A stretch of 64,000 nucleotides of DNA from Alphaproteobacteria bacterium (lineage in GTDB: Bacteria > Pseudomonadota > Alphaproteobacteria > TMED109), in NCBI GenBank assembly GCA_022825235.1, contig JAJDYI010000035.1:62001-126000 (forward strand). The letters run 5' to 3'. The notes below the pieces were generated by a model. That model was not told where the DNA came from and did not search any database. It worked only from the letters and a program-made list of their open reading frames with translations. Of this stretch, positions 1 to 64,000 are shown one piece after another. The position numbers were made by a program, and so were the translations under genes. The stretch's first letter is position 1. Every line of letters starts with the position of its first letter.

Positions 1-2500
1 CCACGCCGGCCACCTCGTCGCGGGACCGGTCGGCGGTGCTCTCGATCCAGACCTGGTTGCCGGCCCAGCGTCCGGGGAAGCTCCCCAGCAGATAGAAGGA
101 CCGGCCCAGCACATGGCCGCCTGACACGGGCACGAGCGGCGGCAGGTCAAGGGCGCCCAGCACCTTCGACAGGCGCGGGTCGGCGCGACGCGGCGCCTCG
201 AGCTGAGCGACCGGCGATCCGTCGCGCGTGTCGAACACGATCAGACCGCCCGTCTGGAGATAGGCCTCGATGCGTTGCACCGCCGCCTCCGAGACCGCCG
301 CCTGCAGATCCGTCATCGGCCAGTACACGAACGGATGAAACACCAGCGGATCCCGTTCAATGTCGATCGGCTGCGGCGGCGCCGGGACGACCGAGGTCCG
401 TGCCGCCAGGACGCGACCCAGCGCCGTCAGTCCCAGCGCGCTGGTCCGGTCCACCTCCGCGTCACCGGTCACGACGTAGCCGAACTGGATCGCCAGCGCC
501 CCCACGGGCACGTCATCCTCGGCGCGTGCATCCGCGACGCCGAGCACGGCAAGCGCAACCAGCGCCGTGGCCCAGGCCTGCCCGCCGATCAGCCCGCGCA
601 GCGCCAGACCCGCCACGATGTCCACCAGGAGCAGGGCGAGCGCCAGGGCGAACAGCCATGCCGACAGATCGACGGTCGTCGTTCCGAACCGCTGGACGGC
701 GTCCACGCCGTCCGGCAGCGGGCCGCTGTAGGCCTGCACATCTGCCACGCTGCCGCCGAGGTTGAGGGCCCGGCGGAACAGCTCGTGGCCGTAGTAGCCG
801 GGTGGGTGGCCGGGCCCGGGGACCCCCTCCAGCAGCCGTTCCGCGCCGACCGGCACGGCGTCCGGCGGCGGCGCCATTTCCCGGCCAAAACCGTCGAGGA
901 CCGCCACCGGGGGCAGCACCTCCGAGCCCAGCTGCCCTTCACCGCCCTCGGCCCGTTCGACCAGCCGCTGCAGCATGCTGACGAACAGCCCGGACAACGG
1001 CAGGTTGGACCAGTCCGTGTTCGCCGTCACGTGGAAGAACACCAGTTCCCCGCGCCCGCTCTGCGCCGCCGTCACCAGGGGCGTCCCGTCGGCCAAGCGG
1101 GCCAGGGTCCGATCGTCCAGCAGCGCCGATGGCTCGGCGATCATCTGGCGCCGGATCAGGATGTCGTCGGGCACCTCCAGGCCGGCAAAGGGCGATTCCG
1201 AGGGAAACGGCCCGAGCGAGAACGGCTGCTCCCAGCTGAAGGCGCCGCCCAGCGCCCGCATCTCGCCTTCGCGCAGCTTCACCGGCAGGAGCGGGCTCTC
1301 CGCATCGACCAGACGCTCGCCGGCAAAACGCACGAGGGTGCCGCCGGAATCCAGCCACGCGGCGAGGGCATCGCGCCCTTCGGGACGGAGCTGGCCGACG
1401 TCGGCCAGGACGATCACCGATGGCGGGTCCTCCAGCAGCGCCGTCAGCGGACCCTGGCGGACTTCCGCGAATGGTTCGAGGGCGCGCCTCAGGTAGTAGG
1501 TGGGGGCCAGCAGCGGGCGGGCGGCGTAGTCGTCACCCAGGGTCACCAGTCCCACCGTGCGGCGCTGCCAGCGATCGTCCACGAGCACGACCGCGCCGGC
1601 GTGGCGCTGGCCCTCGATCTCGATCCGGGTGACGTCGCGGCGCAGCTCGCGCGGCAAGCCGAGCGGCACCGTGGCGGTTCGTTCGCCGTCCGCCAGCGCG
1701 GCCGCCACCCGCGTGAGCACCCGCCCTTCCAGGCTCATGGCCCGCACCCACGCTTCCTGGTTCCCGGATTCGTGCGTGCGGCGCAGCTCAGGCACCATGC
1801 CGTCGGCGCCGTCCGGTGCCGGCAGCAGCAGCAGGGGGGCCTCGTGCTCGGGCCCGCCCATCAGACTCAGGGGACCGATCCGGGAGAGCTGCTGCGCGAG
1901 CAGCGCCGTCGCTTCAGGGTCGCCGCCGTCCGTGCCGTCCCAGTACCACAGGATCTCCCCGGTGCCCGACAGTTCGGCGCCGACGAGCGATTCGAGAAAC
2001 GCCCGGCGGTCGACTCCCCAGGGCTGCGGCGCCAGCACGCGGGCCAGACGGGCGGCTTCCTCCCCGGGGACGGCTGCCTGCGAGCGGAACCAGTCGGTGC
2101 CGGGCGCCGTCCCGGCCAGCACCACCGAACGCCCGCGAACCTGGGCCGCATCGATCACCTGCAGCAGCGAGCGGCGGGTGCTCTCCCAACCCCGGGCACT
2201 CGCCCACCCGTCATCGACGACAATGACGAGCACGCCGTCACCGTCCAGCGCGGGCTCGCTGTCCCAGCGCGGCCCGGCGAGGGCCAGGACCACCAGCGTG
2301 AACAGGGCCATCCGCAGAATCAGCAGCCACCAGGGCGTGGTGTGCGGCGGCTCCTCGCGATCGTCGAGGCCGAAAAGCAGCCGGATGGCGGGAAACCGAA
2401 GCCGGCGGGGCGCCGGCGGCCGGATCCGGAGCAGCCACCACACGGCGACCAGGCCGGCCAGGGCGGCCAACGCCCAGGGCGCAGCGAACGAGAGCGGCAC
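1..2500 (-). CDS. BatA-like/DUF4159 membrane protein, 3' end beyond window
   Basis: Open without a stop from a GTG at 2500 to the window edge, giving 833 visible residues; about 90-100 C-terminal residues are probably missing. It starts 3 bases after the DUF58 stop. The N-terminus (PLSFAAPWALAALAAL) is the aerotolerance-regulator membrane segment, with helices near residues 8-28 and 60-78 and another pair near 613-660. From about residue 665 it reads as DUF4159 (for example LLGSFPGRWAGNQVWIE). The family sits downstream of moxR and DUF58 genes in alphaproteobacteria and is thought to act in envelope or metalloprotein maturation; the exact role is unknown. The position directly after moxR and DUF58 supports the call. 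A long plus-strand ORF over the same DNA is a GC-rich shadow. Confidence 0.85.
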   Translation of the reverse strand, partial: MPLSFAAPWALAALAGLVAVWWLLRIRPPAPRRLRFPAIRLLFGLDDREEPPHTTPWWLLILRMALFTLVVLALAGPRWDSEPALDGDGVLVIVVDDGWASARGWESTRRSLLQVIDAAQVRGRSVVLAGTAPGTDWFRSQAAVPGEEAARLARVLAPQPWGVDRRAFLESLVGAELSGTGEILWYWDGTDGGDPEATALLAQQLSRIGPLSLMGGPEHEAPLLLLPAPDGADGMVPELRRTHESGNQEAWVRAMSLEGRVLTRVAAALADGERTATVPLGLPRELRRDVTRIEIEGQRHAGAVVLVDDRWQRRTVGLVTLGDDYAARPLLAPTYYLRRALEPFAEVRQGPLTALLEDPPSVIVLADVGQLRPEGRDALAAWLDSGGTLVRFAGERLVDAESPLLPVKLREGEMRALGGAFSWEQPFSLGPFPSESPFAGLEVPDDILIRRQMIAEPSALLDDRTLARLADGTPLVTAAQSGRGELVFFHVTANTDWSNLPLSGLFVSMLQRLVERAEGGEGQLGSEVLPPVAVLDGFGREMAPPPDAVPVGAERLLEGVPGPGHPPGYYGHELFRRALNLGGSVADVQAYSGPLPDGVDAVQRFGTTTVDLSAWLFALALALLLVDIVAGLALRGLIGGQAWATALVALAVLGVADARAEDDVPVGALAIQFGYVVTGDAEVDRTSALGLTALGRVLAARTSVVPAPPQPIDIERDPLVFHPFVYWPMTDLQAAVSEAAVQRIEAYLQTGGLIVFDTRDGSPVAQLEAPRRADPRLSKVLGALDLPPLVPVSGGHVLGRSFYLLGSFPGRWAGNQVWIESTADRSRDEVAGV

Positions 2501-2503
2501 GGC

Positions 2504-3388
2504 TCAGAACCGGTCGAAGGCGCCGGAGAGCGCCTGGTGCAGGGCCAGCAGGGTCGGCTCCGGCCCCCGGTCCGTGCGGTGCGTCAGGAAGCCCCAGCCA
2601 TGCTTCCGCGCGATGGCCGCAAGCCCTTCCCGGTGCTCTTCCACCCGGCGCACGTAGCGACGGTTCACTGTCTCCACCCGGCCGATCAGGAGGTCCCCTT
2701 CCTCCTCCGCGCCGACGAACCGGATGCGGCCGCGGAAGGGCAGCAGTTCCTCCGCGGGGTCCAGCACCTGCACCAGGTGTCCCGCCACCTCCTGGTTGGC
2801 GAGACCCCGGACGCGGGCGGCGATCGTCTCCAGCGGTTCAAGGAAGTCGCCGACCAGCACCGTCTGCGCGTGGCGCTCCACCCGGATGGCGGCCGGCATG
2901 CCCGTCCCGGGCGGGGCGTCGGCCCCAAGATGTTCGGCGATCCGTCCCAGCATGGCCCGCCCCCGACCGGTGCGCGGGGTCGATCCAAGCAGGCCCACGG
3001 TCTCGCCGCCCTGTAGCAGCATGGCCGCCAGCGCCAGGGTGATCAGGGCGGCCCGGGTGCGCTTCGATTCGAGTTCCGGCGACGAGGCGTACTCCATCGA
3101 CGGGGAGCGGTCGCACCAGAGCCAGACCTGCTGCGCCACCTCCCACTCCCGCTCGCGGACGAAGATGTCCTGCGAGGCCGCCGTGCGGCGCCAGTCGATG
3201 GCGGACACCGCGTCGCCCGGCTGAAACTGCCGAAACTGCCAGAAGCTCTCCCCGCGACCACGGCGGCGGCGGCCGTGGACCCCGCTGATCACGCCGGCGG
3301 CGACCCGGAGGGCACGAATGGTGAACGAGGGAAGGCCGGCGGCGAGTCGCTCGGCACGGTCCCGGGGAGCGGGATCAGACGTCGGCAC
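2504..3388 (-). CDS. DUF58 domain-containing protein
   Basis: 294 residues. It carries the DUF58 hallmark QFRQFQPGDAVSAIDWRRTA at about residues 51-70, followed by a von Willebrand A-like fold in which CDRSPSM (residues 92-98) supplies a DxSxS metal-site pattern. DUF58 proteins partner MoxR AAA+ ATPases in chaperone-like systems. The gene starts 8 bases after the moxR stop and ends just before the GTG of the DUF4159 gene, so the three are probably one transcript, moxR first. No signal peptide or strong membrane helix is seen, which fits a cytoplasmic adaptor. The family assignment is strong; the cellular substrate is not known. Confidence 0.9.
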   Translation of the reverse strand: MPTSDPAPRDRAERLAAGLPSFTIRALRVAAGVISGVHGRRRRGRGESFWQFRQFQPGDAVSAIDWRRTAASQDIFVREREWEVAQQVWLWCDRSPSMEYASSPELESKRTRAALITLALAAMLLQGGETVGLLGSTPRTGRGRAMLGRIAEHLGADAPPGTGMPAAIRVERHAQTVLVGDFLEPLETIAARVRGLANQEVAGHLVQVLDPAEELLPFRGRIRFVGAEEEGDLLIGRVETVNRRYVRRVEEHREGLAAIARKHGWGFLTHRTDRGPEPTLLALHQALSGAFDRF

Positions 3389-3396
3389 CGAGTGGC

Positions 3397-4416
<1,020 letters not shown>

Positions 4417-4605
4417 GAGCTTGATGTACTTCCGCGCAAGCCTGACCCTCGACCTATGGCAGTCGTCCGGGGTGAGCAACTGGCGGGGGCAGGAAGAATA
4501 AAGTGCAGGTGCAACCTATCACGTGTGTCGTAGTGCCTGCAACGCGACCCGGCCGGCCGGAGCGATCCCCGGCAGGCACCGCCGTGCCCGCTGCCGGCGC
4601 CCCCG

Positions 4606-5487
4606 CTAGGGGGGCGCGCCCGCCGCCCACGCGTACCGCACGCCGAGCAGCACCGACCCCTGCCGGATGCCGGCGACCGATTCGTGGAACGCCAGGCCGG
4701 GGAATTCGTGCCGGCGGTAGGTGCGCCGGTCAGCGAGGTCGCCGACGGCGCGATACGCGAACTTCAGGTCCAGCGCCAGCCGGTCGCTCAGGCGAAACCC
4801 GACCCCCGCATAGAGATGGGCGGCCGGAACCGCGTCCCTGAGGTCGGCGGACTTCACGGTGTCGTAGCGATCCGCCGGCGGATCGCACGTCCGGCCCGGC
4901 CGGCACGAGTAGTCGCTGTGGAAGTACAGCCGGGACACCTCGATGAAGGCGACGCCCAGGCCCCCGCCCAGGTACGGGGTCGCCCGTGAACCGCGCAACG
5001 GCAGATCCCGATAAACATTCAACGAGAGCGTGCGCGTCGTCAGGTCCCCCACCGAGTTCGTCGAGCGCGACGTGTACGGGCTGTCGGCGATGCGCGGCGC
5101 CCGCTCGGAGCCGTCCAGGTACGTGATGCCGATGGTCTCCACCGCGGCCGCGTGGGTCTGCTGCGTGGCCGAGAGCTCGACCCGCAGGCGGCCGGTCCGG
5201 CGGCCGGCAGTGACCTCGAACGTGCGGCCCGCCGCGGGCACCAGGTCCTGGAACCAGCGGAAACCCTCGACGACGCGGCCCCCGCAATTTCGGTTCGGGC
5301 TGCAGGTCGTGTCGCGGTTGTATCCCATCTTGTCCATGGCGGTGCTCCAGCCCGGCCCGCCGCCGGCACCCACGTACCACGCCACCGGCGCCGGCTCCGC
5401 GGCCAGTCCCCGTTCGGACGCGCCGAGCAACGCCAGCACGCCCAGCAACCCGCCGGCCGCGCGGCACCACCTCGATACGGCGGTCAC
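4606..5487 (-). CDS. outer-membrane beta-barrel protein, secreted
   Basis: 293 residues from a GTG at 5487. The N-terminus (VTAVSRWCRAAGGLLGVLAL, then an alanine-rich c-region ending ERGLAAE) is a clear signal peptide. The mature part alternates short amphipathic strands with glycines and aromatics (WYVGAGGG near the start, LLGVRYAW at the C-terminus), typical of OmpW/OmpA-like 8-stranded barrels. Two paired-cysteine loops (CSPNRNC; CRPGRTC) look like extracellular disulphide loops. A longer in-frame extension up to 5940 only shadows the lysR gene and is left out. A GC-rich inverted repeat (4597-4604 with 4609-4617) flanks the stop codon and may act as a terminator. The specific function is unknown. 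Confidence 0.7.
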   Translation of the reverse strand: MTAVSRWCRAAGGLLGVLALLGASERGLAAEPAPVAWYVGAGGGPGWSTAMDKMGYNRDTTCSPNRNCGGRVVEGFRWFQDLVPAAGRTFEVTAGRRTGRLRVELSATQQTHAAAVETIGITYLDGSERAPRIADSPYTSRSTNSVGDLTTRTLSLNVYRDLPLRGSRATPYLGGGLGVAFIEVSRLYFHSDYSCRPGRTCDPPADRYDTVKSADLRDAVPAAHLYAGVGFRLSDRLALDLKFAYRAVGDLADRRTYRRHEFPGLAFHESVAGIRQGSVLLGVRYAWAAGAPP

Positions 5488-5653
5488 GGCCTTACCCGCC
5501 CCTGCCAACGTCCGTTGGCCCGAACGGGGCCCCACGTCGACACCCTGCCGGCCTTCACCCCCCGGGCGCGGCGGCGGGCCAAGCTGGCAGATCGGTTCGA
5601 TGAGGACGCGCCGCGCCCGCCGATCGCGGACCGGCGTCCGTGGACCGGAGCGT

Positions 5654-6640
5654 TCAAGCGGCGGACTGGCGCCGGCGCCGAGACCGCCTCCCGAGGAACG
5701 GTGCTTCCAGGATCGCGGGCAGTTCGAGCGCCTGACCGGCCGCGGCCAGCGCGGCGACAAATGTCCGGTGCGGATCGATCCTGAGGTACTGGTCGGGCAC
5801 CATGGCGGCCATCCGCCGGTCGGCCAGCTGGGTGCGGTAGAGGTCCACCTGGAAACCGTGCCCCGGCCCGATCTCGGCGGCGAGCGCCGGCACGACCGCA
5901 ACCCCGAGCCCGGCCTGGACCATCGACAGCGCCACCTCATACGTCCGCGTGGTCGCCTCGGCCCGCGCCTTCGGAAGGACCCCCTTGTACCACTCGTCGA
6001 TCCGGCGCTTGTGCTGGTTGCCGTACTCGAACCGGATGGTGCGGTTCAGCACCTTGGCGGCGGCCGGCTCGACGTCCGCCACCGGGTCCTGCACCGCTTC
6101 AAGCCCCAGTCCCTTGGGAACCGCGAGCACGTAGGGATCCACGAAGAGCTCCGTCTGGGCGAACGGAAGATTGCTCGACGCGATCGAGTCCGATGCCACC
6201 ACGCCGATCGAGATGCGGCGCGCGTAGAGAAGGTCGATGGTCTCGGCCGGCGGCACCTCGAGGACATCGATTTCGACGTTCGGAAACGAGACCGCGAAGT
6301 TGCGCATCGCCTCCGGCAGCAGGTTGCGGGCGACCGAGCTCAGGATGCCCACCTTGAGCATGCCCCGCGTACCCGCCGTGAACTGTCCGATCCCGTCCAG
6401 CGCCTCGTCGTAGTCGCTGAGGATCCGTTCCACCCGCCGCATGAGGAACCGGCCCGCGTCGGTGATGTCGATGTTGCCCCCGTGCCGGCGCAGCACCTGG
6501 GTGCCCAGCTCGTCTTCCAGCCTGGAGATGTGCTGCGAGATCGTGGCCTGCGCCACGCCGAGCTGCTTGCTGGCACGCGTGAATGAACGGGCATTCGCCA
6601 CGGCCCAGAACGCACGCAGATGAGTGAGCGATACCGCCAT
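5654..6640 (-). CDS. LysR family transcriptional regulator
   Basis: 328 residues from the ATG at 6640, which has GGAGG five bases upstream; an ATG at 6691 has no such site. The N-terminal winged HTH is textbook LysR: LTHLRAFWAVANARSFTRAS, then AQATISQHISRLEDELG. The rest is a substrate-binding effector domain of normal length (LKVGILSSVA, VVASDSI, GLGVAVVPAL). The C-terminus is unusually basic (RRSRRRR). The ligand and targets are not evident. It stands alone between polA and the barrel-protein gene, both on the same strand, so no divergent target gene is available, which is unusual for LysR regulators. Confidence 0.9.
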   Translation of the reverse strand: MAVSLTHLRAFWAVANARSFTRASKQLGVAQATISQHISRLEDELGTQVLRRHGGNIDITDAGRFLMRRVERILSDYDEALDGIGQFTAGTRGMLKVGILSSVARNLLPEAMRNFAVSFPNVEIDVLEVPPAETIDLLYARRISIGVVASDSIASSNLPFAQTELFVDPYVLAVPKGLGLEAVQDPVADVEPAAAKVLNRTIRFEYGNQHKRRIDEWYKGVLPKARAEATTRTYEVALSMVQAGLGVAVVPALAAEIGPGHGFQVDLYRTQLADRRMAAMVPDQYLRIDPHRTFVAALAAAGQALELPAILEAPFLGRRSRRRRQSAA

Positions 6641-6761
6641 CGAAACCTCCGCCGCACCCCGAGCCTGAACGGTCGGACCACGACAGGTCAAGTACCCGCC
6701 GAAATGTCCCCGCGGGCGCGATGTGAATTAGGGCCCCGATTCGACACTTGGAAACCGGTGC

Positions 6762-6794
6762 GCCGGCCGATCGGACGGCGGGCGTCCGGCCGGC
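6762..6794 (-). terminator. GC-rich hairpin downstream of polA
   Basis: Left arm 6762-6777 and right arm 6783-6794 pair through GCCGGC and CGGACG/CGTCCG with a short bulge and a GC loop. It lies just past the polA stop on the minus strand. There is no convincing T-run, so it could be a termination or 3'-end-stabilising structure rather than a classic intrinsic terminator. Confidence 0.4.
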
Positions 6795-6807
6795 CCATCC
6801 CCCAAAG

Positions 6808-9579
6808 TCAGTGCGCGGCCTCCCAGTTGGCCCCCACGCCCACGTCGACCACCAGCGGCACCGACATCGCGCAGACCGGCAACGGCGCCCCCGCCATGAC
6901 CTCCCTGACCACCGCGGTGGTGGCCTCGACTTCCGCCTCCGGCACCTCGAAAACGAGCTCGTCGTGTACCTGCAGCAGCATCTCGGCCTGCAGCCCGGCC
7001 TCGCGAAGCGCGCCCGGCATGCGGATCATCGCCCGCTTGATGATGTCGGCCGCCGCCCCCTGCAGCGGTGCGTTGATGGCCGCCCGTTCGGACCCCGCCC
7101 GGGCCGAGAAGTTCCTGGCGCGGATGTTCGGGAGGTGACAGCGGCGGCCGAACATGGTCTCGATGTAGCCGTGATCCCGGGCGAACTGCTTGGTGGTCTC
7201 CATGTAGCGCTCGATCCCGGGATACTGGCGGAAATAGGCGTCGATGATCCCCTGGGCCTCACCCTGGGGAATGCCGAGCTGCCGGGCCAGCCCGAACGCG
7301 CTCTGGCCGTAGATGAGGCCGAAGTTGACCGTCTTGGCCCGCCGCCGGAGTTCCGCGTCGACGGCGGGCACGGCCACCCCGAACACGCTGGCGGCGGTCA
7401 GCGTGTGGATGTCGGCACCGTCCCGGAACGCTTCGCGCAGCGGCTCGATGCCGGCCACCTCGGCCAGCAGGCGCAGCTCGATCTGCGAGTAGTCGGCCGC
7501 CAGCAGGACCCTGCCCGGCGGAGCCACGAAGGCGCGCCGGATGCGTCGGCCCTCCTCGGTCCGGATCGGAATGTTCTGCAGATTCGGATCGCTCGACGAG
7601 AGCCTGCCGGTGGCGGCCCCGGTCATGTGGTAGGAGGTGTGCACGCGCCCCGTGGCCCGGCTGCGCTCGAGCAGCGCCTCCACGTACGTCGACAGGAGCT
7701 TCTGGACCTGCCGCCAGTCGATCATCGCGCCGGCGATCTCGTGCCCCTGTCCGGCCAGTTCCTCCAGGACCGCGTGCGACGTGGAGGCGCTCTTCTTCAC
7801 GCGGGTCTTGCCGGCGGGCGTGAGCCCGAGCTCCTCGAACAGGACGGTGCCGAGCTGGGCCGGCGACGACAGGTTGAACGGCCGCCCGGCCAGCGCATGG
7901 ATGCGGCGCTCGAGCGTCGCCATCCGCATTTCGAAGTCGGAGCGGAGCTCCTCGAGCGTGCCGCGGTCCACGGCGATGCCCGCCCGTTCCATGGCCGCGA
8001 GGACCGGAACCAGGGGCCGCTCCAGCGTCTCGTAGACCGCCACCATCCGCTCATCGAGCACCCGCGGCCGTAGGTGCCGGTACAGCTGCAGCGTGAGATC
8101 GGCGTCCTCGGCGGCGTACTCGCAGGCCTTGTCGAGCGGCGCCTGCGAAAAGAGGATCTGGTTCCGGCCGGAGCCGCAGACCGCCGAGAACGGAATCGGC
8201 TGGACTCCCAGGTGGCGCTCGCTCATCGCATCGAGACCGTGCTTCGCGCGGCCGGCGTCGACCACGTACGACAGGAGCATGGTGTCATCGACCGGCGTCA
8301 CCTCGATGCCGGCCGCCCGGTGCAGGACGTTGGCGTCGTACTTGATGTTCTGGCCGACCTTGAGGACCGCGGGGTCCTCGAGCAGCCCGCGCAGCCGCCC
8401 CAGCACTTCCGCCATCGGGGCCTGCGGGGGCGGGGGCGGCGCGAACAGGCCGTCGTCCCCCGGACCCGTCGCGGCGCCTACGTGCGCGAGCGGGATGTAG
8501 CAGGCGCGCCCCGGGACGGTCGCCAGCGAGATTCCGACCAGCTCCAGGGACTCGATCTCGAGCCCCGTGGTCTCGGTGTCGACCGCGACCGTCCCGGCCG
8601 CGTTGGCCATGGCGATCCAGGCATCCACCCGCCCGAGATCGGTCACCAGCTCGTAGTCCCGCTCGACCGGTGCGGGTTCCGCCACCGTCGCACCTGGACC
8701 GGCGCCGTCCAGCTGCCCCTCGATCCGCTGCACCAGGCTCCGGAACCCCTGGGCCGTGAGGAAACCCAGCAGCGTGTCCGGGTCGGGCGCCCGGCGCCGC
8801 ATGTCCTCGATGCCGAGGTCCACCGGCACGTCGCGACGCAACGTGACCAGCCGCATGCTGATGCGTGCGTCTTCGGCGTGCTGGAGCAGCCGCTCGCGCC
8901 GTTTCGGCTGCTTCACCGAGGCCGCGCCGGCGAGCACGTCCTCCAGCGAACCGAACCGGGTCACCAGCTCGGCCGCCGTCTTGATGCCGATGCCCGGCAC
9001 CCCGGGGACGTTGTCCGTGGCGTCGCCGGCCAGCGCCTGGACGTCGGGGACCCGTTCCGGCGCGACGCCGAACTTCTCCAGCACCTCGGGCGGGCCGATG
9101 CGCTCGAGGTCGCGCGGCCCCAGCATCCGGACATGGGGACCGATCAGCTGCATGAGATCCTTGTCGGACGACACGATGTCGACGTTCCAGCCGGCCTCGC
9201 GCGCCTGCTCGGCATAGGTCGCGATCAGGTCGTCGGCCTCGAACCCGGGCAGCTCGATCGACGGCAGGCCGAACGCGCGGGTCGCGTCGCGCACGAGCGG
9301 AAACTGCGGGATCAGCGCGTCGGGCGGGGGCGGCCGATGGGCCTTGTAGGCGGGAAAGATCTCGTTCCGGAAGGACTTCGCGCCAGCGTCGAAGATCACC
9401 GCCAGGCCGTCGCTGGGTTCCTGCTGGTACAGCTTCCACAGCATGCTGCAGAAACCGTACACCGCGTTCACCGGCGTGCCGTCCGCACGGGTGAGCTCCC
9501 GCATCGCGTGGAATGCGCGGAAGAGGTACCCGGAGCCGTCGACCAGGATCAGCCGCGGCCGGTCCGTGGGCGAAGCCAT
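6808..9579 (-). CDS. polA: DNA polymerase I
   Basis: 923 residues from ATG 9579 (MASPTDRPRL); an ATG nine codons upstream is possible. It has three domains: an N-terminal 5'-3' exonuclease (ILVDGSGYLFRAFHA, then the helix-hairpin-helix VPGVPGIGIKTAAEL), a DEDD 3'-5' exonuclease with the catalytic DTE intact (VDTETTGLEIES, near residue 330), and a family A polymerase with motif A DYSQIELR (near 690), the finger helix RRRAKTVNFGLIYG, and motif C QVHDELVFEV (near 863). All catalytic acids are present, so both exonucleases and the polymerase should work. The enzyme fills gaps and removes RNA primers during replication and repair. The zinc-ribbon gene lies 36 bases upstream on the same strand. Confidence 0.97.
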   Translation of the reverse strand: MASPTDRPRLILVDGSGYLFRAFHAMRELTRADGTPVNAVYGFCSMLWKLYQQEPSDGLAVIFDAGAKSFRNEIFPAYKAHRPPPPDALIPQFPLVRDATRAFGLPSIELPGFEADDLIATYAEQAREAGWNVDIVSSDKDLMQLIGPHVRMLGPRDLERIGPPEVLEKFGVAPERVPDVQALAGDATDNVPGVPGIGIKTAAELVTRFGSLEDVLAGAASVKQPKRRERLLQHAEDARISMRLVTLRRDVPVDLGIEDMRRRAPDPDTLLGFLTAQGFRSLVQRIEGQLDGAGPGATVAEPAPVERDYELVTDLGRVDAWIAMANAAGTVAVDTETTGLEIESLELVGISLATVPGRACYIPLAHVGAATGPGDDGLFAPPPPPQAPMAEVLGRLRGLLEDPAVLKVGQNIKYDANVLHRAAGIEVTPVDDTMLLSYVVDAGRAKHGLDAMSERHLGVQPIPFSAVCGSGRNQILFSQAPLDKACEYAAEDADLTLQLYRHLRPRVLDERMVAVYETLERPLVPVLAAMERAGIAVDRGTLEELRSDFEMRMATLERRIHALAGRPFNLSSPAQLGTVLFEELGLTPAGKTRVKKSASTSHAVLEELAGQGHEIAGAMIDWRQVQKLLSTYVEALLERSRATGRVHTSYHMTGAATGRLSSSDPNLQNIPIRTEEGRRIRRAFVAPPGRVLLAADYSQIELRLLAEVAGIEPLREAFRDGADIHTLTAASVFGVAVPAVDAELRRRAKTVNFGLIYGQSAFGLARQLGIPQGEAQGIIDAYFRQYPGIERYMETTKQFARDHGYIETMFGRRCHLPNIRARNFSARAGSERAAINAPLQGAAADIIKRAMIRMPGALREAGLQAEMLLQVHDELVFEVPEAEVEATTAVVREVMAGAPLPVCAMSVPLVVDVGVGANWEAAH

Positions 9580-9615
9580 CACCGCTCGGGGGTCGGGCGC
9601 GGCCACACGCTGCGG

Positions 9616-9771
9616 TCAGTCAGGGCGTCGCACGAAGCGGCGCCCGCAGTACGGACACACGGTGCTGCCCCCGGCACGGAGCGAGAGGAACACGCGGGGG
9701 TGTCCGTCCGCACCGCCGCCGTCGCAGGCGACCCGGTCCCCATCGACCTCAACGGTTTCCGGAGGCGCCAT
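9616..9771 (-). CDS. zinc-finger (zf-CHCC) mini-protein
   Basis: 51 residues, ATG at 9771, stop at 9616. The sequence has the zf-CHCC pattern: a Cys at residue 16, GHPRVFLSL at about 23-31, then CPYCGRRF at 39-46, so C16, H24, C39 and C42 would bind zinc. The family includes the bacterial relatives of the mitochondrial complex I 13-kDa subunit NDUFS6. It lies just upstream of polA on the same strand and is divergent from the ABC ATPase gene at 9850. It is common in alphaproteobacteria as a small stand-alone gene. Its role here, perhaps Fe-S or complex I assembly, is inference from the family. Confidence 0.8.
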   Translation of the reverse strand: MAPPETVEVDGDRVACDGGGADGHPRVFLSLRAGGSTVCPYCGRRFVRRPD

Positions 9772-9849
9772 CGCACGCGGCCCCTGAGCGCGGTGCGGCC
9801 TAAGTCGTTGCCACGCGCGGGGCTTGATGATAAGGAAAGGGGAACGGCC

Positions 9850-10842
9850 ATGCTAGACGAACCCGGTTCTCCTTCCGTGCCCGGCGCGTCGGCGGCGGCT
9901 GCCATCCGCATCCGCGGCCTCGAGAAGGTGTACCGCGCCCAGTCGGGTCAGCCGCCCATGCGGGCGCTCCGGGGCGTCAGCCTGGAAATCCCGCGGGGAT
10001 CGATTTTCGGGCTGCTGGGCCCGAACGGCGCGGGTAAGTCGACGCTGATCAACATCCTCGCCGGCCTGGTCGTCAAGAGCGGCGGCGAGGTCGAGATCAA
10101 CGGCCACGATCTCGACTCCGCCTGGCGGCAGGCGCGCCTCTCGATCGGCGTCATGCCGCAGGAACTGGTCCTCGATCCGTTCTTCACGCCCCGCCAGACC
10201 CTGGAACTGCAGGCCGGCCTCTACGGGGTCCCGCCCCGCCGGCGCCAGACCGAGGCGCTGCTGGAAATGGTGGGTCTGGCCGACAAGGCCGACGTCTACT
10301 CGCGCACGCTCTCGGGCGGCATGCGGCGCCGGCTCATGATGGCGAAGGCGCTGGTGCACCGCCCGCCGATCGTGATCCTCGACGAGCCGACGGCAGGGGT
10401 CGACATCGAACTGCGCGAGCTCCTGTGGAACGAGGTCCGCTACATCAACGAGGCCGGGGCGACCATCCTGCTGACGACGCACCACTTCGAGGAAGTCGAA
10501 GCCATCTGCGACCGGATCGCCATCATCAACCGGGGCTCCGTGACGCTGAACGGTCCCATGGACGAGATGCTGGCCCGGCTGGACCGCAAGGAACTGGTGG
10601 TCCAGCTGGCGGAGCCGTGCAGCAAGGTGCCGGCCGCGCTGGCCGGCCTCGACGCCCGTCTGGAGGGCGACCGGACGGTCGTGATCGGCTATCAGCCGAC
10701 CCGGACCCGGACCGTCGACCTCCTGGGACAGATCCGCGATTCGGAGCTGCAGATTGCGGACCTGTCGACGCGGGAGCCCAACCTGGAAGACCTCTTCCGG
10801 ACCCTCACGCGCGAGCCCGTCCTCGATGCGGCGCACCCGTGA
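9850..10842 (+). CDS. ABC transporter ATP-binding protein (ABC-2 type exporter)
   Basis: 330 residues from ATG 9850, preceded by AAGGAAAGGGGAA. Walker A is GPNGAGKST (about 57-65), the Q-loop MPQELVLDPFFTP, the signature LSGGMRRRLMMAKAL (about 154-168), Walker B VILDEPTAGVD (about 175-185) and the switch His in TTHHFEE. The C-terminal 90 residues (LNGPMDEMLARL and onward) are the extension typical of YadG/NatA-type exporter ATPases. No permease is adjacent; the nearest ABC-2 permease is at 19630-20460 on the other strand and is the plausible partner. The stop overlaps the lysK GTG by four bases (GTGA), so the two are likely co-translated. A longer ORF reading in from 8074 is antisense polA and is not coding. 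Confidence 0.92.
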   Translation: MLDEPGSPSVPGASAAAAIRIRGLEKVYRAQSGQPPMRALRGVSLEIPRGSIFGLLGPNGAGKSTLINILAGLVVKSGGEVEINGHDLDSAWRQARLSIGVMPQELVLDPFFTPRQTLELQAGLYGVPPRRRQTEALLEMVGLADKADVYSRTLSGGMRRRLMMAKALVHRPPIVILDEPTAGVDIELRELLWNEVRYINEAGATILLTTHHFEEVEAICDRIAIINRGSVTLNGPMDEMLARLDRKELVVQLAEPCSKVPAALAGLDARLEGDRTVVIGYQPTRTRTVDLLGQIRDSELQIADLSTREPNLEDLFRTLTREPVLDAAHP

Positions 10843-12458
10843 CCGCCCTCCGGGCCGCCGCCGAGCGGGCCCGCGCCTGGCCGTTCACCGAAGCGCGCCG
10901 GCTGGCGGCGCGGCTCGGCGGCCAGCTGCCCGCAAAGGGCTACGTCCTGTTCGAGACGGGTTTCGGGCCGTCCGGCCTGCCGCATATCGGCACCTTCGGC
11001 GAGGTCGCCCGGACGACCATGGTGCGCCGTGCCTTCGAAACCCTGAGCGGGATGCCGACCCGGCTGATCGCGTTCTCCGACGACATGGACGGCCTGCGGA
11101 GCGTGCCGACCAACGTGCCCGGGCAATCCATGCTGACCGAGCACCTCGGCCGTCCGCTCAGCGACATTCCCGACCCGTTCGGCGAGCACGACAGCTTCGC
11201 CGACCACAACAATGCCCAGCTCTGTGCCTTCCTCGACCGGTTCGGGTTCGACTACGAGTTCCGCAGCTCGACGCAGTGCTACCGCAGCGGTGCCTTCGAC
11301 GAGACGCTGCTGCGGGTGCTGCGGCAATACGACGACATCACCGAGATCATCCTGCCCACGCTGGGCCGCGAGCGGCGCGCGACCTACAGTCCGTTCCTGC
11401 CGGTCTGCCCGAAGACCGGCAGGGTCCTGCAGGTTCCCGTGCTCGCCCGGGATCCCGAGGCCGGGACGATCACCTATCGCGACGACGAGGGTGCCGAGAC
11501 CGAGACCCCGGTGACCGGAGGACGCTGCAAGCTGCAGTGGAAGCCCGACTGGGCGATGCGCTGGGTGGCGCTGGACGTCGACTACGAGATGAACGGCAAG
11601 GACCTCATCTCGTCCTACGAGCTCGGAGCCCGGATCGCCCGCGTGCTCGGCGCCAGGCCGCCGGCGAACATGACGTACGAGCTCTTCCTCGACGAGCGCG
11701 GGGAGAAGATCTCGAAGAAGATCGGCAACGGCCTCACGCTCGAGGAATGGCTGGCCTACGGCACCGAGGACAGCCTGTCGCTCTTCATGTACCACCAGCC
11801 GGGCCGGGCCAAGCGGCTGCACTTCGACGTGATCCCCCGGCACGTGGACGACTACGAACGGCATCTCAAGCAGTTCGCGGACGGAGATCCGGACGCCGAC
11901 CTGGCCAAGCTTCTGGAAAACCCGGTGTGGCACATCCACGGCGGCCGGCCGGTGCGCACCGAGCCGGTGCCGCTGACGTTCGGGATGCTCCTCAACCTCG
12001 CGAGCGCCTGCAACGCGGAGGACGCATCGGTGCTCTGGGGGTTCATCGCCCGCTACCTTCCAGGCGCGGCCCCGGCAACCGAACCTGCGCTCGACCAACT
12101 GGTCGGGCTCGCCGTCCGCTACTACCAGGACCGGGTACGGCCCTACAAGCAGTACAGGCCGGCCTCCGCGCTCGAGCGCGCCGGGCTGCTGGCGCTGGCC
12201 GAGGCTCTCCGCGCCCTCCCTCCCGACGCAGACGGCGAGACGCTTCAGGGCACCATCTTCGAGGTCGGGAGGGCCAACGGGTTCGACGAACCCAAGATCT
12301 GGTTCAAGGCACTCTACGAAACCCTGCTCGGGCAAAGTCGCGGCCCCCGGTTGGGTTCCTTCATCGCGCTCTACGGCATTTCCGAGACGGTCACGCTGAT
12401 CGAAGCGGCCATCACCGGCAGACGTCCGTCCGACGCAGCCGCAGCGCCCGTTTCCTAG
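10839..12458 (+). CDS. lysK: lysyl-tRNA synthetase, class I
   Basis: 539 residues from GTG 10839. This is the archaeal-type class I enzyme, not the class II LysS: the HIGH-like motif is GLPHIGTFGE (about 47-56) and the KMSKS-like motif is EKISKKIGN (about 290). It charges tRNA-Lys. Class I LysRS is normal in many alphaproteobacteria. The length agrees with the family (about 520-550). The start overlaps the ABC ATPase stop by 4 bp. It ends 168 bases before the Phd antitoxin gene, so the core block stops here and an accessory block begins. No feature suggests inactivation. Confidence 0.96.
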   Translation: MTALRAAAERARAWPFTEARRLAARLGGQLPAKGYVLFETGFGPSGLPHIGTFGEVARTTMVRRAFETLSGMPTRLIAFSDDMDGLRSVPTNVPGQSMLTEHLGRPLSDIPDPFGEHDSFADHNNAQLCAFLDRFGFDYEFRSSTQCYRSGAFDETLLRVLRQYDDITEIILPTLGRERRATYSPFLPVCPKTGRVLQVPVLARDPEAGTITYRDDEGAETETPVTGGRCKLQWKPDWAMRWVALDVDYEMNGKDLISSYELGARIARVLGARPPANMTYELFLDERGEKISKKIGNGLTLEEWLAYGTEDSLSLFMYHQPGRAKRLHFDVIPRHVDDYERHLKQFADGDPDADLAKLLENPVWHIHGGRPVRTEPVPLTFGMLLNLASACNAEDASVLWGFIARYLPGAAPATEPALDQLVGLAVRYYQDRVRPYKQYRPASALERAGLLALAEALRALPPDADGETLQGTIFEVGRANGFDEPKIWFKALYETLLGQSRGPRLGSFIALYGISETVTLIEAAITGRRPSDAAAAPVS

Positions 12459-12580
12459 CCCCGGCGGCTGTCGCTTTGGGGAATGACCCCGATTGGATCG
12501 ATCGGCGCCAGCACCACTGTCGGCGGCCCGTCGCCTGCCCCGGACGGACCCGACGCAACCTTGAACCGGAAAGTGCGATA

Positions 12581-12600
12581 GACTAGTTGCAGACTAGTTG
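12581..12600 (+). promoter_or_regulatory. direct-repeat operator candidate for the phd-vapC unit
   Basis: GACTAGTTG occurs at 12581-12589 and again at 12592-12600, one helical turn apart; each contains the palindrome ACTAGT. It lies 27 bases before the antitoxin ATG. Antitoxins of this family usually repress their own promoter, so this is a likely binding site. A further dyad CCTCC-CC-GGAGG just downstream overlaps the Shine-Dalgarno GGAGG of the antitoxin gene. Confidence 0.5.
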
Positions 12601-12626
12601 ATTAGATCCTCCCCGGAGGTCACACG

Positions 12627-12869
12627 ATGCCCACGATTGGCGCGTTCGAGGCCAAGACCCACCTTCCCAAGCTGTTGCGACGCGTGGCAAACGGCGAACG
12701 GTTCGTCATCACCAGACACAATCGCGCGGTCGCCGAGCTGATCCCGTTCCAGCCCCATGATTCCGACAAGGTGCGGGCGGCAATTGCCGGTCTAAAGGCG
12801 TTTCAGGACACGCACAGTCTTGGTGGCCTGTCCGTTCGCGCGCTGATCGAGGAAGGCCGCAGGTACTGA
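12627..12869 (+). CDS. Phd/YefM family antitoxin
   Basis: 80 residues. The N-terminal Phd/YefM fold is clear (MPTIGAFEAKTHLPKLLRRV, then GERFVITRHNRAVAELIPF), with a short C-terminal tail that would wrap and neutralise the toxin. The Shine-Dalgarno GGAGG lies 7 bases upstream of the ATG. It precedes the VapC toxin gene by 4 bases, the classical antitoxin-first order. The N-terminal half should bind DNA and repress the operon, perhaps at the GACTAGTTG repeats. Phd-type antitoxins paired with PIN toxins are common, so the mixed pairing is not unusual. Confidence 0.9.
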   Translation: MPTIGAFEAKTHLPKLLRRVANGERFVITRHNRAVAELIPFQPHDSDKVRAAIAGLKAFQDTHSLGGLSVRALIEEGRRY

Positions 12870-12873
12870 TCCC

Positions 12874-13302
12874 GTGTTCGTCCTCGACTGTTCGGTCACC
12901 ATGGCGTGGGCGTTCCCGGACGAAGCCACCGAAGCCACGGCCCGACTTCGAGACCAACTGGAGAGCGACCGGGCAGTCGTCCCGTCGCTATGGGCGATAG
13001 AGGTGGGAAGTGTCCTACTCGCCGCAACCAAAAGGAAGCGCATCGGCGTTGAGAGTTGGCAGGAGTTATGCGCCTACCTTGAAGCCCTACCCATCGAGAT
13101 TGACCCTTTCTCCGTTTCGCGTGTGTGGGGGGGCGCACTTCGCCTTGCCCACGCTTACGACCTGTCCGTCTATGACGCGGTCTACCTCGAACTGGCGCTA
13201 CGCCGACAGCTGCCTCTCGCCACGCTGGACCAAGCCCTTGGTAAGGCTGCCCGTGCCGCGGGATTGGACACACCCGCCAACCGCTCGCACGGCACATCCT
13301 GA
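12874..13302 (+). CDS. vapC: VapC-type PIN domain ribonuclease toxin
   Basis: 142 residues from a GTG at 12874, four bases after the antitoxin stop. The PIN-domain acidic residues are present: D5 (VLDCSV), E43 (AIEVGS), D101 (YDAVYLELA) and D119 (TLDQAL), so the Mg-dependent nuclease site looks intact. VapC toxins cleave tRNA or rRNA and halt growth when freed from antitoxin. Gene order and spacing support a functional toxin-antitoxin pair. The target RNA cannot be predicted. The TnpB unit begins about 190 bases downstream. Confidence 0.9.
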   Translation: MFVLDCSVTMAWAFPDEATEATARLRDQLESDRAVVPSLWAIEVGSVLLAATKRKRIGVESWQELCAYLEALPIEIDPFSVSRVWGGALRLAHAYDLSVYDAVYLELALRRQLPLATLDQALGKAARAAGLDTPANRSHGTS

Positions 13303-13495
13303 CCCAATGCTGCGTAGACAGGAGGATCGCCGGCTCACCACCTGCGCGAGCATGGACCGTGCCGGTTCCATTCTTGCTCGCAACCGATATAGCTGGCGCG
13401 GTTCCCGAAGCTGGCCTGTTTGGACACCGCGAACGAGACCGAGCATTACCGTTAATGCATGCGGGGGACTGGTACTCCGGCATGCTGCGGCAATT

Positions 13496-13523
13496 CCTTT
13501 GGGGCTTATATCGATTACTTGAC
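13496..13523 (+). repeat. left inverted repeat of the TnpB unit
   Basis: 28 bp, begins CCTTTGGGGCTTATATCG. It matches the reverse complement of 14856-14883 at 26 of 28 positions. Confidence 0.85.
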
Positions 13524-13542
13524 AAATCAGGTGCCCCGAATC

Positions 13543-13583
13543 GTTGCATAAGTGTTCTTATGATATAAGAACACGTATGCAAC
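13543..13583 (+). repeat. 41-bp imperfect palindrome over the tnpB start
   Basis: Arms 13543-13561 and 13565-13583 (19 bp each, one mismatch, loop GAT) include GTGTTCTTAT paired with ATAAGAACAC. The likely tnpB ATG (13577) lies inside the right arm, so a transcript through this region would fold over the start codon. It could be an operator, a translational block or a transposon-end hairpin. Confidence 0.8.
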
Positions 13584-14851
13584 CTCCATCACGGCCCAGC
13601 CTGCCCGACCCGTGCGCCGGCGAACCGGCGCCCGACGCGCCTGACGGCATCGAGCACCGCCAGATCGTCTACCGGGTGCTGTTCGACCGGCCGGCGACCG
13701 CCCGGCGTCTGGCCGCGGTTGCCGGCGCCTGCCGGTTCGTCTGGAACGAGATGCTCGACCAGCAGGCGCAGCTCTACGACATGGCGCGCATGTGCGGCGC
13801 GAAGCCGCCGGCGCCGACGTTCTTCACGCTGGGGAAGGCGTTCACGCAGCTGCGCCGGGTGACGCCCTGGCTGCAGGCCATGCAGTACGTTCCGGTGCGG
13901 TACACCCTGAAGTACCAGACCGACGCCTGGCGGCGGTTCTTCCGCGGCGAGGGCGGGCGGCCGCGGTTCAAGCGCCGCGGCCGCGACAGCGTGACGATCC
14001 CGCAGGATGTGCGCATCCGGGACGGCAAGCTGTACTTCCCGAAGATCGGCTGGCTCCAGCTGCGCCGGCGCGGCGGCAACCCGTACCCGGACGCCGAGCC
14101 CGTGCAGGCCGTCCTCAAGCGCGTCAACGGCAAGTGGATGGCCACCGTGTGCTATGCGGTCGCGGCGCCCGCGCGTCCCGACGACGGCACGGTCACCGGC
14201 GTCGACATGAACGTTGGCCAGGTTGCCGTCAGCGATGGCCGCCGTGCCCGCCTCCTGCACGCGCCCGACAGCCGGCGGCTCGTGGCGAGGATCCGGCGGT
14301 ATCAGCGCCGCCTCGCCCGGCAGCGGCGCGGCTCGAGACGGCGCGAGCGCACGCGGCGGCGGCTGGCCCGCACGCAACGGCGGGTCGCGCAGCGGCGCCG
14401 CAACTGGCAGCATCAGGTGAGCCGGTCGCTGGCCGGGGGCACGGTGACGGTCGAGGCGTTGCGGACGCGCGCGATGACCGCATCGGCGAAGGGCACGGCG
14501 GAAGCGCCCGGACGGCACGTCCGGCAGAAGGCCGGCCTGAACCGCGACCGCGCCATCCTGGCGACGGGCTGGGGCGGTCTCCGCACGATGCTCGCGTACA
14601 AGGCGCCGCGGCTGGTCGCGGTGGACCCGGCCCATACCAGCCGGACCTGCGCCGCGTGCGGCCATGCGGACGCCGCCTCGCGCCGCAACCGGGCGAATTT
14701 CGAGTGCGTGGCCTGCCGCCACGCGGATCACGCGGACCTGAACGCGGCCCGCAACATCAGGCGTCGGGGACTGGCGCGGCTGCACGGCGAGGAGCGATCG
14801 CACTCAGCGACCCCGGCGACCCGTGAAACGGATCGAAGGCTGGCGGCGTGA
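13577..14851 (+). CDS. tnpB: TnpB RNA-guided nuclease / IS accessory protein
   Basis: 424 residues from ATG 13577 (MQPPSRPS); a TTG at 13544 lies in the hairpin arm and is less likely. The N-terminal OrfB helix-turn-helix-like part (ARRLAAVAGACRFVWNEMLD) is followed by the RuvC-like nuclease: RuvC-I D210 (VTGVDMNVG), RuvC-II E293 (TVEALRTRAM), a four-cysteine zinc ribbon C358/C361/C377/C380, and RuvC-III D387 (HADLNAARNI). All three catalytic acids and the zinc ligands are present, so the protein should be active. TnpB uses a guide RNA transcribed from its own 3' end and the right flank of the element to cut DNA. No TnpA transposase is present, so mobility would need help in trans. A run of arginines (about 235-280) lies between RuvC-I and II. 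Confidence 0.9.
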   Translation: MQPPSRPSLPDPCAGEPAPDAPDGIEHRQIVYRVLFDRPATARRLAAVAGACRFVWNEMLDQQAQLYDMARMCGAKPPAPTFFTLGKAFTQLRRVTPWLQAMQYVPVRYTLKYQTDAWRRFFRGEGGRPRFKRRGRDSVTIPQDVRIRDGKLYFPKIGWLQLRRRGGNPYPDAEPVQAVLKRVNGKWMATVCYAVAAPARPDDGTVTGVDMNVGQVAVSDGRRARLLHAPDSRRLVARIRRYQRRLARQRRGSRRRERTRRRLARTQRRVAQRRRNWQHQVSRSLAGGTVTVEALRTRAMTASAKGTAEAPGRHVRQKAGLNRDRAILATGWGGLRTMLAYKAPRLVAVDPAHTSRTCAACGHADAASRRNRANFECVACRHADHADLNAARNIRRRGLARLHGEERSHSATPATRETDRRLAA

Positions 14852-14855
14852 GCTT

Positions 14856-14883
14856 GTCAGGTAATCGATATAAGTCCCAAAGG
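14856..14883 (-). repeat. right inverted repeat of the TnpB unit
   Basis: 28 bp, begins GTCAGGTAATCGATATAAG, five bases after the tnpB stop. It is the inverted partner of 13496-13523 with two mismatches. If the RNA guide model for TnpB holds, the guide scaffold would include this repeat and the guide would start just after 14883. Confidence 0.85.
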
Positions 14884-14949
14884 CTGCACAATCGCTGATC
14901 TTTCGGGCTTTCCCCGTTGACCCCAATTACGCATACCGGAAACGGCACC

Positions 14950-15864
14950 ATGACTGAACTTCTTGCTGGAAAAGTGGCCCTGGTGACGGGGGCGGGGCGC
15001 GGAATTGGTGCCGAAATCGCCAAGCTGATGGCCGCGCATGGAGCCAGTGTCATCGCGAACGACCCGGGCAGCGCCACGTCGGGCGAAGGCCAGGACCAGG
15101 CGCACGCTCTCGCAACGGTCGAGGCAATCCTCTCGTCAGGAGGCTCCGCGGAAGCCAATTTCGACAGCGTCACCGAATTCGCGGCCGCTGAGGGCATGGT
15201 GGCACAGGCGATCGACCGGTACGGCCGGATCGACATCGTCGTGAACAACGCGGGAATCCTTCGGGACGCCATCTTCCACAAGATGACCGAGGACGACTGG
15301 GACGCGGTGATCAACGTGCACCTCAAGGGAAGCTTCAACGTGTCGCGGGCGGCCGCGACCCGGTTCCGGGCGCAGGAATCCGGATGCTTCGTGCACATGA
15401 CCTCGACGTCGGGCCTGATCGGGAACGTCGGACAAGCGAACTACGCGGCGGCCAAGCTTGGCATCGCAGGCCTCTCGAAGTCACTCGCGCTCGACATGGC
15501 GCGGTTCAACGTGCGGTCGAACTGCATCGCCCCGTTCGCCTGGAGCCGGATGATCGGGACCATCCCGGCAGCGGACGACACCGCCCGCGCGCGCATCGAG
15601 AAGCTCAAGCAGATGACTCCCGACAAGATCGCGCCGGTCGTGGTCGCGCTCTGCTCCGACCGCGCGGCGCACGTTACCGGCCAGGTCTTCGGTGTCCGCA
15701 GCAACGAGATCTTCCTGCTGAGCCAATCCCGCCCCCTGCGCGGCATCCACGAAGGATCGGGCTGGACCCCGGAAGCCGTGGTCGAGCATGCCTTCCCGGC
15801 ACTGCGGCCCGACTTCTATCCGCTTGACCGGACCGCCGACATCTTCAGCTGGGACCCCGTGTAG
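14950..15864 (+). CDS. SDR family NAD(P)-dependent oxidoreductase
   Basis: 304 residues from ATG 14950 (MTELLAGKVALV); an ATG at 14917 would add 11 weak residues. The Rossmann glycine motif is TGAGRGIG (residues 13-20), NNAG follows at the usual place, and the catalytic YxxxK is Y165 and K169 (NYAAAK). A long C-terminal tail after the SDR core (GIHEGSGWTPEAVVEHAFPA) resembles the peroxisomal multifunctional-enzyme type of 3-hydroxyacyl-CoA dehydrogenases, which would place it in fatty-acid or side-chain beta-oxidation. The substrate is inference. It starts 66 bases after the TnpB right repeat and appears to be a stand-alone gene. Confidence 0.88.
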   Translation: MTELLAGKVALVTGAGRGIGAEIAKLMAAHGASVIANDPGSATSGEGQDQAHALATVEAILSSGGSAEANFDSVTEFAAAEGMVAQAIDRYGRIDIVVNNAGILRDAIFHKMTEDDWDAVINVHLKGSFNVSRAAATRFRAQESGCFVHMTSTSGLIGNVGQANYAAAKLGIAGLSKSLALDMARFNVRSNCIAPFAWSRMIGTIPAADDTARARIEKLKQMTPDKIAPVVVALCSDRAAHVTGQVFGVRSNEIFLLSQSRPLRGIHEGSGWTPEAVVEHAFPALRPDFYPLDRTADIFSWDPV

Positions 15865-15921
15865 CCGGTGCAATCCGGGCAGGCGACCGGTCCGTGCGGC
15901 GCACGAGGCGCCCGGGCGGGA

Positions 15922-16365
15922 CTACTGCCGTTTCGGGATGAAGTCCGCGGCAACGGACTGCTGCAGAAGGAAGACACAATCCTCGGACCCGATGCAGGCG
16001 TCGCCGTGCATCTCGCCGCCTGGCTGGAATACGTAGGAGCCCGGCGGCAGTTCCCGCTCCTCGCCCGACTCCTCGAACCAGTGTTTCCAGGTCCCCGTCA
16101 GGACCACGCCATGGTAGTCACCGGTATGGGCGTGCACCGGGGCGGTAAAGCCGGCCGGGAAGCGAATCAGCCGGACGTTGGCTCCCTCCTTCGGGTTTCC
16201 GAACAGCACGGCCACGTCCACCACGGACCCCTCGCGGATCGGCTGCCATTCGACCTCGTCGAGCGAAATCATGAGCCCGCGGGCTCCGGTGCCCTCGGCA
16301 TGGGCGGCGCCGAACGCCGCAACCAGTGCGGCGCCCGCAACCACGAGTGTCGTCAGTGTCTTCAT
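15922..16365 (-). CDS. secreted cupin domain protein
   Basis: 147 residues from ATG 16365, with a GGCGGGAC site upstream. A signal peptide is evident (MKTLTTLVVAGAALVAAFGA, cleavage after AHA). The mature protein is a single cupin barrel: VRLIRFPAGFTAPVHAHTGDYHG (split as PVHAHTGDYH for the first metal motif) and PGSYVFQPGGEMHG for the second. It resembles the DUF4437 group of periplasmic cupins. No enzymatic activity can be assigned. It is divergent from the nitroreductase gene and convergent with the SDR gene. Longer in-frame readings to 16722 are upstream shadow. Confidence 0.75.
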   Translation of the reverse strand: MKTLTTLVVAGAALVAAFGAAHAEGTGARGLMISLDEVEWQPIREGSVVDVAVLFGNPKEGANVRLIRFPAGFTAPVHAHTGDYHGVVLTGTWKHWFEESGEERELPPGSYVFQPGGEMHGDACIGSEDCVFLLQQSVAADFIPKRQ

Positions 16366-16714
16366 GCGTCCCGCCTTTCCGGCAAGAATCTTCTGTGGAA
16401 CAGCGCCAATATCCGGACGGCCCTTCCTCGCGTTTGCGAACGGCTTCTCGGGCGCGAGCGTTCGGAGGACCGCCAAGCAGGAGTTGTGGCAACCTCCGGC
16501 GAGCGCGCTGTCGCGTGTCGGGACACCTGCCCGCTGTTGACGGGCCGCCCGGACGCCGGCGGCACGGCAGTATGCCGCGCGGGTCGAAGCCCCACAAGGC
16601 GGACGTGTGCCCGGGTGACAGGCGTGCTGCCTGCGCGGAATCGCTCGTCCCGCTGCCGGCTGAACCGGCCCGGGCATGCGCAGGAAATCGGATTCCAAAC
16701 GGACGGGTGACAGG
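16366..16714. other. 349-bp divergent intergenic region
   Basis: Lies between the divergent cupin (minus) and nitroreductase (plus) genes and must hold both promoters. No palindrome, repeat or clear -35/-10 pair was recognised. Several ORFs cross it but none shows protein-like composition. Confidence 0.5.
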
Positions 16715-17386
16715 ATGGACAAAAAGCCCTTTGTCCCGCTGGTCGACTACCGGGAGTATCCCGAAGCCGAGATGATGCAGCGGGCGCGCGAATTTCATGC
16801 GGAACTGAAGAGAAGGCGGACGGTGCGGGACTTTTCGAGCCGTCCCGTCCCGCGGGCGGTGATCGAGAGTTGCCTGAACGCCGGAACGACAGCGCCGAGC
16901 GGCGCCAACCTTCAGCCATGGCACTTCGTCGTCGTCAGCGACGCGGAGACGAAGCGGCGGATACGACAGGCCGCCGAGGAGGAAGAGCGCCACTTCTACC
17001 GGCACCGCGCGCCGCAGGAGTGGCTGGACGCCCTGGCCCCGCTCGGCACCGACGAACGCAAGCCGTTCCTCGAGCAAGCTCCCTACCTGATCGCGATCTT
17101 CGCCCAGAAGTACGGTCATCTGCCCGACGGTCGCAAGGTCAAGCACTACTTTCCGACGGAATCGGTCGGGCTCGCGACCGGCATGCTGATCGCGGCATTG
17201 CACATCGCCGGCCTGGCGACGCTGACCCACACCCCGAGCCCCATGAAGTTCCTGAACGAGATACTGGGGCGACCGGCATCGACGGAGCGGCCGTTCCTGT
17301 TGCTGGTGGTGGGCTATCCGGACAGGAACGCGACGGTACCCGACATCGCTCGGAAGCCGCTCGACGAGGTCGTGACCTACATGTGA
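16715..17386 (+). CDS. nitroreductase family FMN-dependent protein
   Basis: 223 residues from ATG 16715 ([10 protein letters not shown]). FMN-binding motifs of the nitroreductase fold are seen: [12 protein letters not shown] near the N-terminus, [15 protein letters not shown], and [19 protein letters not shown] in the dimer core. The pattern (long N-terminal segment before RRTVRDF and TPSPMKFL near the end) resembles the iodotyrosine-deiodinase/BluB-like branch, but the BluB lid features were not verified. It probably reduces a nitro or halogenated compound with NAD(P)H. It converges with argF. Confidence 0.85.
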
Positions 17387-17431
17387 CGGCAGCGGGGACT
17401 GACGTCACGGCCCGGTATTCGGATCGTCACA

Positions 17432-18361
17432 TCAACGATCGGCCAGGCACCACTCGAGGATTGCCTTCTGCACGTGCAGGCGGTTTTCCGCTTCATCCCA
17501 GACCGCCGAGTGCGGCCCGTCGATGACTTCCGCGGTGACCTCCTCCCCGCGATACGCCGGCAGACAGTGCATGAAGACGGCCTCCGGCGCGGCCACGTCC
17601 ATCAGCGACCGGTTGACCTGGAAGGGGAGGAACAACTCGCGCCAGTTCGCTGTCCCGTCCACCGCCTGCTCGGCTGCCATCGATTTCCAGGTGTCCGTCA
17701 GCACCGCGGACGCCCCGCGCGCGGCGGCGGCCGCATCGTCCACCATGCGGACGTGGCCGGACGCGACCGCCCGGCCCATCAGGTCCGCCGGCGGATGCCG
17801 CGATGGCGGACAGGCGATCCGCAGCTGAATGCCAAGCTGCATGGCGGCGTGGATCCAGGAGTTGGCAACGTTGTTGCCGTCGCCGATCCAAGCCACGTGC
17901 CGGCCATCCAGCGAGCCGAACCGGTCCATGAGCGTGAGCAGGTCCGCCATGACCTGGCAGGGGTGGCTCCGATCCGTGAGCCCGTTGATCACGGGAATCC
18001 CCGCATGCCCGGCAAACTCCTCGAGCTGGGCGTGCGATCCGGTCCGCAGCAGCGCCACATCGGCGTAGCGCGACAGCACACGGGCGGTGTCGGCCAGGCT
18101 CTCGCCACGCCCCATCTGGGTGCCCTGTCGATCCAGCGTGAGTGCCCGCCCGCCGAGCTCGTTCATCGCCACCTCGAACGACACCCGCGTCCGGGTCGAC
18201 GGCTTCTCGAAGAGCATTGCGAGCGTCCGTCCGTGCCCGGCGCCCGGCGTGGCCCGCAGCGCTGCACGGTCCCGCTTGTAGGCAGCGGCCCGCTCCAGCA
18301 ACTGCCCAAGCAGGTCACCATCGAGACGGTCGAGGTCGAGGAAGTGTCTTGGTTGGTTCAT
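17432..18361 (-). CDS. argF: ornithine carbamoyltransferase
   Basis: 309 residues. Carbamoyl-phosphate binding motif EKPSTRTRVSFE (S55-R59 central), the ornithine-loop region with DRSHPCQVMADLLTL, and the catalytic HCLPAYRGEEV near residue 265 identify it. It makes citrulline from ornithine and carbamoyl phosphate in arginine synthesis. The start lies 19 bases after the argD stop, so argD-argF form a minus-strand transcript in pathway order. Length is normal and no key residue is missing. Confidence 0.96.
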   Translation of the reverse strand: MNQPRHFLDLDRLDGDLLGQLLERAAAYKRDRAALRATPGAGHGRTLAMLFEKPSTRTRVSFEVAMNELGGRALTLDRQGTQMGRGESLADTARVLSRYADVALLRTGSHAQLEEFAGHAGIPVINGLTDRSHPCQVMADLLTLMDRFGSLDGRHVAWIGDGNNVANSWIHAAMQLGIQLRIACPPSRHPPADLMGRAVASGHVRMVDDAAAAARGASAVLTDTWKSMAAEQAVDGTANWRELFLPFQVNRSLMDVAAPEAVFMHCLPAYRGEEVTAEVIDGPHSAVWDEAENRLHVQKAILEWCLADR

Positions 18362-18380
18362 CGGACCGGCCTGCCGCCGC

Positions 18381-19547
18381 TCACTGGAATGTGCGAAATA
18401 CTGCTTCCGTTACGGTCAGGGCCTCGTCCACGTGGGCAGGCTCGATGTTGAGCGGCGGCAACATCCGCACCGTGTCTCCCCCGGCCGGAACCGTGAGCAG
18501 CCGGTGCTCGCGGAACCGGGCATAGAGATCAGCCGCCGGCACCGCCGCCGTCATGCCCAGCATAAGGCCGCGGCCCCGCACTTCGGAGATCACTCCGGGG
18601 CATTGCACGCGCAGCCGTTCCAGTCCCTCCCGCAGGCGCGCGCCCGAGCGCTCGACACCCGCGAGGAACCCCGGCGCCACGATCTCCTCGACGACCGCAT
18701 CCGCGACCGCGCTGGCCAGGAAGTTGCCGCCGAACGTCGAGCCGTGCGTGCCGGGCACCATGCCCACCGCCGCCCGCTCCGTCGCGAGAACGGCCCCGAT
18801 CGGAAAGCCGCTTCCCAGGCCCTTCGCCAGTCCGGCGACGTCAGGCGACACATCCTCCCATTCGCAGGCCAGGAACCGGCCGGTCCGGCCGATTCCGGTC
18901 TGGACTTCGTCGAGGGCCAGCAGGATGCCGTGCTCGTCGCACAGGCTGCGCAGCCCGGCGAGGTATCCCTGCGGAGCGGTGACGATGCCGGACTCCCCCT
19001 GCAGCGGCTCGACGAACACCGCCGCGGTCCGGTCGGTGACGGCGCCGCGAGTGGCGTCCAGGTCGCCGTAGGGCACCCGCACGAAGCCGGGCGCGAGCGG
19101 TGTAAACCCGGCCCGGTGCGCCTCGTTGCCGCCGGCCGCCAGGCCCGCCAGCGTGCGCCCGTGAAAGGCGCCCTCGGTCACGACCACCTCGACCCGCTCG
19201 GGATTCCCGTGGTGATAGTGAAACCGCCGAACCGTCTTGATCACCCCTTCCGATGCCTCGGCGCCCGAATTGCAGAAGAACACGCGCTCGGCGAACGAAT
19301 GCTCGACCAGCCGCGCGGCGAGACGCTCCTGCGGGCCGATACGGTACAGGTTCGAGGTGTGCCAGAGCCGGCCAGCCTGCTCGGCCAGGACCGACACCAG
19401 CTTCGGGTGGGCGTGGCCGAGGGCGGTCACGGCGATGCCGGTGCCGAAGTCCAGGTACCGCGTGCCGTCGGCCGTGAAGAGGTACGGACCCTCGCCCCGC
19501 TCGAAGGCCAGATCGAGCCGGGCGTACGTGGGCATCAACGCGTCCAT
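18381..19547 (-). CDS. argD: acetylornithine aminotransferase
   Basis: 388 residues, class III aminotransferase. The N-terminus (PTYARLDLAFERGEGPYLF) and the PLP lysine in GLAKGLGSGFPIG (near residue 241) are diagnostic, with FCNSGAEASEGVIKTVR for the phosphate site and ALDEVQTGIGRTGRF before the lysine. It converts N-acetylglutamate semialdehyde to N-acetylornithine, and may also work on succinyl-diaminopimelate in lysine synthesis. It is followed closely by argF. The ABC-2 permease gene ends 82 bases upstream. Confidence 0.95.
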   Translation of the reverse strand: MDALMPTYARLDLAFERGEGPYLFTADGTRYLDFGTGIAVTALGHAHPKLVSVLAEQAGRLWHTSNLYRIGPQERLAARLVEHSFAERVFFCNSGAEASEGVIKTVRRFHYHHGNPERVEVVVTEGAFHGRTLAGLAAGGNEAHRAGFTPLAPGFVRVPYGDLDATRGAVTDRTAAVFVEPLQGESGIVTAPQGYLAGLRSLCDEHGILLALDEVQTGIGRTGRFLACEWEDVSPDVAGLAKGLGSGFPIGAVLATERAAVGMVPGTHGSTFGGNFLASAVADAVVEEIVAPGFLAGVERSGARLREGLERLRVQCPGVISEVRGRGLMLGMTAAVPAADLYARFREHRLLTVPAGGDTVRMLPPLNIEPAHVDEALTVTEAVFRTFQ

Positions 19548-19629
19548 GAAGATGAGATCCGAAGCAGAAGCAGGGTGGGCGAGAAAGACCGGGGAATGTA
19601 GCGCAGAACCGCCGGCAATGAGGTGGGGT

Positions 19630-20460
19630 TCAGTGCTTGAGCCGATACCCGGTCTGGAACATCCAGAGCGCCCAGATCAGCAACCCGACGTTGATGACCG
19701 CAAGCACCGCCATGCCCAGCCCCAGGTTCGCGTCCGAATGCCCGATGAAGCTGTACCGGAACCCGTCGATGACGTAGAAGAAGGGGTTGAACTGGATGAC
19801 GGTGTAGAACGGTTCCGGCAGGCGCTCGATCGAATAGAAGGTGCCGGACAGGAAGGAGAGCGGCGTCACGACGAAGTTGGTGATCGTCGACATGTGGTCG
19901 AACTTCTCGGCCCAGACGCCGGTCAGGACACCGAGCAGCGACATCAGCAGCGCCGCCGACACGACGTAGTAGCCCAGCACCGCCGCGTCGTGCAGCCGGA
20001 TCGGCACGAAGATCCACATCGCCATGCTGACCGCCAGCCCGACGCAGAGCCCGCGGGCCAGGCCACCCACCAGGAACCCCGTCAGCAGTTCCCCCGGAGC
20101 CAACGGCGGCATCAGCAGGTCCACGATATTGCCGGTCATCTTCGCGCTCAGGAGCGAACTCGACGAGTTTGCGAACGCGTTCTGCATCACCGACATCACG
20201 ATCAGGCCGGGCGCGAGGAACTCGAGAAACGGCCGGCCGCCCACTTCCCTGAACGTCCCGCCCAGCGCCAGCGCGAACACGGCGAGGAACAGCAGCGTGG
20301 TCACCATCGGGCCGGCGATGGTCTGCTGGCCGATCTTCAGGAACCGCAGCGTCTCGCGCCCGCAGAGGACCCACAGTCCGGCCCAATTGATCCGCCCCAT
20401 GGCGGGCGCCGGCATGGGTGCGGCCGGACTGCGCGAAGCACGCTGCGGCATGCGGGTCAT
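19630..20460 (-). CDS. ABC-2 type transporter permease
   Basis: 276 residues from ATG 20460 (MTRMPQRASR), with GGAGAGAGGG just upstream; the start overlaps the fmt stop by 4 bp (ATGA). It has six hydrophobic segments (TIAGPMVTTLLFLAVFALAL; LLTGFLVGGLARGLCVGLAV; VLGYYVVSAALLMSLLGVL; and three C-terminal ones), with the FNPFFYVIDGFRYSFIG motif of YadH-type permeases. It would form an exporter with an ATPase. None lies next to it; the ATPase at 9850 is the best candidate partner in the window. The substrate is unknown. Confidence 0.9.
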   Translation of the reverse strand: MTRMPQRASRSPAAPMPAPAMGRINWAGLWVLCGRETLRFLKIGQQTIAGPMVTTLLFLAVFALALGGTFREVGGRPFLEFLAPGLIVMSVMQNAFANSSSSLLSAKMTGNIVDLLMPPLAPGELLTGFLVGGLARGLCVGLAVSMAMWIFVPIRLHDAAVLGYYVVSAALLMSLLGVLTGVWAEKFDHMSTITNFVVTPLSFLSGTFYSIERLPEPFYTVIQFNPFFYVIDGFRYSFIGHSDANLGLGMAVLAVINVGLLIWALWMFQTGYRLKH

Positions 20461-21419
20461 CCCTCTCTCCGAGCTGGAGCGGACAAGACAGTTCCGGCGG
20501 GCACGGGGAGGCCCCGGAGAAAGGCTGCGGCGTCGAGCCGCCGGCCGCCGGGACGCTGCACCTCGAGCAGCTGCAGCGCGTCCGCGCCGCACGCCACCGT
20601 CAGTCGATCGTCGAGCACCGTTCCGGCCGGCGCCGGTGGGGCCTCGACCGGACGGGCCCGCCACACCTTGACGGACTCGGAACGTCCCTTCAACGGAAAC
20701 TGGGCCCGGGCACCCGGGACCGGGTCCAACGCGCGGATCTGCCGGTCGAGCCGCACGGCCGGTGCGCCCCAGTCGAGAACCCGGTCGGCCGGACCAAGCT
20801 TGCTCGCATACACCGCCCCCTCAGGCTGCGCCACGGGGACCAGGGTTCCCGCCGCCAGTCCGCGCAACGCTTCCGGCAGCCGGACGCCGCCGCAGGCCGC
20901 CAGCGCTGCGCGCAGCTGACCGCCCGTCATGTCCGGCCCGATCGGCACCTCGCAACGGTCCAGCACCAGGCCGGTATCCAGCCCCTCGTCCATCAGCATC
21001 AGCGAGATGCCGGTCACCGCGTCACCGGCCATGATGGCACGCTCGACCGGTGCGGCTCCGCGCCAGCGGGGCAGCAGCGAGGCGTGCACATTCACGCACC
21101 CGAGCCGGAACGCCCGCAGCACGTCGCCTGGCAGCAGCAGTCCGTAAGCTGCCACGACCCCCACGTCAAGCTGCAATGACCGGAGATGCGCACATTCCGC
21201 CGGTGCACGCAGGGTGCCGGGGGCCCGCACCGGGAGACCGAGGGAGCCGGCCCGTTCGGCCACGGGGCTGTCCCGCAGGCGGCGGCCCCGGCCGGCCGGG
21301 CGCGGCGGCTGCGTGTAGACCGCTTCGATCCGGTGGCCGCTGGCGTGGAGCGCATCCAGCGCCGGCAGGGCGAACTCCGGCGTGCCGAAGAACGCCGCGC
21401 GCAGCGGCGCCCCCTCCAT
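20457..21419 (-). CDS. fmt: methionyl-tRNA formyltransferase
   Basis: 320 residues from ATG 21419 (MEGAPLRAAFFGTPEFALPA). The formyltransferase core holds VNVHASLLPRWRGAAPVERA with the conserved Asn, His and SLLPRWRG loop, and ISLMLMDEGLDTG. The C-terminal anticodon/OB part follows (YASKLGPADRVLDWG). It formylates initiator Met-tRNA. It lies 8 bases after def, in the usual def-fmt order, and its stop overlaps the permease start. The length is slightly above the common 310. ORF extension to 21599 overlaps def and is not used. Confidence 0.96.
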   Translation of the reverse strand: MEGAPLRAAFFGTPEFALPALDALHASGHRIEAVYTQPPRPAGRGRRLRDSPVAERAGSLGLPVRAPGTLRAPAECAHLRSLQLDVGVVAAYGLLLPGDVLRAFRLGCVNVHASLLPRWRGAAPVERAIMAGDAVTGISLMLMDEGLDTGLVLDRCEVPIGPDMTGGQLRAALAACGGVRLPEALRGLAAGTLVPVAQPEGAVYASKLGPADRVLDWGAPAVRLDRQIRALDPVPGARAQFPLKGRSESVKVWRARPVEAPPAPAGTVLDDRLTVACGADALQLLEVQRPGGRRLDAAAFLRGLPVPAGTVLSAPARREG

Positions 21420-21427
21420 GCCGGCCT

Positions 21428-21973
21428 TCAGGCGGCCGGACGGACGGCCCGGTCGCGTGCCCGCCGCGCCAGCCGCTTCTCCTTGACCAGCCGCTGGACG
21501 ATCCGGTCGCGCTTCAGACGATTCAAGTGGTCGACGAACAGCACCCCGTCCAGATGGTCGATCTCGTGCTGCCAGCAGACCGCTTCGAGGCCCGTGCACT
21601 CCCGCGTGTGGGTGACGCCGTCCAGATCCTGATAGCGGACCGTGACCCGGGCCGGGCGCTCGACCTCCTCGTAGGCTTCCGGCACCGACAGGCAGCCCTC
21701 GCTCATCGTGGCGGTTTCCGCGCTCGCTTGCAGGACTTCCGGATTGACCAGGATCTGCGGAGCGGGCGGCTCGTCCTCCTGGTGCAGGTCCATCACCACC
21801 ACCCGCTGGTGCACGTCCACCTGGGGAGCGGCCAACCCGATCCCGTTGGCGGCGTACATCGTCTCCAGCATGTTCTCGGCCAGCTCCGCGAGTGCCCGGT
21901 CGAACCGTTCGACGGGGCGGCTCACCTTGGTAAGCCGCGGATGAGGCGCTGTCAGGATGGGCAGGATGGCCAA
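21428..21973 (-). CDS. def: peptide deformylase, def-fmt operon copy
   Basis: 181 residues from a TTG at 21973 (LAILPILTAPHPRL), preceded by GGAGAGAG with about six bases spacing; no ATG or GTG suits the expected N-terminus. The three metal-site motifs are GIGLAAPQ (44-51), EGCLSVP (92-98, metal ligand Cys94) and QHEIDHLDG (135-143). It removes the N-formyl group from new proteins, undoing the fmt step made by the gene next door. The residue before the ligand Cys and the LAILPIL start fit type I enzymes. A second deformylase is at 31870. Confidence 0.95.
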   Translation of the reverse strand: MAILPILTAPHPRLTKVSRPVERFDRALAELAENMLETMYAANGIGLAAPQVDVHQRVVVMDLHQEDEPPAPQILVNPEVLQASAETATMSEGCLSVPEAYEEVERPARVTVRYQDLDGVTHTRECTGLEAVCWQHEIDHLDGVLFVDHLNRLKRDRIVQRLVKEKRLARRARDRAVRPAA

Positions 21974-22103
21974 GGGAATCTCTCTCCAGAGCCGCGCGCG
22001 TTCCGACCGCGCCGGGGTCGCGGACGGTGCGGCGTCCGGTACAAGTATGGCAAAAACGAGTCGGGGCACGGAATCCGCCCTGCCGTCCGGACGCCGTCCG
22101 CGC

Positions 22104-23021
22104 TCAGCCGGATGGCCCCACGATGACCTGGAGCGGCAGGTCCGGGTGGCGCGACCACTCGGCGAGCGAGCCGTCGTACAGGCGCGTGCCCGCGCGCCCC
22201 AGGAGTTCGTGCAGAACGAACCAGCCGAGGGCACTCTCCAGCCCGGCGTTGCAAAACACCACCGGGGCGGCGTCGGCCGGCAGGCCCGCGTACGCCAGCG
22301 CCGCCCGCACCGTCGCAGGCGAATGAAAGAACAGCGTGCCGTCCACCAGGAACCAGGCGAGCGGCACGTTCCGGGCGCCGGGCAGCGTCCCGTGCCGCAG
22401 CACCGTCTCGTTGCGGTTCAGGCCGAGGTACTGGTCGCTGGTCCGCAGGTCCACGAGCGGACGGTTCGAGGCGATCGCCTCCCGTACGGCCGCCTGGTCG
22501 GCAAGGATCGGCGGAGCCGGGCTCGGCTGGTAGGCGCTCGGGGCCGGCGGCCGGTACCCGGTGTCGACGTCGTTCTCCCAGTGCGTGGTCCAGGCGGCGA
22601 GACCGCCGTCGAGGATGGACACGTCGGCGTGGCCGACGCTCCGCAGGGAAACAAAGATCGCGGCCGCCTCGGCCGCGTCATAGCGCCCGGACCCCGGTGC
22701 CACGATCACGACGTGATCGTGCGGGCTGATCCCGAGACGCCCCAGCAGCGCGGCGGTGCGGGCGGGCGTGGGCAGCCGCAGCGGCACCTCGGCCTGTGTT
22801 TCCCGCCAGCCGTCCTCGTAGAAGTTCGTGAACGTGGCGCACGGTACGTGGCCGATCTCGTGGTCCGTCCGGGAGCGCCGCACGTCCAGCACGGCGAGCC
22901 CGTCGGTACAGGTCCGCTCGGCCAGCCACGCGACATCGACCAGCGGCGGCGCCGCCGCGGCGGGCTGCGCCAGGACGGCGCATACCGGGGTCACGAGAAG
23001 GAGGAACCAGCGCCGGGCCAT
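22104..23021 (-). CDS. secreted two-domain rhodanese / thiosulfate sulfurtransferase
   Basis: 305 residues from ATG 23021 (MARRWFLLLVTPVCAVLAQP), a signal peptide. Two rhodanese domains follow; the second has the catalytic loop FCNAGLESA with the cysteine near residue 257, while the first, as in most tandem rhodaneses, lacks a catalytic cysteine (VAPGSGRYDAAEAA). It would transfer sulfane sulfur to cyanide or a thiol acceptor in the periplasm. It is divergent from pqqA, with about 150 bp between. Periplasmic tandem rhodaneses are often found near PQQ or cytochrome genes, but the link here is positional only. Confidence 0.88.
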   Translation of the reverse strand: MARRWFLLLVTPVCAVLAQPAAAAPPLVDVAWLAERTCTDGLAVLDVRRSRTDHEIGHVPCATFTNFYEDGWRETQAEVPLRLPTPARTAALLGRLGISPHDHVVIVAPGSGRYDAAEAAAIFVSLRSVGHADVSILDGGLAAWTTHWENDVDTGYRPPAPSAYQPSPAPPILADQAAVREAIASNRPLVDLRTSDQYLGLNRNETVLRHGTLPGARNVPLAWFLVDGTLFFHSPATVRAALAYAGLPADAAPVVFCNAGLESALGWFVLHELLGRAGTRLYDGSLAEWSRHPDLPLQVIVGPSG

Positions 23022-23173
23022 GGTGGGCGGAGCATAAGGCGGGGCGACGGTGAGCAATAGGCAGTTCCTATGCAACGTATAGATGGACCCGCGGGCCGTG
23101 CAGCCTATCTTGCCCCTCACTGATGGGCGCACGTAATTGCGTCTACCTTGGAACCTTGAGTGGAGAGTTACCT

Positions 23174-23248
23174 ATGTGGAAAGCTCCTATGGTTCGCGAG
23201 GTGGCGGTCGGTCTTGAGATCAACTGCTACGCTTGCGCGGAGGTCTGA
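23174..23248 (+). CDS. pqqA: PQQ precursor peptide PqqA
   Basis: 24 residues (MWKAPMVREVAVGLEINCYA and four more), ATG at 23174, stop at 23248. The Glu and Tyr that PqqE and later enzymes join to make PQQ are E15 and Y19 in VGLEINCY, with the required three residues between. GGAGAG lies 8 bases upstream. Cysteines at 18 and 21 flank the tyrosine. It heads the pqqBCDE genes, 64 bases before pqqB. The peptide is the scaffold from which the cofactor is cut; PqqD presents it to PqqE. Confidence 0.93.
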   Translation: MWKAPMVREVAVGLEINCYACAEV

Positions 23249-23312
23249 TCCGAGTCTGGATCTGACTTTGACCCCCGCCGCACGGTAGTTCCCGGGGCAA
23301 CGGTGATGTCTT

Positions 23313-24248
23313 ATGCAAATCCGTGTTCTGGGAGCAGCCGCCGGCGGGGGGTTTCCCCAGTGGAATTGTAATCATCCGAACAGTCGCCGGGCTCGATCCG
23401 GCGATTTTGCTACGCCCTCCCGCACACAGTCTTCCATTGCCGTCAGCAACGACGGCGCGCGCTGGTTCCTGTTCAACGCCTCCCCGGACCTGCGCCAGCA
23501 GATAGCCGAAAACCCGGTTCTCCAGCCTTCGCCCGAGGCACCCCTTCGCTACAGTCCGATTGCCGGCGCGGTGCTGACCAATGCCGACGTCGATCACGTT
23601 GCCGGCCTGCTGAACCTGCGCGAGTCGCAACCGCTTAGCCTCTACGCCACCCCCCGTGTGCTCGGCGTGCTCGAGGCCAATACCATCTTCAACGTCCTGA
23701 ACCCCGAGTTCGTCAAGCGCCGCACCCTGGTCCTCGACGAAGCCGTACAGCTCGTGGATACGGACGGCGGGGCGGCCGGTCTCGAGATCACGCCGTTCGC
23801 GGTGCCGGGGAAAGTGGCGCTCTGGCTCGAGGACGAAGCCAAGGGACCGGATTTCGGCTCGGTGGCAGAAGACACGATCGCGCTGCACGTCCGTTCGACG
23901 TCGAGCGACGCCTCGTTTCACTACATGCCGGCCTGTGCGGCCATCACGGACGCCGTGCGCGAGCGAGTCCGCGGCACCCCCCTGCTCTTCTTCGACGGAA
24001 CGCTGTGGGTCGACGACGAAATGGTGCGCGACGGGGTCGGCGTGAAGACCGGCAAGCGCATGGGGCACACCAGCATCTCCGGCGACGGCGGCTCGCTCCA
24101 CGGGCTCGACGGGCTCGGCATCGGGCGCCGCGTCTTCATCCACCTCAACACGACCAACCCGGTGCTGTCCGCCGACACCCCGGAGCGCCGGGCCGTCGAG
24201 GACGCCGGGTGGGAAGTCTCCTACGACGGGATGGAGATCGAGCTTTGA
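23313..24248 (+). CDS. pqqB: PqqB, metallo-beta-lactamase fold PQQ biosynthesis protein
   Basis: 311 residues. The N-terminus VLGAAAGGGFPQWNCNHPNS is the PqqB signature, followed by NADVDHVAGLLNLRE, the metal-site His/Asp motif, and MGHTSISGDGGSL near the C-terminus. PqqB is an iron-dependent hydroxylase that oxidises the tyrosine of the crosslinked intermediate. The length matches the family (about 300). The stop overlaps the pqqC start by 4 bp. Start ATG 23313 was chosen because the conserved sequence begins at once. Confidence 0.96.
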   Translation: MQIRVLGAAAGGGFPQWNCNHPNSRRARSGDFATPSRTQSSIAVSNDGARWFLFNASPDLRQQIAENPVLQPSPEAPLRYSPIAGAVLTNADVDHVAGLLNLRESQPLSLYATPRVLGVLEANTIFNVLNPEFVKRRTLVLDEAVQLVDTDGGAAGLEITPFAVPGKVALWLEDEAKGPDFGSVAEDTIALHVRSTSSDASFHYMPACAAITDAVRERVRGTPLLFFDGTLWVDDEMVRDGVGVKTGKRMGHTSISGDGGSLHGLDGLGIGRRVFIHLNTTNPVLSADTPERRAVEDAGWEVSYDGMEIEL

Positions 24249-25042
24249 TCGCGCCGGCGCCGCTGGTGCCCGGTGCCCCCGGCACCGCCATAGAGCCGCC
24301 CCGCACCGAGCCGGAGATGCTGGAAGCGCTGGCCCGGATCGGCGAGGAACGCTACCACAGCCTGCATCCGTTCCACCGGTTGCTGCACGACGGCAAGCTC
24401 GGGCACGGACAGGTCCAAGCCTGGGCCCTAAATCGCTACTACTACCAGTGCTCCATTCCCCGGAAGGATCTCACCCTGATGGCGCGGATCGCCGATGTCG
24501 ACCTGCGGCTGGAATGGCGCTCCCGGGTCATCGACCACGAAGGCGACATGGACGGATCGGGCGGGTTGGCGCGCTACCTCCAGCTCTGCGAGCGCCTCGG
24601 TCTCGACCTGGACTACGTCCGCTCGTGCGCCGGCCTCCTGCCCGGTACCCGCTTCGCGGTCGACGCCTACATTGCGTTCGTGCGCGAACGCTCGGTGCTG
24701 GAGGCGATCGCCTCCTCGCTGACCGAGCTCTACGCGCCGGCCATCCACCAGGAGCGTATCGCAGGTCTCTCCCGCCACTACGACTGGGCCGACGACTACG
24801 CCCTCGCCTACTTCAAGAAACGGATCAACCAAGCCCGTCGCGACGTGGACTTCGGCCGCGCCTGGGTGATCCGCAACGCGCGGACCCGGGCCGAGCAGGA
24901 CGCCGTGCTCGATGCGGTGCGCTTCAAGACCGACGTACTCTGGGCGCAGCTCGATGCATTGCATTCGGCCTACGTCGAGCCGGGACGGATCCCGCCGGGG
25001 TGCTTCGTGCCCGACGCGGCGGACCGGCAGGATGCGGCATGA
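24245..25042 (+). CDS. pqqC: pyrroloquinoline-quinone synthase PqqC
   Basis: 265 residues from a TTG at 24245 that overlaps the pqqB stop (TTGA); the next Met (24319) would cut before the conserved N-terminus. Heme-oxygenase-like helical fold with YHSLHPFHRLLHDGKL, WALNRYYYQCSIPRKD and ALAYFKKRINQARRD, all PqqC hallmarks. It performs the final ring closure and eight-electron oxidation to PQQ using O2. It is translationally coupled to both neighbours. Length agrees with other PqqC (about 250). Confidence 0.95.
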   Translation: MIAPAPLVPGAPGTAIEPPRTEPEMLEALARIGEERYHSLHPFHRLLHDGKLGHGQVQAWALNRYYYQCSIPRKDLTLMARIADVDLRLEWRSRVIDHEGDMDGSGGLARYLQLCERLGLDLDYVRSCAGLLPGTRFAVDAYIAFVRERSVLEAIASSLTELYAPAIHQERIAGLSRHYDWADDYALAYFKKRINQARRDVDFGRAWVIRNARTRAEQDAVLDAVRFKTDVLWAQLDALHSAYVEPGRIPPGCFVPDAADRQDAA

Positions 25043-25329
25043 GCGAGCGCCTGCTGCTGAGCGCGGACTCGGTGCCGCGGCTGCCGCGACACGCGAAGCT
25101 GCGGTTCGACCGGGCCCGAGATTGCTGGATCATCAACGCACCGGAACGCGTGTTCGAACTCGATGCCATCGCGGGCGAGGTCATTCAGCTCGTGGACGGC
25201 ACCCGCTCGCTGGCGGCCCTCGTCGATGAACTCGCCGCCAAGTACGACCAGGCTCCGCGTGCGGACATCGAACGTGATGTCACCGCCATGCTCCAGAACC
25301 TGGCCGACAAGGGATTTGTGATCGCATGA
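25039..25329 (+). CDS. pqqD: PqqA-binding chaperone PqqD
   Basis: 96 residues from ATG 25039 (overlaps the pqqC stop by 4 bp). It is a RiPP-recognition-element fold: RLPRHAKLRFDRARDCWIIN, then a winged helix with LDAIAGEVIQLVDGTRSLAALV. It binds PqqA and delivers it to PqqE. The stop overlaps the pqqE ATG by 4 bp, consistent with tight stoichiometric coupling. Confidence 0.95.
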   Translation: MSERLLLSADSVPRLPRHAKLRFDRARDCWIINAPERVFELDAIAGEVIQLVDGTRSLAALVDELAAKYDQAPRADIERDVTAMLQNLADKGFVIA

Positions 25330-26474
25330 CTGACCAAGCCGACGTTTCCGTGAGCGCCCCGACCGAAGCCGCTGCCGGGCCCTCCGGCTCCCGCAGCCGC
25401 CTGATCCCCTACGCGGTCCTGTGCGAACTGACCCATCGTTGCCCGCTGCAGTGCCCGTACTGCTCCAACCCGCTCGAACTGGAGCGCGCGTCCCGCGAGA
25501 TCGACACGGACACCTGGAAGAGCGTCCTCTCCCAGGCCGTGGACATCGGGATTCTGCAGGCGCACTTCTCGGGGGGCGAGCCGACCGTCCGGAAGGACCT
25601 GGAGGCCTTGGTCGAACACGCCGCCAAGGCCGGTCTCTACACCAACCTCATCACCTCCGGCGTGCTGCTCACCCGGGCCCGCCTGGACCGCCTGCGGGAT
25701 GCAGGGCTCGACCACGTCCAGGTGTCGTTCCAGGACACGGAGGCCGGGAATGCGGACCGGATCGCCGGCTTCCGTGGACACGCGAAGAAGCAGGAAACCG
25801 CGCGCATGGTGCGGGCGGCCGACCTGCCGCTCACCGTGAACGCCGTGATGCATCGTCAGAACCTGCATCATCTCGAGGCGATGATCGCGATGGCCGTGGA
25901 CCTCGACGCCGAACGCCTCGAGGTCGCCCAGGTGCAGTACTACGGCTGGGCACTCAAGAACCGGCAGGCGTTCCTGCCGACGCGGGACCAGCTGGACGAA
26001 GCGACCCGGATCGTCGAGGAGGCCAGGGTCCGCCTCAAGGGCATCCTGGCAATCGACTACGTGGTGCCCGACTACTACGCGCGCCGGCCGAAATCCTGCA
26101 TGGGTGGCTGGGGCCGCCAGTTCCTCAACATCACGCCGGCCGGCAAGGTGCTGCCCTGCCACGCGGCGGAATCGCTGGACTTCCTGGAGTTCGAGAATGT
26201 GACCGAGCGCCCGCTCGCCTGGATCTGGGAGCACTCGAGCGCATTCAACCGGTTCCGGGGCACCGACTGGATGCCCGAGCCGTGCCGCAGCTGCGACCGC
26301 CGGGAAATCGACTGGGGCGGCTGCCGTTGCCAGGCGTTCGCCCTGACCGGGGATCCCGACACGACCGATCCCGCCTGCGAATTCGCGCCGCATCGGCAAG
26401 TGCTGGAAATGCCCGTCGGTGAAGCCGGGGGCGAGATTCCGGAGTTCGTGTACCGACGCATCGGGAACAGCTGA
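25326..26474 (+). CDS. pqqE: PqqE radical SAM enzyme
   Basis: 382 residues. The radical SAM CxxxCxxC cluster is C39/C43/C46 (HRCPLQCPYC), with the SAM GGE motif FSGGEPTVRKDLE. A C-terminal SPASM domain carries the auxiliary cluster cysteines (CMGGWGRQF; LPCHAAE; CRSCDRR; GGCRCQAF). It joins E15 and Y19 of PqqA by a carbon-carbon bond. The N-terminus is about 15 residues longer than in many homologues. It is the last gene of pqqABCDE; no pqqF-like peptidase lies in the window. Confidence 0.96.
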   Translation: MTDQADVSVSAPTEAAAGPSGSRSRLIPYAVLCELTHRCPLQCPYCSNPLELERASREIDTDTWKSVLSQAVDIGILQAHFSGGEPTVRKDLEALVEHAAKAGLYTNLITSGVLLTRARLDRLRDAGLDHVQVSFQDTEAGNADRIAGFRGHAKKQETARMVRAADLPLTVNAVMHRQNLHHLEAMIAMAVDLDAERLEVAQVQYYGWALKNRQAFLPTRDQLDEATRIVEEARVRLKGILAIDYVVPDYYARRPKSCMGGWGRQFLNITPAGKVLPCHAAESLDFLEFENVTERPLAWIWEHSSAFNRFRGTDWMPEPCRSCDRREIDWGGCRCQAFALTGDPDTTDPACEFAPHRQVLEMPVGEAGGEIPEFVYRRIGNS

Positions 26475-26691
26475 GCGAGCATTGCAACCTTGCGGGGCCG
26501 GACCCTGCGGCTCACCACGTGCAGCGTGATGCGCTCACCGCGGCCACCCGCAAGACAAAGGCTTCAAGCGCAGATCCCGGGCGGAGGCTACGCGCTCCGC
26601 TCGGTCGCCGCGGCGACCCGCTATCCTGCCTCCCACCGTCCGGGCAGCCGGACCTCCCTTCTGTGATGGGTTCCCAATCACGCAACCGTCG

Positions 26692-27084
26692 ATGACAACC
26701 GTGCAACCTTCCTCCAAGACCATGCAGTCGATGCTGGCTGCAGCCCAAGCCAAAGTCCCGCAAATCGATATCGTCGAAGCCCGAGCGCGGCACGGTCGTG
26801 CCCTGTTCGTTGACGTGCGCGACCAGCACGAAGTGGCGGCGGGGCACATTCCCGGCGCACTCCACGTTCCGCGCGGCCACCTCGAGTTCATCGCGGACCC
26901 GGCCTCACCGAGCCACCCCTCGCAGCTTGCCGCCGACGCCGAACTGGTGATTTACTGTGCCGCCGGCGGACGCTCCGCGCTCGCGGCGGCCACCCTGCAG
27001 GAGATGGGGTATGCCAACGTCTCGAACCTGGTGGGCGGTTACGCAGCCTGGGTCAACACAGGCGGGCCGACCGAAGGCGATTGA
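26692..27084 (+). CDS. single-domain rhodanese-like protein
   Basis: 130 residues, ATG 26692. One rhodanese domain: FVDVRDQHEVAAGHIPGALH, then the active-site loop YCAAGGRSAL with catalytic C89, and VGGYAAWVNTGGP at the end. No signal peptide, so it should act in the cytoplasm in sulfur transfer or thiol metabolism. It is on the pqq strand 217 bases after pqqE, too far for coupling; no terminator was recognised between. It is followed 53 bases later by tRNA-Arg. Confidence 0.88.
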   Translation: MTTVQPSSKTMQSMLAAAQAKVPQIDIVEARARHGRALFVDVRDQHEVAAGHIPGALHVPRGHLEFIADPASPSHPSQLAADAELVIYCAAGGRSALAAATLQEMGYANVSNLVGGYAAWVNTGGPTEGD

Positions 27085-27137
27085 GCCGGTCCCGAACGGT
27101 CGGCGCGTGCCGGCTAGTATGGTCGTCGCCCAGATCC

Positions 27138-27214
<77 letters not shown>

Positions 27215-27295
27215 CCCCATCTTCCAGAGCAGACCCAAGGGTTCCATCACACCACTGATAATGTTGCTAGAAGAATAAACCACAGGAGCTGCGTG

Positions 27296-27361
27296 TTCCC
27301 ACGACTTCCTCTATTTTCCCGCGCGGTACGTGGGAAAATAAGAGGGAATGATTCCTTTTTT
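27296..27361 (+). terminator. mutually exclusive hairpins ending in a T-run
   Basis: TTCCCACG (27296-27303) pairs with CGTGGGAA (27329-27336). A second stem pairs 27306-27320 with 27332-27348 (CCTCT-ATTTTCCC with GGGAAAAT-AAGAGG, small bulges). Both need GGGAA, so they cannot form together. A run of six T follows at 27356-27361. This has the form of a terminator with an alternative fold and may end the tRNA transcript or control the short ORF behind it. Confidence 0.45.
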
Positions 27362-27393
27362 CACACGACGAGCGCGTTGGCAGGAGGAATCCC

Positions 27394-27459
27394 ATGTCGA
27401 AGCTCACCATGGCCGCGATCCTTGCGGAACTGCCGTCATCTTCATCGCCACTCATGTAG
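27394..27459 (+). other. 21-codon ORF with strong Shine-Dalgarno
   Basis: ATG 27394 to TAG 27459 encodes MSKLTMAAILAELPSSSSPL plus Met. CAGGAGGAAT precedes the ATG by 4-9 bases, a far better site than most genes in the window have. Too short for a family call. It may be a leader peptide, a small protein, or the 5' end of a broken gene; the N-terminal residues look protein-like and then end abruptly. Confidence 0.35.
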
Positions 27460-27641
27460 GTCGGAGGGGTCCGCACGGGCGGAAGAGCGGCCTGCATCCG
27501 CGCCAACATGGGGCGACCGTTGTGCGGGCGTTCATCCCGGAACCCGGAGCGCCTGCGGGCGATCGGCCAGAGACGGAGTTTGCGGGGCCGGGCCCGCGCC
27601 GGTTCCAGGGGCGGGGGGAGAGGTGACGCGCCTGGATGGCG

Positions 27642-28520
27642 CTAGGCGCTGTCCCAGGGCAGTGATCGATCGAAAGCCGCCACGCGCTCGTAACTGTTCT
27701 CGAACTCCGGCAAATCGTCGATCTCCAGCTCCATCGTGTTCCAATCCCTGCCTGCCCTGTTCTTAATCTCCGTATTGTCGAGAGACCGGTGGTTCGGCTC
27801 GAGACGGCGTGCGGAACACTTCTTCAGGAGCGATTCCAGAATATCCGCTGGAGCATTGCCGTCCGCAGGAATGCCAGGCAGGAGCAAGTCGAGGTCGTAG
27901 ACATCCTGGCGTCGATAACGATTACGGGGAATCTGCTGGAGCAGGGCACGGTACTTCTCGGCCACGAGATCGATGACTCCGTAGGCGTAGAGTTCCTGCC
28001 CGCCTGTCAATTCCAGAACCTGCACTTGGTTCAACGGCTCGTTGAACGAGATGTCGACGTCGATCACGGTGGAGGCGGTCCCTTCGTTCAGAGCCCTCTC
28101 CTCGTTCGTGCCGCGGCGCGCGTAGGCGATCTTGAGCTTCACGGCGGCAAATTCGGCGTCCGGGAAAATGTGGTTGGGGCGGCCTTTCGCGGACTGCGTG
28201 CGGAGAACAAGGTCCGCATAGCCGAGACGGGCCGCGGTGCGGGGGAAGGCGGAATTCAGCAATGTCCCGATTTTGTCGCCGATGTCGCCATCGATGGCGA
28301 ACGCGGCGGTCAGGTCGATGTCCGTGGTCTGCCTGGGGCTGCCATAGGCAAGCCCCAGCAGAATTCCGCCCTTCAGGAAGAGTTTGGTGCTGAGCGGCCC
28401 GGCCATGGCGATGGCGTTGAGGATGATCTCCACCGCTTGGCGCTGCCGGTGTGCGACGGGATCCTGCGCGGCGCGGGCAACCCAGGAGGCGACGTCGACC
28501 GGGTGCGGACGCTCAGACAT
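27642..28520 (-). CDS. abiEii: AbiEii-type nucleotidyltransferase toxin
   Basis: 292 residues. The nucleotidyltransferase core reads LFLKGGILLGLAYGSPRQ then TTDIDL, matching the AbiEii motif with K50, G51-G52, R63, D67 and D69 in place. A later basic/acidic helix motif is VAEKYRALLQQIPRNRYRRQ followed by DVYDLDLLL. Type IV toxins of this family add nucleotides to tRNA or another target and cause reversible growth arrest or abortive phage infection. Its start overlaps the antitoxin 3' end by 8 bp. All visible catalytic residues are intact. Confidence 0.92.
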   Translation of the reverse strand: MSERPHPVDVASWVARAAQDPVAHRQRQAVEIILNAIAMAGPLSTKLFLKGGILLGLAYGSPRQTTDIDLTAAFAIDGDIGDKIGTLLNSAFPRTAARLGYADLVLRTQSAKGRPNHIFPDAEFAAVKLKIAYARRGTNEERALNEGTASTVIDVDISFNEPLNQVQVLELTGGQELYAYGVIDLVAEKYRALLQQIPRNRYRRQDVYDLDLLLPGIPADGNAPADILESLLKKCSARRLEPNHRSLDNTEIKNRAGRDWNTMELEIDDLPEFENSYERVAAFDRSLPWDSA

Positions 28521-29421
28521 TCAGTGAGATCATCCAGGTTTCCGAAAAAACCGGGGCGAAGTCACGGGTGGGATCCAGTTTTCGGCTGCCTCCCCGTTGT
28601 CCGAATGCCTTCCAGCGTTCGATGCATGGATGTTGGAGGCGCAGACGCTCTTCGAGTATGTAGCCGGCCCTGCTCTTGATAAGCGCCTTGGATGTCTGGT
28701 CTATGGTCGAGGCGATTTCGTCGAGAAAGGTAGGAGCATGTTCCTCCCAGACATCCAGGACATGGGACATGCCGCCGCATAAATCGGGCCTCTGAAGCAT
28801 GTCGAGAAAGGTCTGCCCCACCGTCGACAGTCGAACGTCGGTTCCACGGTTGGTCATGAACGCGCCGGCCGTCTTGCTCTCGTACATGGTGACGTCGCGA
28901 CGCCTGACCCGATGGGGGTGTCGCACCAGCGTGAGCGGGTACGGATTGTCTTCTGCCTCGTTCATCGCCTCGTCCATGTGGTCACGAAGAGCGGCAGCGG
29001 CGGTCTTGCGATCCGGGCGTGTAAGCGCCAGAGCGCGAGGGGTTCGATCAGTAAGCCCCCAGCGTTGCATAGCAGACAGGTGGGAGACGTAGCAGGTTGG
29101 GTCGACCAGGCAGGCAATATTCTCGGCTGGCAGATCAGGAACGGACAGCACGCGAACGACACGGGAGCCGTAGTCCCGATCGCCGGTGATCGCGCCGGCG
29201 CTCTTCAGAATCGACCGGAAACGGGCGATATCGTCACGGTCGGGGGTCTCCCGGCGCAGATACAGCTTCCTGCCGGCCGACTCCCGGTACATTGCCAGCG
29301 CAATCCGGAAAAACTCGAACTGCGAGAGGACAGGCTTGTCGTTGGCTTCTAACCGGTCAGCCAAATGGGCCGCCGCCCGGGTGAGCTTTGGCCCGTAAGT
29401 TCGTTGCGGCGCCAATTCCAC
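28513..29421 (-). CDS. abiEi: AbiEi-type antitoxin / operon regulator
   Basis: 302 residues from a GTG at 29421. An N-terminal winged-helix region (LADRLEANDKPVLSQFEFFR) is followed by the AbiEi domain with VDPTCYVSHLSAMQRWGLTD and a C-terminal segment (VGQTFLDMLQRPDLCGGMSH). AbiEi both neutralises AbiEii (type IV, without direct toxin binding) and represses the operon through inverted repeats. Only three bases separate the GTG from a perfect 47-bp palindrome, and there is no ordinary Shine-Dalgarno. A TTG at 29415 has AGG nine bases upstream and is an alternative start. Confidence 0.85.
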   Translation of the reverse strand: MELAPQRTYGPKLTRAAAHLADRLEANDKPVLSQFEFFRIALAMYRESAGRKLYLRRETPDRDDIARFRSILKSAGAITGDRDYGSRVVRVLSVPDLPAENIACLVDPTCYVSHLSAMQRWGLTDRTPRALALTRPDRKTAAAALRDHMDEAMNEAEDNPYPLTLVRHPHRVRRRDVTMYESKTAGAFMTNRGTDVRLSTVGQTFLDMLQRPDLCGGMSHVLDVWEEHAPTFLDEIASTIDQTSKALIKSRAGYILEERLRLQHPCIERWKAFGQRGGSRKLDPTRDFAPVFSETWMISLNV

Positions 29422-29424
29422 TAA

Positions 29425-29471
29425 CCTAGATCTTGTACATGCGTCCTAAGGACGCATGTACAAGATCTAGG
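29425..29471. repeat. perfect 47-bp palindrome A, at the abiE start
   Basis: Arms 29425-29447 and 29449-29471 are exact reverse complements (23 bp each) around one A at 29448. The core is CGTCCTAAGGACG. It is 3 bases from the abiEi start codon, so an operator role is likely, but its length and perfection also allow a strong hairpin or cruciform. Confidence 0.95.
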
Positions 29472-29624
29472 GGTCCATGTCAAGTCGAACTGTTCGGAAT
29501 TCTGGTTTGCACCCCAGTCGAGGGCTGCTTCCAAGCGTGAGGGCTGGGACGCGCCGACGGTCCTGATGAGTTTGAGCGCGGGATGTCGCCCCGGCGCCAA
29601 CGCAGCCCACTTGATCTATGTAGA
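29472..29624 (-). pseudogene. possible coding relic between the palindromes
   Basis: On the minus strand about 50 codons stay open from 29615 down past 29474, reading IKWAALAPGRHPALKLIRTV, then GASQPSRLEAALDWGANQ, then NSEQFDLTWTP. The composition is protein-like, with no start codon and a TAG just upstream of the Ile. It may be the C-terminal remnant of a lost gene. The family is not recognised, and the fragment is too short to be sure. Confidence 0.25.
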
Positions 29625-29671
29625 AGGACTACAGCTATATACGTCCTAAGGACGTATATAGCTGTAGTCCT
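29625..29671. repeat. perfect 47-bp palindrome B
   Basis: Arms 29625-29647 and 29649-29671 are exact reverse complements (23 bp each) around A 29648. The centre lies exactly 200 bp from that of palindrome A. Both share the core CGTCCTAAGGACG, while the outer arm bases mostly differ, each set with full internal pairing. No gene start lies beside this copy. Confidence 0.95.
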
Positions 29672-30144
29672 CTGTTGTCAAGCTTAAACGCGACACGGGA
29701 TCGCAGTGAGCTGCGATCCCTCGAATCCATCCTTCCGGCAATTCCATCTCCCTTGATCGCCTTTCCCGGGCGGCCCGAAAAACGCCCCATCGCGCGCCCT
29801 GGAGGGCCGTGAGCGGCTCTTCCTGCTCTACCCGGTCGGCGGCAAGGCCGTTCCCGGCGCGGGTCCGCTCCGGTTGCATCTGACGGCCCCGGATGAGGCC
29901 AGAATGCCAGGCAGCCCCGACATCGCGGCTCGGGTACGGCACCGCGGCCGAACTTGCGCCAGCCCCAGGCGCGATTCCGGCACGCCCAGGCTGGTGGGTA
30001 TGCTTTGGCCGTGCACGAAGCCACGCTCGGCTATGACCCGTACTCCGACATCACGATCTTGTGCGGCACGCCGATCCCTTCGGTCGACGACCTAATCGCG
30101 ACCACCGACGAAGCCTCCACCTCATCGCCCATCGGAGAGGACCT
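29672..30144. other. 473-bp region without a supported gene
   Basis: Contains a perfect hairpin at 29697-29720 (GGGATCGCAG, loop TGAG, CTGCGATCCC). Several ORFs cross the rest on both strands, but none has a family-like pattern, a good ribosome site and a sensible length together. The end holds the GGAGAGG site for the SRPBCC gene. It may be gene debris. Confidence 0.45.
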
Positions 30145-30648
30145 GTGCGGACAAAATGGATAGTCGGGATCACGGTCTCGCTTGCGCTGGCCCTCGTGGT
30201 CCTGTTCGTTCTTGGTCGCGAGACGTTTCACGCCGAGATCACCATCGACGCCACGCCGGAGGAGGTTTGGTCGGTGCTGATCGATGTCTCCGGCTATGCA
30301 GATTGGAACCCCCTACTCGTTCCGATCAGCGGCGAGATCGTCGAGGGCGCGGAGGTCGTGTACCGCATGACCCAGCCGGACGGCACGCAGTCGAACATGA
30401 CATCCGGAATCGGAAAAATGATCGCCCTGAAGGAACTCCATCAGCACGCCGGCATACCGGGCATACTGACGGCCCACCACAGCTATCTACTGGAGCCGAC
30501 GCAGGGTGGAACTCGCCTGATACAGCATGAAGTCGACAACGGCATCGCCATGCTGTTCTGGGATTCGAGCTGGGTTCAACCGACCTACGAGAAGGTCAAC
30601 CAAGCGCTCAAGCTCCATATCGAACGGCTGACAGAGTCTCAGCGATAG
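30145..30648 (+). CDS. membrane-anchored SRPBCC (START-like) protein
   Basis: 167 residues from a GTG at 30145 with GGAGAGG five bases upstream; no ATG fits. Residues 5-24 (WIVGITVSLALALVVLFVLG) form a membrane anchor. The rest is an SRPBCC ligand-binding fold: ITIDATPEEVWSVLIDVSGY, WNPLLVPISGEI, and a C-terminal long helix (VNQALKLHIERLTE). Such proteins bind hydrophobic ligands; no ligand is evident. It is an isolated gene in the accessory region. A GTCGG-TTC-type hairpin begins at its stop codon. Confidence 0.75.
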   Translation: MRTKWIVGITVSLALALVVLFVLGRETFHAEITIDATPEEVWSVLIDVSGYADWNPLLVPISGEIVEGAEVVYRMTQPDGTQSNMTSGIGKMIALKELHQHAGIPGILTAHHSYLLEPTQGGTRLIQHEVDNGIAMLFWDSSWVQPTYEKVNQALKLHIERLTESQR

Positions 30649-30664
30649 TCGGTCTTCGGCCGAC
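30648..30664 (+). terminator. short hairpin at the SRPBCC stop
   Basis: GTCGGTC and GGCCGAC pair with loop TTC (one G-T pair). No T-run follows, so this is a possible rather than certain terminator. It lies between convergent genes. Confidence 0.35.
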
Positions 30665-30880
30665 GAGCACCAGCGCTTCATTTCGACCGCAGCAGCCGGC
30701 CGCGAGGCCTGCCGACCAGAGGGTCGTGCTCACGCTCTGCCATACCGGCGTTCGAATCGGCAAGGTCGCGACACTTCGGGCGCGCCGGCGGCGGTTTCGC
30801 AGCCGCGTCGCCGATGGGCTCACGAAAAGACCCGGCCGAAAACTGTTTTGTCATCGGTTGCCAAGCTTCCGGAGAGCAGA

Positions 30881-31612
30881 TCACAGACCAGTGCGGCGAT
30901 CCTTGATGATTCTGCCCCCAACGTGACAGGCCTCGGGCATCTCGCGCAGCTGCACGCAGCCGGTGAGGTCGAGGTCTCCGTCCACGCGCAGTCCGCGCGG
31001 AAGCGCAGTCAATCCGGAACAACCGGTCAGATCCAGGTCGTTCTGCACATGGAGACCGTCGGGAAGTTCAGCCAGTCTCCTGCAGTTGTTCAGATACAGG
31101 CCACGACCCACCGAAAGGGTCGCCGGCAGCGACCAGAGGCTCGTGCAGTGGGTAAGGTCCAGATTGCCGCCCACGACCAGGTCGGCAGGGAGGAACTCGA
31201 GCCCTGTGCAGCGGGTCAGGTTGAGGTGGCGCACGGTCCGCAGCCCGGCCGGAAGCTCGACGAGCCGGGCACAGTGAGCCATGCTGAGGCTGCGCTTGAC
31301 CTGGAAGGCGGCGGGTAGCGAAGCCAGCCCCAAGCAATACGACACATTGATATTGCCGCCGACGTTCAGGTCCCGTGTCAGGGCCTTCAACCCGGTGCAG
31401 CCGGTCAGGTCCAGGTAGCCGCCCACCTGCAGGCCGGCCGGCAGCTCCGAGAGTCCCGCACAGCTGTTCAGGTGCAGGCTTCCCGCGACGTCGAGGTTGG
31501 CCGGGAGCGACACCAGGTCCACGCACCCCACCAGGTTGAGGTTTCCATCGACGCGCAAGCCGGGTGGAGCGGTGCCCTCCAGTATGGCGGCCCGGGCGGC
31601 GTTCGAATTCAT
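30881..31612 (-). CDS. leucine-rich-repeat protein of ten 21-residue repeats
   Basis: 243 residues, ATG 31612 with AGGAAGAG upstream. After a 15-residue lead, residues 16-225 are ten 21-residue units of the form P-x-x-L-x-V-x-G-x-L-x-L-x-x-C-x-x-L-x-x-L (for example PAGLQVGGYLDLTGC then TGLKAL), and 226-243 is a partial unit. The cysteine at unit position 15 (C30, C51, C72 and so on to C219) is in every full unit. The pattern is the LRR consensus LxxLxLxxC with the LPxxL link seen in YopM/IpaH-type LRRs. There is no signal peptide or effector domain, so it is probably a cytoplasmic binding protein. The partner is unknown. Confidence 0.7.
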   Translation of the reverse strand: MNSNAARAAILEGTAPPGLRVDGNLNLVGCVDLVSLPANLDVAGSLHLNSCAGLSELPAGLQVGGYLDLTGCTGLKALTRDLNVGGNINVSYCLGLASLPAAFQVKRSLSMAHCARLVELPAGLRTVRHLNLTRCTGLEFLPADLVVGGNLDLTHCTSLWSLPATLSVGRGLYLNNCRRLAELPDGLHVQNDLDLTGCSGLTALPRGLRVDGDLDLTGCVQLREMPEACHVGGRIIKDRRTGL

Positions 31613-31869
31613 GCAGCTGCTCTTCCTGGACGTGGTACGCGTTACCGGCCCCGCCTCCGGATCAGCGGATCCGAATTGGTTCCCCGGGGCGGTTCAGGGA
31701 GGCCCGGTGACGGTTTCGGCACCAGCCCTGTCTGGACCCCCCTTTGCCTGGGCATCGCCGATATGCGGGCAATTGATTTTAGAAGTGCCGGCAGCAATTA
31801 CACTGCGACTGGCGACCGAGTGACCTGTCGCCAGAAGCACGCAAACCAAGCGTCACGAAAGGATCGGCG

Positions 31870-32418
31870 ATGCCGGTACGGGATGTCCTTCGGATGGGCG
31901 ATCCGCGGTTGCGGCGAAAGTCCGAAGCCGTGGGGGATGTGAACGACTCAGGGCTCGGCAACCTGGTTGCCGACCTGCTCGACACCATGCGGGCCTGCGA
32001 TGGCGCGGGGATCGCTGCGCCGCAAATCGGGGTGCCGCTCCGCGTTGTGATCTTCGGCGTCGAAAGCAACCCCAGGTACCCGGATGCACCTGCCGTGCCG
32101 CTCACGGTCCTGATCAACCCCGTCATCGAACCGGTCGGCGAAGATCTCGACGAGGACTGGGAAGGCTGTCTCAGCGTGCCGGGCATGCGCGGCCTGGTAC
32201 CACGCCATACGCGCATTCACTATCGCGGTCACGATGTGGAAGGCGGTTTGATCGATCGGACGGCCGACGGATTTCACGCCCGTGTCGTGCAGCACGAGTG
32301 CGACCACCTCGACGGGGTCCTGTATCCAGACCGCATCGAGAACAGGAAGATGTTCGGCTTCATTCCCGAACTGCTGGAAGCCGGCCTCCTGGGTCCCGTG
32401 GACCTGCCGGCCGAATAG
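31870..32418 (+). CDS. def: peptide deformylase, second copy
   Basis: 182 residues. Motifs GAGIAAPQIG (45-54), EGCLSVPG (98-105, ligand Cys100) and QHECDHLDG (141-149) are intact, so it should be an active metal-dependent deformylase. It differs from the fmt-linked copy at 21428 in loops and in the C-terminal region (IPELLEAGLLGPVDLPAE). It is alone and divergent from the LRR gene. Second deformylases sometimes give antibiotic (actinonin) tolerance or act on a subset of proteins; nothing here shows which. Confidence 0.93.
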   Translation: MPVRDVLRMGDPRLRRKSEAVGDVNDSGLGNLVADLLDTMRACDGAGIAAPQIGVPLRVVIFGVESNPRYPDAPAVPLTVLINPVIEPVGEDLDEDWEGCLSVPGMRGLVPRHTRIHYRGHDVEGGLIDRTADGFHARVVQHECDHLDGVLYPDRIENRKMFGFIPELLEAGLLGPVDLPAE

Positions 32419-32501
32419 CCGAAGCCCGCCTGCCGCCATTGGCAGGCGCTTCCGCGCCCACGCCGTCAGCCACCGGAACCCAACGCGAATCGACCGGGAC
32501 C

Positions 32502-34463
32502 ATGAAACGACGGAACGCACGGATGGTCGGCGCGGGCGTGCTGGCGGCGCTGTACGCCGTTGCAGTATTCCCGGCCGAGGCAAAGGACGCGAGCTACCTG
32601 GGCTCGGTCCAGGTCGTTCGGGACGGGGGTGGCGGGCCAGTCGTGCGCGGCGCGGCGTTTCTCGACCGGAACCGCAACTCAGCGTTCGACGCCGGTGAAG
32701 CCGGCGTTCCCGGCGTGATGGTGTCGAACGGCCGGGAGGTGGTACGGACTGACGCGGCCGGCACCTATGCGCTGCCGGCGTACGAAGACATGAACGTGTT
32801 CATCACGAAACCGTCGGGGTACGCCGTCCCGGTGAACGCAGACATGGTTCCGCAGTTCCACTACGTCCACAAGACCGCAGGGTCGCCTCAGCTTCGGTTC
32901 GGCGGCCTCGCGCCCACCGGGCCCCTGCCCGGGGCGATCAATTTTCCGCTGATCGAGGATCCGGTCGGCGATCGTTTCGACTGTCTGGTCTTCGGCGACA
33001 CGCAGTCCTACACGAACCGGGAGGTTTCCTACGTCCGTGACACCGTCGGGACGATGCTGGCCGAGCGCGACAACGCCACGACCGAATGCCTGATCTTCGA
33101 GGGCGACGTCATGGGCGACGACCTGTCCCTGTTCGGCCGGTTCAAGCGCATCATCGCCCGAGGCGGGGTTCCCCAGTACTACGTTGCCGGCAACCATGAT
33201 CTCGACTTCGACGCCGCCAGCGACGCGCATTCGTTCGACACGTTCCGGCGCGAATGGGGCCCGGAGTACTACTCGTTCGACATCGGGAAGGTGCACTTCG
33301 TCGTGCTTGACGACGTCCGCTATCCCTGCAACGGCGTCGACGACCACCCCTTCTGCGCACCGGACGCCGCCCCCACCTACAACGGGGTGATCCACGACCG
33401 GCAGCTGACCTGGCTGCGCAACGACCTCGCCCACGTGCCCGAAGACCGGCTGATCGTGCTCAACACCCACATTCCGTTCGTGAGCTACTCGGACGCGACG
33501 ACCCGAAAGCACCAGATCGACAACCTGGCCGCGCTCCACGCCCTCATCGGTGACCGGCCGGCGCTGGGCCTGTCTGGACACACCCACACGACCGAGCAGG
33601 TCCTCCCGGGCGAGCATTTTGCCGGCTGGCGCGAGGCGACGGGCACGGGACCGGCGCCGTTTCACCAGATCGTGACAGGGGCCGTCTCGGGATCGTGGTG
33701 GGCCGGCGACCTCGACGACCACGGCATCCCGCATGCGACCCAGCGCCTGGGGGCGCCACGGGGCTACTACGTCCTCTCGTTCGACGGCGCGAGTTACATC
33801 GACACGTACCGCGCGTTCGGGCGGGAGCCCGGCGAGCAGTTCCACGCCGCGTTCAACACGCCGCGGTTTCGCCGGTGGGCGGAAGCCCTGTTCACCTTTG
33901 CCGACAGCCACCGGACACCCTCGGACACGATCCCGCAGGTCACGGTCTCCGATCTGGGCGATCCCAACATGGTGACAGTGGCGGACCTGGAAGGCGGGAC
34001 GTGGCTGGCCATCAACGTCTGGAACGGGTCGCGGGACAGCCGCGTGATGGTGTCGATCGACGGCGGGGCTCCCATCGAGGCGACGCGGACGCAACCGGGC
34101 ACCGGTGAGCAGGCGAGGATCGGGCCCGTGTTCGCGGATCCATGGGCGCTCGCGAAACAGGCGACCCAGGGCCGCCTCACCTTTCGAAGCACCGAAGGCG
34201 GCGATGCGACCGCCGGGTTCACGACCTGGCGCGGGGTGTCCTGGCAAGGTGCCGCCGGGCCGTTCCAGTCCTGGATGCTGACCCGCCGGTCCAATCACCT
34301 ATGGCGCGCCGATCTCCCGCGATCGTTGCCGCTCGGCGTTCACACCGCGGAAATCGTGACCACCGACCGATACGGGCGGACCTATTCCAGGACCAGGCCC
34401 TTCGAGGTTCTGGATTCGCTCCCCGAAATGGGCTGGCCTTGGAAAACCGGCTCATTCGAATAG
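32502..34463 (+). CDS. secreted calcineurin-like phosphoesterase
   Basis: 653 residues from ATG 32502, with a signal peptide (GAGVLAALYAVAVFPAEA). Residues about 48-150 form a SdrD-like domain (FLDRNRNSAFDAGEAGVPGV), then the metallophosphoesterase core: D166 (VFGDTQSY), D202 (EGDVMGDD), N231-H232-D233 (AGNHDLDFD), and GHTHT near residue 360. A C-terminal beta-rich domain follows (MVTVADLEGGTWLAINVWNG). The layout matches MetallophosN, Metallophos and MetallophosC. It probably cleaves a phosphodiester or phosphomonoester in the periplasm; the substrate is not known. It is a single gene between def and an SDR gene. Confidence 0.88.
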   Translation: MKRRNARMVGAGVLAALYAVAVFPAEAKDASYLGSVQVVRDGGGGPVVRGAAFLDRNRNSAFDAGEAGVPGVMVSNGREVVRTDAAGTYALPAYEDMNVFITKPSGYAVPVNADMVPQFHYVHKTAGSPQLRFGGLAPTGPLPGAINFPLIEDPVGDRFDCLVFGDTQSYTNREVSYVRDTVGTMLAERDNATTECLIFEGDVMGDDLSLFGRFKRIIARGGVPQYYVAGNHDLDFDAASDAHSFDTFRREWGPEYYSFDIGKVHFVVLDDVRYPCNGVDDHPFCAPDAAPTYNGVIHDRQLTWLRNDLAHVPEDRLIVLNTHIPFVSYSDATTRKHQIDNLAALHALIGDRPALGLSGHTHTTEQVLPGEHFAGWREATGTGPAPFHQIVTGAVSGSWWAGDLDDHGIPHATQRLGAPRGYYVLSFDGASYIDTYRAFGREPGEQFHAAFNTPRFRRWAEALFTFADSHRTPSDTIPQVTVSDLGDPNMVTVADLEGGTWLAINVWNGSRDSRVMVSIDGGAPIEATRTQPGTGEQARIGPVFADPWALAKQATQGRLTFRSTEGGDATAGFTTWRGVSWQGAAGPFQSWMLTRRSNHLWRADLPRSLPLGVHTAEIVTTDRYGRTYSRTRPFEVLDSLPEMGWPWKTGSFE

Positions 34464-34586
34464 CATCGGCCCGCGCCCGCGGCTTGAATGCACCTGATCG
34501 CAGCGGCAGCGCGAACAGGCTCGACGGTTCTCACGAGATCGAGGACATTCGAATTGCAGGCCCCGCACGGGCAAGGAGGATCGCAC

Positions 34587-35354
34587 GTGACCCAGAAGGA
34601 ATTCGCCGGACGGACGGCGCTCGTAACGGGAGGATCGCGCGGCATCGGCCGGGCGATCTGCGTGCGCCTGGCGCGCGCCGGCGCCTGGGTGGCGGTCAAT
34701 TATGCGACCAACCCTGACGCTGCTGCGGAAACGCTCGAACTGATAACCGCCGAAGGTGGCAACGGCGGCCTGTTTCAGGCAGACGTCTCGTCGCCCGAAG
34801 CTACCGGCGCCATGTACGACGCGATCGAAGCCGAGCGCGGCACCGTTGATCTCCTGGTGACAAATGCGGGCATCGCATCCTTCGACGACAACGCAGACAT
34901 GACCGCAGAGGTGTGGCGGCAAATTCTCTCGGTCAACCTGGACGGCACGTTCCACTGTGTGTGGCGCGCCAAGGAGCGCATGCTGGCCCAGGAATACGGA
35001 CGGATCGTTTGCATCTCCTCCATCAACGGCATTGCTCCCAGCCGCATCCGCCGCGACCGGCTGATCGCGTACGGAACGTCGAAGTCTGCCGTCATCAGCT
35101 TCTCGCGCAGTTGCGCCATGGCGCTGGGACCGGCCATTCGGGTGAACTGCGTCGCACCGGGCCTGATCGATACCGACATGACCAAGGACATGAGCGAAGA
35201 GATGCGCGAACGCATCATCGCGTCGACCCCTGCCGGGCGCACCGGGAAACCCGAGGACGTCGCTGAACTGACGTACTTCCTGCTCAGCGACGCTGCCGAC
35301 TTCGTCACAGGGCAGACGTACGTTACGTCCGGCGGCTTGGTCACGCTGCCGTAA
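34587..35354 (+). CDS. SDR family oxidoreductase (FabG-like)
   Basis: 255 residues from a GTG at 34587, which has AAGGAGGATCG just upstream; an ATG at 34488 would add 33 unlikely residues. The Rossmann motif is TGGSRGIG (14-21), NAG follows (TNAGIASF), and catalytic Y162/K166 (AYGTSKSA) with S147-type serine in CISSING. The C-terminal segment (TGQTYVTSGGLVTLP) is FabG-like. It most likely reduces a beta-ketoacyl group or an alcohol; no neighbouring gene helps. Length is typical. Confidence 0.9.
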   Translation: MTQKEFAGRTALVTGGSRGIGRAICVRLARAGAWVAVNYATNPDAAAETLELITAEGGNGGLFQADVSSPEATGAMYDAIEAERGTVDLLVTNAGIASFDDNADMTAEVWRQILSVNLDGTFHCVWRAKERMLAQEYGRIVCISSINGIAPSRIRRDRLIAYGTSKSAVISFSRSCAMALGPAIRVNCVAPGLIDTDMTKDMSEEMRERIIASTPAGRTGKPEDVAELTYFLLSDAADFVTGQTYVTSGGLVTLP

Positions 35355-35490
35355 GCTTCCGCCCGAGGCGCACGGCAGGCGCAGGCAGCGAGCCCACGAC
35401 TCGCCAATGACCCCGCGGGCGGGCCGTCTGCCCGGCCAGCAGCCCAGCCAGAAGACCCGGTCGAACGGTTGCAAATGTCCCGGCCCCCGC

Positions 35491-35512
35491 TATATTTAAC
35501 CATATGGTTGAA
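35491..35512 (+). promoter_or_regulatory. promoter/operator over the arsR start codon
   Basis: TATATT (35491-35496) looks like a -10 box just 8 bases before the ATG at 35504, and the 12-bp palindrome AACCATATGGTT (35498-35509) includes the start codon itself. No Shine-Dalgarno is possible in the space left. A leaderless, self-repressed transcript is the natural reading. Confidence 0.55.
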
Positions 35513-35845
35513 CATAGTCTCGATCATGTCTTCCGGGCGCTCTCCGATCCCACTCGCCGGGCGATCCTCGATCGCCTCGCAGAGGGCGAGGCAACCGTCG
35601 GCCGGCTCGCCGAGCCCTTCCACGTTTCCTTCGCCGCGGTGTCGAAACACATCGGGGTGTTGGAGCGAGCTGGCTTGGTGACGCGCGAGGCGCGGGGTCG
35701 CGAACGCGTGTGTCGGATCAACCCGGCCGCGCTCACCGGCGCCCGCGCCTGGATCGAATTCCACGAGCGCTTCTGGACGAATCGTCTGGACGCGCTTGAT
35801 GCACTGGTCGGCAAAACGCCCGGCGAGCCGGGCCGGACGCGCTAG
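35504..35845 (+). CDS. ArsR-family winged-helix regulator
   Basis: 113 residues. The wHTH is clear: HVFRALSDPTRRAILDRLAE, then SFAAVSKHIGVLERAGLVTR. It has no arsenic- or metal-binding cysteine motif (the usual ELCVC is replaced), so it probably responds to a protein or small molecule. The next gene, an AHSA1-type SRPBCC, is the normal partner of this ArsR subgroup. The palindrome at its own start predicts autorepression. A C-terminal tail (WIEFHERFWTNRLDALDALV) is the dimer helix. Confidence 0.9.
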   Translation: MVEHSLDHVFRALSDPTRRAILDRLAEGEATVGRLAEPFHVSFAAVSKHIGVLERAGLVTREARGRERVCRINPAALTGARAWIEFHERFWTNRLDALDALVGKTPGEPGRTR

Positions 35846-35894
35846 CCATCGCCAGGCCGTACCGCCTGCAGACCCCTTTTTCAGGAGCCCCGTC

Positions 35895-36344
35895 ATGACC
35901 GCACCTCGGCCACTCGAACAGGAAATCTCCCTGACCCTGCACCGCACCATCGCTGCGCCGATCGAGACCGTCTACGCCGCGTGGACCGACCCGGAGATGA
36001 TGCGCCGGTGGTTCGCGCCCGGCGATCTTGCAGTCGCGCGGGCAGTGGCAGAAGTCGAAGTCGGAGGCACGTTTCTGGTCGAGATGCGCGGCACGGACGG
36101 AGAACGGCACCTGACCCGCGGCGTGTACCGCGAAGTCGTCCCCAACCGCCGCCTGGTGCACACCTGGCAATGGGAGGGGAGCGACGTCGAATCGCTGGTC
36201 ACCGTCGAGTTCGAGGCGGAATCGGCCCGGACAACCCAGCTCACGCTCACCCACTCCCGGTTTACCGACGCGGAATCGCGCGACCGGCACGAGGGCGGCT
36301 GGAACGGTTGCATCGCGAAACTGACCGCGCTGTTCCCGGCCTAG
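35895..36344 (+). CDS. AHSA1/SRPBCC domain protein
   Basis: 149 residues from ATG 35895 with CAGGAG upstream. It has the activator-of-Hsp90-ATPase-like START fold: TLHRTIAAPIETVYAAWTDP, MMRRWFAPGD, and the helix HEGGWNGCIAKLTALF at the end. These proteins usually follow an ArsR regulator, as here (49 bases apart), and bind a hydrophobic ligand. No enzyme activity can be assigned. Confidence 0.9.
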   Translation: MTAPRPLEQEISLTLHRTIAAPIETVYAAWTDPEMMRRWFAPGDLAVARAVAEVEVGGTFLVEMRGTDGERHLTRGVYREVVPNRRLVHTWQWEGSDVESLVTVEFEAESARTTQLTLTHSRFTDAESRDRHEGGWNGCIAKLTALFPA

Positions 36345-36537
36345 GCGGTCCTGGCCGGCGCGGAGACCCTGCGGAGCCGGGTGCGACCAGCGGGCGCGCT
36401 AAGGAACCGGCAACATCCAACCGCACTTAGCCAGGCTGTCGGTAGCGCGAGCCCGCGCCGCGGTCGCGTCTACCCAAGCGCCGGGTGCTCCGCGGCGGAA
36501 AGCCCGGCTCGCTTGACGAACCGGGCTGCGGTGACGA

Positions 36538-37188
36538 CTAGCCCAGCTTGGCGAGCAACTCCGCCGGAATGTGCGGCACCGGGTCCGACTTCTGCCAGCA
36601 CGGCAGCGCCTCGACCCGGCTCATCCAGGCTCGGATGCCCGGGTAATTTTCCAGCGGCAGCTGCTGGACCGCGTGCAGGTGCATGGGCGCGGCCACGGCG
36701 ATGTCGGCGATGGTGGCCTGATCATCGCTGATCCATTCCCGGTCCCTGAGACGCGCTTCCAGGATCGATGCCAGGGCGTGAAACGTGGGCGTATGGTTCT
36801 CTAGGACCGTCTGGTCCGGCTTGTCATCGAGGATCGGCTTGACGACGTTCTCGACCAGGAAGACGTAACAGCCGGCGAACCACTTGCTCGACTCCCAGAG
36901 CAGCCAGCGCGTGATGTCGGCGCGGATCTTTGGGTCCGTCGGATACACGGCCCGGTTCCCGGTCTTTTCGGCGGCGTAGACAAGGATCGCGTTGGATTCC
37001 CACAGCACCAGGTCGCCGTCGACCAGCGCCGGCAGCTCGGCGTTCGGGTTGACTGCCGTGAATTCGGGTTTCTTGTGATCGCCGCCGAAGTAGTCGAGGA
37101 GTACATCGTCGTAGCCCGCGCCGATCAAGTCCAGGCCGGCGACCACCTTGCGGCAGTTCACGGTGATGGGGTCGAAATAGAGTTTCAT
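36538..37188 (-). CDS. glutathione S-transferase
   Basis: 216 residues. The thioredoxin-fold N-terminal domain (MKLYFDPITVNCRKVV, NPNAELPALVDGDLVLWESN with the cis-Pro and Glu-Ser glutathione motif) is followed by a helical C-terminal domain with DDQATIADIAVAAPMHL, the hydrophobic staple/N-cap region. It should conjugate or isomerise electrophiles in the cytoplasm. The catalytic residue may be a Ser or Asn near residue 9-11 in TVNC. Gene alone, convergent with the AHSA1 gene. Confidence 0.9.
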   Translation of the reverse strand: MKLYFDPITVNCRKVVAGLDLIGAGYDDVLLDYFGGDHKKPEFTAVNPNAELPALVDGDLVLWESNAILVYAAEKTGNRAVYPTDPKIRADITRWLLWESSKWFAGCYVFLVENVVKPILDDKPDQTVLENHTPTFHALASILEARLRDREWISDDQATIADIAVAAPMHLHAVQQLPLENYPGIRAWMSRVEALPCWQKSDPVPHIPAELLAKLG

Positions 37189-37506
37189 GGTCGTGCTCCC
37201 TGATGCACGTGATCGTCGCCGTCGGCCCGGACACTCCAGGAGGAGATCGCGGTCAATCGGTTGGCTGAGGAGGAGTACCCGTGGCGGCGACGGCGACAGG
37301 TACCGGACCGGCCCTCGGAAGCAAGCGCTCCGCGGAGGGCCCGGCCAGCGGGTAACGTAGCGCCCGACCGACCGCAGGCAAGGCCCGGACGGCCCCGTAC
37401 CTCACCGGTCGTACGCGGCCGATCGCCAGGCACTCCGGGCGGGGCCGTCTCCCGCTGCTCCGTCCCGCCGCACGACCGTCCAAGTCAGCGCGCTGTCAGG
37501 AGCCTG
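37189..37506. other. 318-bp intergenic region upstream of the GST gene
   Basis: Should hold the GST promoter and the 3' end of the HbpS-like gene's transcript. No hairpin with T-run, repeat or protein-like ORF was recognised. Confidence 0.45.
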
Positions 37507-38001
37507 CTATTTCAGCAGTTCTGCGGCCGCGTCAAGTCCCGCCTGCGCGCACTCCTCGTCCTGGTCCGACGTGGCGCCCGACACGCCGACACCGCCGACG
37601 TGCTGACCATCCGCCGTCATGATCGGTAGCCCCCCGGGGAAGATGACGAGGCCCGGAACGTGCTGGGCACCGTGGGGACGGTCCCCCTTGTAAATGAACT
37701 CCCCGAACGAACGCGTGGAACGCGGGAAATTGGCCGACGTCTGCCCCTTGAGCATGGCGACCTGGATACTTCCCCGCTGCGCGTCATCGGCACGGCTGAA
37801 GTACTTGAGGTCGGCGCCCTGGTCGTAAATGGCAATGACGACGGGCCGCCAACCCATTTCCACGGCCTTGGCCTCGCACGCCTCCGCGATCACCTTTGCC
37901 GCCTCCAGTGTGAGGATTGCCCGCTGCTCGGCTGCCAGGGCGGCGGCGGCACCCAGCGTCAAGGTAAGTGCGGCGACTAGCGCCGTGCCGATCGATTTCA
38001 T
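37507..38001 (-). CDS. secreted GlcG/HbpS-like (DUF336) protein
   Basis: 164 residues with a signal peptide (MKSIGTALVAALTLTLGAAA, cleavage after LAA). The GlcG/HbpS fold appears in LTLEAAKVIAEACEAKAVE, VVIAIYDQGADLKYFSRADD, and the glycine-rich end IMTADGQHVGGVGVSGATSD. The family includes heme-binding HbpS and small-molecule binding proteins in periplasmic oxidation clusters. The role here is unknown; no enzyme gene is directly linked. It is divergent from dnaB. Confidence 0.85.
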   Translation of the reverse strand: MKSIGTALVAALTLTLGAAAALAAEQRAILTLEAAKVIAEACEAKAVEMGWRPVVIAIYDQGADLKYFSRADDAQRGSIQVAMLKGQTSANFPRSTRSFGEFIYKGDRPHGAQHVPGLVIFPGGLPIMTADGQHVGGVGVSGATSDQDEECAQAGLDAAAELLK

Positions 38002-38396
38002 GGCTTCGTGACCCCAGAGACATTGGACAGTCGGAACCCTGTCAGCGTCGCGTACGGCCTGATGGCCGGCACCGCTGACGCAGTCTGTCGGTTCCTTGGA
38101 AAGAACCTATCCACCGAGGATTTGAACGGCAAACGCCCGATCGCCGGCGGGTTCGCGGGGAATCGCCGTGGGTTCCGGTACAGCCGGGTGTTACACCGTC
38201 CGGGCAAGCGTCTGCAGCGTGATCCTCAGACTCGGAGCCCGGGCGTCAGCCGACCGCTTGAGATGTTCCTGTGACCACGGTCCGAGTCCCGATCCGGAAC
38301 CTGAAATCGGACCGCTTGCCCGGAGCGACCGGCTTCCCAGTTGGGTGCCGCCGGCCACCCTTGCGGCAGCCGCGGTGATGCACCAATCTGTCGCGG
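38002..38396. other. 395-bp divergent region between the HbpS-like gene and dnaB
   Basis: Must contain the dnaB promoter and the HbpS-like gene promoter. No rRNA, tRNA, hairpin/T-run or repeat was recognised. Confidence 0.45.
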
Positions 38397-39896
38397 ATGC
38401 CCGACGATCCGCAGCCGATTCCGTCGCCCGATTCTACCCCTCCCGATCAGACGGAGGCTGGCGACCGGTCGCCGCCGCGGAACGTGGAAGCCGAAGAGGC
38501 GCTGCTCGGAACCCTGCTCAACAACGACCGGGCGTTCGAATACGTCGAGCAGCTGCGGGGCTCTCACTTCTACGTTCCGGTCCACGGGCGCATCTTCGAG
38601 GCGGCCCGCGGCCTCATCCAGCAGGGCCGGCGGGCCGACGCAGTCACGCTCAAGCCGCAATTCGCGCGCGACCGGGCCCTTGCGGACGTCGACGACTACC
38701 TCGAGCGGCTGGTGCACGGCGCGATGCCGCCGGAAGCAGCTCGCCACTACGGCGGGATCATCCTTGACCTGGCCCAGCGCCGCTCGCTCATGGAGATCGG
38801 ATCCCGGATCGAATACAACGCCTCGGACGTGCGGGTGGAGACGTCCGCTGCCGCGCAGATCGAGGACGCCGAGCAGCAGCTCTTCGAGATTTCCGAGCAC
38901 GGCAAGGGGCCCGGCGGGCCCCAGCCGTTCGTCAGCGGTCTCACCGATGCCATCCGCGCTGCCGAGGCGGCCTACCAGCTCGGCGGGAAACTGTCCGGCG
39001 TCACGTCGGGCCTGGCCGGCCTCGATGACCTGCTCGGCGGCTTCCATCGCTCCGACCTCATCATCCTGGCGGGAAGACCGGGCATGGGGAAGACGGCGCT
39101 CGCGACGGATTTCGCGCGCGCTGCCAGCCGGCCCGAGATCTTCGTCCCGTGGGAGGACGCCGCGAGCAAGCCCAAGGGAATCGTCGCGGTGTTCTCGCTG
39201 GAAATGGCCGCCACCCAGCTGGCCAACCGGATTCTCTCGGCCGAGACCAGCATCTCCTCCGAGGACATTCGCCGCGGCGCGATCAAGGACCGCGAGCTCA
39301 CCCGGCTGATCGACGTCTCCAAGGACCTCGAGGACCTGCGTCTCTTCATCGACGACACCGCCGCCATCTCCATTCCGCAACTCCGCACCCGCGCGCGGCG
39401 CCTGATGCGCACGGAACACGGGCTGCGGCTTATCGTCGTCGACTACCTGCAACTGATGACCGCCACGCGGAACCACAATTCCCGGGTCAACGAGATCAGC
39501 GAGATCTCCCAGGGCCTGAAATCCATTGCGATGGAACTGAACGTGCCGGTCGTCGCGCTCTCGCAACTGAGCCGTCAGGTCGAAGGCCGCGAAGACAAGC
39601 GCCCGCAGCTGCAGGATCTTCGGGACTCGGGTTCGATCGAACAGGATGCGGACGTGGTGCTGTTCATCTACCGCGAACACTACTACCTGCGCCAGCAGGA
39701 GCCGCAGCGCCGTGACGACGAGGACGAGGCGAAGTTCAGACCCCGCTACGACCGCTGGATGGAGCGCCTCAAGGAAACCGCAAACTCCGCACAAATCTAC
39801 GTCAGCAAGCAGCGGCACGGCCGGCAAGGTGACGTCAAGGTCCGTTTCGACCCCCGCTTCACCCGCTTCAGCGATCTCCACGACTCCGACCAGTAG
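38397..39896 (+). CDS. dnaB: replicative DNA helicase DnaB
   Basis: 499 residues. The N-terminal helical domain starts PPRNVEAEEALLGTLLNNDR; the RecA-type motor has Walker A GRPGMGKTAL (about 224-233), VFSLEMAATQLANRILSAE, Walker B RLIVVDYLQLMT and the arginine-finger/DnaB motif GSIEQDADVVLFIYRE. It unwinds DNA ahead of the replication fork as a ring hexamer, loaded with DnaC-like or other helpers. Full length and no insertion, so no intein. Its 3' end overlaps the possible alr start. Confidence 0.97.
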   Translation: MPDDPQPIPSPDSTPPDQTEAGDRSPPRNVEAEEALLGTLLNNDRAFEYVEQLRGSHFYVPVHGRIFEAARGLIQQGRRADAVTLKPQFARDRALADVDDYLERLVHGAMPPEAARHYGGIILDLAQRRSLMEIGSRIEYNASDVRVETSAAAQIEDAEQQLFEISEHGKGPGGPQPFVSGLTDAIRAAEAAYQLGGKLSGVTSGLAGLDDLLGGFHRSDLIILAGRPGMGKTALATDFARAASRPEIFVPWEDAASKPKGIVAVFSLEMAATQLANRILSAETSISSEDIRRGAIKDRELTRLIDVSKDLEDLRLFIDDTAAISIPQLRTRARRLMRTEHGLRLIVVDYLQLMTATRNHNSRVNEISEISQGLKSIAMELNVPVVALSQLSRQVEGREDKRPQLQDLRDSGSIEQDADVVLFIYREHYYLRQQEPQRRDDEDEAKFRPRYDRWMERLKETANSAQIYVSKQRHGRQGDVKVRFDPRFTRFSDLHDSDQ

Positions 39897-41016
39897 TCAG
39901 CCCTCGCCGGGCAGTGCGGCGCTGGAGACGGCACTGGCCCGGGCCGGTTGCGCCCTGATCGTCGACCTAGGCGCCGTGCGGTCCAACTTCCGCACCCTTC
40001 GGAACCAAGCTGGCCCGGGTTGCGAGGTCGCCGGAGTCGTGAAGGCCGGCGCCTACGGGATGGGAGCGCCCCGCATCGCGGCAGCGCTGGCGGCAGCGGG
40101 CTGCCGCACCTTCTTTGTCGCCACGCCCGACGAGGGCGAGGTCGTGCGGTTGGCCGTTCCCGATGCCTTCGTCTACGTACTGGCGGGAGGTGCGGCGCTG
40201 CCGGCCGAAAGCGGGCTGGTCCCGGTCCTCAACCACCCGGGCGATTCCGAGCGCCGCCGGACGGCCGCAGCCGCAGCCGGCCAGGCACTCGCCGCAGCGG
40301 TGCACGTGGACACCGGGATGAACCGGCTGGGCTACGAGGCCACGGACTGGCGCGACTTCTGCGCCGAGCCCGCCCGCCGTTCCGGTCTCGACGTCAGCAT
40401 CGTGATGAGCCACCTGGCCGTGGCCGAGATTCCGGGTCATCCGCTCAACGCCGAGCAACTGGCCAGGTTCGAGGCGGCCCGGGAGCAGGCCCCGTTCGCC
40501 GCGCGGGCGAGCCTCGCCAATTCGTCGGGAATCTGGCTCCCTGCCGCCTTCCGATTTGACATGGCCCGGGCCGGCGCCGCGCTGTTCGGGATCAACCCCA
40601 CCCCGGCGCACCCCAATCCGATGACCGCAGTCGCCCGCCTGGTCGGGCAGATCCAGCAGGTGCGCTCCGTTGACCGGGGGGAGGGCGTCGGGTACGGTCA
40701 TACTTGGGTTTCCCCGAATGCGCGACGCATTGCCACCGTGTCGGCGGGTTATGCCGACGGGTACCCGAGGCACCTCGGGAATACGGGCCGTGTCGCGATC
40801 GGTGGCCATATCGCGCCGGTCGTGGGGCGAATCTCCATGGATTTGGTCACCGTTGACGTTTCCGGCGTGCCGGACCCTGTCGCCCAGCCCGGCGCCGTCG
40901 TGGACCTGCTCGGCCCCCTAGTTCCGGTGGACGACGTGGCCGCGCACGGCGGGACGATCGGCTACGAAATTCTCGCCCGCCTGGGCAGTCGCGTCCCCCG
41001 GCTGTACGTGGATTGA
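39829..41016 (+). CDS. alr: alanine racemase
   Basis: Reads as the PLP-barrel alanine racemase: KAGAYGMG with the PLP lysine, HVDTGMNRLGY, SLANSSGIWL, EGVGYGHTW (catalytic Tyr) and GRISMDLVTVDV. It makes D-alanine for peptidoglycan. The start is uncertain: the first in-frame GTG (39829) overlaps dnaB by 68 bases and puts the lysine at residue 72, later than usual; a CTG at 39922 gives 364 residues with lysine 41, a normal size. No ATG lies between. Coordinates use the GTG. It precedes mlaE by five bases. Confidence 0.93.
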   Translation: MTSRSVSTPASPASAISTTPTSSQPSPGSAALETALARAGCALIVDLGAVRSNFRTLRNQAGPGCEVAGVVKAGAYGMGAPRIAAALAAAGCRTFFVATPDEGEVVRLAVPDAFVYVLAGGAALPAESGLVPVLNHPGDSERRRTAAAAAGQALAAAVHVDTGMNRLGYEATDWRDFCAEPARRSGLDVSIVMSHLAVAEIPGHPLNAEQLARFEAAREQAPFAARASLANSSGIWLPAAFRFDMARAGAALFGINPTPAHPNPMTAVARLVGQIQQVRSVDRGEGVGYGHTWVSPNARRIATVSAGYADGYPRHLGNTGRVAIGGHIAPVVGRISMDLVTVDVSGVPDPVAQPGAVVDLLGPLVPVDDVAAHGGTIGYEILARLGSRVPRLYVD

Positions 41017-41021
41017 TTCGC

Positions 41022-41807
41022 ATGCGGAGCTGGCCCAATCCGCTGGCGCCGATCGGGCGGGTGGTGCTCGAATTCCTCGCCGCCACCGGACGCGTGGCCC
41101 TGTTCACCGCCGAGGCCTTGTGGGCGGCGGCCCGGCCGCCGTATTTCATGCGGCACGCTGGCCGCCAGTTCCTCGAGATCGGCTACTACTCGCTCCCCAT
41201 CGTCGGGCTGACAGCGATCTTTACCGGCATGGTGCTGGCGCTGCAGAGCTACACCGGCTTCAGCCGGTTTGCAGCGGAGAGCGCGATCCCGTCGGTGCTG
41301 GTGGTGTCCCTGACGCGCGAGCTCGGACCTGTGTTGACCGCCCTGATGGTCGCCGGGCGGGTCAGCGCCTCGATCGCCGCTGAAACCGGCACCATGCGCG
41401 TGACCGAGCAGATCGACGCCTTGGTCACGTTGTCGGCCAATCCGCTGCAGTACCTGGTGGCGCCGCGCCTGATCGCCGGCGTGCTGGCGCTGCCGCCGCT
41501 GGTCCTGGTCGCCGATGTCATCGGCACCATGGGCGGATTCCTGATCAGCGTCGGCAAGCTGGGGTTCGAGCCGGGCATCTTCCTGAACCGCTGCCTCGAG
41601 AGTCTCCAGACTCTGGACGTGGTCTCCGGCCTCGTGAAAGCGGCCGTATTCGGCTTCCTGATCGTCCTGATGGGGAGCTACCACGGCTTCCACTCGGAGG
41701 GCGGCGCGCGCGGCGTCGGGCGGGCCACAACCAACGCGGTCATGTCGGCATCGGCCCTCATCCTGATCGCCAACTACCTCATCACCGAGGCGTTCTTCTC
41801 GCGATGA
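41022..41807 (+). CDS. mlaE: MlaE-type ABC transporter permease
   Basis: 261 residues from ATG 41022 (MRSWPNPL); a TTG at 41013 overlapping the alr stop is possible. Five or more hydrophobic segments, with the MlaE motif GLTAIFTGMVLALQSY, the conserved ELGPVLTALMVAGR and GRVSASIAAETGTMRVTEQI. It is the inner-membrane permease of the phospholipid-trafficking Mla system, which keeps outer-membrane asymmetry. MlaF follows with a 4-bp overlap. No mlaD or mlaC lies beside them, so the substrate-binding parts must be elsewhere in the genome. Confidence 0.93.
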   Translation: MRSWPNPLAPIGRVVLEFLAATGRVALFTAEALWAAARPPYFMRHAGRQFLEIGYYSLPIVGLTAIFTGMVLALQSYTGFSRFAAESAIPSVLVVSLTRELGPVLTALMVAGRVSASIAAETGTMRVTEQIDALVTLSANPLQYLVAPRLIAGVLALPPLVLVADVIGTMGGFLISVGKLGFEPGIFLNRCLESLQTLDVVSGLVKAAVFGFLIVLMGSYHGFHSEGGARGVGRATTNAVMSASALILIANYLITEAFFSR

Positions 41808-42586
41808 CCGGGTCAGCCCAAACCCCCGCGATCGAACTCCGCGGGCTGGTCAAGCGCTTCGGCGGGAAGACCGTCCTCGACGGCATGGACCTGACCGCGA
41901 TGGCGGGCGATTCGGTCGCCGTCATCGGCGCCTCGGGCTGCGGCAAGTCCGTGAGCTTCAAGTGCGCCCTCGGCTTGCTGCCCATGGATGCGGGCTCGGT
42001 CCGGTTCGCGGGCACGCCCCGGGACGAGCTGCCGTCCAGCGGGTCGCAGGCGCTGATGCGGCGCTCGGGGGTGCTGTTCCAGGGCAACGCTCTGTTCGAT
42101 TCCCTCCCGATCTGGGAGAACGTCGCGTTCGCACTCTTCCATACCGGGCCGATGCGGCGCGCCGAGGCGTACGAACTTGCAATCACCAAGCTCGCCGAGG
42201 TCGGGCTCGACGAGCGCGCTGCCAATCTCTACCCGCCCGAGCTTTCGGGCGGCATGCAGAAGCGCGCCGCAATCGCCCGCGCCGTCGCTGCCGATCCCGA
42301 ATTCCTGTTCTTCGACGAACCGACCTCGGGCCTCGACCCGGTCACCGCCGCCACCATCGACCGGCTGATTGAAGACTGCGTCACGCGTTTACGGGCGACC
42401 ACCGTCACCATCACCCACGACCTTGCCAGCGTGCGCAAGATCGCGAACCGCGTCGCCATGCTGCACGGTGGACGCATCGTCTGGGAAGGCCCGGTCTCGG
42501 AGCTTGACCGCAGCGGCTCCGCGCACGTCGAGCAGTTCGTCCGCGGCCGCACCGACGGATCCTCGACGGGCGGACCCCCGCCATGA
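41804..42586 (+). CDS. mlaF: MlaF-type ABC transporter ATP-binding protein
   Basis: 260 residues, ATGA overlap with mlaE. Walker A GASGCGKSVSF, signature LSGGMQKRAAIARA, Walker B FLFFDEPTSGLDPVT and the switch His in TITHDLAS. The SFKCALGL after Walker A fits the MlaF group. It powers MlaE. The spacing predicts coupled translation and a balanced complex. Confidence 0.93.
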   Translation: MTGSAQTPAIELRGLVKRFGGKTVLDGMDLTAMAGDSVAVIGASGCGKSVSFKCALGLLPMDAGSVRFAGTPRDELPSSGSQALMRRSGVLFQGNALFDSLPIWENVAFALFHTGPMRRAEAYELAITKLAEVGLDERAANLYPPELSGGMQKRAAIARAVAADPEFLFFDEPTSGLDPVTAATIDRLIEDCVTRLRATTVTITHDLASVRKIANRVAMLHGGRIVWEGPVSELDRSGSAHVEQFVRGRTDGSSTGGPPP

Positions 42587-43251
42587 CCATCGCCGATCTC
42601 GTGGTCGTCGGCGTCGTGCTGCTCTCGGGCGCGATGGCGTACGCGCGCGGCTTCGTCCAGAGCGCGCTCTCCCTCGCCGCCTGGGTGGCATCGGGCATGG
42701 CGGCCCTGTGGCTGCTCGACTGGGCCGGCGACCTGGTGATGCCGCTGGTGGGCGATTCGGTCATCGCCCGCGGCATCGGCGCGCTCTGCGTCTTCGTGGC
42801 GGCGATCGTGATCCTCACGTTTGCCATCGTCCCGCTCGCGGGTGCGATTGCTACCAGCGTGCTCGCTCCGCTGGACCGGGCGCTCGGTTTCATCTTCGGG
42901 GCGGTTCGTGGCTTGGTGATCGTCTCTGCCCTGTACATCGGGCTGTTTGCATCGGGCCTGGTCTTCACCGAATGCCCGCAAGTCGTTCGCGGAGCCCGGA
43001 CCCTGCCCGTGGTACTGTACGGGGCGCACATGCTTGCCATACTGGTCCCCGGCCCGGCCCTGATGGTCGACCACAGCTGCTCCGCGGGAGATGCCGCCGA
43101 TGCGGACGCCCTCCTCCGGCGCATGGAGACGCCGGCCGCCGACACGGCGGAACCGGACGGCGAAGTCGGCTACCCCGGACAGGATCGCCGGGAATTCGAC
43201 CGGCTGATCCAGATCGAATCCGGCAGCGGCGAAGAAAGCAGCGAGCCATGA
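42583..43251 (+). CDS. cvpA: CvpA family membrane protein
   Basis: 222 residues, ATGA overlap with mlaF. Four hydrophobic helices in the first 120 residues (ADLVVVGVVLLSGAMAYARG; ALSLAAWVASGMAALWLLDW; GIGALCVFVAAIVILTFAIV; IFGAVRGLVIVSALYIGLFA), the CvpA fold. CvpA is linked to colicin V secretion and envelope stress, and to biofilm, but its action is unclear. The acidic C-terminal tail of about 90 residues is cytosolic. Placement right before purF is a widely kept arrangement. Confidence 0.92.
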   Translation: MTIADLVVVGVVLLSGAMAYARGFVQSALSLAAWVASGMAALWLLDWAGDLVMPLVGDSVIARGIGALCVFVAAIVILTFAIVPLAGAIATSVLAPLDRALGFIFGAVRGLVIVSALYIGLFASGLVFTECPQVVRGARTLPVVLYGAHMLAILVPGPALMVDHSCSAGDAADADALLRRMETPAADTAEPDGEVGYPGQDRREFDRLIQIESGSGEESSEP

Positions 43252-44708
43252 CCCGCACTGCCCGCGACGACTCCGGGACGCCGCTCGACAGCTTCCGCGA
43301 GGAATGCGGAATCTTCGGCCTGTTCGGGACCGAGAACGCGTCAGCGATCACCGCGCTCGGTCTGCACGCCCTCCAACACCGCGGCCAGGAAGCGGCCGGC
43401 ATCGTCAGTTTCGACGGCAGCCAGTTCTTCGCCCACCGGGCGCAGGGCCGGGTCGGCGACGCGTTCGGCTCGGACAAGGTCATCAGTACGCTGCCCGGCA
43501 ATGCGGCGATCGGCCACAACCGATATTCCACCAGCGGCACCAAGACCCAACTGCGGGACGTCCAGCCCATCTTCGCCGAGGTCGCGCAGGGCGGCGTCGC
43601 CATCGCCCACAACGGCAACCTCACCAACGCCCGCACCCTCAAGCGGGTCCTGGTCCAGAGAGGCTGCATCTTCCAGTCGACGATGGACACCGAGGTGATC
43701 GTCCACCTGGTCGCGACCGCTAGCGGACCGACATTCCTGGACCGGCTGATCGAGGCGCTCCACCAGGTCGAAGGGGCCTATTCGCTGATCGCACTCTCGG
43801 AAACGGGGGTGATCGGCGCCCGCGATCCCAACGGCGTCCGGCCCCTGGTCCTGGGCGAACTCCACGGCCAGCCCGTGCTCGCCTCGGAAACCTGCGCGTT
43901 CGATATCATCGGCGCGACGTTCACGCGGTCGGTGGCGCCGGGCGAAATCGTGCACATCGGCCGCGACGGCGTGCGAAGCCTGCCCGACGCCCTTGGCAAG
44001 GCGCCACGGACGTTTTGCATCTTCGAATACATCTACTTCGCCCGCCCCGACAGCGTGGTCGAAGACAAGAACGTCTATGCCGTCCGGCAGCAGATCGGCC
44101 GGCTCCTGGCACGGGATGCGCCCGCCGAGGCCGACATCGTGGTGCCGGTTCCCGATTCCGGTGTCCCGGCCGGGCTCGGCTACGCCGACCAGGCCGGGCT
44201 GCCGTTCGAGCTCGGCATCATCCGCAACCACTACGTGGGCCGCACCTTCATCGAGCCGACCGACGAGATCCGGCACCTCGGTGTCCGCCTCAAGCACAAC
44301 GTGAACGCCGACGCGGTCGGCGGCAAGCGGGTCGTGCTGGTGGACGACAGCATCGTCCGCGGCACGACGTCGACGAAAATCGTGGAGATGCTTCGCACGA
44401 ACGGCGCCCGCGAGGTGCACATGCGGATCGCGAGTCCGCCGACCACGCACCCGTGCTACTACGGCGTCGACACGCCGAAGCGCAAGGAACTCATTGCGGC
44501 GCATCTGGACGAGAACGCGATCGCCGCCAAGATCGGAGCCGACAGCCTCCGGTTCGTCCGGCTCGAGAGCCTGTTCGAGGCGGTGCACGGCCAGCGGCCC
44601 GACGGCCGGCGCATGCCCTACTGCGCCGCCTGCTTCACGGGCGACTATCCGATCGAACTGATCGACGACATGCACCTGGAGCTGCCGCTGCTCCTGGAGG
44701 AAACCTGA
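43248..44708 (+). CDS. purF: amidophosphoribosyltransferase
   Basis: 486 residues, ATGA overlap with cvpA. N-terminal Ntn glutaminase with catalytic Cys20 (FREECGIFGLFG), so a 19-residue propeptide must be removed, with ALQHRGQEAAGIVSF and GHNRYSTSG. The C-terminal phosphoribosyltransferase has the PRPP loop VVLVDDSIVRGTTS (near residue 363). It commits purine synthesis by making phosphoribosylamine. Cysteines in MPYCAACFTGDYP at the end fit Fe-S-cluster-type PurF. Key residues are intact. Confidence 0.97.
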   Translation: MTRTARDDSGTPLDSFREECGIFGLFGTENASAITALGLHALQHRGQEAAGIVSFDGSQFFAHRAQGRVGDAFGSDKVISTLPGNAAIGHNRYSTSGTKTQLRDVQPIFAEVAQGGVAIAHNGNLTNARTLKRVLVQRGCIFQSTMDTEVIVHLVATASGPTFLDRLIEALHQVEGAYSLIALSETGVIGARDPNGVRPLVLGELHGQPVLASETCAFDIIGATFTRSVAPGEIVHIGRDGVRSLPDALGKAPRTFCIFEYIYFARPDSVVEDKNVYAVRQQIGRLLARDAPAEADIVVPVPDSGVPAGLGYADQAGLPFELGIIRNHYVGRTFIEPTDEIRHLGVRLKHNVNADAVGGKRVVLVDDSIVRGTTSTKIVEMLRTNGAREVHMRIASPPTTHPCYYGVDTPKRKELIAAHLDENAIAAKIGADSLRFVRLESLFEAVHGQRPDGRRMPYCAACFTGDYPIELIDDMHLELPLLLEET

Positions 44709-44871
44709 GGGACCCGGTCGACGCGCCGCGTCGGGATCGCGCATCGATCCACGGGCACGCCGAAATCCCCTATGCTTCGGGTCCTGCGACCGGATTCGCC
44801 GTCATCGTGCAACGCGTCGGCGCCCGGCCCGCGCTGCCGGCCGTGCCGAACGACGCAGGTCCCTGGTACCC

Positions 44872-46086
44872 ATGGCTGAACCTCCCCGCATCCTGCTGAT
44901 CGTGACCGGCGGCATTGCCGCCTACAAGAGTCTCGACCTCGTCCGCCGGCTGCGCGAGCGGGGGGCGCGGGTCCGTTCCATCCTCACGCGGGGCGGGAGC
45001 GAGATGGTCACGCCGCTGTCCCTGGCGGCCCTGTCCGGCGAGAAGGTTTACCAGGAGCTGTTCTCGCTGACCGACGAAAGCGAGATGGGGCATATCCGGC
45101 TGGCCCGTGACGCCGATGTGGTGGTGGTGGCCCCGGCGACCGCGGACTTTCTCGCGAGGATGGCCACCGGCCTGGCCGACGACCTGGCGACCACCGTGCT
45201 GCTGGCCACCACCGCCCCGGTGCTGGTGGCGCCGGCGATGAACGTGCAGATGTGGGCGCACCCGGCGACCCGACGGAACGTGGCGCGGTTGCGCAGCGAC
45301 GGCATTCGTTTCGTCGATCCGGGTTCGGGGGACCTTGCCTGCGGCGAAGAGGGGCCGGGCCGGATGGCCGAGCCCATCGACATCGTGGGCGCGATCGAAA
45401 CGGTGCTGGCACAGCCGAAACCCCTCCACAACGTCCGGGCCCTGGTGACCAGCGGGCCGACCTTCGAACCGATCGACCCGGTCCGCTACTTCGGCAACCG
45501 CTCGTCCGGCAAGCAGGGCCACGCCATTGCCGCCGCCCTCGCCCGGCGCGGCGCCGAGGTGACCCTGGTGACCGGCCCGAGCGCCCAGCCGCCGCCGCCG
45601 GTGGCCACGCTCACTGAAGTGGAAACCGCCGAAGAAATGCTCGCCGCCTGCCGGCAGGCGCTGCCCACCGACATCGCCGTCTGCGCGGCCGCGGTCGCCG
45701 ACTGGAAGGTCAAGGCCGTGCGGACCCAGAAGCTCTCGCGCTGTGACGGGCCGCCGCCCCGCTACGAGATGGAGGAAAATCCCGACATCCTCGCCCAGCT
45801 CGCCCAGGCGGCCGCGGGCCGCCCCCGGCTGGTTGTCGGGTTTGCCGCTGAAACCGGGGACGTCGTCGACCGAGCGCGCGCCAAGCGGGAACGCAAGCAG
45901 TGCGACTGGATCGTCGCCAACGATGTCTCCGGCGCGAGCGACGTGTTCGGCGGTGACGCCAACACCGTCCACTTGATCACTCCCGAGGCGGCCGAAACGT
46001 GGCCGCGCCTGAGCAAGGATGAGGTGGCCGACCGGCTCGCCGAACGCATCGCCGACGCCCTGGCCGAACCGGCCGACGCCCGGTGA
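44872..46086 (+). CDS. coaBC: bifunctional CoaBC (phosphopantothenoylcysteine synthetase/decarboxylase)
   Basis: 404 residues. CoaC half: LIVTGGIAAYKSLDLV, VVVAPATADFLARMA, PAMNVQMW and the loop DLACGEEGPGRM that closes on the substrate. CoaB half: VTSGPTFEPIDPVRYFGNRS then SGKQG, DIAVCAAAVADWKVKA. It makes 4'-phosphopantetheine for coenzyme A from phosphopantothenate. Start is the ATG that gives the direct CoaC N-terminus. The stop overlaps dut by 4 bp (GTGA). Confidence 0.97.
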   Translation: MAEPPRILLIVTGGIAAYKSLDLVRRLRERGARVRSILTRGGSEMVTPLSLAALSGEKVYQELFSLTDESEMGHIRLARDADVVVVAPATADFLARMATGLADDLATTVLLATTAPVLVAPAMNVQMWAHPATRRNVARLRSDGIRFVDPGSGDLACGEEGPGRMAEPIDIVGAIETVLAQPKPLHNVRALVTSGPTFEPIDPVRYFGNRSSGKQGHAIAAALARRGAEVTLVTGPSAQPPPPVATLTEVETAEEMLAACRQALPTDIAVCAAAVADWKVKAVRTQKLSRCDGPPPRYEMEENPDILAQLAQAAAGRPRLVVGFAAETGDVVDRARAKRERKQCDWIVANDVSGASDVFGGDANTVHLITPEAAETWPRLSKDEVADRLAERIADALAEPADAR

Positions 46087-46556
46087 CGGCTAGCGGGTCG
46101 CCCCTGACGGTCCGGGTCCGCCGCCTCCCGCACGCGGTCAGCGGACTGCCGGCCAGGATGACCCCGGGAAGCTCCGGCTTCGATCTCCCGGCGGCGGTCC
46201 CGGAACCCGTCACGCTGGCCGCCGGGGAGTCCGTGGTGGTGCCGACCGGGTTGGCCCTGGAAATCCCCGAGGGCTTCGAGGGGCAGGTACGACCCCGGTC
46301 GGGATTGGCCCGCCGACACGGGATCACGGTGCTCAACAGTCCCGGCACGATCGATGCCGACTACCGCGGCGAAGTCGCGGTGATCCTGATCAACCACGGG
46401 CCCCATCCGCACGTCATCGAACGCGGTGCGCGGATCGCGCAACTCGTGATCCAGCAGTTGGCCCCCGTCCGCTTCGAGGAAGCCGGGGAGCTGTCCGTGA
46501 CCGGGCGGGGCGGGGGCGGCTTCGGGTCGACCGGCAGCGGACAGCCGACTGCATGA
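46083..46556 (+). CDS. dut: dUTP diphosphatase
   Basis: 157 residues from GTG 46083. All five dUTPase motifs occur in order: PGSSGFDL, PRSGLARRHGI, NSPGTIDADYRGE, ERGARIAQLV and the glycine-rich C-terminal arm RGGGGFGSTG. It removes dUTP so that uracil is kept out of DNA, and supplies dUMP. Sits between coaBC and moeB with 4-bp overlaps on both sides. Confidence 0.96.
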   Translation: MTASGSPLTVRVRRLPHAVSGLPARMTPGSSGFDLPAAVPEPVTLAAGESVVVPTGLALEIPEGFEGQVRPRSGLARRHGITVLNSPGTIDADYRGEVAVILINHGPHPHVIERGARIAQLVIQQLAPVRFEEAGELSVTGRGGGGFGSTGSGQPTA

Positions 46557-47356
46557 CCGGCGCCGATTTCACCGAGGACCAGATCCAGCGCTACGCCCGC
46601 CACATCGTGCTGCCGCAGGTGGGCGGCAGCGGGCAGCAGCGCCTGCTCACGGCCAGCGTCCTGGTGGTCGGTGCGGGGGGCCTCGGGTCGCCGCTGGTGC
46701 TGTACCTGGCGGCAGCCGGAGTCGGGCGCATCGGCATCGTCGACGACGACGCGGTCGACCTCTCGAACCTGCAACGCCAGATCGCCCACGGCACAGCGGA
46801 CCTCGGGACCCCGAAGGCCGCGAGCGCCGCCGCGGCCGCGCGCCGGATCAACCCGACCGTCACGCTCGAGCCGCACGAGCAGCGCTTCGAGCCCGCCAAT
46901 GCGGCTGGGCTCGTCGCCGACTACGACGTGATCGCCGACGGCAGCGACAATTTTGCGACCCGCTTCCTCGTGAACGACGCGTGCGTACTGGCTGCCAAGC
47001 CGCTCGTCTCCGCGGCCCTGCTCCGGTTCGAGGCACAGTTGTCGACCTGGAAGGGCTATGCCGACGAGCACCCCTGCTACCGGTGTCTGTTCCCCGGACC
47101 GCCGCCCCCCGGGACCGTGCCCACCTGCGCGGAGGGCGGCGTATTCGGCGCCCTCGCCGGGCAGGCCGGATCCTTCCAGGCCATCGAGGTCATCAAGGAA
47201 ATCCTGGGAATCGGCACCGGCCTCGCCGGCTGGCTGGTTCTCATCGATGCCCTGGACGGGGAGTCCCGAAAGGTGCGGGTGCGCCCGGACCCCGACTGTC
47301 CCGTCTGCGGAAACCGGCCCACCATCACCGACCTGACGGTTCATGCCGCCGGCTGA
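46553..47356 (+). CDS. moeB: MoeB/ThiF family adenylyltransferase
   Basis: 267 residues, ATGA overlap with dut. E1-like fold: ATP motif GAGGLGSP, DDDAVDLSNLQRQIAHG, catalytic-cysteine loop PTCAEGGVFGA and two zinc-binding CxxC pairs (CYRC, CPVC). It adenylates the C-terminus of MoaD or ThiS; the sequence does not settle which. It lacks the C-terminal rhodanese domain of MOCS3-type proteins. The product's stop lies 14 bases inside the next gene. Confidence 0.93.
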   Translation: MTGADFTEDQIQRYARHIVLPQVGGSGQQRLLTASVLVVGAGGLGSPLVLYLAAAGVGRIGIVDDDAVDLSNLQRQIAHGTADLGTPKAASAAAAARRINPTVTLEPHEQRFEPANAAGLVADYDVIADGSDNFATRFLVNDACVLAAKPLVSAALLRFEAQLSTWKGYADEHPCYRCLFPGPPPPGTVPTCAEGGVFGALAGQAGSFQAIEVIKEILGIGTGLAGWLVLIDALDGESRKVRVRPDPDCPVCGNRPTITDLTVHAAG

Positions 47357-47759
47357 GCGCGCCCTGACCTGCATCCTGCACTCGGGCGACTACGAACGGA
47401 TACGGTTCGCCCTCGCCACCGCCGCCGCGGCCGCCGCCGCGGACCGCGACGTCACACTGTTCTTCACGATGGATGCGTGCGTGGCGCTGCAGCGCCACCG
47501 CGGCTGGCACGGCCTGCAGTCGACCGGCAGCAGCGTGCTCGACGCCGACACCGAACTGCGGGACAGGGGCGTCGCCGGTTTCGAGGAGCTCTTGGGGGCG
47601 TGTCAGGATCTGGGGGTCAGGTTGGTCGTCTGCGAGATGGGGCTGCGCGCGCGCGCGCTCACGAAGGCCGAGTTGGACCCGGATCTCAACCTCGAGATCG
47701 GCGGCCTCTTCTCACTGTTGACCGGCGACGGCGCGGATGCGCAACTGCTGTTTGTCTAG
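47343..47759 (+). CDS. DsrE family protein
   Basis: 138 residues starting 14 bases before the moeB stop. DsrE/DsrF-like fold: LHSGDYERIRFALATAAAAA, DVTLFFTMDACVAL and LGVRLVVCEMGLRARALTKA. The cysteine in VCEMG matches the sulfur-carrier position of DsrE-type proteins. It may relay sulfur, and the location next to a sulfur-carrier-activating enzyme fits, but this is inference. The N-terminal cysteine in LTCILHSGD is also conserved in the group. Confidence 0.85.
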   Translation: MPPAERALTCILHSGDYERIRFALATAAAAAAADRDVTLFFTMDACVALQRHRGWHGLQSTGSSVLDADTELRDRGVAGFEELLGACQDLGVRLVVCEMGLRARALTKAELDPDLNLEIGGLFSLLTGDGADAQLLFV

Positions 47760-47788
47760 GGATTCCGCGGCACCGGAAAGGAGTCGAC

Positions 47789-48778
47789 GTGGGCCTCCTG
47801 GTTAACGGCGTGTGGCGGGACCGGCCGTCCGAAGCGGAGGGAACGGACGGCGCCTTCCGGCGCCAGGCCGCGGGCTTCCGCAACTGGATCACCGCAGACG
47901 GCGCACCCGGCCCCACCGGCCAAGGCGGCTTCCGGGCCGAGAGCGGCCGATACCACCTCTACGTGTCGCTCGCCTGTCCGTGGGCGCACCGAACGCTGAT
48001 CTTCCGGAAGCTGAAGGGGCTGGAGGAACACGTCTCGGTGGACGTCGTGCACCCGCTGATGCTGCAGCACGGCTGGGTCCTGTCCGATGGTTACCCGGGC
48101 GCCACCGGCGACCGCCTTCTCGGCAAGCGATTCCTGCACGAGGTCTACACGACCGCTGCACCCGATGTGACGACGCGCGTGACGGTGCCCGTACTGTGGG
48201 ACAGGGAACGGGCGACGATCGTCTCCAACGAGAGCTCGGAAATCGTCCGGATGTTCAACAGCGCCTTCGACGCGATCACCGGCAACCGTCAGGACTTCTA
48301 TCCGGCCGACCTGCGCGCGGCGATCGACGCCGTCAACGCCTCGGTCTACGAGCACGTCAACAACGGCGTGTACAAGTCCGGATTCGCGACCACGCAGGCG
48401 GCATACGACACCGCCGTCCGGAACCTGTTCGCCGAACTCGACCGGCTGGAGCGCCTGCTGTCGGAGCGGCGCTACGCGGCCGGCGACACCATCACCGAAG
48501 CCGACTGGAGGCTGTTCCCGACGCTGCTCCGCTTCGACCCGGTCTACGTCGGGCACTTCAAATGCAACATCCGGCGCCTGGTCGACTATCCGGCGCTCTG
48601 GTCCTATACGCGCGAACTCCACCAGTGGCCGGGCGTACGGTCCACTGTGGACATGGATCACATCCGCCTCCACTACCACGGCAGTCACGAGACGATCAAT
48701 CCGCACGGCATCGTGCCGGCGGGCCCCGAGATCCACTTCGACGAACCACACGGTCGGGACGCGCTGAGCCTGGGCTGA
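47789..48778 (+). CDS. yqjG: glutathionyl-hydroquinone reductase (YqjG/ECM4 family)
   Basis: 329 residues from a GTG at 47789, with GGAAAGGAG six bases upstream. The family motif LACPWAHRT gives catalytic Cys63. ATIVSNESSEIVRMFNSAFD and a C-terminal YTRELHQWPGV are typical of the Xi-class GSTs. It removes glutathione from glutathionyl-hydroquinones. Length agrees with the family (about 330). A longer in-frame reading to 47477 overlaps the DsrE gene and is not used. Confidence 0.93.
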   Translation: MGLLVNGVWRDRPSEAEGTDGAFRRQAAGFRNWITADGAPGPTGQGGFRAESGRYHLYVSLACPWAHRTLIFRKLKGLEEHVSVDVVHPLMLQHGWVLSDGYPGATGDRLLGKRFLHEVYTTAAPDVTTRVTVPVLWDRERATIVSNESSEIVRMFNSAFDAITGNRQDFYPADLRAAIDAVNASVYEHVNNGVYKSGFATTQAAYDTAVRNLFAELDRLERLLSERRYAAGDTITEADWRLFPTLLRFDPVYVGHFKCNIRRLVDYPALWSYTRELHQWPGVRSTVDMDHIRLHYHGSHETINPHGIVPAGPEIHFDEPHGRDALSLG

Positions 48779-49080
48779 CGCCGCCCCGGTCAACCCCGCA
48801 ACCCGCCTCCCCCGAGCCGGCAGCTCCCAGGACCCAGCTCCGCGGCCACGGGACCGGCCGCACCGGCAGTGGGCCCATGCCTGCGCGTCCAGCCCGCTCG
48901 AGCGTTCCCCGCGGGAATGGCGATGACGCGACGGCGGTCCGGCCACAGGCATGCTCCTCCGGGCGCTCCGCTCCGGCGCAATGGCGCGCCCGCCGCCTCG
49001 CAGCCCATGCGAACATCCGCTCCGCCGCCGTGGCCTTCGATATGCTCCCGGAAGCACCGGCCGGGAAATCGGGAGCAGAC
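48779..49080. other. 302-bp intergenic region
   Basis: Between the hydroquinone reductase and NHL genes. No convincing terminator, repeat or ORF was recognised; GGGAG just before 49081 is the ribosome site of the next gene. Confidence 0.45.
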
Positions 49081-50079
49081 ATGGCCATCGGTCCGCACAA
49101 ACTCGAGTACGAAGTGCTCGAAGGCTGGGAACAGCTGCCCGAGAACTGGTCCTTCGTCGAGGTCGCCGGCGTCGCAGTCGATTCGCGCGATCACGTCTAC
49201 GTCTTCAACCGCGGCGCGCACCCGGTCATCGTGTTCGACAAGGAAGGCAAGTTCCTGAACGCCTGGGGAGAGGGCGTGTTCTCGAGTGCCCACGGGATCT
49301 TCATCGACCACAACGACCATGTCTGGTGCGCCGACAATTTCGACCACACGGTGCGGAAGTTCACGACAGACGGCAAACTCCTCATGACGCTGGGCGAGGC
49401 GAACCAGCCCGCGGACACCGGGTTCGTGATCGGTGAAGCGCCGGTCCAGCAAGCCGGCGGCCCGTTCAACATGGTGACCAACGTGGCCGTCACGCTCGCG
49501 GGCGACCTGTTCATTGCCGACGGATACGGCAACGCGCGGGTCCACCACTTCACCGGTGACGGGGAACTCCTGGCGTCGTGGGGCGGGCCCGGCAGCGCAG
49601 AAGGCGAATTCAACCTCCCGCATGGAATCGCGGTCGACCGGTCGGGGCGGGTCTTTGTCGCCGACCGCGAAAACTCGCGGATCCAGATCTTTTCGCCGGC
49701 CGGCGAGTACCTCGACAGCTGGAACTGGGTGAACCGGCCCGACGACCTGTTCCTGGACGCGCAGGAAAACCTCTACATCGCCGAACTCGGCTGGACGGTC
49801 CCGATACCGGAGCGGCCGCACTTCCCGTTCATGCGCCATCCCCCGATGGGGCACTCGCCGATTGCGCGGGTCACGATCTGCGACCTCGACGGCAACATCC
49901 AGGCCCAGCTGGGTGGCGAGGACGCGGTATTGCCGGGGAACTTCATCGTCCCGCACGGCATCTGGGCCGACTCGCGCGGCGATCTGTACGTGGGGGAGGT
50001 CGTGGCGGCGTCGGGCGCGATCGAGCACTTCGCGCCGCTCCCGTGCCACGCCTTCCAGAAGTTCGTCCGGGCGGGCTGA
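49081..50079 (+). CDS. NHL-repeat beta-propeller protein
   Basis: 332 residues from ATG 49081. Repeats of the NHL type (GVAVDSRDHVYVFNRGAHPV, IFIDHNDHVWCADNFDHTV, GIAVDRSGRVFVADRENSRI) predict a six-bladed propeller. The pattern resembles peptidyl-alpha-hydroxyglycine alpha-amidating lyase-like bacterial proteins. There is no signal peptide, so it may be cytoplasmic. It lies 9 bases before the D-aminoacylase gene; a joint role in peptide or lactone degradation is inference. Confidence 0.85.
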   Translation: MAIGPHKLEYEVLEGWEQLPENWSFVEVAGVAVDSRDHVYVFNRGAHPVIVFDKEGKFLNAWGEGVFSSAHGIFIDHNDHVWCADNFDHTVRKFTTDGKLLMTLGEANQPADTGFVIGEAPVQQAGGPFNMVTNVAVTLAGDLFIADGYGNARVHHFTGDGELLASWGGPGSAEGEFNLPHGIAVDRSGRVFVADRENSRIQIFSPAGEYLDSWNWVNRPDDLFLDAQENLYIAELGWTVPIPERPHFPFMRHPPMGHSPIARVTICDLDGNIQAQLGGEDAVLPGNFIVPHGIWADSRGDLYVGEVVAASGAIEHFAPLPCHAFQKFVRAG

Positions 50080-50088
50080 CCGCGGCCG

Positions 50089-51573
50089 ATGCCGACGGCG
50101 CCGAAACCGGACTGGGTGCTTCGGAACGCGAGCGTCATCGACGGTACGGGAGCCCCGGCTCGCACCGCCGATATCGCCATCGCCGGTGACCGGATCGCGG
50201 CGGTCGGCGCCCTGACCGACGTCACGGGAGCGTCGGAAGTGGATGTCGCCGGCCGGGTAGCGGCCCCAGGATTCATCGACGTGCATACCCACGACGACCG
50301 GGCTGTGCTGAGTGATCCGAACATGGCCTGCAAGGTGAGCCAGGGGGTCACCACCGTCATCACCGGGAACTGCGGGATCAGCCTGGCACCGCTCGAGACC
50401 GACACCGCTCCGCCACCGCCATCAGACCTGATCGGCCACAGGCCCGAGCACTATTTCGCGCGGTTCGCCGACTACCTCGACGCGCTCGACAGCGAGCCAC
50501 CCGCCGTCAATGTCGTGGCCCAGGTCGGTCACTCGACCCTGCGGATGGGGACCATGAACGGGCTGGACCGGGCGGCGACCCCGGGCGAGATCGCCGGGAT
50601 GCGGGCCCGGCTCGAGGAGTCGCTGGAGGCCGGCGCCGTCGGCATGAGCACGGGGCTGTTCTATCCGCCGGCCAATGCGGCCCCGACGGGCGAAGTCGTC
50701 GAACTCGCCGCGGCGCTGGCGCCGGCCGGCGCCATCCATTCCACCCACATGCGCGACGAGACCGAGCACGTGCTCGAATCGCTCGACGAGACCTTCGAAA
50801 TCGGCCGGCGGGCACGCGTGCCGGTGGTGATTTCCCACCACAAGTGCGCGGGGTCGCCAAATCACGGGCGGACGCGCGAGAGCCTTCCCAGGATCGAGGC
50901 CGCGAGGCGGGCGCAGCCGATTGCGCTCGACGTGTACCCGTACGTGGCGGGCTCCACGGTGTTGAATCCGCGCCGCATGATGAATGCGAGCCGCGTGATC
51001 GTGACCTGGTCGAAGTCCCATCCGGAGGCGACAGGGCGCGACCTCTCGGAGATTGCCGCCTCGTGGGGGTGCAGCGAAGCCGCAGCTGCGGAGCGGCTTC
51101 AGCCGGCCGGCGCGATCTATTTCATCATGGACGAAGGCGACGTGCGGCGCGTCCTCTCGTCGCCGTTCGCCATGATCGGCTCCGACGGCCTGCCGCATGA
51201 CAGTCACCCGCATCCTCGCCTGTGGGGAACATTCCCGCGTGTGCTCGGCCACTACGCGCGCGATCTCGGCCTGTTCCCGCTGGAGGAGGCTGTGCGACGC
51301 ATGTCGGGCCTGTCCGCCGCCCAGTTTGGTCTGACTGACCGAGGGATTTTGCGGCCGGGCGCTTACGCCGACCTCGTCGTGTTCGATGCGCGGACCATCG
51401 CCGATCGCTCCACGTGGGCCGAACCCACTCGGCCTGCGGCCGGAATTGACCTCGTCATGGTGAACGGCCGCGTGGTCTGGCGGTCGGGCGCCGGCACCGG
51501 CGCGCGACCCGGCCGGGCCCTCCGGCTTCAGGAACTGGGGCCGAAGGGGCGCGACCGCGAGGTCACCGCGTAG
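50089..51573 (+). CDS. N-acyl-D-amino-acid deacylase (D-aminoacylase)
   Basis: 494 residues. Amidohydrolase metal motifs: FIDVHTHDD (H66, H68), C95 in ITGNCGIS (a ligand typical of D-aminoacylase), later VISHHKCAGSPNHGRT and IGSDGLPHD. It hydrolyses N-acyl-D-amino acids. Together with the next gene, a peptide-binding protein, it may serve uptake and use of D-amino-acid-containing compounds. The start is only 9 bases after the NHL gene; the stop abuts the next ATG. Confidence 0.9.
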   Translation: MPTAPKPDWVLRNASVIDGTGAPARTADIAIAGDRIAAVGALTDVTGASEVDVAGRVAAPGFIDVHTHDDRAVLSDPNMACKVSQGVTTVITGNCGISLAPLETDTAPPPPSDLIGHRPEHYFARFADYLDALDSEPPAVNVVAQVGHSTLRMGTMNGLDRAATPGEIAGMRARLEESLEAGAVGMSTGLFYPPANAAPTGEVVELAAALAPAGAIHSTHMRDETEHVLESLDETFEIGRRARVPVVISHHKCAGSPNHGRTRESLPRIEAARRAQPIALDVYPYVAGSTVLNPRRMMNASRVIVTWSKSHPEATGRDLSEIAASWGCSEAAAAERLQPAGAIYFIMDEGDVRRVLSSPFAMIGSDGLPHDSHPHPRLWGTFPRVLGHYARDLGLFPLEEAVRRMSGLSAAQFGLTDRGILRPGAYADLVVFDARTIADRSTWAEPTRPAAGIDLVMVNGRVVWRSGAGTGARPGRALRLQELGPKGRDREVTA

Positions 51574-53202
51574 ATGATGGCTGGCGCGGGCTGCAAGCGG
51601 ATGGGGCCGCGTCAGACCACGCGGGCCGCGTCGCGCGCCCTCGTTTCCGGCGTCGCGCTGCTCGCAGCGTCGCTGGCGCTCCCCGCCCAGTCCGAATCGA
51701 TCCTGCGAATCGTCCCGCATGCCGACCTGAAGAACATCGATCCGATCTGGACAACGGCGTACATCACGCGCAACCACGGCTACATGGTCTACGACACCCT
51801 GTTTGCGCTGGACGAGAACCTGGAAGTCCAGCCGCAGATGGTGGACCACTGGTCGGTCAGTGAGGACGGCCTGACCTGGCGCTTCGTGCTCCGCGACGGG
51901 CTGCGGTGGCATGACGGCGAGCCGGTGACGGCAGCCGACTGCGTCGCCTCGATCGGGCGATGGAGCGCGCGCGACGGCATGGGCCAGAAGCTCGCCGACG
52001 CGACCCGGGAGCTGCGCGTCATCGATGCCAGAACCTTCGAACTCGAGCTGGCCGCACCGTACGGCCTGGTGCTCGAATCGCTCGGAAAGATCAGCTCCAA
52101 CGTTCCGTTCATCATGCCGGAGCGCCATGCCTCGATGGACCCGTTCGAGCAGGTGCCGGACGCCCTGGGGTCGGGTCCGTTCATCTTCGTGAAGGACGAG
52201 TGGGTGCCGGGAGCGAAGGTGGTCTATGTCCGCAACCCGGACTACGTGCCCCGCACCGAGCCATCAAGCTTCGCGGCAGGCGCCAAGGTGGCCAAGGTCG
52301 ATCGGGTCGAGTGGCACTACATCCCGGATTCGGCGACGGCAATGAACGCGCTGATGGCGGGCGAGGTCGATTATTTCGAGTTGCCGCCGCACGACCTCCT
52401 GCCGATCCTGGAGGCGGCGCCGGGGGTCATCGTCGAGAACCTGGATCCGCTCGGGGTCCAGGGCTGGCTGCGGATGAACCATCTCCACCCGCCCTTCGAC
52501 GACCCGCGCGTCCGAGAGGCCGTCCTGTGGCTCATCGACCAGGAGCATTACATGCGCGCGGCCGTCGGCAACCCGGCCTACTACCGCACCTGCCCGGCCG
52601 TGCTCGCGTGCGGCACGCCCTACGAATCGGCGTTCGGCAGCGAAGCGCTCATGGGCCATGATGTCGAGAGGGCCAAGGCACTGCTGGCGGCCGCCGGGTA
52701 CGACGGCCGGCCGGTGACCATCCTGCAACCCACCGACATCGCCATCCTCAACAGCGCGTCCCTGGTCACGGCCCAGGCGCTGCGCGATGCCGGCTTCGTG
52801 GTCGAACTGCAGGCGATGGACTGGAGCACCCTGACCTCCCGGCGGCCCATCACGGACCCACCGTCGCAAGGTGGCTGGAACCTGTTCCACACGTGGGCGC
52901 TCGCCGTGGATGTTGCCAATCCAGTGGCCAACATCGCGATCTCGGGCGGGTGCCGTGAACGGGCCTGGTTCGGCTGGCCATGCGATGAGGAGATCGAGCA
53001 GTTGCGCGATGCGTTTGCCCGCACGCCCGACGCCCAGGACCGCCACGACCTCGCCGGGCGCATCCAGACGCGAGCCCTGGAGATCGTGACCCACGGCCTC
53101 TACGGCCAGTGGTCGAACCCGGTCGCCTATCGCGATTCGCTGCGGGGACTCATCAAGTCGCCTGTGCAGTTCTTCTGGAACATTGAGAACGCGGATCGCT
53201 GA
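51574..53202 (+). CDS. ABC transporter peptide-binding protein (SBP_bac_5)
   Basis: 542 residues. N-terminal signal region (ALVSGVALLAASLALPAQ), then the DppA/OppA family features: NIDPIWTTAYITRNHGYMVY, LDENLEVQPQMVDHWSVSED, WRFVLRDGLRWHDGEPVTAA, DCVASI and VREAVLWLIDQEHYM. It should bind an oligopeptide or similar solute in the periplasm. It begins right at the D-aminoacylase stop. No permease or ATPase gene follows, so it must share a transporter encoded elsewhere. Confidence 0.9.
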   Translation: MMAGAGCKRMGPRQTTRAASRALVSGVALLAASLALPAQSESILRIVPHADLKNIDPIWTTAYITRNHGYMVYDTLFALDENLEVQPQMVDHWSVSEDGLTWRFVLRDGLRWHDGEPVTAADCVASIGRWSARDGMGQKLADATRELRVIDARTFELELAAPYGLVLESLGKISSNVPFIMPERHASMDPFEQVPDALGSGPFIFVKDEWVPGAKVVYVRNPDYVPRTEPSSFAAGAKVAKVDRVEWHYIPDSATAMNALMAGEVDYFELPPHDLLPILEAAPGVIVENLDPLGVQGWLRMNHLHPPFDDPRVREAVLWLIDQEHYMRAAVGNPAYYRTCPAVLACGTPYESAFGSEALMGHDVERAKALLAAAGYDGRPVTILQPTDIAILNSASLVTAQALRDAGFVVELQAMDWSTLTSRRPITDPPSQGGWNLFHTWALAVDVANPVANIAISGGCRERAWFGWPCDEEIEQLRDAFARTPDAQDRHDLAGRIQTRALEIVTHGLYGQWSNPVAYRDSLRGLIKSPVQFFWNIENADR

Positions 53203-53332
53203 CCCGACGCCCGTGCCGGCGGGCCGCCCGGGCACGGGCTCCTGCGATCACATCCGGTCGGGGACGGTTTGCGTCGCGCCCCCGTCGTGCTATTTGAGCC
53301 GGGCACTCGGCATCCAGTCCGGTGACGGCCTC

Positions 53333-53806
53333 ATGAAGCCCGCAATCCTTCTCCTCGCCATCCTCGCGCTTGGCCCGATGCTGGCCGTCCCGACGGCACG
53401 TGCGCAGGAAGACGGCCCGGTCTGGGGCAGCATCGCCGCCGGTCGCGCGCACCTGCGGGCGGGACCGGGCCGGCGATTTCCGATCGAATGGGTGTACACG
53501 GCACCGAACCTGCCGGTGCGGATCACCGATCGCTACGACAACTGGCGCGAAGTCACCACGCCGAGCGGCGAGTCGGGCTGGATGCACCACAGCCTGCTCT
53601 CGGCGCGGCGGACAGCGCTGGTCCGGCAGAACACGACGCTGCACCGCCGCGCGACCGGAGATTCGCCGGCCCGGGCCGAGGTCATGGCCGGCGCCGTGGT
53701 CGATCTCCTGGACGCCTGCGCCCCGGACTGGTGCCGCGTTACCGCCGGGGAATGGAAGGGCTACATCGCCCGCTCGGCCCTCTGGGGTCCTACGGATCCG
53801 GAGTGA
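53333..53806 (+). CDS. secreted bacterial SH3-domain protein
   Basis: 157 residues from ATG 53333, with signal peptide (ILLLAILALGPMLAVPTARA). Two SH3b-like halves: AHLRAGPGRRFPIEWVY then NWREVTTPSGESGWMHHSLL, and TTLHRRATGDSPARA then WCRVTAGEWKGYIARSALWG. Such periplasmic proteins bind cell-wall peptides or act as stress sensors. Its last 17 bases overlap the convergent DUF3501 gene. Confidence 0.85.
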   Translation: MKPAILLLAILALGPMLAVPTARAQEDGPVWGSIAAGRAHLRAGPGRRFPIEWVYTAPNLPVRITDRYDNWREVTTPSGESGWMHHSLLSARRTALVRQNTTLHRRATGDSPARAEVMAGAVVDLLDACAPDWCRVTAGEWKGYIARSALWGPTDPE

Positions 53807-54383
53807 AATCAGCGGCGAGGGCGGCCCGCATCGCTTCGGGCATCACGGCCATGTGGTGATATTCGGCGTGCCCGATTCCGATCGTGACGCGGGCGCCGGC
53901 CGTCGAGAACGCCGTAATCGCCTCCCCGGGGAACGGGAAGTGGAGGAACTGCACGGAGGATGCCTTGCCGTCCGCCGTGGTGCGGTCAAGGTCGGTCTCG
54001 GGAACGGCCCGGACGCTGTGCCCGCCGACCTCGATCCAGACCGTCTCCTCGAATCCGCCCAGGCGGCCGAGAACCCGCCGCCTGCGCACCGGGTCGTCGA
54101 TCTCCACCATCAGCGTGGCGACCAGTTCCCGGCCATTCGGTACCAGGGGGCCGTACGCCTCGATTTCCTCGCGCACCTGCTCGGCGCCACCCCGCTCGAT
54201 GTGCACCATCTCGTGCACCTGGTGCCGGATGGTGTCGAAATTTTCGAAATATGCGGTTGCGACGGGACCGATGCTGATCCGGCGGTGCCGCTTGAGCGCG
54301 ATCATGCGTCGCCGCTCCGCCCCGCGCACTCTCGCGTAGTCGGAGGCGGCCATGATGTCCTCGAAGGTCAGGGTGGTGGTCAT
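53790..54383 (-). CDS. DUF3501 family protein
   Basis: 197 residues. Motifs ALKRHRRISIGPVATAYFEN and HQVHEMVHIERGG, plus the C-terminal HAEYHHMAVMPEAMRAALAA, define DUF3501. Genes of this family follow Fe-S/rubrerythrin genes in proteobacteria; the function is unknown. The start overlaps the Fe-S gene stop by 4 bp. The last 17 bases overlap the convergent SH3 gene. Confidence 0.9.
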   Translation of the reverse strand: MTTTLTFEDIMAASDYARVRGAERRRMIALKRHRRISIGPVATAYFENFDTIRHQVHEMVHIERGGAEQVREEIEAYGPLVPNGRELVATLMVEIDDPVRRRRVLGRLGGFEETVWIEVGGHSVRAVPETDLDRTTADGKASSVQFLHFPFPGEAITAFSTAGARVTIGIGHAEYHHMAVMPEAMRAALAADFTPDP

Positions 54384-55708
54384 CGCCCGACGCCGCGCTG
54401 GTAGGAAGCCGCAACGAGTTCAATTGGATGACGGGCCGACGGCGCCGGCGCTCCCTTGAGCCGCATCGACTGCGACAGGTGCAAGCCGGCGAGCGGACAC
54501 GCCGCAGCAAGATGCGGATGGTCGGCCCGGATAGCGGCATTGGCGGCGTTGCGGCCGTGCTTCACGGCCGTGTCGAACCAACGCTTCTTCATGCCCCAGA
54601 TCCCGCCGTGACCCGAGCACCGCTCGACCACGGTCACCTTGGTTTCCGGGATCAACCTGAGCATCTGGGCGGCCTTCGGGCCGACATTCTGGGCCCGGCT
54701 ATGGCAGGCGAGATGGACCGTGACGCCTCCCTCGAGCGGCCGTAATCCCGGTGCGAGGTCGCCGGCGTCGGCAATCTCCATGACGTATTCGTCGATATCA
54801 CGGGTGTTAGCCGCAAGCCGCCCGACGTCCGGGTCTTCAGGCGCCAGGGCCGGCCACTCGCTCTTGAGCATCAGGGCGCAACTCGGTGTCAGCGCGACGA
54901 CGGTCCGACCCTCGTTGATCAGCGGCGCGAACTCGCGGGCGGTGCGGATGGCGGTATCGCGCACCCGTTCCACGTCACCCTGCTCGTACTGCGGCATGCC
55001 GCAGCAGCGTGGATACTTGAGAACGGTGTCGACGCCGTTGCGTTCGAGAACGCTGAGCGCTGCCTCGCCCACGGCCGGTGTGTTGTAGTTCACGAAGCAC
55101 GTCGCATAGACCGCCGCCTTCCGCCGGCGGCTGGCTTCCGCGGCCAGCGGGGGCGCACGCCACCGGCGAACCAGCGGGCGCCACACATACCGCGGAAGAT
55201 CCGCCGAACGATGGACGCCCGCGAACCACTCCATCAGCAACCGGACGGGCCGCTGGCGAAGCAGCGCATTGAGAAGCCCGGCCGCCCATGCGGCCAGCCG
55301 CCCGTTCCGATCGATCTCGGCCAGCTGCCGGTCCCGCCACGGCAGGTTTCCCTTGCGAAACTCGATGGCACGGGCCCTGAGCATCAAACGGGGAAAGTCG
55401 ATCCGGAACTCGTGCGGCGGTACGTAGGGGCAACTCACCATGAAGCACATGTCGCAGAGCGTGCACGCCCCGACCACGTCCCGGAAGCCGCTGGAGGACA
55501 CCGAGTCGAGTTCCATCGTCTCGGCAGCATCGATGAGGTCGAACAGGCGGGGGAAGCTGTCACACAGGTTGAAGCAGCGCCGGCATCCGTGACAGACGTC
55601 GAACTGGCGCCGCATTTCGGCGTCCAGGGCCACTTCGTCCCAGAACGCAGGGTCCTCAAGCCCGAGCGGCTCGCGCTTTGGCCGCCGAAGGCCGCCTTCC
55701 ATCGCCAT
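54380..55708 (-). CDS. Fe-S heterodisulfide-reductase-like oxidoreductase
   Basis: 442 residues from ATG 55708; the second ATG (55702) has AGGAG seven bases upstream and may be the true start. Two 4Fe-4S ligand sets at the N-terminus: C39/C42/C45/C49 (CHGCRRCFNLC) and C82/C85/C88/C93 (CTLCDMCFMVSCP). Two CCG domains follow, with YPRCCGMPQYEQGD and VERCSGHGGIWG. It is GlpC/HdrD-like and probably passes electrons to or from rubrerythrin. It is the middle gene of rubrerythrin, Fe-S protein, DUF3501. Confidence 0.92.
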   Translation of the reverse strand: MAMEGGLRRPKREPLGLEDPAFWDEVALDAEMRRQFDVCHGCRRCFNLCDSFPRLFDLIDAAETMELDSVSSSGFRDVVGACTLCDMCFMVSCPYVPPHEFRIDFPRLMLRARAIEFRKGNLPWRDRQLAEIDRNGRLAAWAAGLLNALLRQRPVRLLMEWFAGVHRSADLPRYVWRPLVRRWRAPPLAAEASRRRKAAVYATCFVNYNTPAVGEAALSVLERNGVDTVLKYPRCCGMPQYEQGDVERVRDTAIRTAREFAPLINEGRTVVALTPSCALMLKSEWPALAPEDPDVGRLAANTRDIDEYVMEIADAGDLAPGLRPLEGGVTVHLACHSRAQNVGPKAAQMLRLIPETKVTVVERCSGHGGIWGMKKRWFDTAVKHGRNAANAAIRADHPHLAAACPLAGLHLSQSMRLKGAPAPSARHPIELVAASYQRGVGR

Positions 55709-55764
55709 GCTCCTGCAAGAGCACCGGACAGCGGCGCCCGCCGCTCGTCCGGCGCCGCCGTGCG

Positions 55765-56184
55765 TCAGCCGTCGAGGGTGTCCAGCGCCTTCTGGAACCG
55801 GCCGGCATGACTGCGCTCGGCCTTCGCCAGCGTCTCGAACCAGTCGGCGATCTCGTCGAAGCCTTCCTCGCGTGCCGTCCGGGCCATGCCGGGGTACATG
55901 TCGGTGTACTCGTGGGTTTCCCCGGCGATGGCCGACTTGAGATTCGCGGCCGTGTCGCCGATCGGTTCGCCGGTCGCGGGATCCCCGACTTCAGCCAGGA
56001 ATTCCAGGTGGCCGAACGCGTGGCCGGTTTCGCCTTCCGCCGTCGACCGGAAGACGGCTGCCACGTCGTTGTAGCCCTCCACGTCCGCCTTGCTGGCGAA
56101 GTACAGGTAGCGGCGGTTCGCCTGTGATTCGCCGGCGAACGCATCGGCGAGATTCTGCTTGGTCTTGCTGTCGTTCAGGGACAT
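55765..56184 (-). CDS. rubrerythrin family (erythrin) protein
   Basis: 139 residues from ATG 56184. A four-helix diiron domain: [45 protein letters not shown] and [13 protein letters not shown] supply the glutamate/histidine ligands. The C-terminal rubredoxin part is absent, so it needs an external electron donor, plausibly the Fe-S protein encoded next. Such proteins reduce hydrogen peroxide. The promoter upstream carries two AATTGTT repeats. Confidence 0.92.
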
Positions 56185-56227
56185 ACCCCACCCCCAGAGT
56201 TCGGCCGGATACTGCCGGCTGACAGGG

Positions 56228-56272
56228 ATGTAAAACCCGTCCGCGCAGATGTCAATTGTTTTGGAATTGTTA
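56228..56272 (-). promoter_or_regulatory. rubrerythrin promoter with tandem AATTGTT operator
   Basis: On the minus strand TTGACA (56251-56256) and TACATC (56228-56233) lie 17 bases apart, an almost ideal sigma-70 pair. Next to the -35 box, AATTGTT occurs at 56255-56261 and 56266-56272, 11 bp apart, inside an AT-rich patch with TTGTTACAA. With an irr gene just upstream this is the likely Irr/Fur site. Confidence 0.6.
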
Positions 56273-56290
56273 CAAAAAACCGCCTGTTGG

Positions 56291-56719
56291 CTAGCCTGGA
56301 TCACGATCCTCCGCCAGACGTACCAGGACGTGTACCGCGTCAACCCGCGTTCCCGCCGGCGCGGCGGGCAGTCCGGCAACCCGGACCTCTTCCTCCGGAA
56401 TGTCTTCCAGTTCGCCGGTCCCCGGGTGCAGAAAATGATGATGGGGCTCGATGTTGGTATCAAACCAGTTGCAGGCCGAATCGACGGTGATCTCACGGAG
56501 CAGACCGGCCCGGGCAAAGCAGTGAAGGGTGTTGTACACGGTGCCGGTCGCGACCGGCGAGCCAGCCTGTTCGGCTTCCAGACGCAACTCCTCTGCCGTC
56601 ACGTGCCGGTTACCGCCGGCAAACAGCATCCGAGCCAGCAGCAGACGCTGGCGAGTCAACCGGACACCCGCCGCCCGCAGGCGTTGGCGCAGGTCGGCAT
56701 CGCTGTGCGATCGCGACAT
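56291..56719 (-). CDS. irr: Fur family regulator, Irr-type
   Basis: 142 residues from ATG 56719 (MSRSHSDADL); an upstream Met at 56761 lacks the conserved N-terminus. The winged helix has VRLTRQRLLLARML and GTVYNTLHCFARAGLLRE. The HHH motif (H93-H95 in EPHHHFLHPG) followed by ELEDIPEEEV is the Irr pattern; the CxxC zinc pairs of Fur/PerR are absent. Irr senses haem and represses or activates iron genes. It lies directly upstream of rubrerythrin on the same strand. Confidence 0.85.
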   Translation of the reverse strand: MSRSHSDADLRQRLRAAGVRLTRQRLLLARMLFAGGNRHVTAEELRLEAEQAGSPVATGTVYNTLHCFARAGLLREITVDSACNWFDTNIEPHHHFLHPGTGELEDIPEEEVRVAGLPAAPAGTRVDAVHVLVRLAEDRDPG

Positions 56720-56797
56720 GGCAGACTCCCGGCCGCGCTCCGCGCGGCACTGCCCCGTCACCCCGGGCGGGCACGTGCCGCAAGGATACCAGCTAGG

Positions 56798-58138
56798 GTG
56801 ACGTCCGTTCCCGACCCAGACCCGAAACCCGGAAGCCAGCTCGTGCCACCCACCCGCCCCCTCGCGTCACGCTCTGGCATCGCCGGCTGGTGCCTGTACG
56901 ACTGGGCCAATTCGCCGTTCGCGGCGATCGTGCTGACGTTCGTCATCCCGGCCTACTTCGCCAGCGCGGTCCTCGCGGACGACAGCGCCGCCCAGGCCGA
57001 CTGGGGCTTCATGGTCGGAACCGCCTCGTTTGTGGTTGCCGTCCTCAGCCCCATCCTCGGCGCCGTCGCAGACCGGACAGGCCGACGCAAGGCCTGGATC
57101 GCCGGCAGCGCCGTTGTCATGATCCTGGCCACCGGCCTCCTGTGGTGGGGGGAGCCTGGCCCCGAATCGGCCGCCTGGATCCTGTGGTGGTCCGGCGTCG
57201 GCGTGGTGGCCTTCGAACTCGGGCTGGTGTTCTACAACGCGCTGCTCCCCAGCCTCGGACCCCGGGATCGGCTCGGCCGGATCTCCGGCACTGCCTGGGC
57301 CACCGGCTACCTGGGGGGCATGGCCTGCCTGGTGCTGGCGCTCTTCGGGATCGTGCTGGCGGACCCGCCGCCATTCGGCCTCGACCCCGACCAGGGCGAA
57401 CACGTCCGCATCACGGGGCCACTCGTCGCCGTCTGGATGGCGCTCTTCTCGCTCCCGCTCTTCCTCTGGACCCGCGACATCCCGACCCGCCGGATGCCGG
57501 CACCCGCCACCGTTCAAGCGGGTATCAGGAAGCTCTACCGGGATCTCGTAGGCATGCTTGCGGATCCGGAGCGGCGAATCGTCGGTCGCTACCTGGTAGC
57601 GCGCATGATCTACACCGACGGCATCAATACCGTATTCGCGTTCGGAGGCATCTATGCCGCAGCCGTCATCGGGATGACGGTCAGCGAAGTCATTCAGTTC
57701 GCCATTGTCGTCAACATCACCGCCGGCATCGGGGCTTTCGTGTTCGGTCGCGTGGACGATCGGCTGGGCGCGAAACCGACGATCCTGATCGGGCTCGCGG
57801 CGATCACCGTCCTCAGTACCTGCTTGCTGTTCATCAGCACACAGATCGTGTTCCTCGTCGTCGGCGCGGTCCTTGGCATCTTTTTCGGCCCCGTCCAGTC
57901 AGCCAGCCGATCCCTGATGGCACGTCTTACGCCCGCCGGCGAGGAGGCCGAGGCCTTCGGCCTCTACGCGCTTTCCGGAAAGGTCACCGCGTTCGTCGGG
58001 CCCTGGCTGGTGGGCGCTGCCACCCTCGCCACGGGCAGCGAGCGGTGGGGTCTCGCGACCGTCCTGCCGTTCCTGATCGTTGGCGCCCTCCTGCTGCTGC
58101 GGGTGCCGGACCCGTCGCGGCGTCCGTCACTCGCCTGA
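56798..58138 (+). CDS. MFS transporter, UMF1/Atg22-like
   Basis: 446 residues from a GTG at 56798 (VTSVPDPDPKP); a GTG at 56843 is another option. It has 11-12 hydrophobic helices, with the loop GAVADRTGRRKAWIAGSAVV between TM2 and TM3 and SGIAGWCLYDWANSPFAA at the start, the signature of the UMF1/Atg22 group. These are probably amino-acid or small-solute effluxers. It is divergent from irr. No partner gene is adjacent. Confidence 0.88.
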   Translation: MTSVPDPDPKPGSQLVPPTRPLASRSGIAGWCLYDWANSPFAAIVLTFVIPAYFASAVLADDSAAQADWGFMVGTASFVVAVLSPILGAVADRTGRRKAWIAGSAVVMILATGLLWWGEPGPESAAWILWWSGVGVVAFELGLVFYNALLPSLGPRDRLGRISGTAWATGYLGGMACLVLALFGIVLADPPPFGLDPDQGEHVRITGPLVAVWMALFSLPLFLWTRDIPTRRMPAPATVQAGIRKLYRDLVGMLADPERRIVGRYLVARMIYTDGINTVFAFGGIYAAAVIGMTVSEVIQFAIVVNITAGIGAFVFGRVDDRLGAKPTILIGLAAITVLSTCLLFISTQIVFLVVGAVLGIFFGPVQSASRSLMARLTPAGEEAEAFGLYALSGKVTAFVGPWLVGAATLATGSERWGLATVLPFLIVGALLLLRVPDPSRRPSLA

Positions 58139-58715
58139 CCACTAGGCCAGTCATACCGGCGTGCCTGGCCCGCTGCCGGATGGCGCATCGTTGGCGCCAC
58201 GCCGGGCGCCGCCCGACCAAAGCACCACGCCGCCCGGCTGGCGCCGTCCGGGCCGCGGAGCTTCTCTCATGTGGGACGGGCTGGTGGAACCGGAACCCGG
58301 TATGTGGCCGGCCAGGTCAGATTTGCGGATCATCCGTATCGGACCGTTTACCAAGAAAGAGGTCACAACCAATTGCCCGGACACACCCATCCAACTGATG
58401 CGAAGTGAAGCTTAATTCCGATAAGGACTCCTAATCCATGACACAAAGTTATGGACTTGTGATGAAAAAGTTATGAACAATGTATATTCGAACGGACCTG
58501 GTTCGCGACTGAGCCCTGCAATTGAGTGCGCCGCCCGTAAGCACAGACCTGGCCACTTTCCGTCAGAGGCAGCCTAACATCCGGAAATTCCCGGGTTTCC
58601 TGCTCATATTTGGTCGCGTTTTCTCGTAAGAATTCGCATTGTTGTCGTCTTGGCTAGTGAATTAAATAACAGAAGTTATTGTCAAAGGATGTTATTCCGC
58701 TTACTTGTGGCAGTA
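58139..58715. other. 577-bp region with an AT-rich patch
   Basis: GC-rich up to about 58400, then clearly AT-rich from there to the regulator start. It contains the direct repeats at 58445-58478, TATATT at 58483-58488 (possible -10), and TTG/ATG candidates for the next gene. No other gene was recognised; the composition change suggests acquired DNA. Confidence 0.5.
58445..58478 (+). promoter_or_regulatory. tandem AAAGTTATG repeats upstream of the HTH regulator
   Basis: AAAGTTATGGAC (58445-58456) and AAAGTTATGAAC (58467-58478) are direct repeats with start points 22 bp apart, two helical turns, just before TATATT at 58483. The layout suggests a dimer or tandem binding site for the regulator that follows. 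Confidence 0.45.
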
Positions 58716-59381
58716 ATGAATTGGGAGAGAACACTCCGCTTCGCTATCGACGCATTCATCCGACGACGCGGCATGACCCGTACTGCGTTTGGCGAGGCAG
58801 CGCTTGGCGATCCATCGTTCGTCGCGAGCCTCGCACTCGGGCGGTCTCCGCAGCTCAACACCGCCGACCGGGTGCTGGATTTTATGGGGCTCGAGCCTAT
58901 GGGCCCTGTCTTCCGGCGCGAAGTCGAGGCCTTTCTCGCGGTGACCCGAGTCAAGTCGTCGGAGTTTGGTCGTGGCGTCACCGGTAGTCCTTCCTTCGTC
59001 ACTCAACTGCGCCATGGCGCGTCGCCCCGTCTTTCCACGGTCGACAAGGCGCGCGCGTGGATGAGGAAGCACTCGAGCGAGGCGGAGTGGCGGGCGGTCC
59101 GCGCGGCACTGTCCGGACATGAAGCGCAGCCTCAGGGAAACGGCAATGGAGATCACGCCATGGCGGATAACTCCCACCACTACATGAACACGCGAGAGGT
59201 GGCGGCCCTACTGGGCCTATCCCCGCGCACGCTGGATCGCTACCGGGTGAGCGGCGACGGCCCGGCATTTCACAAGTTCGGCAACCGAGTGCGCTACTTG
59301 CGCGCCGACGTTGAAGCCTGGGCGTCCAAGCGTCGGCGACAGTCGACTTCTGACGACGGCCTCTCCCAGGACTCTCCGTGA
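58716..59381 (+). CDS. regulator with duplicated HTH-like units and a MerR/excisionase-type HTH
   Basis: 221 residues from ATG 58716; ATG 58689 and TTG 58650 are alternatives and none has a clear ribosome site. Two tandem units of about 50 residues (about 8-57 and 68-116) share FGxxxxGxPSFVxxLxxGxSPxLxTxD (FGEAALGDPSFVASL; FGRGVTGSPSFVTQL). An HTH_17 domain follows at about 157-205 (NTREVAALLGLSPRTLDRYR, then FGNRVRYLRADVEAW). The role is unknown; DNA binding is likely. The first two parts resemble short stand-alone alphaproteobacterial regulators, here joined and repeated. Confidence 0.7.
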   Translation: MNWERTLRFAIDAFIRRRGMTRTAFGEAALGDPSFVASLALGRSPQLNTADRVLDFMGLEPMGPVFRREVEAFLAVTRVKSSEFGRGVTGSPSFVTQLRHGASPRLSTVDKARAWMRKHSSEAEWRAVRAALSGHEAQPQGNGNGDHAMADNSHHYMNTREVAALLGLSPRTLDRYRVSGDGPAFHKFGNRVRYLRADVEAWASKRRRQSTSDDGLSQDSP

Positions 59382-59737
59382 GCGCCGTCGCGGTCCGCCG
59401 GGCCCGTCGGGCAGCTGGAGGCTCTGAAGACTCGCGCGCCTGCTGGTCACGTCCTCACTGCACATCCGGCAACCCGAGACGCTAGTACCGGGCTCCAGTT
59501 CCGCCGGATCGCGAGGCACGGCCGCTTTAGCCGGCGCACCGCGTCCGCCGCTGTCCGGCTGACCGTTCGCCCGACCCCGTCCCCGCAGGCAGACATTGCC
59601 CTGCCCTGTCGCGGAACCTTCCCTGCCGCACAGGTCCAGACTGCTGTCAGCACCAGCCACGCCAAGCCTTTCCGGCCCGTCATTCATTCCCCCCGCGTTC
59701 ACGGGCCGACTGCGGCGGGGCACGACGACACCGGCCG
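59382..59737. other. 356-bp region between the regulator and MATE genes
   Basis: A minus-strand 78-codon ORF (59447-59683) begins with a signal-like stretch (MTGRKGLAWLVLTAVWTCAA) behind GGGGGG, but the rest is arginine-rich and lacks family features; it is noted only as a weak candidate. No hairpin with T-run or repeat was recognised. Confidence 0.3.
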
Positions 59738-61054
59738 TCAACCACGCAGGCTCCGCTCCAGAGCCGGGTACGCCGCGCCAAGGGTCACCGCGCGCGCCAC
59801 CATGAACACCAAGTAGGACGCCCACAGCCCGTGGTTCGCGTACAGCGGCACCAGGATTGCCATCGCCGCAAAGAACGTGGCTCCACTGATCGCCATGGCC
59901 ACCAGCATGGCCCGGGTGCGGGTCGCGCCGATGAATATGCCATCCAACTGGAAACCCCAGACCGAAATCACCGGCAGCACGATCGACCACACCAGATACG
60001 TGCTCACCATCTGCCGGACTTCCGGCAGGTCTGAAATCAGGGCCACGATCTGATTTCCGAAGAGGGCGTACGCCGCCACGTAGCACCCCGAGACGATCAC
60101 GGCCCAGCGGCTGGTCGCGGCCACCGCCGCACGGAACGCGCGCCGGTCCCGCCGCCCCACTGCGCCCCCCACCAGTGCCTCGGCCGCATGGGCGAAGCCG
60201 TCGAGTCCGTACGCGACAAAGGTCTGGAGCAGCATCAGGATGCCGTTCGCCGCCAAGACCAGTTCGCCCATGCGGGCGCCGACGGCCGTGAACGAGGTGA
60301 TCGAGCCAACCGCGATGAGGGTACGGAGGAATATGTCGGTGTTGACCGAGGCGATGCGTCGAAAGGCCTGCAGGTCCCGCACGGCCGCCAACCGGAAGGG
60401 AGCGCCGCGTCTGGCCGCGATCCGCGCCGTCAGGGCAAGACCGATGCCGGAGCCGGTCACCTCGGCCATCACCGAGGCCCACGCGACGCCGACCAACCCC
60501 CAACCCATGACGACGCCCAGCAACAGGTCCAGCGCCATGTTGAGAAGGTTGATGAACACCTGGAGTGCCAGCACCAGATCCGCCCGCTGCCCCCCAAGGA
60601 GCCAGCCCATGGCCACGAAGTTCACGAGCGTCGCCGGGGCCGACCAGATGCGGATGCCGATGTAGGTGTCGGCCAGCGGCGCAACCGCCTCCGAGGGCCC
60701 GACGATCAGAAGGCCCAGCCATCGGATGGGCACTGCAAAAAGCACCATCGTGCACCCGATCACGATGGCCATCGCGTAGGCGCGTACCGCGGCGCCGGCC
60801 AGACCTTCCGAATCGCCTGCACCGTGCGCCTGGGCGGCAAACCCCGTCGTTCCCATGCGCACGAAGGCGAAGGCCCAGAACAGGAAGGAGAACACCGTGG
60901 CGCCCACTGCCACCGCGCCGATATCTGCGACGCTGATCCGGCCCACTACCGCGGTGTCGACCATGCCGACCAAGGGCACGGTCAGATTGGACAGCGTCAT
61001 GGGCAGGGCCAGGCGCCACATCGGCAGGTCCCGCGGCCCCGGCCGGGATGTCAT
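59738..61054 (-). CDS. MATE family efflux transporter (DinF-like)
   Basis: 438 residues from ATG 61054 (MTSRPGPRDL); ATG 61078 adds 8 residues. Twelve membrane segments, with LALPMTLSNLTVPLVGMVDT, then AVVGRI, a mirrored half containing LQTFVAYGLDGFAHAAEALV, then GGAVG. It exports drugs or metabolites using a sodium or proton gradient. The N-terminal loop AVVGRISVADIGAVAVG matches the DinF subgroup. Stand-alone gene. Confidence 0.92.
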   Translation of the reverse strand: MTSRPGPRDLPMWRLALPMTLSNLTVPLVGMVDTAVVGRISVADIGAVAVGATVFSFLFWAFAFVRMGTTGFAAQAHGAGDSEGLAGAAVRAYAMAIVIGCTMVLFAVPIRWLGLLIVGPSEAVAPLADTYIGIRIWSAPATLVNFVAMGWLLGGQRADLVLALQVFINLLNMALDLLLGVVMGWGLVGVAWASVMAEVTGSGIGLALTARIAARRGAPFRLAAVRDLQAFRRIASVNTDIFLRTLIAVGSITSFTAVGARMGELVLAANGILMLLQTFVAYGLDGFAHAAEALVGGAVGRRDRRAFRAAVAATSRWAVIVSGCYVAAYALFGNQIVALISDLPEVRQMVSTYLVWSIVLPVISVWGFQLDGIFIGATRTRAMLVAMAISGATFFAAMAILVPLYANHGLWASYLVFMVARAVTLGAAYPALERSLRG

Positions 61055-61187
61055 CGCGGCCCATCCACGCGGATGCACATATCGCTCAGTGGCCGCGCGG
61101 CGAGCAAGTCAGGGCCTTGCGCATGGCGCCAACCGGCGCTGGCCTTCCAATTCCCGGGTCAAGCCGCTGGGCAGCTGGCAGCGAGGC

Positions 61188-62165
61188 TCAACGCCGGCAG
61201 TCAAGCACGACCTTGCCGCTGACGGCACGCGACAAGAGCAGTTCGATCCCGTGCGCCGCGTCGGCGAGCGGCAGGACGGTGGCCACCCTGGGACGGAGGC
61301 GTCCCTCGCCGTACCACTCGCCGAGACGTGCGAACGATCGCCCGACCCGCTGCGGATCCAGTGCAGCGACTTCACCCCAATAGAGGCCGTGCACCGCGGC
61401 GTTCTGCAGCAGCAACCGGTTGGCGGGAAAGGCCGGAATCCGCCCGGCCGTGAACCCCACGGTCACGATCCTGCCGTCCCACGCCAATCGCCGCAGGGCA
61501 TCGTCGCCAGCGTCTCCGCCGACGGTGTCCAGCACCACATCGACTCCATTGGCCGCCAAATCCGGCAAACGGGTCCGCACCCGGTCCGTCTGGTAGTTGA
61601 TGCCAACCGACGCGCCGTGCTCGCGGCAGATCGCCAGCTTTTCGTCGCTGCCGGCAGCAGCGATGACTTGCGCGCCCATCGCCGCGGCGATCTCCACGCC
61701 GGCCAATCCTACTCCGCCGGCGGCCCCGAGCACGAGACAGGTCTCGTCCGCCTGGAGCGCGGCCTTCCACGACAAAGCACCGTGGGCGGTGCCGTAGGCG
61801 ACCGGGAACGCAGCACCCGTCGTGAAGTCCATGCCGTCCGGCAGCGGGTACGTGTTTTCCTCGGGCATGACCACTTCGTCGGCGAAACCGCCGTACCGCA
61901 TGACCCCGATCACACGCTCCCCGACCCTGCGGACGCTGGTCGCGGCTCCAACGTCCCGCACCACGCCCGCAATCTCCAGACCAGGAGCGAATGGCGGGCG
62001 TGGGCGCACCTGGTAACGGCCGCGCAGCAACAGGGAATCCGCGAAATTCACGCCGGCCGCATGGACCTCGATCCGAACGGACTGTGGCTCGAGCGCCGGG
62101 CTTGGTCGCTCCTCGAGGTGGAGGGCCTCGGGGCCGCCCAACGTCGTGACCACCATGCTTCGCAT
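61188..62165 (-). CDS. zinc-less NADPH:quinone oxidoreductase (QOR)
   Basis: 325 residues. MDR fold: N-terminal GroES-like part (EVHAAGVNFADSLLLRGRYQ), NADPH-binding motif LGAAGGVGLAGVEIAAAMGA and C-terminal GRIVTVGFTAGRIPAF. No catalytic zinc cysteines, which fits QOR. It reduces quinones or enones with NADPH. It lies between MATE and the desaturase-like gene, divergent from the latter. Confidence 0.9.
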   Translation of the reverse strand: MRSMVVTTLGGPEALHLEERPSPALEPQSVRIEVHAAGVNFADSLLLRGRYQVRPRPPFAPGLEIAGVVRDVGAATSVRRVGERVIGVMRYGGFADEVVMPEENTYPLPDGMDFTTGAAFPVAYGTAHGALSWKAALQADETCLVLGAAGGVGLAGVEIAAAMGAQVIAAAGSDEKLAICREHGASVGINYQTDRVRTRLPDLAANGVDVVLDTVGGDAGDDALRRLAWDGRIVTVGFTAGRIPAFPANRLLLQNAAVHGLYWGEVAALDPQRVGRSFARLGEWYGEGRLRPRVATVLPLADAAHGIELLLSRAVSGKVVLDCRR

Positions 62166-62228
62166 CGCTGATTCCCGGAAACGATCAGCCTCTTATACTG
62201 GAAAGCACGCGACGGGGGACAAACCGCG

Positions 62229-63047
62229 TTGGAATTTCTGATCCTGTACGAAGATCAGGTACGCCTCTTCTCGTTCGCCGGCGTACTTGCCGTCATGGCG
62301 CTCCTGGAGAACCTGTTCCCGCGGCGACAGCGGCGTGCGCCGACGGCCCGGCGGTGGGGGGTGAACCTGGCGCTGACCGCGATCAACACGGTGACGCTCC
62401 GGCTGGTCTTCCCGCTGCTCGCGGTCGAGTGGGCAGCCCTGATGACCGCCCAGGGAATCGGCCTGGCGCCGGCGCTCGGCGTGCCGTACTGGGCCGCCTG
62501 CGTGGTCGGCATCGCGCTGCTGGACCTGGTCATCTACGCCCAGCACGCGGCCTTCCATCGCATCCCGTTCCTGTGGCGCTTCCACCGGGTCCACCATGCC
62601 GATCTCGAGGTCGACGTGAGCACCGGGGTCCGGTTTCATCCGGGTGAGATCGTGCTGTCCATGTTGATCAAGTTCGCCACCATCGCCTTGCTGGGCGTGC
62701 CAGCGGCGACCGTGGTGGCGTTCGAGGTGCTGCTGAACGCGACTTCCCTGTTTCACCATGCCAACCTGGCCCTTCCCCGGGCGCTCGACCAAGTACTCCG
62801 CCTGGTGATCGTGACCCCCGATGTCCACCGCGTGCATCACTCGACGATCCGGGCCGAGACCGATTCCAATTTCGGGTTCAGCGTCACGTGGTGGGACCGG
62901 CTGTTCGGCACATTCCGCGCCCAGCCCAGCGCCGGGCATTTGGGCATGGAGATCGGTCTCACCGAATACCGGGTCCCGGCGCAGCAAGGACTGCTCTGGG
63001 TCTGCGCCCTTCCGGCCCATCAAAACCCCCCTCCGGCCAGCCGGTGA
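62229..63047 (+). CDS. sterol desaturase / fatty-acid hydroxylase family protein
   Basis: 272 residues from TTG 62229. Four membrane helices and the eight-histidine diiron motif: HAAFHR, HRVHHAD and HRVHHS (FHHAN between). The family hydroxylates or desaturates lipids at the membrane. The substrate (sterol-like, fatty acid or carotenoid) cannot be told. The stop overlaps the Nudix GTG by four bases. Confidence 0.9.
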   Translation: MEFLILYEDQVRLFSFAGVLAVMALLENLFPRRQRRAPTARRWGVNLALTAINTVTLRLVFPLLAVEWAALMTAQGIGLAPALGVPYWAACVVGIALLDLVIYAQHAAFHRIPFLWRFHRVHHADLEVDVSTGVRFHPGEIVLSMLIKFATIALLGVPAATVVAFEVLLNATSLFHHANLALPRALDQVLRLVIVTPDVHRVHHSTIRAETDSNFGFSVTWWDRLFGTFRAQPSAGHLGMEIGLTEYRVPAQQGLLWVCALPAHQNPPPASR

Positions 63048-63589
63048 ACGACGAGCCGTCGCGAGGTCCCGTGGTCCGCATGGTGCCGGACGGCGACAAC
63101 CGCGAACGAAACGTCTGTACCGACTGCGGATTCATCCACTACCTCAATCCGCGGATCGTCGTCGGAGCCGTCGTCCACTACAACGACCAGATCCTGTTGT
63201 GCCGGCGCGCCATCCCGCCCCGCACGGGCTTCTGGACCCTGCCCGCGGGTTATCTGGAGACCGGAGAAACGGCGGCGGCGGGAGCGCGACGGGAAGCCGA
63301 GGAAGAAGCCTGCGCGGCGATTGCCATCGAGCGGCCGCTCGGAATCTATTCGCTCCCCCGAATTTCGCTCATCCAGCTCATCTTTGCCGCCCGCCTCGTC
63401 CATCCCGACATCGCGCCGGGAGCCGAGAGCCTCGAAGTGCGGCTGTTCTCCTGGGGCGAGGTGCCGTGGGATCACCTGGCGTTTCCCTCCGTCCGGTGGG
63501 CGCTTGCCGACTGGAAACGGGGACTTGCCACCGGCGCGGCGGCGGCGAATTTCGGACCATTCGACCGCGCTGACCTGGCCAGTGACTGA
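63044..63589 (+). CDS. Nudix hydrolase with N-terminal zinc ribbon
   Basis: 181 residues from GTG 63044. An N-terminal CTDCG motif (probably half of a zinc ribbon; a second pair is not seen) is followed by the Nudix box, whose core is GYLETGETAAAGARREAEEE ending in A, with all invariant residues present. It would hydrolyse an ADP-sugar, NADH-like or CoA-like substrate. The 4-bp overlap suggests co-translation with the desaturase-like gene. The family resembles NudC-like proteins by the ribbon, but is shorter. Confidence 0.9.
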   Translation: MNDEPSRGPVVRMVPDGDNRERNVCTDCGFIHYLNPRIVVGAVVHYNDQILLCRRAIPPRTGFWTLPAGYLETGETAAAGARREAEEEACAAIAIERPLGIYSLPRISLIQLIFAARLVHPDIAPGAESLEVRLFSWGEVPWDHLAFPSVRWALADWKRGLATGAAAANFGPFDRADLASD

Positions 63590-63700
63590 ACGGCAGTACC
63601 GCCGCCCCGGGATGCAGCGCTCCGACGCAGCCCAGGCAATGGCGCTTCGCGTCGACCCCTTCCGCACAAAGGTCTCCGAGACGAACGGTCCGTCCCCGCG

Positions 63701-64000
63701 CTATTGGGCCGGCCAGCGACGGTGTATCCACAGCCATTGTTCGGGTCGGGCCAGTATCCAGTCGCTGAACCGGTCATTCAGTGCGCGAAGCAAGGCCAGC
63801 GTGCGTTGCTGACGCGATTCCGCGGCATCCGGTACCGGCAGCGCCGGCTCAATGGTCACGCGGAAGGCCGCGCCTCTCGTCCGCTCGACGCGGAGCGGCA
63901 CGACGGGGATATCCGCACGCAAGGCCAGTGATGCGGCCACCGGCGCCGTGCCCGCGGGGATTCCCAGGAAATCGACCAACGGCCCCTCGGTGAGTTTCTG
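63701..64000 (-). CDS. lipid A acyltransferase (LpxL/HtrB family), 5' part beyond window
   Basis: 99 C-terminal residues are visible, ending at 63701; the N-terminus with the HX4D site lies beyond 64000. The fragment contains GPLVDFLGIPAGTAPVAASL, ADIPVVPLRVERTRGAAFRV and the terminal WILARPEQWLWIHRRWP, which is the usual C-terminal end of LpxL/LpxM-type acyltransferases. It would add a fatty acid to lipid A or a related lipid. The gene symbol is left open because the N-terminus is missing. Confidence 0.85.
   Translation of the reverse strand, partial: QKLTEGPLVDFLGIPAGTAPVAASLALRADIPVVPLRVERTRGAAFRVTIEPALPVPDAAESRQQRTLALLRALNDRFSDWILARPEQWLWIHRRWPAQ

Follow-up and report, generated by a model that had tools for sequence, protein, structure and literature searches.

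The closest described systems are the abiE operon of S. agalactiae and Rv2827c of M. tuberculosis. S. agalactiae AbiEi and M. tuberculosis Rv2827c both repress their own operon, and autoregulation by AbiEi through 23-bp inverted repeats has been published (PMC3985639, PMC7319586). The known sites (IR1/IR2 in S. agalactiae) are imperfect repeats with a conserved arm sequence (TGTTGCTTTTA...) and spacers of N3 or N13. Here we describe an abiE locus in a 64,000-nucleotide stretch of an alphaproteobacterial contig (hereafter, the window), together with its relatives. The locus resembles the two known systems in operon layout, in AbiEi fold, and in having 23-bp half-sites over what is probably an autorepressor promoter. 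It differs in the repeats themselves: S. agalactiae has a single pair, whereas the family represented in the window usually has two full palindromes, with perfect arms of free sequence and an inner TCCTNAGGA core. Our literature search, which was thin on subscription papers, found no earlier description of such abiE promoters. It likewise found no paper pairing "type IV toxin-antitoxin" with "perfect palindrome," and the core string retrieved unrelated papers only.

The window operon has the two-gene layout of AbiE type IV toxin-antitoxin systems, AbiEi followed by a DUF1814/AbiEii nucleotidyltransferase. The antitoxin/repressor gene abiEi occupies positions 28513 to 29421 on the minus strand (302 aa, possibly a few codons shorter at the start) and overlaps by 8 bp the nucleotidyltransferase toxin gene abiEii, at 27642 to 28520 on the same strand (292 aa; Pfam PF08843, E=2.7e-24). 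Both proteins match PADLOC models (AbiEi, E=2.6e-100; AbiEii, E=1.6e-97). A search of the PDB by sequence gave no match to the window AbiEi. Its AlphaFold model, built with 47 homologues in the alignment, has a pLDDT of 92.5, and the best PDB fold matches are AbiEi 6y8q (E=6e-5) and Rv2827c 1zel (E=1.3e-4), at TM of about 0.5. The model and its fold matches indicate an N-terminal DNA-binding domain plus an antitoxin domain. On its genes and predicted fold, the operon belongs to the AbiE system. Further along the window, at 30881-31612 on the minus strand, is a gene for a leucine-rich-repeat protein with 63-bp DNA repeats, which has weak similarity, far below cutoff, to type III effector models of plant-associated bacteria.

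Upstream of abiEi lie two palindromes. The proximal one, copy A, spans 29425 to 29471 (centre 29448; arms 29425-29447 and 29449-29471), and the distal one, copy B, spans 29625 to 29671 (centre 29648; arms 29625-29647 and 29649-29671). The sequence-only reading had described two perfect 47-bp palindromes with 23-bp arms and a shared core, and this proved exact on re-check: in each copy the 23-nt arms are 100% complementary around 1 nt at the centre, and both copies contain the shared core CGTCCTAAGGACG. The innermost part, TCCTNAGGA, at 29444-29452 in copy A and 29644-29652 in copy B, is near-invariant in 152 palindromes of the family and is the putative AbiEi recognition core. Both strands form very stable DNA hairpins (copy A, -25.1 kcal/mol, z about -13 to -15; copy B, -23.7 kcal/mol, z about -11 to -13). 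Outside the abiEi upstream regions, the related loci (559 kb) hold 84 CCTNAGG sites with arms of at most 6 bp, with one exception (L028). Since single-strand folds reach z = -11 to -15 and background arms are this short, a chance origin is negligible. The window's own genome carries no copy beyond A and B, and none away from abiE. The two copies start 200 bp apart, as had been reported from the sequence, and this figure holds for the window but is not conserved: the distance is 198-203 bp in relatives with 88-89% AbiEi identity and 84-129 bp in most others. With relatives ranging from 84 to 203 bp, an exact 200-bp spacing was ruled out as meaningful.

The palindromes recur with abiE well beyond the window. 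The initial set was 11 AbiEi homologues, encoded on plasmids or in related genomes; each has one or two such palindromes before abiEi. A genome-wide scan added 80 loci. In all, upstream DNA was usable at 89 related abiEi loci; one or two long-armed palindromes are present in 87 of these, as well as in 17/17 further plasmid loci. Among 299 genomes drawn evenly from the window's phylum, all three strong AbiEi matches have palindromes, and six weak matches to other, distant AbiEi families have none. The family now comprises about 150 copies from several phyla, and some loci carry a single palindrome only. The linkage to abiEi suggested from one locus is thus borne out. Homologous abiEi loci lacking the palindromes had been named as the observation that should count against an AbiEi operator; with 87 of 89 loci carrying them, that idea was not overturned.

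Several loci depart from the common arrangement. Of the two exceptions among the 89, L043 has no palindrome and L044 has a remnant with 10-bp arms, and both could serve as natural controls. L028 has a second perfect palindrome downstream of abiEii (L028:4913; 25-bp arms, same core), so that the operon is flanked on both sides. At L060, L062 and L063 the proximal position is taken by a second type of palindrome, with the centre ATATACTC...GAGTATAT, and the TCCTNAGGA copy lies 34-42 bp away. In L085, a perfect palindrome with 25-bp arms has ACGTCAGAGACGT at its centre in place of the core, and a TATATACGTCC motif is inverted within its outer arm. L122 belongs to a distant AbiEi relative of another subfamily and has a perfect palindrome with 12-bp arms (TACTGGAGTATATATACTCCAGTA) within its 3.5-kb locus. 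On a Xanthomonas plasmid (L108), abiEi is annotated as two separate pieces and is apparently broken; compared with L106, its distal palindrome has a fresh one-arm change at position 21, a possible sign (n=1) of decay after repressor loss. The viral collection yielded no abiEi relative. One IMG/VR phage contig (L100:5490) has a palindrome with 19-bp arms and the core ATATGTCCTTAGGACATAT, flanked by phage structural genes, and the stretch read there holds no abiE gene. This palindrome is the sole copy found without an abiE gene, and could be a chance hairpin or a decoy or target for AbiEi.

The position of the palindromes suggests that they coincide with promoters. Copy A had been noted to touch the abiEi start, and it does lie 4 bp from the GTG of the longest abiEi reading frame. 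Copy B was said to have no gene start beside it, but its context also resembles a start, with a TTGACA 33 bp before its centre. This -35 box (29676-29681, minus strand) and that of the proximal promoter (29478-29483, minus strand, 35 bp before the centre) are both perfect 6/6 matches directed at abiEi. Probable -10 elements follow: for the proximal promoter TACATG (29455-29460, minus strand), a weak match at 17-bp spacing inside the inner arm, and for the distal promoter TATATACG (29653-29660, minus strand), assigned from the sequence together with the family logo, which has T-A-T-A at -12..-7. Across the family, 46 of 71 proximal copies have a TTGACA (at least 5 of 6) that starts 32-36 bp ahead of the centre; on the opposite strand the figure is 6/71, and at shifted positions it is 1-8/71. 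A stringent promoter scan called no site at the palindromes; the promoter is inferred from this family-wide geometry. A TTGACA 32-36 bp before the centre places the -10 box in the inner arm and the expected transcription start close to the centre, so that the left outer arm would be promoter spacer and the right arm the first transcribed sequence. Arms of 22-23 bp with TTGACA at -33/-35 thus resemble the published arrangement of 23-bp inverted half-sites over an abiE promoter. At about 21 loci, the -35 box of the distal copy fits the opposite strand better, as if a divergent transcript led away from abiE.

To describe the anatomy of the palindromes, we aligned the 152 copies and counted positions outward from the centre. 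The TCCTNAGGA core is almost invariant, position 5 is mostly G, and positions 7-12 are TATA-rich. The outer arms, at positions 11-22, are near random (entropy about 1.8-2.0 bits). Pairing between the arms is 97-100% through position 19, then falls to 92, 88, 78 and 59% at positions 20-23 and to about 30% from position 24, which marks a sharp edge at 22-23, also the mode of arm length. Only 21 of 2888 pairs at positions 1-19 are mismatched; if equilibrium holds, correction would have to outpace mutation by a factor of a few hundred. Outer-arm identity is 0.345 between the two copies in one locus vs 0.278 between loci, and only the core and inner arm are common to the sites of one promoter region. 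Because the outer arms differ between a single repressor's own two sites, the protein cannot be reading the arm letters, which leaves two possible sources for the symmetry: the forming of a hairpin, or a mechanism by which one arm is copied onto its partner.

The tempo of change helps to separate these two sources. We used a close-pair set of 18 independent pairs (30 palindromes) and a fixed-span count. Among 179 base pairs at positions 13-18, 31 had changed on both arms and none on one arm alone; what few one-sided changes there are fall at positions 19-20, near the arm ends. Outer arms changed at 0.173 per pair; the flanks changed at 0.164 per site and fourfold degenerate sites at 0.182, which puts the arm/fourfold ratio at 0.95, with a wide interval (0.51-1.41). 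In Xanthomonas, the arms changed more slowly than the flanks. The inner arms (positions 5-12) were changed at 6/240. The centre base was changed in 16 of 30 palindromes, about three times faster than the flanks (p=4e-6 vs the flank rate). Half of these changes (8/16) are A-T swaps, where 24% of inversion type would be expected (p=0.023; small sample). Loci L111 and L112 have no differences at 123 fourfold sites, yet their centres are A vs T; L130 and L106 have common arms and an A/T difference at both centres. Slow passage through harmful mismatches would make the arms lag neutral DNA, whereas if one arm is copied onto the other without bias, the rate is exactly neutral. The arms are identical apart from 21 of 2888 pairs and change on both sides together (31 vs 0), as in homogenised repeats. 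Altogether, the neutral-rate paired changes and the hot, apparently inversion-biased centre point to a homogenising DNA process, as far as comparison of sequences can tell. Replacement of multi-base patches, which some template switches typically leave, was considered and rejected, as changed positions are unclustered (15 adjacent pairs vs 14 expected); this counts somewhat against template switching.

We therefore favor, with a probability of roughly 0.6, the reading that the palindromes are an AbiEi autoregulatory operator recognized by its core, with arms that co-evolve through copying at the DNA level. The palindromes would be the promoter/operators of the abiE type IV toxin-antitoxin operon. 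AbiEi repressor would bind the two-fold core TCCTNAGGA across the transcription start and so repress its own operon, and the 12-14 bp beyond the core and -10 box would not be read as sequence. Instead, one arm would serve as template for the other, yielding exact mirror images. The process is most likely template switching during replication at a hairpin-forming site, perhaps aided by a fork block that the bound repressor or RNA polymerase creates. Any one-arm mutation would be copied across or erased, so that both arms drift together at the neutral rate, with frequent inversion of the centre base. The near-constant arm length of 22-23 bp goes beyond what homogenisation alone gives, so some selection or length rule must act. 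Selection probably holds the length: it may be set by the repressor footprint, the published AbiEi half-site also being 23 bp, or by a selected hairpin or cruciform capacity.

In yeast, template switching homogenises the arms of inverted repeats and inverts spacers even of already perfect repeats (PMC8604942). Quasipalindromes are sites of template switching in E. coli (PMC7202029), and DNA-protein crosslinks stimulate it (PMC6357072). These E. coli hotspots and the yeast homogenisation likewise predict perfect arms, two-sided changes and spacer inversion, but they concern laboratory reporters or scattered short repeats, whereas the abiE palindromes are one regulatory element with a fixed core and length in several phyla. 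Coding palindromes in Nematomorpha mitochondria (PMC6649704) are similar in their perfect arms, few imperfect repeats and suspected repeat conversion. They differ in being scattered, coding and of very different lengths; the abiE palindromes occupy one position in a bacterial promoter, with arms of about 22-23 bp. Template-switch upkeep of RNA stems (PMC8794818) shares the one-step two-sided changes, but in that case rRNA and other RNA genes are involved and pairing is functional in the RNA, unlike in abiE promoters.

The alternative that survives best, though we consider it unlikely, is a selected DNA hairpin or cruciform maintained by compensatory mutation, in which extrusion pulls the -10 box from the duplex and so acts as a promoter switch, or the hairpin itself is what AbiEi binds. 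This would account for arms that are free in sequence, perfectly paired and near-constant at 22-23 bp, for the very stable hairpins on both strands, and for the presence of the structure in both copies when only one adjoins the gene. Compensatory change should, however, be slower than neutral, and the outer arms keep pace with neutral sites and show no one-sided changes at positions 13-18; the hot centre, with its apparent A-T bias, is also unexplained. Selection on two-fold symmetry or on a hairpin, as suggested earlier, is probably not the main cause of the perfect arms, given the free outer arms, the neutral rate and the lack of a G-T excess among mismatches. In a tentative variant, which we hold to be about as improbable, AbiEi reads the extruded hairpin or cruciform by its TCCTNAGGA tip and stem length rather than a sequence in the duplex, stalls forks and so drives arm copying. 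If this were true, the operator would be defined by shape and continually rebuilt, and it might sense supercoiling, single-stranded DNA or the junction nucleases of phages.

It is more doubtful still that the palindromes are plain AbiEi operators, in which whole 23-bp half-sites are read as sequence with a specificity particular to each locus. Known AbiEi sites are 23-bp half-sites (PMC3985639, PMC7319586) and the core is nearly invariant, but the outer arms within a locus differ almost as much as those of unrelated loci, their entropy is near 2 bits, and symmetry of arbitrary letters cannot be sensed by a sequence-reading protein. The AbiEi operator proposed from the sequence alone as the leading idea is itself well supported: linkage to abiEi, promoter position, the fold match to AbiEi repressors and published autoregulation all speak for it.

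An RNA hairpin in the abiE leader, transcribed from the distal promoter and controlling translation or RNA stability, is highly improbable. A transcript starting at the distal promoter would let the proximal palindrome fold in full, and there are weak, sub-threshold Rfam matches to miRNA-like hairpins. However, the 33 mismatches at positions 1-20 include 6 GT/TG vs 7 AC/CA, and without a G-T excess a sense-RNA hairpin is not what is kept; no wobble-tolerant covariation on the sense strand, as in a structured RNA leader, was found. In addition, the likely start at the centre means that each promoter transcribes one arm of its own palindrome, the distal copy is equally perfect, and single-palindrome loci exist. 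Finally, mobile-element ends or target sites, also raised from the sequence, are close to negligible as an explanation and found no support: many relatives lie on plasmids near recombinase genes and L028 has a palindrome on either side of the operon, but both window copies are on one side of the operon, as is usual in relatives (84-129 bp apart, on the -35 box), the window's own genome has none away from abiE, the viral collection has no abiEi relative, and the sole abiE-less copy found is that on one phage contig (L100).

For the AbiE family, the palindrome is a nearly diagnostic DNA signature of one large subfamily. Two-sided change of paired bases is normally taken as proof of structural selection; here it occurs at the neutral rate, so copying itself can yield such change. 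The abiE palindromes provide a natural, replicated case in which the upkeep of perfect palindromes, a long-standing question, becomes directly testable in bacteria.
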